Shown in pieces: positions 1 to 35,672 of a DNA stretch of 35,672 nucleotides (positions within the stretch are counted from its first letter, which is position 1; each line of letters begins with the position of its first letter). The stretch is from assembly GCA_004298435.1 (NCBI GenBank), contig SCSF01000159.1, positions 1-35,672 of the forward strand, in the 5' to 3' direction. The stretch comes from Beijerinckiaceae bacterium. GTDB taxonomy: Bacteria; Pseudomonadota; Alphaproteobacteria; Rhizobiales; Beijerinckiaceae. The notes beneath the pieces were generated by a model that had not been told where the DNA came from, did no database searches, and worked only from the letters and a program-made list of their open reading frames with translations. Both the position numbers and the translations under genes were made by a program.

Positions 1-633
1 AAGATGCGTGTCGTGAAATCCTAGGCTTGCCAGCGCGATGTAACGCGCGAGCGGGGCAAGGCCTATTCCGGCAGGCACGCCATAAGATCCAACCGTATCC
101 CAGACGCCGACGCATTTGACGCGATTGTCGGCGTGGACATCCCCCGCTTGGCGCAACGCCTTCATGTTGCGGATGGCCCTGGCGTTGCTTCCGCTCGCAG
201 CTTGCGGGGCCGCGCGGACGGAAGGAGGCACGCGATAGTGATTCCACGCTGCTTGTGTCTTTGCGGGTGACGGATCACGGACGATGCCGGATGCTCCGAT
301 CATTCCGACAAGTGCGCGGGCGGCATAGGCGCCGCGCGAAAAGCCGATAGCGAAAATATCATCGCCGGATTCGTAAAGCTCGGTGAGCGAAGCATAGGCA
401 TCGAGCACGATCTGCTTCAGGCCGAGGCCGATCGTGCCGCCGAGTATGTGCTTGAGCCAGTCCTTCTCTGTCCCGACGCCTTTGTGATAGACGACAAGCT
501 GCTTTACGCCATGACTGTCGCAGGTCTTGATGAGTGGCCGCTTGTTGTCGCCGCTGAGAATTGCAACATTGGTGTTGTTGCCGACGCCCTCCTCATCCCA
601 GGTTCCGTCAATCAGGATGACGATGCGTTTCAT
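1..633 (-). CDS. DUF2235-type alpha/beta hydrolase (T6SS Tle1-like phospholipase domain), 3' end outside window
   Basis: Minus-strand reading gives MKRIVILIDGTWDEEGVGNNTNVAIL...GVGTEKDW...GLGLKQIVLDAYASLTELYESGDDIFAIGFSRGAYAARALVGMIG; GFSRGAY nucleophile elbow typical of DUF2235; open to window edge. Confidence 0.85.
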   Translation of the reverse strand, partial: MKRIVILIDGTWDEEGVGNNTNVAILSGDNKRPLIKTCDSHGVKQLVVYHKGVGTEKDWLKHILGGTIGLGLKQIVLDAYASLTELYESGDDIFAIGFSRGAYAARALVGMIGASGIVRDPSPAKTQAAWNHYRVPPSVRAAPQAASGSNARAIRNMKALRQAGDVHADNRVKCVGVWDTVGSYGVPAGIGLAPLARYIALASLGFHDTHL

Positions 634-638
634 GCAGC

Positions 639-1379
639 TCACTCTGCTCTTTGCCAGCCTTCCATGCCGAGCCGCTCTTGCGGGAGAAAGCGCGCTTTGT
701 AGGCCATCTTTTTGGAGCCCTCGACCCAGTAGCCGAGATAGACATGCGGCAGGCCGAGGTTTCTTGCGCGCATGATGTGATCGAGGATCATATAAGTTCC
801 GAGCGAGCGCGCCGCCTGCTCCGGCTCATAGTAGGAATAGACCATGGAAAGCCCATCGGAGAGAAGGTCGGTCAGGCAGACGCCAATGAGCGGACCTTCC
901 TTTCGCCCGCTCTCATCGAGGGACGAAAGGCGATATTCGACGAGGCGGCTTTCAACATGGCTGTCCTCGACCATCATCGAATAATCGAGCATGGTCATAT
1001 CGGCCATGCCGCCATCGCTGTGGCGCGCGTCGAGATAGGCGCGGAACAGGGAATATTGCTCGCTCGTCGGCTCCGTCCGCACGACCGCTCCGGCCAGATC
1101 GCGATTTTTGTCGAGGACGCGGCGAAAGCTCTTCGAGAGGCGGAACTCATCGACTTTTACGCGCACCGACACGCAGGCGCGGCAGTTTTCGCACGCCGGG
1201 CGATAGGCAATGGTCTGCGACCGGCGGAAGCCGGATTGCGTCAGGGTATCGTTGAGGGCAGCCGCCCTCCGGCCGATCAGATGCGTGAAGACCTTACGTT
1301 CCTCCCGCCCCGGAAGGTAAGGGCAGGGGGATGACGCCGTCAGGTAGAATTGCGGCGCGTCGCGCAGCTCTCGTGTCAA
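639..1379 (-). CDS. bpt: Arginyl/leucyl-tRNA--protein transferase (aspartate/glutamate leucyltransferase)
   Basis: 246 aa; [71 protein letters not shown]...YLGYWV motifs of the ATE/Bpt family. Confidence 0.93.
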
Positions 1380-1388
1380 GCTTGTTCC

Positions 1389-1928
1389 TCACAACGCGCG
1401 GAGAGGCCGGCGGACGACGATCACGCCCGCCAGCATATCGTGGAGGCAGCGCTTGTCGCTGGCAAGCAGCGAAACGAGGAAGATCACCGGGAAAAGCCAA
1501 CTGATATAGAACAGCACTGCATGCACCGCAGCAATGAGGAAGGGCACGCGGCTTCCGTCCACAAGCCGCATTTCCAGATCCATGATGCGCATGCCGGGCG
1601 TCGCCATGCCTCGACCCGAAACGGTGAGCCCGTTATAAAAAAACGCTACCAGAGGAAACAGCGGCGGCAGAATGAAAAGCGACAAGCCGAAGGTCGCAAC
1701 GAGAAACGCCAGCCAGATCACGAATGCCAGGATGGATACGATGATGAAATCGACGCAAAGCGCCAGTATCCGCCGGGTCCTGACGCTGGCAAGCGCTTCT
1801 GCCGGCAGATTGGCCGGCGCAAACAAGGGGCGCGACATACCGCGCTGAAATCCGTTCGTGTCGAACATCTTTCGCCTCCTGCGTATCCTCCGCGTCGCTC
1901 CGCGGACTGGCTTGGCGGCCAACATCAA
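1389..1928 (-). CDS. RDD family membrane protein
   Basis: 179 aa; RILALCVDFIIVSILAFVIWLAFL, TPGMRIMDLEMR typical of RDD domain; directly upstream of bpt (10 nt apart). Confidence 0.8.
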   Translation of the reverse strand: MMLAAKPVRGATRRIRRRRKMFDTNGFQRGMSRPLFAPANLPAEALASVRTRRILALCVDFIIVSILAFVIWLAFLVATFGLSLFILPPLFPLVAFFYNGLTVSGRGMATPGMRIMDLEMRLVDGSRVPFLIAAVHAVLFYISWLFPVIFLVSLLASDKRCLHDMLAGVIVVRRPLRAL

Positions 1929-2018
1929 TGGGCAAATGTGGTCCCGCTCCGTCCCGGGCGCAAGGGGAAAGCCCTTTGCCTCCAGCCGGAGCGCTCACAA
2001 CAGGCTGGAGCGTGCCGC

Positions 2019-2675
2019 ATGATTCCGATCCAAAGGATTATCCTGTCGTTCAGGGGATTATGTTCCGGCCTCACAGGAGGAGGCCGTCTTCCGGAAGGCT
2101 TCGTGCGGCTTTCCGATGTCGTGCCTTCGATCGAAACGGATATGCGCTATGCCGGAAGCGAGAACTTTACAGGAAGGCCGGTTCCAGGCTATCGCGCGCC
2201 GCAGTGCTGGGTCAGGCGGGAAGTAGCTGAGGCATTGGTCGGCGTCGCAAAAGACGCCGCGGAGCGCGGGTTGCGGCTCGTCGTCTACGATTGCTACCGG
2301 CCGCAACGCGCTACGCAAGCCTTCATCGCCTGGGCGGCCGATGCCGCCGATCAGGCAATGAAAGAGGCTTATTATCCGCATCTCGACAAGCGTGAGATCT
2401 TTGCGAAGGGCTATATCGCGAAAGCGTCCACGCACAGCCTCGGCATCGCTGTTGATATCGCTTTCGTTGACAAGGATTTCGGCACGTCCTTCGATCTTTT
2501 CGATGAGGCATCGTCCACGGATTATGCGGGCGTTTCAGAGGATGCGCGCACAAACCGCGATCTTCTCCATCAGATGATGGTGAAGCATGGTTTCGAGAAC
2601 CTGCCGCAGGAGTGGTGGCATTTTTCCTACAAGGGTCTCGACGATGCGAAACCTCTGGATGTGGAAATAAAATAA
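2019..2675 (+). CDS. D-alanyl-D-alanine dipeptidase, M15 family (VanX/DdpX-like)
   Basis: In-frame ATG at 2019 inside longer ORF 1350..2675; VYDCYRPQRATQAF, STHSLGIAVDIAFVD, EWWHFSY active-site motifs. Confidence 0.9.
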   Translation: MIPIQRIILSFRGLCSGLTGGGRLPEGFVRLSDVVPSIETDMRYAGSENFTGRPVPGYRAPQCWVRREVAEALVGVAKDAAERGLRLVVYDCYRPQRATQAFIAWAADAADQAMKEAYYPHLDKREIFAKGYIAKASTHSLGIAVDIAFVDKDFGTSFDLFDEASSTDYAGVSEDARTNRDLLHQMMVKHGFENLPQEWWHFSYKGLDDAKPLDVEIK

Positions 2676-2740
2676 TGGAGCAGGTGCTAGGCTAGCTGCT
2701 GATGTCGCGATGCGGACCGCGGACCTCCGGTCCGCAAGTC

Positions 2741-2784
2741 GCGTTTTCTTTGCGCGAACCGGAAGCCACTTCGCTTGAAAACGC
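2741..2784 (-). repeat. 44-nt intergenic repeat copy (family R1), inverted relative to 2965..3008
   Basis: Reverse complement gcgttttcaagcgaagtggcttccggttcgcgcaaagaaaacgc differs from 2965..3008 at 4 of 44 positions. Confidence 0.85.
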
Positions 2785-2789
2785 TATAT

Positions 2790-2831
2790 AAACGAAACGC
2801 CCGGCAGTACTTCCGTGCCGGGCGTTCGTTT
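2790..2831. terminator. Strong hairpin, candidate bidirectional terminator between convergent genes
   Basis: aaacgaaacgcccggca-gtacttccg-tgccgggcgttcgttt long near-perfect stem; lies between + CDS ending 2675 and - CDS ending 3022. Confidence 0.55.
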
Positions 2832-2964
2832 CGGGCCGTCGTGGCTGAACGGCCGTTGGCAAAAATCGTCAAGCTTCAGTTCAGCGTCGCTTCCTCTGCG
2901 TTAGCTGCTGTTTCGGCGACCATGACGATTTATGATTAATGAAGGCTTAACGGGATTCCCTATC

Positions 2965-3008
2965 GCGTTTTCGAGCGAAGTGGATTCCGGTTCGCGTGAA
3001 GAAAACGC
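2965..3008 (+). repeat. 44-nt intergenic repeat copy (family R1)
   Basis: gcgttttcgagcgaagtggattccggttcgcgtgaagaaaacgc; related copies at 2741..2784 (inverted) and 33609..33650 (degenerate). Confidence 0.85.
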
Positions 3009-3020
3009 ATCAAATAAATA

Positions 3021-3043
3021 ATCAGAACCGTTTCGGTTCTGAT
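3021..3043. repeat. Perfect palindrome, probable second half of compound repeat R1
   Basis: atcagaaccg-ttt-cggttctgat; 10-bp perfect arms; related hairpin at 22300..22326. Confidence 0.75.
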
Positions 3044-3597
3044 GGCTGATGCCAGCCGACGACGTTCAATCCCTTGTCAGCATCGAGCGCATGCGGCGCG
3101 GCGGCTATGAGCCCATGACTTTTCAGCACATCTTCAGGCGTTTTTGCGGGCACCTCGGGGAAGACAGGGCGACCGCCGGGCAGACGCAAGTTCGGCGCGC
3201 GCGACAGGTAAAAGGCACTGTAGTGCCCGAGGAAGAGGCCGAAGACTTCCGTGCCGCCGATGATGCCGAGAGCAGCATCCGGTTTGCCAAGTGTCTTCAG
3301 CACATCTTCGAGTGAAGCGCCTGTCGGATTCCAGAAAAACACATTCTCGGCGGAAGGGTCGGCTGCAATATCCACGATCCGCCGCGTCAGGACCACGCGC
3401 ATGCGCCAGTCTGAGTTCGGCTGGTGCTCATGCGAATGGCGTCCGTGAAAAACCACGTCGATGGCATCGAGCCGCCGTTCGAAGAAGCGCTTGTCCGCCT
3501 CGAATTCGAGCGACTTCGGCATGACGCCATGCGCATCGGCAATCATTCCGTCTTCGGAAACGATGGCGTAACCTTCGATGCGTCGCGGTTTGACCAT
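3022..3597 (-). CDS. Dihydrofolate reductase / RibD C-terminal domain family protein
   Basis: ORF 3022..3672; family homology appears to start near KPRRIEGYAIVSEDGMIAD, so ATG at 3597 is likely; DVVFHGRHSHEH, GIIGGTEVFGLFL motifs. Confidence 0.75.
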   Translation of the reverse strand: MVKPRRIEGYAIVSEDGMIADAHGVMPKSLEFEADKRFFERRLDAIDVVFHGRHSHEHQPNSDWRMRVVLTRRIVDIAADPSAENVFFWNPTGASLEDVLKTLGKPDAALGIIGGTEVFGLFLGHYSAFYLSRAPNLRLPGGRPVFPEVPAKTPEDVLKSHGLIAAAPHALDADKGLNVVGWHQPSEPKRF

Positions 3598-3622
3598 TTT
3601 GGAGATCCGCCTCTTATAAGCC

Positions 3623-4657
3623 TCAAATGGAAAACTTAACCGTGCCTTTGGTGCCGACATGGGCATCGCCATAGTCGATGGTCGCGCCCAGCGTTATCGC
3701 CATCGCCTTGAGGACCTTGGTTCCGACGCCGGAGCCCTTGGGGGCTGCTGACATGCCGATGCCGTTATCTTCCACGACGAGAAGCACTTCGCCATCCTGC
3801 GTCCGGCTCAGGCTCACGCCGATGCGCCCGGAAGAGCCGATGGGGTAGGCATATTTATAGGCATTTGTGACGAGTTCGGCGACAATCACGCCGATCGCCA
3901 CTGCTTTGTCGGTCGTGGCCTGAATGCCGGACTCCGCTTTCACTTCCACGGTGTGGCGTTGCATGTCCGCATCCATGGCGGAGCAAAGCTCATCGACAAG
4001 ATTGCGCAGATAGACGTCAAGTTCGACGACACGGACGTCGTGCGATGTGTAGAGCGCGCGATGGATGCCGGCGATCGCCGCGACGCGAGCCTGCATGTCG
4101 GCCAGGGCATGCTGCGCGGCTTCGTCACTCACCGCCTTTGATTGTAGCCGCGCGATCGAGGCGATCAGAGCCAGCGAATTCGCAACGCGGTGGTTGACCT
4201 CGACGAGCAGCAATTCGGCGCGCGCCTTGGCTTCGACGATCTGGCGCTGCGCCTCCTCCTTGTCGCGGCGCAGGCGCTCCTGCTGCAAGGCAGCCTTGAT
4301 GATTTCACCCAACAGTTCGCGATAGTGGCCGTCAACATCTTTCCAGACATAATCCACGGCGCCAGCCTTGAGGGCCGCGACCGCAATCCGGGCATCCTCC
4401 GATCCTGTCACATAGATAACGGGCGGCGCGTCGGCCTCGCGCAGGCGGCGTAGCACGTCGATTCCTGTCTCATGGCCCAGATCGTGGTCGAGCGCGACAA
4501 CGTCGATCCGCTCTTGGGCGAGGAGGCGCAGTCCGGCCTCGCCCGTTTCAGCGTGCTCGACGAAAATTCCGCGCGGCTCCAGCGCCTTCTGCATCAGCCT
4601 CCCAAGGCCGATATCATCATCAATGTAGAGAAGACGAACACCCTCTGGCATGGTCAT
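3623..4657 (-). CDS. Response regulator receiver fused to HWE/HisKA_2-type histidine kinase
   Basis: 344 aa; LLYIDDDIGLGRLMQKAL...DVVALDHDLGHETGIDVL receiver; LLVEVNHRVANSLALIASIARLQ H-box; VVEDNGIGM...GSGVGTKVLKAMA ATPase. Confidence 0.9.
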   Translation of the reverse strand: MTMPEGVRLLYIDDDIGLGRLMQKALEPRGIFVEHAETGEAGLRLLAQERIDVVALDHDLGHETGIDVLRRLREADAPPVIYVTGSEDARIAVAALKAGAVDYVWKDVDGHYRELLGEIIKAALQQERLRRDKEEAQRQIVEAKARAELLLVEVNHRVANSLALIASIARLQSKAVSDEAAQHALADMQARVAAIAGIHRALYTSHDVRVVELDVYLRNLVDELCSAMDADMQRHTVEVKAESGIQATTDKAVAIGVIVAELVTNAYKYAYPIGSSGRIGVSLSRTQDGEVLLVVEDNGIGMSAAPKGSGVGTKVLKAMAITLGATIDYGDAHVGTKGTVKFSI

Positions 4658-5106
4658 TCACTGGTTGGAATCTGCATGACGGCAAAGAACAATCCAAGCT
4701 GACGGATCGCATTGGCGAAGTTGTCGTAATCGACGGGCTTGGTGATGTAGACATTCGCCCCAAGATCGTAGCAGTGCTTGATCTCCCGTTGGTCGTCCGT
4801 CGTCGTCAGCACGATAACGGGCGTGCGGTGAAGATGGGGATTCGATTTGACCTTCGAGAGAATATCAACGCCCGTCATATCGGGCAGATTGAGGTCGAGC
4901 AGGATCAGTATGGAGCGCCTGGCGCTGATTTCGCCAGTGCCGTCGGGACCGAAGAGATAGTCGAGCGCGGCGGTTCCGTTCGCAAACGCAATGATTTCAT
5001 TGTTCACGCCAGCGCGCCGGATGTTGCGCTCGATCAGGCGCGCATGACCCTCATCATCCTCGATCATAATGATCGAAACCGGATTCCCGTTTTTCGAAAA
5101 TTCCAT
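4654..5106 (-). CDS. Single-domain response regulator (Rcp1/CheY-like)
   Basis: 150 aa; IIMIEDDEGHARLIERNIRRAG, ILILLDLNLPDMTGVDIL, PVIVLTTTDD, YITKPVDYDNF; 4-nt overlap with the downstream kinase. Confidence 0.92.
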   Translation of the reverse strand: MEFSKNGNPVSIIMIEDDEGHARLIERNIRRAGVNNEIIAFANGTAALDYLFGPDGTGEISARRSILILLDLNLPDMTGVDILSKVKSNPHLHRTPVIVLTTTDDQREIKHCYDLGANVYITKPVDYDNFANAIRQLGLFFAVMQIPTSE

Positions 5107-5115
5107 GCCGCTTTC

Positions 5116-6648
5116 CTAGCTTATTCTGAGCGACCGCGGCAGGCTGATATGAAAAGCCGTGCCCTGGCCGAGAGCCGATTCTACGGTGATGTCTCCGCCG
5201 AGACGCCGGACGAGGCTACGCACATGGGCGAGACCGATCCCTTCGCCCTGCCGATCCTGCGCCCCGGCGCGCCGAAACAATTCGAAGATGCGTTCATGGT
5301 CCTGAGGCGCGATTCCGCGGCCGTTGTCGCGAATCGTAATCACCATCAATTCCTTTACGTCGCGCGCGTCGATGGTGATCAGCCCCGGTCTGTCGCTGGA
5401 GAGATACTTAACAGCGTTGTCGAGCAGGTTACTAATGATTTGTTCGAGCGCCAGCCGGTCCGAGCGGATCCGCGGCGCGAAGCTCGGCAATTCGATTCGG
5501 GCGTTGGCTTCCATTGCCTGATGCCGGAGGCTTTCTGCGGCGGCTTGGAACATCTGCATCAGATCGATCGGTTCGGCTGTGAGTTCGCGCCGTCCCTCGC
5601 GCGACAGCCTGAGGATAGCGTTGATCAACCGGTCCATCTTGGCGGTGGAAGTGCGGATGAAATGCACCGCCTCCGGCAGATCCTCGGCGACAGCATTGCG
5701 CGCTGCGGTCCAGGCGGAATCCTCCGGCTTCTCATCCGTGAAATAGTGTTGAAGCGCAGCCGTAGAGACTTCGAGTTCGGCCGTAAAGCCCATGATGTTG
5801 ACCAGCGGCGCGCGCAGATCATGGCTAACGATATAGGCGAACCGTTGCACCTCGTCGTTGGCGTGTGAGAGGGCGAGCGTGCGCTCGGTCACGCGTTGCT
5901 CAAGGCTCGCGTTGAGGTTTTCCGTTTCATGCGTCGCTGCCTCAAGCCGCCTGTTATATCTGACAGCGAGCCAGAAAGCGGCGCCGCCGAAAAGCACCGT
6001 CAGAGCGCCACCAATCACATTGATCATAATAAGCGTGCGGGCATCGCTTTCGAGGCGGTTGACCCGCTGCGCCACGCGGACATCTTCGACGTCGGAGAGT
6101 TGGTCGAGCGCGAGGCGAAGATCATCCATGATCTTCTTGCCGCGATTTGAGTGAACGACAGTGATGGCCGTCGTTAATTTTTTAGCTTTTGCAAGCTTGA
6201 TCGTCTCGGCCAGTTCGGCCAGTTTTGCGTTCACAAGCTGATCTATACGCAGGACGAGGCCGTGCATTTCCGGCCGGGTGGTCGCAAGCTTGCGGAACTG
6301 CGCCAGGAGCTCGGGAAGTCTCGCCCGCGCGGCATCGTATGGAGCAAGGTAAAGTGTCTCGCCCGTCAAAAGATAACCGCGTTGCCCCGTTTCGGCATCG
6401 ACGGTCGCGATGAGGATTTGCGATGACAAGCCTCTCGCAGCGTGCGCCGCCTGTACTTCGACGGCGCTACTGCGGGTTTCCGAAGCGAGGAACACCGAAA
6501 CCGTCACGATCGCAACGAGTGTGAGCACACCGGCCAGCAGCAGAGCGAGGGGACGCCTGTCGATTTTGGCTGCCATTGCGCGTTGGGGTTCTTTCGCGGC
6601 GGACACAACAAAAGAGGCGCGACGAGGAACGTTCGCCGATCCTGTCAA
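5116..6648 (-). CDS. CHASE3-domain sensor histidine kinase
   Basis: 510 aa; N-terminal TM, ETGQRGYLLTGETLYLAPYDAAR CHASE3 signature, second TM, VSHDLRAPLVNIMGF HisKA, DNGRGI..FRRAGAQDRQGEGIGLA. Confidence 0.92.
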   Translation of the reverse strand: MTGSANVPRRASFVVSAAKEPQRAMAAKIDRRPLALLLAGVLTLVAIVTVSVFLASETRSSAVEVQAAHAARGLSSQILIATVDAETGQRGYLLTGETLYLAPYDAARARLPELLAQFRKLATTRPEMHGLVLRIDQLVNAKLAELAETIKLAKAKKLTTAITVVHSNRGKKIMDDLRLALDQLSDVEDVRVAQRVNRLESDARTLIMINVIGGALTVLFGGAAFWLAVRYNRRLEAATHETENLNASLEQRVTERTLALSHANDEVQRFAYIVSHDLRAPLVNIMGFTAELEVSTAALQHYFTDEKPEDSAWTAARNAVAEDLPEAVHFIRTSTAKMDRLINAILRLSREGRRELTAEPIDLMQMFQAAAESLRHQAMEANARIELPSFAPRIRSDRLALEQIISNLLDNAVKYLSSDRPGLITIDARDVKELMVITIRDNGRGIAPQDHERIFELFRRAGAQDRQGEGIGLAHVRSLVRRLGGDITVESALGQGTAFHISLPRSLRIS

Positions 6649-6737
6649 GCTTGCGTGGGCTTACGCAATATAGGCGAGAGCGAAAAAAGATGCAATTTCA
6701 ATAGAGCTTTTGCGATATGCTGCCAATGCGCCCTGCG

Positions 6738-8582
6738 CTATTCCCGGACAAAACGCACCGCGCCCTTTGCGGCGCTGGTCGCCATGGAGGCATAGGCGCG
6801 CAGCGCGGTTGAAACCTTCCGCGGGCGCAGGGCCGCCGGCTTCCAGGCCTGCTCTCCCTTCGCTTCCATTTCGGCGCGGCGTTCGGCAAGGACTGCATCG
6901 TCAACCGCGAGGTTGATGCGCCTGTTGGGAATGTCGATTTCGATCCTGTCGCCTTCCCGGACAAGGCCGATCGTGCCGCCTTCGGCTGCTTCCGGTGAAA
7001 TATGCCCGATGGAAAGACCCGAGGTGCCACCCGAGAATCTGCCGTCGGTGATCAGCGCGCAGACTTTGCCAAGACCTTTCGATTTCAGATAGCTTGTCGG
7101 GTAGAGCATTTCCTGCATGCCGGGGCCGCCGCGCGGGCCTTCGTAGCGGATCACCGCTATGTCGCCGGGCTTCATCGTGTTGCCAAGGATCGCTTCGACT
7201 GCCGCATCCTGGCTCTCAAAAACTCGCGCCGGGCCGTTGAAGGTGAGAATGGAGGCATCGACGCCGGCCGTCTTCACGATCGCGCCGTCCTCGGCGAGAT
7301 TGCCGTAAAGAACGGCGAGGCCGCCATCCTTGGAAAACGCATGTTCGACGTCGCGGATGACACCCTTTTCGCGATCACGGTCGATATTTTCGTAATGCGC
7401 GTCCTGCGAAAAGGCGGTTTGCGTCGGGATGCCGCCCGGCGCCGCACTGTAGAAATTGGCGACCATTTCGCTTTCGCTGCGGCAGATGTCCCAACGCGCC
7501 AGCGCCTCCGAGACTGTGCTCGAATGCACAGTCGGCAGCGAAGCGTCGATCAGCCCGGCGGCTTCCAATTGGCCGAGGATGGCCATGACGCCGCCGGCGC
7601 GATGCACATCCTCGAGATGAACGTTCGCGATGGACGGCGCGACTTTGCACAGGACGGGAACGTGGCGCGACAGCCGGTCGATGTCAGCCATGGTGAAATC
7701 GATCTGCCCTTCATGCGCCGCCGCCAGAAGATGCAGGACTGTATTGGTCGAACCGCCCATTGCGATGTCGAGCGTCATTGCATTCTCGAAGGCCGCTAAC
7801 GAGGCGATGGAGCGCGGCAGAACGGACGCGTCATCCTGTTCGTAATAGCGGCGCGCCAGATCGACGATCAAATGACCAGCCTCGACAAAGAGGCGCTTGC
7901 GGAATGCGTGGGTGGCGAGCAGCGAGCCGTTGCCGGGCAGGGACAGACCCAGCGCCTCGGTGAGGCAGTTCATCGAGTTGGCGGTGAACATGCCGGAGCA
8001 GGAGCCGCAGGTGGGGCATGCGGAGCGCTCGATCACTTGCACGTCTTGCGCAGTGACTTTGTCGTCGGCAGCGGCGACCATGGCGTCGATGAGATCGATC
8101 GAGGTTTTCTTGCCGCCGAGAACGACTTTGCCAGCCTCCATCGGGCCGCCGGAGACAAAGACCGTCGGGATATTAAGACGCAGGGCCGCCATCAGCATGC
8201 CGGGCGTGATCTTGTCGCAATTGGAGATGCAGACCATGGCGTCGGCGCAGTGCGCGTTCACCATATATTCGACCGAGTCTGCGATGAGATCGCGGGACGG
8301 CAGGCTGTAGAGCATGCCGTCGTGGCCCATCGCGATGCCGTCATCGACGGCGATGGTATTGAACTCCTTGGCGATGCCGCCTGCTGCTTCGATCTCGCGT
8401 GCGACAAGCTGGCCGAGGTCCTTCAGATGCACGTGGCCCGGCACGAACTGCGTGAAGGAATTGACCACAGCGATAATCGGCTTGCCGAAATCGGCGTCAG
8501 TCATGCCGGTGGCGCGCCAGAGGCCGCGGGCGCCCGCCATGTTCCTGCCATGCGTCGTGGTGCGAGAGCGATAGGTTGGCAT
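6738..8582 (-). CDS. ilvD: Dihydroxy-acid dehydratase
   Basis: ~614 aa from [91 protein letters not shown]. Confidence 0.97.
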
Positions 8583-8780
8583 CATCAGTCCTCGTTCGCC
8601 GGCCAAGCGGCTCGGCAGTCATCGGGAGGAGCCGCGCAGGCTCTTGCCGGCGCAGCCATTGGGGCCTTTCCTAAAGCGGTTTCAGGCAAAGTGTCCACTC
8701 CAAACCGGAGACTGCTTCATCAGGAGCATGTTCGGAGCGCGGAAGCTCAGTCGCCTTGACCAGACATCGCGCTGGCAGGC

Positions 8781-10295
8781 TCAGGACGAACGTTGATAGA
8801 GAACCCACCGAAGGCCAGAAAGAGGCGCCGGAACCATGCGCATCTCCTGCCGGTAGGTCACGGTGCATTTCGGCGATCCAAAGATGCGGGTTGGCGTTTC
8901 CCCGGCAGGATCGTCGGAAAGGATGTACCAGTCGGGCGGGGTACACCAATTGGGCGCAACAACGAGCCGCAAGTTTCCATGCCCGACATCGTAGAAATGC
9001 ACGGTGCGGCCGACCTCGGCCGGCATGTTGGAGGCATAGGTTGCCGGACCGCGCGGTTCGTGCTGGTGGTTCTCCATAAATAGCACGACCTTGCGGTAGT
9101 GGCCGCGGCCCTGAACCAAAAGCTGCCTCAGATGAAAGGCATTGCCACCAATCATGCCGAGCGCAATGGCGATTCCCGCCAGGAGACAGGCTGGCTTTCG
9201 GAGCGTCAAAAGCCACTGGAAGGCGTAGCTCGCGAACAAGACCAGCCCGAGCGTGCCGATCAAATGAAAGCGCGCAATCTGGACGCTGGGCATGTGAAGG
9301 ATCGCGGCGCCGATCGGCGGCAGAAAAAGGACGGTCAGCGGCAGGATGAAACGATCACGCGGAGTGATCAGGGCTGCTAGGCCGATACCCACAAGCGCAA
9401 TAACGAGAACGATCCAGGGCGGCGTTCCGAAGGGCAATCCCAGTGTCGCATCCGTTAAAGTCGCGAGACCCTCCATCAAATGCCCGAAACTGAAGGAAAC
9501 CTGCCTGCCAAGGACGATTTGATGCGTGTTGAGAATGCCCGCGGCGACAAATCCCAGGGCGGGCGCGGCGCCGAGGATAGCTGATACGGAAAGGTCGAAC
9601 GCCGCTTGAAACACAATCGGGCGGGCGGAGCCTCGCGCCAGGAGGCGCAACACGGTTGCAAAGATAAGGCTTACAGCAGCGGCTAACATCGTGAGATGAA
9701 AAAGCGCCCCGAGTCCGACAGCTATGCAAAAGGCAATGCGGCTTTGAGTGTTGATGCGTGGTGCTGCGGTATTTCGGCAAGGCGTGCTGTCGAGAAAGAT
9801 CTCGAGCGCTTCCGCCGCGATGAAAATCATCAGGAGGAGGCCGGCATAGCCGCGCGCTTCGGAGCCATATTCGACAAAAATCACAGAACCGGCGGTCAGA
9901 GTTGCGCCGGCTAATCCTGCGATGATGCCGGCCCGGCCGCAGAGGCGCGCGGCAACCGGGATCGTGAGAGCACCACAGATGATCGATTCGAGCCGCATCA
10001 ATACAGGCGGCGCATGCGGGCCGACAAACCACAACCAGAGCGAATTCAGAAAGTGATTATTGTCTTGCGAAATGCCCCAGAAGATGCCGCCAATATTTTG
10101 AATTTTCTCAAGATTTTGCAGTGACCAGATTTCGTCGAGCCAGAGGTCGCCGCGCGCGCAGAGCACCCGCAACAGAAACCCTGCTGCGACCAGGCCGAGA
10201 AGCGGCAGCACCGGCACGCGGGCCGGAGACCGGGCAGCCGCAATCGACCAAATATTTTTATAGGATATGCCTATCGTTTTATGGAGATCGTTCAT
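8781..10295 (-). CDS. Glycosyltransferase family 39-like (PMT/ArnT-type) integral membrane protein
   Basis: 504 aa multi-TM; early luminal acidic motif GDLWLDEIWSLQNL, NNHFLNSLWLWF. Confidence 0.65.
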   Translation of the reverse strand: MNDLHKTIGISYKNIWSIAAARSPARVPVLPLLGLVAAGFLLRVLCARGDLWLDEIWSLQNLEKIQNIGGIFWGISQDNNHFLNSLWLWFVGPHAPPVLMRLESIICGALTIPVAARLCGRAGIIAGLAGATLTAGSVIFVEYGSEARGYAGLLLMIFIAAEALEIFLDSTPCRNTAAPRINTQSRIAFCIAVGLGALFHLTMLAAAVSLIFATVLRLLARGSARPIVFQAAFDLSVSAILGAAPALGFVAAGILNTHQIVLGRQVSFSFGHLMEGLATLTDATLGLPFGTPPWIVLVIALVGIGLAALITPRDRFILPLTVLFLPPIGAAILHMPSVQIARFHLIGTLGLVLFASYAFQWLLTLRKPACLLAGIAIALGMIGGNAFHLRQLLVQGRGHYRKVVLFMENHQHEPRGPATYASNMPAEVGRTVHFYDVGHGNLRLVVAPNWCTPPDWYILSDDPAGETPTRIFGSPKCTVTYRQEMRMVPAPLSGLRWVLYQRSS

Positions 10296-10395
10296 CGGAA
10301 ACGCAATCTCAGGTTGTTACACATGATTGCGGTTGCGCGATGTGAAAAGCGAAGGCCCTGACAAGCGACACCGTTCACCGAATCGGCTCCCAAAT

Positions 10396-10443
10396 GAAAA
10401 AGCGCCTCCACGATGTCAGAGAATCGTGAAAGCGCTCTTTTAT
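10396..10443 (-). terminator. Imperfect hairpin with T-tract, candidate terminator of the 10505..10744 gene
   Basis: aaaaagcgcctccacgat-gtcagaga-atcgtgaaagcgctctttt; poly-T follows stem on minus strand. Confidence 0.6.
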
Positions 10444-10504
10444 TGATTGCGCGAACAGGAGGATATTCGCGCCTTCTGCTTTTATAAGGGGCCGTTCTTA
10501 TCTC

Positions 10505-10744
10505 TTACGACTGGCGTGCACTGCTGCTGTGATATTGGGGAAAGCAGACCCAGCCGCCCGTCGATTCGTGCTGCGCGTCGGTGTGGGCGCTCATAAAGCA
10601 GCGAACGCCCGAAGAGGCCTGTGCTGCGGCCTGCTGTGCTGAAGCGGCCTGTGCCGTTGCGCCGAAACCGACGGGGGCGGCTGCGGCAAGAGCCAGGCCG
10701 AGCGCGAGCGCTAAGGGTGCGAATGATGTGCGGATGCTCGTCAT
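10505..10744 (-). CDS. Small secreted protein of unknown function (79 aa)
   Basis: MTSIRTSFAPLALALGLALAAAAPVGFGATAQA signal peptide then short mature part with two Cys; purine-rich gagagac upstream; terminator-like hairpin downstream. Confidence 0.6.
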   Translation of the reverse strand: MTSIRTSFAPLALALGLALAAAAPVGFGATAQAASAQQAAAQASSGVRCFMSAHTDAQHESTGGWVCFPQYHSSSARQS

Positions 10745-10974
10745 GTTATTGTCTCTCTCAGTTGACGCGAACGTGGGAGGTTCGCGCCGGGCCAATGTTT
10801 TTGGTGCAAGACAGCACTTCTTGGCTCTGTCGCCCTGGTTGTTCTCGGGCAGGAGCATTGATAGGAATATGTTATGAATATTGGTGCGATGCAATATGAA
10901 AATTGTGCTTTGCGATGGGGCAAACTGCCGCGTAGTGTGCAGCGCAATGTAAATCGGCTCCGGTGTGTGTTCGC

Positions 10975-12012
10975 ATGACGGTCGCAATGGGGGCTTTGCC
11001 GGGATCTTTCGCTGACATCCGCCGGCTTCTCGCCGCGCTGCCATCCTCCGATGAGGCTTGTATGGAGGCGGTACGCGAGCGCCAGGCGCAACTGACAAAG
11101 CCGCCCGGATCACTCGGCAGGCTGGAAGACATCGCGGCTTTTCTCGCTGCATGGCAGGGCGTGCCGATGCCCGCCATTGAGCAGCCGTTCGTTCTGATCT
11201 TCGCCGGCAATCATGGCGTGGTTGGTCGTGGCGTCTCCGCCTATCCAGCTTCGGTCACGCGGGCGATGGTCGCCAATTTCGAGGCCGGCGGAGCGGCAAT
11301 CAATCAGATCTGCGCGCGCTTTGGCCTTGGGTTGAAGGTCGTCGATCTCGATCTGGACGAACCGACACTGGATTTTACGCAGGAACCGGCGATGGATGAG
11401 GCGGCTGCCGTCGCCGCTTTCGCGCGCGGCATGGCTGCCATACCTCCTGGCACGGATCTTCTCTGCGTCGGTGAAATGGGCATCGGCAATTCGACGAGCG
11501 CCGCGGCGATTTATTATGCGCTTTACGGAGGTGACGCTGGCGGTTGGGTCGGACGCGGCACCGGCGTCGATGATCTCGGCCTCGCATGTAAAATAGATGC
11601 GGTGGAGGCGGGGGTTGCCAACCACAAGGACTGGCTTGCCGATCCGCTGGAAGTGCTGCGCCGGCTCGGCGGCCGCGAGATTGCGGCTATAGCTGGGGCG
11701 ATCGTTGCGGCGCGGCTCGCGCACATTCCGGTCCTCCTCGATGGCTATATTGCTTGTGCGGCGGCAGCCGTGCTGCAAGCGCAGGCGCCGGGCGCGCTCG
11801 ATCATTGCCTCGCCGCGCATGTCTCGGCGGAAGCTGCACACAGGCATGTGTTGGAGCGACTCGACAAGCAGCCTTTGCTCGATCTCGGAATGCGGCTTGG
11901 CGAAGGCAGCGGCGCGGCTCTCGCCGCGAGTCTGGTCCAGGCGGCGCTCGCCTGCCATACCGGCATGGCGACTTTCGCCGAGGCGAATGTGGCGAACAAG
12001 ATCGAAAGCTGA
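10975..12012 (+). CDS. cobT: Nicotinate-nucleotide--dimethylbenzimidazole phosphoribosyltransferase
   Basis: RQAQLTKPPGSLGRLEDIAAFLAAWQG, VLIFAGNHGVVGRGVSAYPASVT, GEMGIGNSTSAAAI, GRGTGVDD; ATG at 10975 in ORF 10963..12012. Confidence 0.96.
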   Translation: MTVAMGALPGSFADIRRLLAALPSSDEACMEAVRERQAQLTKPPGSLGRLEDIAAFLAAWQGVPMPAIEQPFVLIFAGNHGVVGRGVSAYPASVTRAMVANFEAGGAAINQICARFGLGLKVVDLDLDEPTLDFTQEPAMDEAAAVAAFARGMAAIPPGTDLLCVGEMGIGNSTSAAAIYYALYGGDAGGWVGRGTGVDDLGLACKIDAVEAGVANHKDWLADPLEVLRRLGGREIAAIAGAIVAARLAHIPVLLDGYIACAAAAVLQAQAPGALDHCLAAHVSAEAAHRHVLERLDKQPLLDLGMRLGEGSGAALAASLVQAALACHTGMATFAEANVANKIES

Positions 12013-12195
12013 AACTGCGGTGACGCTATAGCGTTTTCCCCTGCAAGACGGAACCTAAACAGCCGCAGCGGAGTTTCGCTGCCGCAAAATCCGCGTCGAT
12101 TTCACCTCATCGCTTGAGCGACCAGTCATCACGTTCTTTTGCTGGCCGCTGCCGCAGCAGCAATGCGGCGTCCTGAAACGATGTGAGGTAAGACA

Positions 12196-12273
12196 ATGAC
12201 GCAAACAAGGATGGCGTTGGATGTGACGCTTATTCTGCCTCGACCAGATTGCCAGAAGGAGCCCTTGCAATGA
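12196..12273 (+). CDS. Possible 25-aa upstream ORF overlapping dps start (ATGA)
   Basis: ATG at 12196 preceded by gaggt; MTQTRMALDVTLILPRPDCQKEPLQ*; stop TGA 12271-12273 overlaps dps ATG 12270. Confidence 0.35.
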   Translation: MTQTRMALDVTLILPRPDCQKEPLQ

Positions 12274-12830
12274 GCGCGAACAAAGTCGCTGAAAAAGCCA
12301 GCCGCATGGAAGATGCGAAGATCCATCGCATAGCGCCGCTCGGTACGCCGACGGATCTCGGCTCAAATGCCATCAAGGATATTTCAGCCGCGCTCAATGC
12401 GCTGCTGAGCGATACGTTCTGCCTTTACATGAAGACGAAGAATTTCCATTGGCATATGTCCGGCCCGCATTTCCGCGACTACCATTTGCTGCTCGATGAG
12501 CATAGCGCGCAGATCTTCGCCATGACCGATCCGATGGCCGAGCGGGTCCGCAAAATTGGCGGCGTGACCCTGCATTCGATCGGCGAGATCGCCCGCAAAC
12601 AGCGGATCAAGGATAATGATGCGGAGTATGTGACGCCGCTCGACATGCTGGCCGAATTACGCGAGGACAACAAGCAACTGGTCGCCGAAATGCGCGAGGT
12701 CCACGATCTTTGCGACGAGCACAAGGATGTCGCCACGGCAAGCCTGCTTGAAGTCTGGATCGATGAGACCGAACGCCGGACATGGTTCCTCTTCGAGGCG
12801 GGACACCTGGAAGGTTCCGAGTCCAGATAA
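12270..12830 (+). CDS. dps: Dps family DNA-binding ferritin-like protein
   Basis: LNALLSDTFCLYMKTKNFHWHMSGPHFRDYHLLLDEHSAQIFAMTDPMAERVRKIGG; SD agaaggag before ATG 12270. Confidence 0.92.
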   Translation: MSANKVAEKASRMEDAKIHRIAPLGTPTDLGSNAIKDISAALNALLSDTFCLYMKTKNFHWHMSGPHFRDYHLLLDEHSAQIFAMTDPMAERVRKIGGVTLHSIGEIARKQRIKDNDAEYVTPLDMLAELREDNKQLVAEMREVHDLCDEHKDVATASLLEVWIDETERRTWFLFEAGHLEGSESR

Positions 12831-12845
12831 AAGTCCTACTGGAAC

Positions 12846-14048
12846 CTAAGCGGCGTTGAAGCAGCGAATAGCGACCGCAAGCGGCGCCAGAGCCAAGAGT
12901 TCAGCGATAGCCGCCAGGAGCGCGGCTATCGCAGGAGAAGCGTCATAGGCCGCTCCGAGCACGACGCTGCCTGCGAACCATGCGACGCCGAATGCGGCTC
13001 CGAACAGGCCATAGGCGCTTCCAAGTTTTTCATGCGGAACAAGATGCGCCACCGCAGCTTGCATGACTGATTCATGTGCGCCGAGCCCGACGCCCCATAA
13101 GAGCGTTCCCGCCAGCGCCAGTGAGGAGCCGCCAAGGAACGCGAGCGGCGCGTAAGCAGCGACGATCAAAGTTACGGGCGCGAGTACGACGAGACCGATC
13201 CGGTCGAACAGCTTGCCGAAAATCAGCGCGCCAATTCCGCCTGCGGCCATTGCAAGCGCATAGAAAACCGGAATGAGGCTTGCCGCCACAACATGCGCCT
13301 TGCTGAAATGATAGGCGACGAGAGAAAAGTCGGCGAAACCGAATCCGACCAGCGCGGCGGCGGCGAGATACCACCAGAATGCGGCAGAGTAGGTTGCAGT
13401 CGATTGCGGCGTGGAGCGGTGTGCGATTTGCCCCGCATCCGGAAAAACAGACCGTGCGATAAATACAAGAATGAGTGTGATGACCGCCGGAATCGCAAGC
13501 AAGGCGAATGCGGCCTGATAGCTGCCCTGCTTCGCAAGGACGACGGCGACCGCCAAAGGGCCGACGAACGCGCCGAACTGATCAAGCGCTTCGTTGATGC
13601 CGAAGGCCCAGCCGCGGCCCATCTCTGTTCCGGCTTGCGCCAGCATGACATCGCGCGGCGGATTGCGCGTTGCCTTGCCGATGCGTTCAAGCACGATGAA
13701 GGCCGCCGCCAATGGCCAGTTGCCGGCAAGCGCCAATGCTGGCACGGCGGCCATCTGCACGAGGTAGCCCGCAAGAGTAATGGGCCAATAGAGCTTGCTG
13801 TGGTCCGCCCAGCGGCCGGACACAAGGCGCAGCGTATAGCCGAGCAATTCCCCCAAGCCGGCGACGCTGCTGACAATAAGGCCGCTGGCGCCGAGCGTGG
13901 CGAGAAACGGACCCGTGACGCTGCGCGCGCCTTCATAGGTCATGTCGGCAAAGAGACTGACCGCGCCGAACAGCAAAACGAAATAAAGCGCCGCTTTCGA
14001 AGACAAGCGCCGCGGCGCAGCCGCGGGATCTTTGCCGAACATCTCCAA
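12846..14048 (-). CDS. MFS transporter
   Basis: 400 aa, about 12 hydrophobic segments, MTYEGARSVTGPFLATLGASGLIVSSVAGLGELLGYTLRLVSGRWADH. Confidence 0.85.
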   Translation of the reverse strand: MEMFGKDPAAAPRRLSSKAALYFVLLFGAVSLFADMTYEGARSVTGPFLATLGASGLIVSSVAGLGELLGYTLRLVSGRWADHSKLYWPITLAGYLVQMAAVPALALAGNWPLAAAFIVLERIGKATRNPPRDVMLAQAGTEMGRGWAFGINEALDQFGAFVGPLAVAVVLAKQGSYQAAFALLAIPAVITLILVFIARSVFPDAGQIAHRSTPQSTATYSAAFWWYLAAAALVGFGFADFSLVAYHFSKAHVVAASLIPVFYALAMAAGGIGALIFGKLFDRIGLVVLAPVTLIVAAYAPLAFLGGSSLALAGTLLWGVGLGAHESVMQAAVAHLVPHEKLGSAYGLFGAAFGVAWFAGSVVLGAAYDASPAIAALLAAIAELLALAPLAVAIRCFNAA

Positions 14049-14087
14049 ACTCCGCCGCCTGTGCAGGTCGTTACGAGTGTTGGCTGA

Positions 14088-15659
14088 TTATTGCCGCGCC
14101 GCCACGCCGGCGTCGATCAGTTTCTCGGCTTCTCCCCGCAGCGCCGCGCGTGACGGATCAAGCGCATAGACCATATGGCCGCCGCCATAGACCACAAGCT
14201 TCAGACGGTTGGGGTCGCCCATCGGAGGCACCTGGTCGATGAGCAGTTGCGAGGCGAAATAGGGCGTCACCACATCGGTTGCGCCATGCACGACAAGAAC
14301 GTGCAATTTGGGATCCATCGCCAGAACATGCCTGAGATCGCTCATCGCCTCGGGCGGCTGTCGCTTGCCCCAGTTCCACTCGCGGTTCACTTCTTCGTTC
14401 AGGATCTCGTAACGCGCATCAACGAACCAGTGCAGCTTTTTCTCAGTCACATAGGCCATCGCGCTGGCGAAGGGCGCTTTCAGAACGTCGAGGATAGGAT
14501 CAGCGTAGTCGCTATGCGCGGCATAGGGATTTGAATCATATCCTGTGGTGAGCGCGTCATAGAGGCTGCCGACACGGCCTTTGGAGCGATTGCGTTCGCG
14601 CACGAAGGTTTCGGGATCAATGCGGCCGCCGAGCTTGCGCACCAGGGCGGGATCGAGACCTGTGAAACTCGCGACCTTTGCGGAAATCCGCGCCAGCGCC
14701 TGCGGGTCGCGCTCGCCGCGCAGAAGGTCCTCGATATAGGGACCTGCGGCATAGGCTTCGACATCGGCAAGATGCTTGCGCGGGTCGAGCCCTTTCAGAT
14801 TGCGGGCCGCAGCCGTGAGCGACGGCAGGCGTGTGGCATAGACCAGCGGATTGTTCGCGCCCTGAAACCAGGCGAAATCGAGCACCGGCGAAATCAATAC
14901 GAGGCCCGAGATGCCGATGCCTTCCTGATCTTCCAGACGATAGGCGATCTTGGGGGCGCGGAAGCCGCCGTAGCTCTCGCCGACGATGAATTTGGGGCTG
15001 CCCAGACGGTGGTTTTCCGTGAGCCATTTGCGAATAACGACGGAGAGCGCGTCGATATCGCCCTTCACCGAATAGAAGTCCTTTTTCACCGCGCCGTCTT
15101 TGCTGAGGATGCGGCTGTAGCCGGTACCGGGCGGATCGATGAAAACAAGATCGGTGAAATCGAGCCAGGTGTCCGCGTTGGGAATTGGAATGGGGTTGGC
15201 CGACGGCACGCGCCCGGCGCCTGTCATGGGAATCCGCCAGGGTCCCATAGCGCCAAGGTCAAGCCACGCCGAACCTGCTCCGGGGCCTCCATTGATCGCG
15301 AATGTGACGGGGCGCGTCGCGGGGTCCGCACCGTCGAGTTGAAAGGCGACGAAGCTGACATCGGCAAGCGGCGCGCCATCGCGCGCGTTGCTCAGGTGTA
15401 TGGCGCCGGCCTTGGCGCTGAAGTGCAGGGTGCGACCGGGCAGGGCTAGCGTGTGTTGCGTGACGACTGCCGGCGGCAGCGGATTGGGCGGTGTTGTCGA
15501 TTTGTGAGGAGCCTGTCCTGGCTCGGCCGCGGATGGGTGCGGGGCAGCGGGTGGCGTGCTGGGCGCAGCCCCGGAGGCTCCGGCAAGCCCGAACCACATA
15601 AAGCCGGTCACCACGAGAACCGCGAACGATCGAACTGAGCACGCCATCCGGATCTCCAA
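14088..15659 (-). CDS. Serine carboxypeptidase, peptidase S10 family
   Basis: 523 aa with signal peptide; FAINGGPGAGSAWLDLGAMGP, IDPPGTGYSRI, FIVGESYGGFRAPKIAY, VVHGATDVVTPYF, GGGHMVY. Confidence 0.9.
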   Translation of the reverse strand: MEIRMACSVRSFAVLVVTGFMWFGLAGASGAAPSTPPAAPHPSAAEPGQAPHKSTTPPNPLPPAVVTQHTLALPGRTLHFSAKAGAIHLSNARDGAPLADVSFVAFQLDGADPATRPVTFAINGGPGAGSAWLDLGAMGPWRIPMTGAGRVPSANPIPIPNADTWLDFTDLVFIDPPGTGYSRILSKDGAVKKDFYSVKGDIDALSVVIRKWLTENHRLGSPKFIVGESYGGFRAPKIAYRLEDQEGIGISGLVLISPVLDFAWFQGANNPLVYATRLPSLTAAARNLKGLDPRKHLADVEAYAAGPYIEDLLRGERDPQALARISAKVASFTGLDPALVRKLGGRIDPETFVRERNRSKGRVGSLYDALTTGYDSNPYAAHSDYADPILDVLKAPFASAMAYVTEKKLHWFVDARYEILNEEVNREWNWGKRQPPEAMSDLRHVLAMDPKLHVLVVHGATDVVTPYFASQLLIDQVPPMGDPNRLKLVVYGGGHMVYALDPSRAALRGEAEKLIDAGVAARQ

Positions 15660-15743
15660 TACTGTCTGCGGGCACGCGTCCTATATGGCGCGGCACGAGG
15701 CAGACGCGATCACAAAATCGTCAGGCGGAGATGGAAGCAAATT

Positions 15744-17303
15744 TCAGGCAGCGGAGCGAGTCCGCCGATGTGATCGCGGCTCGGGCTGCGGCGGCGGCGC
15801 TTCAGGGTCGAGCCGCGGCAGCGCGTTCATCACGCGTTCGGGTGGAAAGACGACGATGACTTCGGTTCCTTCCCGGACTTTCGATTTCAGCGTGAAGGTT
15901 CCACCATGCAGTTCGATGAGACCCTTGACGATGGGAAGACCGAGCCCTGAGCCTTCCTCTGCGTTCTTCTGAGCCAGTGTGCCGCGCCCGAAAGACGACA
16001 TCACCACCGGGATTTCGTCTTCGGGAATGCCGGGGCCGGTGTCCTTGACCGAGAAATATTGGCCGCCGAGCGCTGTCCAGCCGATCTTGATGCTGATGCT
16101 GCCGCCCTGGGGCGTGAATTTGATCGCGTTGGACAGGAGGTTCAGGGCGACCTGCCGCACGGCGCGTTCGTCGGCCCAGATGCGCGGCAGGTTCGGCTCC
16201 GCCGACTCGTGAATGACGATCTCGCGCTTCTTCGCCCTCAGCGACATCAGGTGACGGGATTCTTCGATGACGTTGAACAGCGCCACCGGCTCCGCCTTCA
16301 ACTCATAGCGGCCCGCTTCCACCCGCGAAAGATCGAGAATTTCATTGATGAGGGTCAGAAGATGCTGGCCGCTCGAATGGATGTCGCTCGAATAATCCTT
16401 GTAGGACGCCACTTTATGCGCGCCGAAAAGCTCCGCCTTCATCACCTCTGAAAAGCCGAGGATGGCGTTGAGCGGCGTCCGCAATTCGTGGCTCATCGTC
16501 GCGAGAAAGCGCGACTTGGCGAGATTGGCTTCCTCGGCGCGCAGGCGCGCCATATCGCTGTTGACCCTGGCCTGTTCGAGTTCGGCAATCAATTCGTCCT
16601 TCTCCGCCTGGATGGACAAGGTATCGAGCGCGCGCGAATAGAGTTTTTTGGCGAGGATTGCGGAATAGAGCAGAGTGCCGATGGCCAGCGCCGCGAGCGG
16701 CAGGTTGTGATCGAGCAGGCTTGCCGGCCACAGGAAAGCGACGATGGCGATTGTCATCGGCGCGAGCCCGGCATAGACGGCGACCGGGATCGAAGCGGTG
16801 ACGGTGGCGTTCATCGCCGCGACGAGAAGCAGAAGAACGAGGGCGAAGGTCTTGGCGTTAGGATCGGTTGCCGTACTGATGAAACCGATGACTTGAGCCC
16901 AGACAATTCCCTCGATCAGTTCGGCAATGACAAACTGGCTGCGCCAGCGCACGACATCGATGCCGGCGAGATCGAGGGACAGAAAGCGCGCAGCGAGCGC
17001 GTGCATCACGAAAAGCGTGATCAACTGGATGCAGATCCAGAGGAACAGCGTCTGCTGGGGCGCCCAGGCTGTCGCCACCACTGCGGCGACGATGGCGATC
17101 GTCATAAAACTGAAAGTGGTGCCTTGCTTGCCGTGTGCATAAAGCTGCAAGAGCTCGACATCGAAGGCGCGATGTCCGGAACCGGCGGAAGTGAGTTTCT
17201 CGCGCGCCTCGCGCACGCGCGCCGCAAGGCGGCGACGTTCGCCCGCGGTTTTCGGATCGGTGCCGCGGCCGCGTTCAATCATCTCCGCGGTAACTTCGGT
17301 CAT
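15744..17303 (-). CDS. Membrane histidine kinase, PleC/PdhS-like HisKA region
   Basis: 519 aa; hydrophobic N-terminal half; AKSRFLATMSHELRTPLNAILGFSEVMKAELFGAHKVASYKDYSSDIHSSGQHLLTLINEILDLSRVEAGRYEL; DTGPGIPEDEI..GSGLGLPIVKGL. Confidence 0.88.
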   Translation of the reverse strand: MTEVTAEMIERGRGTDPKTAGERRRLAARVREAREKLTSAGSGHRAFDVELLQLYAHGKQGTTFSFMTIAIVAAVVATAWAPQQTLFLWICIQLITLFVMHALAARFLSLDLAGIDVVRWRSQFVIAELIEGIVWAQVIGFISTATDPNAKTFALVLLLLVAAMNATVTASIPVAVYAGLAPMTIAIVAFLWPASLLDHNLPLAALAIGTLLYSAILAKKLYSRALDTLSIQAEKDELIAELEQARVNSDMARLRAEEANLAKSRFLATMSHELRTPLNAILGFSEVMKAELFGAHKVASYKDYSSDIHSSGQHLLTLINEILDLSRVEAGRYELKAEPVALFNVIEESRHLMSLRAKKREIVIHESAEPNLPRIWADERAVRQVALNLLSNAIKFTPQGGSISIKIGWTALGGQYFSVKDTGPGIPEDEIPVVMSSFGRGTLAQKNAEEGSGLGLPIVKGLIELHGGTFTLKSKVREGTEVIVVFPPERVMNALPRLDPEAPPPQPEPRSHRRTRSAA

Positions 17304-17604
17304 CTTGTCGTCGGTCCGTTGGCTTCAATTCCCGCGCGCAAATCTCGTTCGGCCAGCCCGGAAAGATTGGGTGAACATCCGTCTGAAGGGGCATTGCCGG
17401 AACGGCTGGGGGCCGCTCTCTGGTTGCATCAGGGTATGCGTGTCCTGCCCGGGCATCCCCAACTTTCGCCGAGAAAGATTAACGCAAGACTCACGCAATC
17501 GCGCGAATCCGCGTTAACGCGGCAAGGATTGCCGCGAGCCTCTTAACCTTGAATGGTCGGGCATCGTCTAACGTCTTGAATGACGCCGGAGGCAATTTTG
17601 GTTA

Positions 17605-18363
17605 ATGCTGTCGTGGGCACGCCCCGCGCGGCGCCGGCGGCCAGACAGCACGAAAGAAAAGCCGGAATTGAACGTTAAAACCACTCTCGCGGTGAAAGGC
17701 GGCGCTTCCACAAGGGCAAGGCCATCTTCCGCGCCTGACTCTGCCGATCTTAAAGCCCTGATCGAACGGATCGAGGCCTGCCGTATCTGCCGTGATGCGC
17801 CGCAGGGCGCGAGACTGCCGCATGAACCGCGGCCGGTCATACGCCTGTCCTCAACAGCGCGCCTGCTGGTCGCGGGGCAGGCGCCAGGCGTGCGCGTGCA
17901 TAATACAGGTGTGCCATTCAACGACCCCTCCGGGGACCGTCTGCGCGAGTGGATGGGCGTCTCGCGCGAGGTTTTCTATGATGAAGCGCGCGTTGCGATC
18001 ATTCCGATGGGATTTTGTTTTCCCGGCCATGACGCGGCCAAAGGCGATCTGCCGCCGCGGCGGGAATGCCGTGCGCAATGGCACGATACTCTGTTTGAGA
18101 TGCTGCCGCAGATCGAGACGATCCTGGCGATCGGCCGCTATGCGCAGGCCTATCATTTTGGGCGTCTGAATATCCCATATGATAAAAACGCCAGGCTCGA
18201 TGCTCTTGTCGGAAGCTGGCGGGAGCAGGAGGGCCGCAGGCCGCGCGTCATTGCCCTGCCGCATCCTTCCTGGCGCAATAATGCGTGGCTGAAGCGCAAT
18301 CCCTGGTTCACGGAGGAAGTCATCCCCATGCTTCGCGCCGAGGTGGCGCGAGCCATCGCCTGA
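17605..18363 (+). CDS. Uracil-DNA glycosylase family protein (4Fe-4S type suggested by Cys spacing)
   Basis: ACRICRDAP, LLVAGQAPGVRVHNTGVPFNDPSGDRLREWMGV, LPHPSWRNNAW; start codon uncertain (low-complexity N-terminus). Confidence 0.85.
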   Translation: MLSWARPARRRRPDSTKEKPELNVKTTLAVKGGASTRARPSSAPDSADLKALIERIEACRICRDAPQGARLPHEPRPVIRLSSTARLLVAGQAPGVRVHNTGVPFNDPSGDRLREWMGVSREVFYDEARVAIIPMGFCFPGHDAAKGDLPPRRECRAQWHDTLFEMLPQIETILAIGRYAQAYHFGRLNIPYDKNARLDALVGSWREQEGRRPRVIALPHPSWRNNAWLKRNPWFTEEVIPMLRAEVARAIA

Positions 18364-18437
18364 TACGGCCAGGATTCGGCCGGGCTTTGACCTTTTTGCG
18401 CCGCGCCTCAGATAGACTGAGGTGAAGGAGAACGGCT

Positions 18438-18656
18438 ATGAGCCTGACGCGCGAGGAGGTAACTTCGGTTCTGGGACCGGTAGACGATGCTCTCGCGGCG
18501 GAGGTTCTGGCGACCGGCGCTTCGCTCGCGGAACTCTCAGAAGCGTGGGCGTGGCTGAACGCGGACGAAGCGCAGCTCAATGCCTATCGGCCCATGCCGA
18601 CCGGCCGCGTGGCGCAACTTATCGACATCCTGTCGCCGCCCGACGAGGAGCAATAG
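18438..18656 (+). CDS. Small conserved-looking hypothetical protein (72 aa)
   Basis: Good SD (gaaggag) 7-8 nt before ATG; MSLTREEVTSVLGPVDDALAAEVLATGASLAELSEAWAWLN... Confidence 0.65.
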   Translation: MSLTREEVTSVLGPVDDALAAEVLATGASLAELSEAWAWLNADEAQLNAYRPMPTGRVAQLIDILSPPDEEQ

Positions 18657-18700
18657 GGGTTACCCGGCGCGAAGCCATGCTTCGGCCGGGAATAGAGAGG

Positions 18701-21361
18701 TTACGCGAGCGAGCGCTCCGCAATGTCCTGCACGTCGGGCGAAAGATGCGGAGCGCTGGCCACCCGTCGCAAAGCCTTTTCGGCCTGCTGGCGACGTTCG
18801 GCCTCGAAGATGCGCCAGCTCTTGAAGGTTGCGAGCATGCGCGCCGCGACCTGCGGATTCGTTGCGTTGAGGGCCAGAACGACTTCGACGAGCAAGTCGT
18901 AGCCGCTTCCGTCTTTCGCATTGAAGCGCGTCAGATTGCCCGCCGCGAATGCGCCGACGAGCGCCCGCACGCGGTTCGGATTGCCGAGCGAGAAGGCCGG
19001 ATGCTGCATCAGGCTTCGCACGCGCGCCAGCGTTTCCGTTTCAGGAATTGCCGCCTGCAAGGCGAACCATTTGTCGATGACCAGCGGCTCGTCCGCATAT
19101 TCGTCGTAGAAACCGGCAAGCGCAGCTTCGCGTTCGGGACCGGCCTTCGTTGCGAGCACGCCAAGCGCCGCGATCTTGTCCGTCATGCACCGAGCCTCGC
19201 TGAACTGCTGCAATGCGAGTTCCGGCGCACGATCCTTCTGTCCGGCAGTGTAGAGATCGAGCGCGGCGTTGCGGAGCGCGCGACGTCCGGCTGAGGCGGC
19301 ATCCGGCGAATAGGGCGCGGAATCCGTCAGCTTCCGGTAAGTGTCGAGAAGCGAAGCGGCAAGACCTGCCCCGACGGATTCGCGCAAGAGCTTGCGGGCT
19401 ACAAAAATGGCGTCAGGATCAACGTTCTCGCCGATCTCGCGGGCAATGTCGGCTTCACCCGGGAAAGTGACGATCTGCGCGGCAAGGGCAGGGTCTGCAT
19501 CGCTCGAGTCGAGCACGCGCCTGAGCGCTGCGATGAAATCCCTGTCAGGCTCGGGCGTCTCTCCTGCGCGCAAAGCGGCGATATTGTGCAGAAGCAGCCG
19601 CGTTGCGTAACTCTGCGCCGCCTGCCATCGATTGAAACTGTCCTTGTCATGCGCGATGAGCGTGACGAGATCAGCTTCACTGATGTCATAGGAAAGCCGG
19701 ACAGGCGCCGAAAATCCGCGCAAGAGCGAGAGGACAGGGCGGTTCGGCAGATTGTGAAATCTTACGCGGCGATGCTCCTCGGTCAGCTCGATCGTGCCAC
19801 GCTCGCGTTCCCGAGGCGTGGCGCCGTCATTATTTTCAGTCACAAGCGGCAGTGTCTCGCCGGTTTCACCAAGAAGGCCGAGTTCGACCGGGATAACGAC
19901 AGGCAGCTTGGTCTCCTGGCCTGGTGTCGGCTTGCAACTCTGGTGCAGGTCGAGTGTCAGGCTCCGGCTTGCGGCATCATAGCTTGCCGTCACTTCGAGA
20001 AACGGCGTTCCGGCCTGCGAATACCAGCGCAGGAACTGCCCGAGATCGCGGCCGGAAACGTCCGCGAAACAGCCGATGAATTCCTCGATGGTTGCCGCCG
20101 TGCCATCGTAACGCTCGAAGTAAAGATCCATGCCGGCGCGAAACGCCTCTGCGCCGATCAGCACCCTGAGCATACGGATGAGCTCGGCGCCTTTTTCATA
20201 GACCGTGGCGGTGTAGAAGTTGTTGATCTCGAGGTAGACCTCGGGGCGCACATTATGCGCGAGCGGGCCAGCGTCTTCGGGAAACTGCTGAGCCCGCAGG
20301 GTGCGCACATCGGCGATGCGGCGCACAGCCGCCGAACGCATGGCGGCCGAGAACGCGTGATCGCGAAAAACCGTCAGGCCTTCCTTGAGACAGAGCTGAA
20401 ACCAGTCGCGGCAGGTGATGCGGTTGCCGGTCCAGTTGTGAAAATATTCATGCCCGATGACGGCTTCGATCTGCGCGTAATCCGTATCGGTTGCTGTGCG
20501 CGGCGAGGCCAAAACATATTTGTCGTTGAAGACGTTCAGGCCCTTGTTCTCCATCGCGCCCATGTTGAAGTCCGAAACGGCGACGATATTGAAAACATCG
20601 AGATCATATTCGCGGCCGAAGGCTTCTTCGTCCCAGCGCATCGCGCGTTTCAGCGCGCCCATCGCATAAGTGGCGCTTTCCTCCTTGCCATGTTCGACAT
20701 GAATGCCGAGGGCGACCTTGCGCCCTGAGGCGGTGACGAATTCGTCATGGATCGAGCCGAGATCGCCGCCGACGAGAGCGAAAAGATAGCAGGGCTTGGG
20801 GAATGGGTCGTGCCAGACAGCGTAATGCCGGCCCGTACCTTCGACCACGCCGGTTTCCGTGCAGTTGCCGTTGCTCAGGAGCAGCGGCGCTTCGGCGAGG
20901 TCGGCCTCGATGCGGGTCGTATAGACGCTGAGCACGTCGGGCCGGTCGAGAAAATAGGTGATCCGGCGGAAACCCTCAGCCTCGCATTGCGTGCAATAGG
21001 CCGAGCCGGAGCGATAAAGGCCCATGAGGTGTGTATTGGCCGCGGGGTCAATCTCCGTCTCGATTTCGAGACTGAAGGGCCGCTGCGGTGGTTTTGCCAG
21101 CGTCAGTTGGTCCGGCGTGACAAAATTGGCGGCGGGATTGAGCTCCTTGCCGTCGAGAACAATGCGGCGCGCCTTGAGGCCGTCGCCGTCGAGCACGAGA
21201 TCAGCGCCGCTTCTGCCCTTTGGGTTGGGTCTCACCGCCAGCCGCGCCACGACGCGCGTCGCGTGCGTATCGAGCCTGAAGTCGAGGTCGACGGTGTCGA
21301 TCAGATAGTCTGGCGACCGGTAATCGGCGAGGCGGATTGGTTGGGCTGTGTCGGTACGCAT
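18701..21361 (-). CDS. pepN: Aminopeptidase N (M1 family)
   Basis: 886 aa; NMGAMENKGLNVFNDKYVLA, VIGHEYFHNWTGNRITCRDWFQLCLKEGLTVFRD. Confidence 0.97.
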   Translation of the reverse strand: MRTDTAQPIRLADYRSPDYLIDTVDLDFRLDTHATRVVARLAVRPNPKGRSGADLVLDGDGLKARRIVLDGKELNPAANFVTPDQLTLAKPPQRPFSLEIETEIDPAANTHLMGLYRSGSAYCTQCEAEGFRRITYFLDRPDVLSVYTTRIEADLAEAPLLLSNGNCTETGVVEGTGRHYAVWHDPFPKPCYLFALVGGDLGSIHDEFVTASGRKVALGIHVEHGKEESATYAMGALKRAMRWDEEAFGREYDLDVFNIVAVSDFNMGAMENKGLNVFNDKYVLASPRTATDTDYAQIEAVIGHEYFHNWTGNRITCRDWFQLCLKEGLTVFRDHAFSAAMRSAAVRRIADVRTLRAQQFPEDAGPLAHNVRPEVYLEINNFYTATVYEKGAELIRMLRVLIGAEAFRAGMDLYFERYDGTAATIEEFIGCFADVSGRDLGQFLRWYSQAGTPFLEVTASYDAASRSLTLDLHQSCKPTPGQETKLPVVIPVELGLLGETGETLPLVTENNDGATPRERERGTIELTEEHRRVRFHNLPNRPVLSLLRGFSAPVRLSYDISEADLVTLIAHDKDSFNRWQAAQSYATRLLLHNIAALRAGETPEPDRDFIAALRRVLDSSDADPALAAQIVTFPGEADIAREIGENVDPDAIFVARKLLRESVGAGLAASLLDTYRKLTDSAPYSPDAASAGRRALRNAALDLYTAGQKDRAPELALQQFSEARCMTDKIAALGVLATKAGPEREAALAGFYDEYADEPLVIDKWFALQAAIPETETLARVRSLMQHPAFSLGNPNRVRALVGAFAAGNLTRFNAKDGSGYDLLVEVVLALNATNPQVAARMLATFKSWRIFEAERRQQAEKALRRVASAPHLSPDVQDIAERSLA

Positions 21362-21696
21362 GTAAACCTCGCGCTGGCATCACGAATGGAAGAATCTCAG
21401 AAGGTATATCAGAGCAAGTAAAGCAGATCGCCGACTTTGCCAGGATGGCCGGTCGAATATCCGCATTCTTGCGAATGGCTGAAAGATTACAGCCCTGTCA
21501 TTTATCGGCTGAGGCTTTGGGAAGGCGCGTGCGGATGCGACGATCCGTCCCGCCGTGCGCGTGACTGTGTCACCATCATAAAACGTCGTAGGGGGCAGGC
21601 AACGCGCCGGAACGTGAAAAAATCCGGGCTAGCTTTGCTGGCGCGGCTGTGTAAGTTCGTGCCGCGTATTTTGCCTTGCAGGGAGGAAAAGGCTCG

Positions 21697-22263
21697 ATGA
21701 AAGCACGGAATACGGCGGCTCTGCGCATCGGCGGTATGATGCTCGGGATTTCGATGGCATCTGTGGCGATGCCCTATGTGGCTCTGGCCCATGGCCCCAC
21801 CCGGCAGAAGGTGACCGAGTCAGTCGAGATCAACGCGCCGGCCGCCAAAGTCTGGGCGACGATCGGCAACTTCCAGAATATGGCCTGGTGCGATGACGTC
21901 GCGAAAACGACGGGCACCGGCGGCAACGTGCCGAATACTGCGAACCGCGTCATAACATTGAAGAGTGGCGCGACGATCACGCAGGATCTCACCCGCTACG
22001 ATGCCAAGGAGATGAGCTACGGCTATTTCACCGACAAGATCGACATCAAGGTTCTGCCAGTGAACGACTATTCCGGCGAAATCAAAGTGATCCCCGAGGG
22101 GGCGAACAAAAGCAAGGTTTCCTGGGAAGCGGCTTTCTACCGCGGATATATGAACAATGATCCGCCGCCGAACCTCAGTGACGACGCTTCTCTCAAGGCC
22201 GTCACCAAATGGGTGCGGACAAGGCTTGATGGGCTCAAGACGAAGATGGAAGCGACGCACTGA
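21697..22263 (+). CDS. Secreted SRPBCC (MxaD-like) protein, paralog 1
   Basis: SD gggagg before ATG 21697; signal peptide ending VALA|HGPTRQK; SVEINAPAAKVWATIGNFQNMAWCDDVAKTTGTGG. Confidence 0.85.
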   Translation: MKARNTAALRIGGMMLGISMASVAMPYVALAHGPTRQKVTESVEINAPAAKVWATIGNFQNMAWCDDVAKTTGTGGNVPNTANRVITLKSGATITQDLTRYDAKEMSYGYFTDKIDIKVLPVNDYSGEIKVIPEGANKSKVSWEAAFYRGYMNNDPPPNLSDDASLKAVTKWVRTRLDGLKTKMEATH

Positions 22264-22292
22264 AGCGCCGCATGTCTGAATTGAGATAACCG

Positions 22293-22331
22293 GAGCCATT
22301 TCGGTTCTGATGAAATCAGGACCGAAGTTCT
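22293..22331. repeat. Hairpin repeat related to palindrome at 3021..3043
   Basis: gagccatttcggttctgatgaaatcaggaccgaagttct; ttcggttctgat / atcaggaccgaa stem with one wobble. Confidence 0.65.
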
Positions 22332-22365
22332 ATTTTCCCATTTTGAATTGAGGAGAGAATCCAGG

Positions 22366-22920
22366 ATGAAAAGCTCGCGTTTCGCTGCTTTGCTCATCGG
22401 ATGCGCTTTTGGGTCGGCGTTGCCGTCTCTCGCCCTCGCTCATGGCGCTTCGAGACTGAAACTGATCAAGTCCGTCGAAATCAACGCGCCGGCCGCCAAG
22501 GTGTGGAAGATCGTCGGCAATTTCGACAATATGGACTGGGTGCCGACTGTCGCGAAGACGGCGGGAACCGGCGGCGACAATCCCGATAACGCCAAGCGGG
22601 TCCTCACTCTCAAGAACGGCGGGAAAATCAACGAGTCGCTTTACAAATACGATCCCGACTCGATGAGCTATTCCTATTACATGGACCACGTTGATCTGAA
22701 GATTCTGCCCGTCACCAATTACTCTGCGACTCTTGTGGTGATACCGGAGGGGAGCAAGAGCAAGGTCGAATGGCGTGGCGCTTTCTTCCGTGGCGACCCG
22801 AATTTCGATCCGCCGCCTGCGCTCAATGATGATGCCGCAACGAAGGCTGTGACGAAGCTTTATGTTTCAGGCCTTACGTCGCTGAAGCAGAAGATCGAGG
22901 CCGGCGAGGCGATAAATTGA
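22366..22920 (+). CDS. Secreted SRPBCC (MxaD-like) protein, paralog 2
   Basis: Signal peptide ending LALA|HGASRLK; SVEINAPAAKVWKIVGNFDNMDWVPTVAKTAGTGG; clear paralog of 21697..22263. Confidence 0.87.
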   Translation: MKSSRFAALLIGCAFGSALPSLALAHGASRLKLIKSVEINAPAAKVWKIVGNFDNMDWVPTVAKTAGTGGDNPDNAKRVLTLKNGGKINESLYKYDPDSMSYSYYMDHVDLKILPVTNYSATLVVIPEGSKSKVEWRGAFFRGDPNFDPPPALNDDAATKAVTKLYVSGLTSLKQKIEAGEAIN

Positions 22921-23885
22921 GCCGCCTCGGCCATTTCGCCCGGCTGATCGCCGCAGCGGGCGTTTCTATCGGCTTCGTGGCGGTTGGTTCCGCACTGGCG
23001 GATGAAGCCTTCATCACTAATCAGAACGCCAATTCGGTCAGCGTGCTGGATCTGACGTCCAAAAAAGTCGTCGCGACGATTCCAGTCGCCGGCAAGCCTG
23101 CGGGAATTGCAATGTCGCGGGATGGCACCCGCGCCTATGTGACGAGCCCCGAGGGTCCGTATGTTTCGGTGATCGATACGGCGTCGCGCCGCGTGCTGCG
23201 CAAGTTTCCCGCGGGCAGGGACCCGTTGGGGATTGCTATCGACCCGACGGGCAAGTTCGTCTATGTCGCCGATTTCGACATACCGCATCTCTACAAAATC
23301 GACGTCAGCACGGGCAAGATCGTCGCCGACGCGCATGTCGGCAAATCGCCTTGCGGCGTTGCGGTGACCCCGAATGGAAAGCTGATTGTCGTTGCCGATC
23401 GCGATGACAATCAGATTTCGATTGTCGATGCCGCAACATTCAAACGGATCGGAGTCGTCAAGGTTGGACAGCATCCCTTCGGGCTGACAATCGATGCGGA
23501 AGGCAAGCGGGTCTACACGGCGGATGTCGTCAGCAACACCGTCTCGGTTGTGGATCTTGCCAGCCAGAAACTCATCGGCACCGTCAAGACCGGCCTGCGC
23601 CCCTATGTGGTCGCGGTGAACGGCAAATACGGCTTCTCGACCGACGAGTATGGCGGCACGGTCACCGTCTTCGATCTCAAGACGCTGAAATTCGTCAAGC
23701 GGATCAATGTCGGCGATTATCCGGAAGGCATTGAGTTCAGTTCCGACGGCAGCAAACTCTATGTCGCGAACTGGATGTCGGATGATGTCTGGGGCATCGA
23801 TGCGAAGACCTTCAAACCTGTCGCAAAAATAAAGGTCCAGGACGGCCCGCGGTCGTTCGGGACATTTATTCGCAAGACGCCGTGA
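22917..23885 (+). CDS. Secreted YVTN/YncE-type beta-propeller repeat protein
   Basis: 322 aa; TTG start overlapping upstream TGA (ttga); repeated blade units NANSVSVLDLTSKKVVATIPVAGKPAGIAMSRDGTRAYVTS...; signal-like N-terminus ending SALA|DEAF. Confidence 0.87.
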   Translation: MSRLGHFARLIAAAGVSIGFVAVGSALADEAFITNQNANSVSVLDLTSKKVVATIPVAGKPAGIAMSRDGTRAYVTSPEGPYVSVIDTASRRVLRKFPAGRDPLGIAIDPTGKFVYVADFDIPHLYKIDVSTGKIVADAHVGKSPCGVAVTPNGKLIVVADRDDNQISIVDAATFKRIGVVKVGQHPFGLTIDAEGKRVYTADVVSNTVSVVDLASQKLIGTVKTGLRPYVVAVNGKYGFSTDEYGGTVTVFDLKTLKFVKRINVGDYPEGIEFSSDGSKLYVANWMSDDVWGIDAKTFKPVAKIKVQDGPRSFGTFIRKTP

Positions 23886-24011
23886 ACTAAAGCGCAGCCG
23901 GCGCGTTATGCGGGCAGGACACGGCCTCTGGCCGAGTCGTTTCGCGCCGGACCCGGGGGCGTATCAGAGTTCGAGCCCTCGGCCTTCGGGTCCCCGCAGA
24001 CCCCCCCTTCG

Positions 24012-24071
24012 CCCGCTTGCGGGAGAAGGCGACGAGCGGATGCCAGGCGGATGAGGGTTCTCGCAAGCGGG
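24012..24071. repeat. Intergenic inverted repeat (gcttgcgggagaa ... ttctcgcaagc type)
   Basis: cccgcttgcgggagaa (24012..24027) inverted against ttctcgcaagcggg (24058..24071). Confidence 0.6.
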
Positions 24072-24075
24072 CTTC

Positions 24076-25374
24076 TTACGCCTGCTGCTTCGGAAATGTC
24101 TCCATTGGCAGCGCAATCCTCGTCCGCACATAGAGGCTTGCCCCGATGTTGGCGACGCCGAGGCCAATGAGAAGGGCCGGTTCCGACAGGCCGATCAGCC
24201 GGCTCTGCAAAACCGCCGTGGCAAGCGTTCCGCCGACCATGAAGATCGCGTTGAGGCTGTTGATCGCAGCGATGATCCTTGCTCGCCGCTCGGATGGCGC
24301 CTCAGCCTGTATCGCGGCGAAGAGGGGCACGGCGTAAAAGCCGCCAGATGCGGCGAGGCCGGTGACATCGATCGCGATGCGCAGTCCCGCGCCGCTCGAA
24401 AAAAACGCGGCAAGCCCGATCTCGTGGCCGGGCGCTGCGACCAGCCCATGCGTCGCAAACCCGATTTCAATCAGAAAAAATGCCATGCCGAGCGCGGCGA
24501 CCGGCACCGGCGCCAAGGTGATCCGGCCATGCGCGAAACGCGCGGCTGCGAGCGAACCGCCGCCAATCCCGATCGCGAAAAGTGCGCTGATCGCCGCTTC
24601 GACATCGATGCCGCCGCCGGTTGCGTCGCGGACGACGATCGGCACGAGCGACAATGCGACAGCGCCTGTCAACCAGAACCAGGACAAGGCGAGGCCGCCG
24701 CGCCAGTCGAAAGGCCGGCGCCGGAGGTCCGCAAGAAGGGAGATGGTCGAGGCAAGAATATTGGGGTTGGACACGAGGCCGGACGCGGCCACTTTGGTCG
24801 CTGGAATGAAGCAACTCGTCGCGAAACAGGCAAGCGCGATGATTATGAGCTGGAACACTACGAAAAGCGGCGCGACCGTCGATTTGGCGGCGAGCGCGCC
24901 CGCAATCAGCCCGAGCAGAATTGCGAGAAAGGTTGCCGCCTCGACAAGAGCATTGCCGGCGACGAGTTCCGAACGCTCCAGGTGATCGGGCAGGATCCCG
25001 TATTTCAGCGGTCCGAACAGCGCCGATATGACTCCGAGGCCGAACAGCGCCAGATAGAGCAGGGGCAGGGACGCGAACCAGAGTCCCGCCGCCGCTGTCA
25101 TCTGGACGAGGATTTCGCCAGCCTTCAGCCTGCGGATGATATAAGCCTTGTCGTTTGCATCGCCGAACTCGCCGCCGAGGCCGGAGAGGATGATCGACGG
25201 CAGCATGAAGATGCCGATCGCCAGCGTTACCAATGCGCCGCTGTGCTGCGCTCCAAATCGGAACAGGAGCAGCATGGCGAGCATATTGCGCACGAAATTG
25301 TCGTTGAACGCCGAAAGGAACTGGCACCAGAACAAGGGTGCGAAACGGCGCGTGCGCAAAAGCTCGAGGAACAT
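24076..25374 (-). CDS. MFS transporter, LplT-like (lysophospholipid transporter family)
   Basis: 432 aa; RFAPLFWCQFLSAFNDNFVRNMLAMLLLF, ALFGPLKYGILPDHLERSELVAGNALVEAATFLAILLG. Confidence 0.88.
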   Translation of the reverse strand: MFLELLRTRRFAPLFWCQFLSAFNDNFVRNMLAMLLLFRFGAQHSGALVTLAIGIFMLPSIILSGLGGEFGDANDKAYIIRRLKAGEILVQMTAAAGLWFASLPLLYLALFGLGVISALFGPLKYGILPDHLERSELVAGNALVEAATFLAILLGLIAGALAAKSTVAPLFVVFQLIIIALACFATSCFIPATKVAASGLVSNPNILASTISLLADLRRRPFDWRGGLALSWFWLTGAVALSLVPIVVRDATGGGIDVEAAISALFAIGIGGGSLAAARFAHGRITLAPVPVAALGMAFFLIEIGFATHGLVAAPGHEIGLAAFFSSGAGLRIAIDVTGLAASGGFYAVPLFAAIQAEAPSERRARIIAAINSLNAIFMVGGTLATAVLQSRLIGLSEPALLIGLGVANIGASLYVRTRIALPMETFPKQQA

Positions 25375-25392
25375 ACGGGGTCGGCTCTCCGC

Positions 25393-25581
25393 TCAACGTG
25401 ATGGTTTGGTCTTGGGCCGCGCCATAGGCATCACGAACCCTTTGCCAGACGGCGGAAGAACCTTGATTCCCAGCGCCGCCAAGGATTCGGGCGTAGGGAG
25501 CTTGCGCGTCGGCGCGTTGTTCGGCGTCGCTTCCGTCTTGTTTGTCGGTTCCGATGAACTCGGCTTGTCCGTATCTGCCAT
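25393..25581 (-). CDS. Small hypothetical protein (62 aa)
   Basis: SD-like caggag 8 nt upstream of ATG on minus strand; Pro/Thr-rich N-terminus, LPTPESLAALGIKVLPPSGKGFVMPMARPKTKPSR. Confidence 0.55.
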   Translation of the reverse strand: MADTDKPSSSEPTNKTEATPNNAPTRKLPTPESLAALGIKVLPPSGKGFVMPMARPKTKPSR

Positions 25582-25602
25582 CGATCTTCGCTCCTGATGG
25601 GT

Positions 25603-27018
25603 CTAACCCCGCCGCCGCGTGGCTGTGCGGCGCAGAGGTTCCGCATGGCCGATGAGCCGCGCAATATTCGGGAAATCGGCCATGACCCTGCGCTCCATTT
25701 CGTCAACGCAGAGGTGGACCTTGTCAACGCTGAGATCGGGATCGGCGCGGCAATGATAGTTGACGACCAGGCCGACCGGCGTTTCGCGGACTCTGACGCT
25801 ATGGATTTCGACGATCGAACAGTCAGCGAAGCGGGCGAGCGCCGCGGCTATGGCCTCGCGCGTCGCCGGAGGGGCGTTCTGGCCGGATAATTCGCGCTCC
25901 TCCAGCGGCTCGATATGGCTGTCGACCTCGATGTCGGGGCCAAGCTCATGGCGCGCATCCGCTTCGAGCTGCGATGCGATTTCATGCGCGCGGCCGAGCG
26001 GCATCCGGCCATCGACTTCGACATCGAAGCCGACGGAGGTGCGGCCATCGACTTCCTGCACGATGACGTTATGGATCGTGGTGTGGCGTTTCGCTGCGAT
26101 CAGGAGAAGGCATTCGAGAACCGTCTCGTCATCATGGGCCATCGGCATTGTGGTCAATGTCACATTCACGTCGGGGTGGACGGCGGCAATGGCGGCCTTG
26201 ACGGATGCGGCTATCGCATCGACTCTCTCAAGCGGCAGGGTGCGCGGCACAAAAATACCGATATCGCCAAGAATCTCGGGTCCAGCGGGGCGCAGCCTGA
26301 GAGTGTCGATCGCGCTGACGCCCGGCACAGCGGCGACGATCTCGCGCACGCGCTCGGTTAATTCCTTCGGCGCCGTATCGATCAGCGTATCGACCGTGCG
26401 GCGTCCGAGCCGATAACCGGCGATTACAATGAAAAATGCCACGCCCAGGGCAGCAATCGCATCGCCCTGTATAAAGCCAAAGTGTGCGGCGACAAGGCCG
26501 CAAAGAGCAAGGCCAGTGCCGATCAGGTCGGAGCTGAAGTGCAGGGCATCCGCTGCAAGGGCTTCGCTCTTCGTCGCACGCGCGATGCGCGAGAGCGTGT
26601 GCCAGCGGGACAGGTCCACGATGATCGAGACGATCAGGACACCGAAGACCCAGACGTTGGCGTCGACCGCTACCGATTTATGCGTCAGCCGTTGCGCTGC
26701 TTCAAACAGGATGAAGGCGGAGAGCGCGAAAAGAAAACCTGTCTCGATGAGAGCCGCGACGGCCTCCACCTTGCCATGACCATAGGGGTGATCCTCGTCG
26801 GCGGGCTTGCCGGCGATGCGGATGGCGAAAAACGTGATGATCGTAATGCCCGTATCGACGAGATTGTGTCCCGCCTCGGAGAGCAATGCGAGCGAACCCG
26901 AGAAAAGTCCGGCGACGAGCTTTGCGATCGTCAAAGCCGTGCTTGCGCCGATCGAGGCGAGCGCCGCTCTCTGCTTGATATGCTGCGTCGCATCCATCAG
27001 GGCAGGATCTTCTCTCAA
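25603..27018 (-). CDS. Cation diffusion facilitator (CDF) transporter with extended multi-module C-terminus
   Basis: 471 aa; SGSLALLSEAGHNLVDTGITIITFFAIRIAGKPADEDHPYGHGKVEAVAAL; SEALAADALHFSSDLIGTGLAL; about 245 aa cytosolic C-terminus. Confidence 0.93.
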   Translation of the reverse strand: MREDPALMDATQHIKQRAALASIGASTALTIAKLVAGLFSGSLALLSEAGHNLVDTGITIITFFAIRIAGKPADEDHPYGHGKVEAVAALIETGFLFALSAFILFEAAQRLTHKSVAVDANVWVFGVLIVSIIVDLSRWHTLSRIARATKSEALAADALHFSSDLIGTGLALCGLVAAHFGFIQGDAIAALGVAFFIVIAGYRLGRRTVDTLIDTAPKELTERVREIVAAVPGVSAIDTLRLRPAGPEILGDIGIFVPRTLPLERVDAIAASVKAAIAAVHPDVNVTLTTMPMAHDDETVLECLLLIAAKRHTTIHNVIVQEVDGRTSVGFDVEVDGRMPLGRAHEIASQLEADARHELGPDIEVDSHIEPLEERELSGQNAPPATREAIAAALARFADCSIVEIHSVRVRETPVGLVVNYHCRADPDLSVDKVHLCVDEMERRVMADFPNIARLIGHAEPLRRTATRRRG

Positions 27019-27133
27019 ACTTGCGTGAAAAAGAGCGGGGCCGCCGCCAATATATTATATTGCCGATACGGCGACGAGTGGTGAGGTCTGAATCTCCAGC
27101 AAGTCACAAGGGCAGACAAAACCGTAAAAGGGG

Positions 27134-27580
27134 ATGGCATTGAAGTATCTGCATACGATGGTCCGGGTTTCGAATCTCGATCAATCGCTCGATTTCTATT
27201 GCCGTAAACTGGGCCTCGTCGAAGTCCGCCGCATGGAAAATCAGAGTGGCCGCTTCACCCTGGTTTTTCTCGCCGCGCCCGGCGATGCAGGGCAGGCGGA
27301 GGCAACCAGCGCTCCGATGATCGAACTCACCTATAACTGGGACCCCGAAACCTATGCGGGCGGGCGCAATTTCGGCCATCTCGCCTATGGCGTGGACGAT
27401 ATTTACGCGGTTTGCGAGCGGCTGATGAAGGCCGGCGTGACTATCAACCGGCCACCGCGTGACGGGCATATGGCATTCATTCGCTCACCCGACAACATTT
27501 CGATCGAACTGTTGCAGAATGGCGAAGCGAAGCCGGCGCAGGAGCCCTGGGCGTCCATGCCCAACACGGGTGTTTGGTAA
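27134..27580 (+). CDS. VOC superfamily protein, lactoylglutathione lyase-like
   Basis: 148 aa; [72 protein letters not shown]. Confidence 0.9.
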
Positions 27581-27596
27581 ATGCCAATGGTACGCC

Positions 27597-27682
27597 ATGC
27601 GCGGACTTGATCCGCGCATCCAGACGCTAAAGACCGGCTCGTTTGCCCGTTCCTGGATGCGCGGATCAAGTCCGCGCGGGAA
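27597..27682. repeat. BIME-like inverted pair of REP-like palindromes (family R2)
   Basis: gcgcggacttgatccgcgcatcca (27599-27622) and its inverted copy tggatgcgcggatcaagtccgcgc (27654-27677); third copy at 35094..35116. Confidence 0.85.
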
Positions 27683-27896
27683 TATGATCACTCGGCAAGG
27701 CTGTTGCCGCCCCTCTCCCCGCTCGCCTACGACATTCACACATCTCGATCCTCAGGCAAGCATGGCCGGAAAAAATTGAGCAATTACAGACACTCACATC
27801 CCTCAGCATCCTCTCCGCAGGCACCGCGGGTAAAACATATAAATATTTGTTTTTATGAGGATATTCTTCCTCGACTGAGAAGTGTGAATCCGATAG

Positions 27897-28027
27897 CCCC
27901 GCTCGCGGGGAGAGGTAAGGTGAGGGGCTGAGTGAGTTGCTTCCAGCTTGCCGAGATCTGGAGTGGCCAATCCCCTTGCCCCTCACCCTAACCCTCTCCC
28001 CACCGCTTCGCTTATGGGGAGAGGGGA
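27897..28027. repeat. Inverted pair of 'cccctcaccctaaccctctcccc' type intergenic repeats (family R3)
   Basis: ccccgctcgcggggagaggtaaggtgaggggc (27897-27928) opposed to gcccctcaccctaaccctctccccaccgcttcgcttatggggagagggga (27978-28027). Confidence 0.75.
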
Positions 28028-28043
28028 CAAACGACTCCGCCTC

Positions 28044-28751
28044 TCATTTCTTCGCCTGATTTCTCGCCGCGCGCGCCTTTTTGGTGGTCATCGCGGCAAG
28101 CTTCTCCGGCTGATAGCCGTAGTTTTTGAATTTTTCGACGGTGCGCGCGATCTCATCGTCCGGCAGAACAAAAGGCTGCCCGACGCTGAGAGCAAGCAGG
28201 TACATTTTCGCAAGCGTTTCGAGTTCCACCGCGCGCCAGAGCGCTTCTCCGAGACTGGCGCCCGTGACGATCATGCCATGCTGGCCAAGCAGTACGCCTT
28301 GCCGGTCGATAAGACCCTCGATGGCGACATCGGAAAGTTCCTTTGTGCCGAAGGGCGCATATTTGGTGCAACGGATTGTCGGGCCGCCGAAGGCCGCGAT
28401 CATATAATGCACAGCAGGAATGGGCTTGTGCAGCAACGAGAGCGTCGTTGCGTGCAATGCGTGCGTATGAATGACGGCCCCGACCTCTGGCTTGGCCCGC
28501 AGAATATCGAGATGAATGCGCCATTCGCTTGAGGGCGGCAGCGGCCCTTTCCATGCGCCATAGTCACCGTGGATGGGCATTTTCGCGATCATCTTCGGCG
28601 TCAATTGATCGTAAGGCACGCCGCTCGGCGTAATCAGCAAGGTTTTGCCGCAACGCACTGAGAGATTGCCGGCCATGCCCTGATTCACGCCCAGCCGTTC
28701 AAGGGTGAGACAATTTTCTATGAGCGCGCTGCGAAGCTGCGTTTCATTCAT
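28044..28751 (-). CDS. Class II aldolase/adducin family protein
   Basis: 235 aa; GMAGNLSVRCGKTLLITPSGVPYDQL, SSEWRIHLDILRAKPEVGAVIHTHALHATTLS, LLGQHGMIVTG. Confidence 0.92.
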   Translation of the reverse strand: MNETQLRSALIENCLTLERLGVNQGMAGNLSVRCGKTLLITPSGVPYDQLTPKMIAKMPIHGDYGAWKGPLPPSSEWRIHLDILRAKPEVGAVIHTHALHATTLSLLHKPIPAVHYMIAAFGGPTIRCTKYAPFGTKELSDVAIEGLIDRQGVLLGQHGMIVTGASLGEALWRAVELETLAKMYLLALSVGQPFVLPDDEIARTVEKFKNYGYQPEKLAAMTTKKARAARNQAKK

Positions 28752-29465
28752 GCGAGATAATTTCCTTACAAATCGATCATTTTTCCATCTTTCGCTTACC
28801 GCTTATATTTGCTCCCAAATCGAACCGAAGCGGCTGGCAAATAAACTGCGATGATGGGGAACCAACCCGGATTCGGATCGTTTCCAGTTTATCCTAAGTT
28901 AAAAATCTGAAATCTGCATACGGGGCGATGACTGCGGCGCAGCAAACGCGCGGCAGAACGGTTGTTTGTGACACAAATGCGTAGTGCGTCTGTAGTCGCG
29001 CAATGTCTCAACGGCCGCAGGATCGTCCCCGATGTCGCGGCGGTGCCTTCGCGTATGTATTGAGGGCATCGCCACGACCATTCCTAGGCATGCGGCGATT
29101 TTCTGAATGGGTCGCACTGGGGGCGGAACAACCGTCGGCAATGAGAGCCTGCCATCCACACGAAACGGCTGCCTGTCAGGGCAGCGCGCTATTGATCTAA
29201 ATGCTGCGAAACGACTGGTATGAATCGTCGTCGCGATGCCGCTGGATTTGCGCATGCAATTCCGATGGCGAGATCGCGGGCGTTGCGATTCGAAATGTTA
29301 CGATTCGATGAATGCGCATCGCGTTGGAAACAAAATATCGGGCACGCTGTAGCCGACATCAAACATTCGTCTTGTCGTCATCAGAATGCCGGCATCGCGA
29401 TGTAGGACTTGAGAGTACCGGCTGGGAAACTGTCTCGCGGATCCTGCCAGTGAAAGGAGATTGCC

Positions 29466-29819
29466 GTGTCGATTGATGAGATCGTCCACACCTGTTCGAA
29501 TGAAAAGGTCGCGCAAGCCGCAGTGGCTTCGTTGGGCTTTGATTTCGCGCGGCGCGTACGGATCGAGGCGGAGAGTCACGGCACGACGACGGGCGCGCTC
29601 GTCGCCAGGCTCGTGCATGAGTTTGGTGAAACCGCCCATTTGGACGATTGCCGCGTAATCAAGCTCGCGATGGTCAAAGCTGACCAGCCTCTTCTCTGTG
29701 GCTTGCGGGTTCTTCTTGAAACGCGTCTCGAATCGATCCGCGGCGCTTCGGTGCGGCAGTGGTCCCTTTGCAACCTGCCGGGCGCGTTGCCGTCATTGGA
29801 AATCGGGCAACTCGGATGA
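29466..29819 (+). CDS. Hypothetical protein (117 aa)
   Basis: GTG start with strong SD (aaaggag, 6 nt spacer); followed by a rho-independent terminator. Confidence 0.65.
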   Translation: MSIDEIVHTCSNEKVAQAAVASLGFDFARRVRIEAESHGTTTGALVARLVHEFGETAHLDDCRVIKLAMVKADQPLLCGLRVLLETRLESIRGASVRQWSLCNLPGALPSLEIGQLG

Positions 29820-29854
29820 GATGAAATGAGTCGCCGAAAGGCTTTTTCGATTTG

Positions 29855-29887
29855 AGCGGGATCCGAACGGGTCCCGCTTTCTTTTTG
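29855..29887 (+). terminator. Rho-independent terminator
   Basis: agcgggatcc-gaacg-ggtcccgct followed by ttctttttg, 35 nt after stop of 29466..29819. Confidence 0.75.
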
Positions 29888-29930
29888 AGGCTCTGTACAG
29901 ATGTTTTCTGCGGAGAACGCCGAGGCGGCG

Positions 29931-30665
29931 TCAGATGTCCGAGCCGGCGTCGAGAGTCTGGCCGTGGATGCCGCACTCAGTCTTACGTTTTCCACGCCAG
30001 CGTCCGGCGCGCGGATCTTCGCCCGGCTTTACGGGTGAGGTGCAGGGAATGCAGCCGATCGAGAGATAATTTTTTTTGAGCAGTTCATGCTTCGGCAGAT
30101 CATGCTGCTCGAAATAGGCGTCGATTCGGTCTTGCGTCCAACCCGCAAGGGGATTGATTTTGACGCGCTCCCCCTCAGCCTCGAAGAGCGGCAGGGATGA
30201 GCGCGTCAACGCCTGGAAGCGCTTGCGTCCGGTGATCCACGCTTCATAGCCTTTTAGCGCCTTGGCCAAGGGCGCGACCTTGCGCAGTTCGCAGCAGCGG
30301 TCGGGATCTTTGGCCCAGAGAAAATTCTCAGGATCTTCCGCAGCGAGAGCTTTCGGCTCTGGCTTTGTGGTTATGACGTTCGTCAGGCCCAGGCGGCCAA
30401 CCAGAGTGTCGCGATAGGCGAGCGTCTCGGGGAAGAGTTGCAGCGTGTCCACGAAGACAATCGGGAGCGCTTTATCAATCTGCGAGACCATGTGGAGCAA
30501 GACAGCCGAATCGGCCCCGAAGCTCGAAACAAGCGCGATCCGTCCGGGAAACAGATCCTCGATCGCGAGGCGCATCATCTTCGGCGCATCGACAGCCGCG
30601 AATTTGGCTGAGAGCCGTGTGGCGGCGATCTGGTCGCCGAAAAGCGTAACATCATGCGCGGTCAT
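29931..30665 (-). CDS. cysH: Assimilatory adenylyl-sulfate (APS) reductase type CysH
   Basis: 244 aa; SSFGADSAVLLHMV, FVDTLQLFPETL, DPDRCCELRKV ... IGCIPCTSPV Cys pairs of Fe-S APS reductases, RWRGKRKTECGIH. Confidence 0.93.
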   Translation of the reverse strand: MTAHDVTLFGDQIAATRLSAKFAAVDAPKMMRLAIEDLFPGRIALVSSFGADSAVLLHMVSQIDKALPIVFVDTLQLFPETLAYRDTLVGRLGLTNVITTKPEPKALAAEDPENFLWAKDPDRCCELRKVAPLAKALKGYEAWITGRKRFQALTRSSLPLFEAEGERVKINPLAGWTQDRIDAYFEQHDLPKHELLKKNYLSIGCIPCTSPVKPGEDPRAGRWRGKRKTECGIHGQTLDAGSDI

Positions 30666-30813
30666 AGAAGTTTTGCCTTGAAAGCGCCGGTATGGGGTTC
30701 TTGCTGAGTGCTTTACCGGAACTCGGGTTATTGCCGGCGTCTAAATTCGAATTGATGCCGTCTATATAACTCATTCCCATATCAAATGCGAATATAAAAA
30801 TAATATCGTAATT

Positions 30814-30990
30814 ATGATGTATAATATGGCGATGAGTGCTTCTGCTGCTGACGTTGCCGGAATGTCTTATATGTGGTGTATCAAATGGTTATGGTTGTGT
30901 ATTAAAAATACAGATGCGGTTGAGGACTCGCGCTTGCGGCATGAAACCTTTACCCGTCTCGATCGCTATCCCGATCGACGAACCCCGTAA
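30814..30990 (+). CDS. Possible small ORF (58 aa) in AT-rich intergenic region
   Basis: MMYNMAMSASAADVAGMSYMWCIKWLWLCIKNTDAVEDSRLRHETFTRLDRYPDRRTP*; no convincing SD. Confidence 0.25.
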   Translation: MMYNMAMSASAADVAGMSYMWCIKWLWLCIKNTDAVEDSRLRHETFTRLDRYPDRRTP

Positions 30991-31112
30991 AAAATCGAAA
31001 CGCTTTTAAGGAGTGCCGTTTTCTGCTTGATGGGCGGATCACGGTAAAGTGCAAAGCGTTCACCAGAACGCATCGTGATTCTGGGCAGCCGCGGGCGTGA
31101 GAGCGAGGCGTT

Positions 31113-31781
31113 TTGTTTCCGATAGATATTCAGCCGCTGGTCGTTCAGCATGGCTATTGGGCGGTCTTCCTGATCGTCATGCTCGAAAGCACGGGCCTGC
31201 CGCTGCCGGGTGAAACCGCGCTGGTCCTTGCTTCCGCTTATGCCGGCGCGACCGGCCATCTTTCAATTGCTTATGTGATTGCCGCTGCGATCACGGGTGC
31301 CATTATCGGTGATAATTTCGGCTACTGGATTGGCCGGCGCGTGGGCGCGCAACTGCTGCCGCGCTGGGGCCAGTACATAGGCCTTACGCCCAACCGGCTC
31401 ATTCTGGGGGAATATCTGTTTGAGCGGCATGGCGGCAAGATTGTTTTCTTCGGACGCTTCATCGCGATTTTGAGGGTCTTCGCCGCGTTTCTGGCGGGCC
31501 TGAATAAATATGATTGGCGCTCTTTTCTGATCTTCAACGCTTCCGGCGCGGTGGTCTGGGCTCTCGTGTTTGGCATAGGCGCCTATCTCTTCGGCGATGC
31601 GATGACGCGCTTCAGCGGCCCCCTGGGGATCATCGCTCTCGTTGGACTGGTGCTCGGCCTTTTTGTCTTTTGGCTGGTCATGCGGCATCAGGAAAAGAAA
31701 TGGGAAGAGAAGCTGACAAACGTCGCGTTGGATGAGGAACAGGGGAAACTCGAACGGCGCGAACCGAACGACGCTGCCTGA
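31113..31781 (+). CDS. DedA family membrane protein
   Basis: 222 aa from TTG; LPLPGETALVLASAYAG, GDNFGYWIGRRVG, FFGRFIAILRVFAAFLAGLNKYDWRSFLIFN. Confidence 0.93.
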   Translation: MFPIDIQPLVVQHGYWAVFLIVMLESTGLPLPGETALVLASAYAGATGHLSIAYVIAAAITGAIIGDNFGYWIGRRVGAQLLPRWGQYIGLTPNRLILGEYLFERHGGKIVFFGRFIAILRVFAAFLAGLNKYDWRSFLIFNASGAVVWALVFGIGAYLFGDAMTRFSGPLGIIALVGLVLGLFVFWLVMRHQEKKWEEKLTNVALDEEQGKLERREPNDAA

Positions 31782-31868
31782 TTGTCCCGCGCCGGTAATG
31801 TGCGCGTGTGGAACGACCGCGGAAGGGAAAGCATTCGCCTCATTGAGAATGAGTGAGGACGTAATGCC

Positions 31869-32207
31869 ATGCCGGGACTGTTTTTCAGAGTTTCAGAAAT
31901 CCGATTCCGCCGCCATGGGTTTTCCGCTGTCGCGGCGCTTCTGATGGCGGCCTATGCCGGCGCTGCCTTCGCGCAGGGTGGGACGGGAAACGGAACCGGG
32001 GCGGAATCCACGACTCCCGAAAACCACGCCAGCCCCGCGCCGACTTCGCCTGCTGTGAAAGGTTCCACAAAGAATGGCGTGATCACGCCCAAAGGCGACG
32101 TCGATCCCAATATGACGAAAGCCCCGCCGGCCAAGGGCACGACGAACATGCCGGTGATCAAACCGAAGGGCATGCCGGGCGGCCAGCCCGGCCCGACGCC
32201 AAAGTGA
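31869..32207 (+). CDS. Small secreted Pro/Thr-rich protein (112 aa)
   Basis: GFSAVAALLMAAYAGAAFAQ signal peptide; low-complexity mature region with ITPKG / IKPKG repeats. Confidence 0.6.
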   Translation: MPGLFFRVSEIRFRRHGFSAVAALLMAAYAGAAFAQGGTGNGTGAESTTPENHASPAPTSPAVKGSTKNGVITPKGDVDPNMTKAPPAKGTTNMPVIKPKGMPGGQPGPTPK

Positions 32208-32233
32208 GTCGCGCCCCGCGATGACGGCAATGC

Positions 32234-33574
32234 TCACACAGCCGTCCCGGAAAGATCATAGGCGTCGGCCGAGTCGATCTTCACGCTGACGATTTCGCCC
32301 ACGCGCAACGGACGATGAGACGTCACGCGCACCTTTCCGTCGATCTCCGGCGCGTCCGCCTTGCTGCGGCCTTCCGCCTGGCGCGAACCGGCGCGGTCGA
32401 TGATGACCTGCATATGCCGGCCGACTTTCTGTTTCAGCCGTTGCGTGCTGATAGCGCGCTGACGCTCCATGAAACGGCGGTAGCGTGACTCCTGAACGTC
32501 GGGTGGGACAGAAGGCAGGCCGAGATCGTTCGCAGCAGCGCCTTCGACGGGTTCGTATTTGAAAGCGCCGACGTGATCGAGGCGCGCCTCGCCAAGCCAG
32601 TCGAGTAGCATTGCGAAATCATCTTCGGCTTCGCCGGGAAAGCCGACGATGAACGTCGAGCGCAAAGTCAGATCGGGGCAGAGCGAGCGCCAGCTTTTGA
32701 TTCGTTCGAGTGTCTTTACCTGATCGCCCGGCCGCCGCATGGCGCGCAGCACTTTCGGGCTCGCATGCTGAAAGGGGATATCCAGATAGGGCAGGATTTT
32801 GCCCTCCACCATCAGCTCAATGACTTCGTCGATGTGCGGATAGGGATAGACATAATGCAGGCGCACCCAGATCCCGAGTTCGCCGAGTTCGCGCATGAGA
32901 TCGATGAATTTGGCGCGGACGGTGCGGTCGGCGAACCGGCTTTCGGCGTAGGAGATGTCGCGGCCATAGGCGCCCGTATCCTGCGAGATGATCAGCAGTT
33001 CCTTGACGCCAGCGCCGACAAGCTTTTCCGCTTCCCGCAGAATGTCGCCGGCCGGGCGCGAAACGAGGTCGCCGCGCAGATGCGGAATGATGCAGAACGA
33101 GCAGCGATTGCTGCAACCTTCCGAGATCTTGAGATAGGCATAGTGGCGCGGCGTGAGTTTGATGCCCTGCGCCGGCAGGAGATCGAAAAAAGGATCATGC
33201 GCCGGCGCGATGGCTTCATGCACGGCGTCCATGACCGTTTCGAAGGCTTGCGGCCCGCTGATTGAAAGAACGTTCGGATGAGCGGCCCGAATCGTCTGGG
33301 CTTCGGCGCCCATGCAGCCTGTGACGATGACCTTGCCGTTTTCCTCAAGCGCGGCGCCGATGGCGGCGAGCGATTCGGCCTTGGCGCTGTCGAGAAAGCC
33401 GCAGGTGTTGACGATCACTGCGTCGGCGCCGGCATGGCTCTTGACGAGTTCATAGCCCTCCGCGCGCAGGCGCGTGATGATATGCTCGCTGTCGACCAGA
33501 GCCTTGGGGCAGCCGAGCGAGACAAAGGAGATTTTAGGGGCGTTGGCGGTGTTGTCCGCCGGTCTTTGGGTCAT
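32234..33574 (-). CDS. rimO: Ribosomal protein uS12 methylthiotransferase
   Basis: 446 aa; [56 protein letters not shown] radical SAM, C-terminal TRAM. Confidence 0.96.
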
Positions 33575-33608
33575 CGGATGCGATTGCCATGCCCGGCAGC
33601 ATTAGGCA

Positions 33609-33650
33609 AGTTTCGAGCGAAGCGGCGTCCGGTTCCGCGTGAAGAAACGT
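33609..33650 (+). repeat. Degenerate copy of family R1 repeat
   Basis: agtttcgagcgaagcggcgtccggttccgcgtgaagaaacgt compared with 2965..3008. Confidence 0.6.
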
Positions 33651-33671
33651 GGCAATAGAGGCAGATTGCAC

Positions 33672-33703
33672 AAAAAAAGCCCGGCCATTAAGGCCGGGCT
33701 TTA
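33672..33703 (-). terminator. Rho-independent terminator of the outer-membrane protein gene
   Basis: aaaaaaagcccggcc-atta-aggccgggcttt; T-tract after stem on minus strand, 30 nt beyond stop at 33733. Confidence 0.88.
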
Positions 33704-33732
33704 TTGGCATGTTCGAACTGAACGCCAGGCGC

Positions 33733-34434
33733 TCAGTATTTTGCGACGACGGGAGTCGGACCGAACATGTCGAACTTGTAGCTGAAGCCGACCTGGACCC
33801 TGTTGTCGGTCTCATGGCGGGACACGTTGCCAGCCACGACAGGCGAGAACTGGTTGAAGTGACCGTAATCCGTGTAGCGGTATTCGGCGCGGATCGACCA
33901 GTTGTTGTCTATGGCGTATTCGATGCCGCCGCCGACGGTCCAGCCCACGCGACCGGTGTTGAGGGTGTCAACGAAGCCGGGCATGCTGTAGCTGTTCTTG
34001 AAGTTGGCGAAGGCGACACCGCCTGTGCCATAGATCAAGGCGCGATCCCAGGCCACGCCAACGCGGCCACGAATCGATCCGTTGATGTCTTCGCGAGTCG
34101 AGTAATCGAACGTCGAGCCGTGGTAGCTCGAGCCGTTCACATCGCCCTCGAGACCGAAGACGAACTGGGCGACCTGGTAGTTGTAGCCAACGTGAGCGCC
34201 GCCGACGACGCCGCTCGGGCTGATGCTCTCGTAGTTGAGGCCATTGTTGGCTGTGGAGCGACCCCACTGATAGCCAACCTGGCCACCGACATAGAGACCG
34301 GTCCAGGTGAAGACCGGCGGCGGCGGCGGCGGGATGTAAGCCGGCGCTTCCTTGCGATTCGGCAGGTCAGCCGCCCATGCAGCCCCCACCGCGCCAAAGA
34401 AGATCACCGTCGACATGAGTATCTTGCGCAGCAT
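33733..34434 (-). CDS. Outer membrane beta-barrel protein, Omp25/Omp31 family
   Basis: MLRKILMSTVIFFGAVGAAWAADLPNRK signal peptide; FTWTGLYVGGQVGYQWG; C-terminal VQVGFSYKF. Confidence 0.92.
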   Translation of the reverse strand: MLRKILMSTVIFFGAVGAAWAADLPNRKEAPAYIPPPPPPVFTWTGLYVGGQVGYQWGRSTANNGLNYESISPSGVVGGAHVGYNYQVAQFVFGLEGDVNGSSYHGSTFDYSTREDINGSIRGRVGVAWDRALIYGTGGVAFANFKNSYSMPGFVDTLNTGRVGWTVGGGIEYAIDNNWSIRAEYRYTDYGHFNQFSPVVAGNVSRHETDNRVQVGFSYKFDMFGPTPVVAKY

Positions 34435-34649
34435 TATTTTCACTTCCCTCTGTTGAGGAGTCCGAGCCTGAATGCAGGTAATTCCGTCCTTGTTCAGAGC
34501 AATATCCATGGGCACAAAAATACGAACAAAAGGTTTTTATTCGCAGCCCCTGTTGCAGCCCTGCAACGAATCCCCCGACTCGAAGCTTTGCTTCTCTCCT
34601 CGCTTCATCAAACGATGTAAACGCGGTGATCTAGGTAAAGGATTTGAAT

Positions 34650-34763
34650 ATGGCGAAGTTGAGGTTTTGGGCCGTTCCTCCTCCCGGATCGAAGCTCCGG
34701 CGCATCAACTCTTTGTATGAAATTGGCTTCGAATTTTTGACCGGACGAGATGGAACTTTTTGA
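34650..34763 (+). CDS. Possible small ORF (37 aa)
   Basis: MAKLRFWAVPPPGSKLRRINSLYEIGFEFLTGRDGTF* with SD-like aaagga 6-7 nt upstream of ATG. Confidence 0.25.
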   Translation: MAKLRFWAVPPPGSKLRRINSLYEIGFEFLTGRDGTF

Positions 34764-34996
34764 AAGTATTGATTTGTATGTAGCAACTGCAACAGCAACG
34801 GTTTCTACGTCCACGCTGCGATAAATTGCGCAAGCTTCGGGCAGAACCGGAAATATGGTTGTCGAGATGTTAAGAAGCGGCGCAGCGGCGCAATCAAATC
34901 GTTTTGGCGCCAGCTTTCTGCCGCAGGCCGGAGGCTGGCCCGTTCGAAAACGCGATAGCCTCTGATTCGAAACTTGACTATATGGACTGCACGATT

Positions 34997-35086
34997 GGAA
35001 GGGTGGCCGAGTGGTTTAAGGCAGCGGTCTTGAAAACCGCCGTGGGCGCAAGTCCACCGTGGGTTCGAATCCCACCTCTTCCGCCA
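34997..35086 (+). tRNA. tRNA-Ser (anticodon TGA), CCA encoded
   Basis: ggaaggg...ctcttcc acceptor, long variable arm, anticodon loop cttgaaa, T-loop ggttcgaatcc, terminal gcca. Confidence 0.97.
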
Positions 35087-35093
35087 ATTGTCG

Positions 35094-35116
35094 TGCGCGG
35101 ATCAAGTCCGCCCATG
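35094..35116. repeat. REP-like palindrome, third copy of family R2
   Basis: tgcgcggatcaagtccgcccatg just downstream of tRNA-Ser. Confidence 0.75.
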
Positions 35117-35204
35117 ACGCGGGCCAATTCAGCGTGTTGATGCCTCCGTCGTGTGCGTCGGCTGCTCCTCTCTTCGCAAGCAAGGAAAGAGCGCATTCTC
35201 CTGC

Positions 35205-35672
35205 TCACTCCGAAATGACCTTTTCAAATCGGCGGTCCGGCACGAGCCAGATCACCGCAACGGCGGCGTACAAAATGCAGGAAAGCCATGGCAGCCACGC
35301 CGCCACTACCAAAGCAATGATATATAAAACCGAAGACAGCTTGCCCTTGGCGTCGCGGCCGAGCGCGCGCGCCACCCTCGATTGAGGTCCGTTGCACAGC
35401 AGGATTTCACGCTGCAACAGAAGGAAGGCGAACGACGCCATCAAAAGAACGAAGCCGTAGACGGTGACAGTGATGGACGCGAACCTGTTTTCGCTGATCC
35501 ATGCTGTCGTGAACGGGATCAGGGTTATCCAGAACAAGAGGAACAAATTGGCCCACAACACGCGCCCGTTGATACGCTCGGTGGCGTGCATCATGTGGTG
35601 GTGATTGTTCCAGTAGATGCCGATGTAAACGAAGCTGAGGATGTAGCTTAAAGCCACAGGCCACAGGATGAG
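35205..35672 (-). CDS. TMEM175/DUF1211-family membrane protein, 5' end outside window
   Basis: LSYILSFVYIGIYWNNHHHMMHATERINGRVLWANLFLLFWITLIPFTTAWISEN; frame stays open to window edge. Confidence 0.88.
   Translation of the reverse strand, partial: LILWPVALSYILSFVYIGIYWNNHHHMMHATERINGRVLWANLFLLFWITLIPFTTAWISENRFASITVTVYGFVLLMASFAFLLLQREILLCNGPQSRVARALGRDAKGKLSSVLYIIALVVAAWLPWLSCILYAAVAVIWLVPDRRFEKVISE

Follow-up and report, generated by a model that had tools for sequence, protein, structure and literature searches.

Methanol dehydrogenases and their accessory proteins

The lanthanide-dependent methanol dehydrogenase XoxF is usually described with xoxG and xoxJ as its sole partners; a long mxa operon serves the calcium enzyme. 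MxaD has been reported to stimulate the interaction of MxaFI with cytochrome cL in Methylorubrum extorquens (PMC7391723; PMC2577659), and in the published mxa gene order mxaE comes after mxaD (PMC6414531; PMC9291206). In M. extorquens AM1, transposon screening identified an 'MxaD homolog', META1p1771, without which cells do not reach full growth on methanol with La3+. Its deletion gives a growth rate of 0.11 against 0.16 per hour on methanol with La3+, a defect seen only with La3+ (PMC7391723). No description of the propeller partner or the taxonomic spread of META1p1771 was found in the literature, and no paper was found that describes a pair of SRPBCC protein and propeller as a XoxF module.

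Here, a trio of two MxaD-like SRPBCC genes and one YVTN propeller gene is described from a Beijerinckiaceae genome. The SRPBCC and propeller genes form a conserved pair whose SRPBCC member has been duplicated repeatedly; their products are exported, judging by sequence, are sister to those of mxaDE and are co-distributed with XoxF5. The trio is probably (at roughly 0.7) a detached module of the mxaD-mxaD-mxaE type, dedicated to XoxF5.

Organization of the locus

The window is the whole 35,672-nucleotide stretch analysed, contig SCSF01000159.1 of assembly GCA_004298435.1. The initial annotation had placed two adjacent SRPBCC paralogs with signal peptides and a secreted propeller at 21697-23885, and all three genes lie where it put them. 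The features of the locus and its flanks are the following:

18701-21361, minus strand: pepN, the left neighbour conserved in Beijerinckiaceae copies (TIGR02414, 1199.9 bits; synteny); context, outside the module
21697-22263, plus strand: SRP1, exported MxaD-like SRPBCC protein, 188 aa, mature 157 aa and 17.3 kDa (Pfam, tree, AlphaFold2 fold)
21697-21789, plus strand: SRP1 signal peptide, predicted cleavage between ALA and HGPTRQK from the -3/-1 rule; motif conserved in alignments
22298-22328, no strand: perfect 14-bp hairpin between SRP1 and SRP2, a copy of a dispersed genome repeat
22366-22920, plus strand: SRP2, second exported MxaD-like SRPBCC protein, 184 aa, mature 159 aa and 17.3 kDa (Pfam, tree)
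22366-22440, plus strand: SRP2 signal peptide, predicted cleavage between ALA and HGASRLK, by sequence
22917-23885, plus strand: exported seven-bladed YVTN propeller, MxaE-like, TTG start (YVTN repeats, AlphaFold2, tree)
24076-25374, minus strand: MFS transporter resembling the transporter half of LplT/acyltransferase proteins, the conserved right neighbour (profile matches, synteny); context

SRP1 starts with ATG, directly 5′ of which stands AGGGAGGAAAAGG. The TTG start of the propeller gene (22917) overlaps the SRP2 stop (22920), and translation of the two is likely coupled. The hairpin lies within a palindromic element at 22293-22328 with the half-site GAGCCATTTCGGTTCTGAT, which has 49 copies in the genome at two or fewer mismatches, against 0 in the reversed control; it may separate the expression of SRP1 from that of SRP2. 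An Rfam search returned a tRNA as its sole match.

As the initial annotation had noted, no dehydrogenase, cytochrome or PQQ gene occurs among the roughly two dozen open reading frames scanned in the window, a scan that covers small frames only in part. The same annotation called the module an orphan. This is apt insofar as the trio lies away from a dehydrogenase, but the site is conserved in relatives: the slot between pepN and the MFS gene recurs in Methylocella and a USC-alpha MAG, and in Methylocapsa pepN alone is seen beside the module. The conserved flanks therefore indicate a stable detached position. META1p3908, an aminopeptidase of the AM1 screen, was considered as a counterpart of the pepN neighbour and ruled out, being a leucyl aminopeptidase.

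The SRPBCC and propeller proteins

Both SRPBCC proteins match Pfam Polyketide_cyc2 (PF10604) with 96.0 and 103.5 bits (cut-off 27.4), and NCBIfam has no model for them. They share 52-55% identity, and every shared motif that had been quoted for them is present. With the signal peptides assigned by sequence, the mature masses are 17.30 and 17.33 kDa; the reported size of MxaD is likewise about 17 kDa. The AlphaFold2 model of SRP1 is confident and has a Bet v 1/SRPBCC fold (mean pLDDT 88.8 overall and about 98 within the domain), and the nearest solved folds in Foldseek are 3f08 and 3cnw ('XoxI'), with ABA receptors also among the closest. Ligand binding in a cavity is common among SRPBCC proteins. 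The His at the predicted mature N-terminus (His-Gly; 21790-21810 and 22441-22461) is invariant in 48 of 48 relatives and would allow a ligand or metal role, although it lies outside the SRPBCC core. Weak matches of SRP1 to alpha-hemolysin in the PDB were dismissed as chance.

The propeller carries seven TIGR02276 YVTN repeats (E 8.9e-62), and its AlphaFold2 model is confident, with a mean pLDDT of 93.6. Its nearest structure is the archaeal YVTN surface-layer propeller 1l0q (38% identity); the propellers of NirN/NirF, hydrazine synthase and quinohemoprotein amine dehydrogenase are distant structural relatives. Membership of TIGR03866 was also considered, and the protein is not filed there because its 187.7 bits fall below the cut-off of 287.3.

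Phylogeny and gene duplication

Homologues were sought in 100 genomes, namely the genome itself and 99 relatives, with matches of at least 140 bits counted as the window clade. The search also returned a second, weaker SRPBCC group at roughly 36-45% identity, whose members belong to mxa operons and lie several kb from mxaF-like genes; in one such locus (L070), mxaRSACKL-type genes stand between the SRPBCC gene and the mxaF-like gene. In 103 of 110 loci, the SRPBCC gene is directly followed by a propeller gene of the same strand. The seven loci lacking an adjacent propeller include two at contig ends and two with a propeller just past the cut-off.

In the SRPBCC tree (131 rows), the window clade is apart from, and sister to, MxaD of the mxa operon, and SRP1 and SRP2 are therefore filed as MxaD-like paralogues, not as MxaD proper. 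The propeller following mxaD in mxa operons is taken as MxaE by position, since mxaE follows mxaD in the published order. In the propeller tree (66 rows), these MxaE-position propellers form one clade with a support of 98, the window propeller falls outside it and LutB is a far outgroup. The same split in both trees indicates that the pair exists in two parallel versions, the mxaDE of the mxa operon and that of the window, and several genomes carry both. The 80 named loci come from Methylocapsa, Methylocella, a USC-alpha MAG, Methylocystis, Methylobacterium/Methylorubrum, Hyphomicrobium, Filomicrobium, Xanthobacter, Ancylobacter, Bradyrhizobium and a few others.

The trio is about 70% identical to its orthologues in the same genus. 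SRP1 and SRP2 each cluster with their own orthologues from two other genomes of that genus, so their duplication predates these species and both copies were kept. Since both copies and the propeller are retained there, SRP2 is not a lone recent duplicate. Two SRPBCC copies occur in 25 of the 110 loci. The tandem second copies of the Methylobacterium/Methylorubrum, Methylocystis-like and G044/L094 lineages branch in other parts of the tree. This suggests that tandem duplication took place several times independently, although the long branches of these copies call for caution.

A distant third MxaD-like protein of the SRPBCC family (L062 5208-5675; contig C114 of the genome itself, 2840-3331) is encoded about 2 kb from a fae paralogue. 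The C114 match had been flagged for an internal TAA; a pseudogene was rejected because that TAA is its terminal stop.

Association with XoxF

Across the 99 relatives, the SRPBCC window clade is present in 15 of 28 genomes with a XoxF5-like methanol dehydrogenase and in 1 of 71 without (Fisher p 2.4e-9, from counts uncorrected for phylogeny). The co-occurrence that had been proposed as a check is thus strong. Six genomes (G006, G010, G044, G060, G092 and G094) have the window clade and XoxF5 with no match to an mxa-type MxaF. The module is missing from 13 of the 28 sampled XoxF5 genomes and is therefore not strictly required. The lone clade genome without XoxF5, G054, has a diverged, fast-evolving SRPBCC gene (L055 7938-8495) between pepN and the MFS gene and no propeller, possibly a stage in the decay of the module.

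Physical linkage is seen in 13 of the 80 named loci (Hyphomicrobium-type), where xoxF lies 3.5-6 kb downstream of the SRPBCC-propeller pair. In Methylobacterium/Methylorubrum, the pair lies between lutA/B/E/F and formaldehyde-oxidation genes of the fae/mch/mtdB type; the neighbours on the lut side are a TIGR03863 LutA, a PedC-like permease and a LutB propeller. In M. aminovorans (L118), a close relative of AM1, the SRPBCC gene with HGPTRQK is the seventh gene before lutA. Since lutA is META1p1778, counting genes makes this SRPBCC gene META1p1771 and the propeller gene 1770. META1p1771 thus matches the window clade by gene order in a close relative, as distinct from the AM1 sequence itself, and a second SRPBCC copy adjoins there. 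In Hyphomicrobium-type loci, the interval between the pair and xoxF repeatedly holds a SoxYZ-like gene (L049 11237-12082 and L112 12761-13690, from a cluster of 10 loci).

In the genome itself (3.08 Mb, 165 contigs), XoxF5 is encoded twice, on contigs C40 and C44. The C40 protein scores 983 bits to the solved XoxF 6oc5, and a XoxJ-like gene follows this copy. The C40 gene (L060 7596-9503) contains a TAG in frame close to the start (QLK*ITPENVKHL), which marks a pseudogene, a variant or an assembly error, and the C44 gene runs off the contig end. lutA, lutB, lutE and lutF lie on contig C112 and pqqC on C149, and there are two fae genes. With XoxF5 twice, a XoxJ-like gene, lut, pqqC and fae, the genome offers the trio a plausible client elsewhere. 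No MxaF is among the matches in this genome, and no other PQQ alcohol dehydrogenase is among the strong ones. Searches for MxaI and AMO/pMMO also gave no match, but their control queries gave none anywhere either, so these proteins may still be present.

Possible functions of the trio

The trio is probably XoxF's own helper set, because its genes travel together and occur almost only where XoxF is present. The suggestion of the initial annotation, that these periplasmic proteins are accessory to a PQQ dehydrogenase whose gene lies elsewhere, is borne out by the XoxF5 genes on other contigs, by the co-occurrence and by the linkage to xoxF in other genomes. By analogy with MxaD on MxaFI, the SRPBCC proteins would act on XoxF in the periplasm, most likely promoting either its productive contact with cytochrome cL (XoxG) or its maturation. 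The propeller would be their obligate partner or scaffold.

The lut genes for lanthanide uptake beside the pair in Methylobacterium, the invariant predicted N-terminal His (48/48 sequences) and the cavity ligands of many SRPBCC proteins, with ABA receptors among the closest folds, would also suit a system that delivers or inserts PQQ or lanthanide. The SRPBCC cavity or the mature N-terminal His-Gly would carry the ligand, and the propeller would dock the apo-enzyme. Such a delivery role is unlikely, however, given that the reported role of MxaD is enzyme-cytochrome coupling (PMC7391723; PMC2577659) and that no lanthanide-binding motif was found by non-systematic inspection. A more specific form, in which the two SRPBCC proteins and the propeller make up a periplasmic complex that loads PQQ or lanthanide into XoxF via the invariant His, the tandem duplications reflecting a heterodimer, is quite doubtful.

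It is improbable that the client of the trio is a different periplasmic enzyme, of the PQQ or c-type electron-transfer kind, and that its link to XoxF reflects shared methylotroph ancestry. The XoxF5 genomes without the trio and the distant structural kinship with the NirN/NirF, hydrazine synthase and quinohemoprotein amine dehydrogenase propellers would fit this, but the linked xoxF in 13 loci, the placement of the pair near lut and C1 genes and the lack of another PQQ alcohol dehydrogenase among strong matches in the genome itself argue against it. That the trio is a functionless vestige of a former mxa operon might be suspected from the missing MxaF and the distance from any dehydrogenase. 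Such a relic is very hard to reconcile with intact frames, starts and signal peptides, with roughly 70% identity to same-genus orthologues, and with a clade that is distinct from MxaD/E of the mxa operon and coexists with it in several genomes.

If the trio does serve XoxF, the accessory functions that this enzyme seems to lack would come from a detached mxaDE-like set tracking it across Rhizobiales/Hyphomicrobiales. The propeller would then be an identified partner for the known growth phenotype of META1p1771, open to direct genetic test.

Comparison with known systems

XoxI from Bacillus cereus (3cnw) has the same SRPBCC fold and is among the top structural matches (TM 0.87 by target length), whereas the identity is 22-24%; it is known here from its structure alone. 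LutB, the PQQ-dependent catabolism-associated propeller (TIGR03866), is also an exported YVTN propeller of lanthanide methylotrophy. However, it is about 30% identical to the trio propeller and a deep outgroup, and the genome has a separate lutB.

MxaD and MxaE, from the operon of the Ca2+-dependent MxaFI, resemble the trio in the order of SRPBCC gene and propeller gene, the exported 17-kDa size, the HG mature N-terminus and homology in both trees. The trio differs in its 36-45% identity to them, its position as a sister clade outside the mxa operon, its occurrence without MxaF and its tandem SRPBCC copies. Unlike mxaD, which shares an operon with mxaF, it is flanked by pepN and the MFS gene in a genome with no MxaF found. 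META1p1771 of M. extorquens AM1, whose deletion slows growth on methanol with La3+, belongs by gene order to the same clade and locus type, although its locus adjoins lut and formaldehyde-oxidation genes and the trio occupies the pepN/MFS site.
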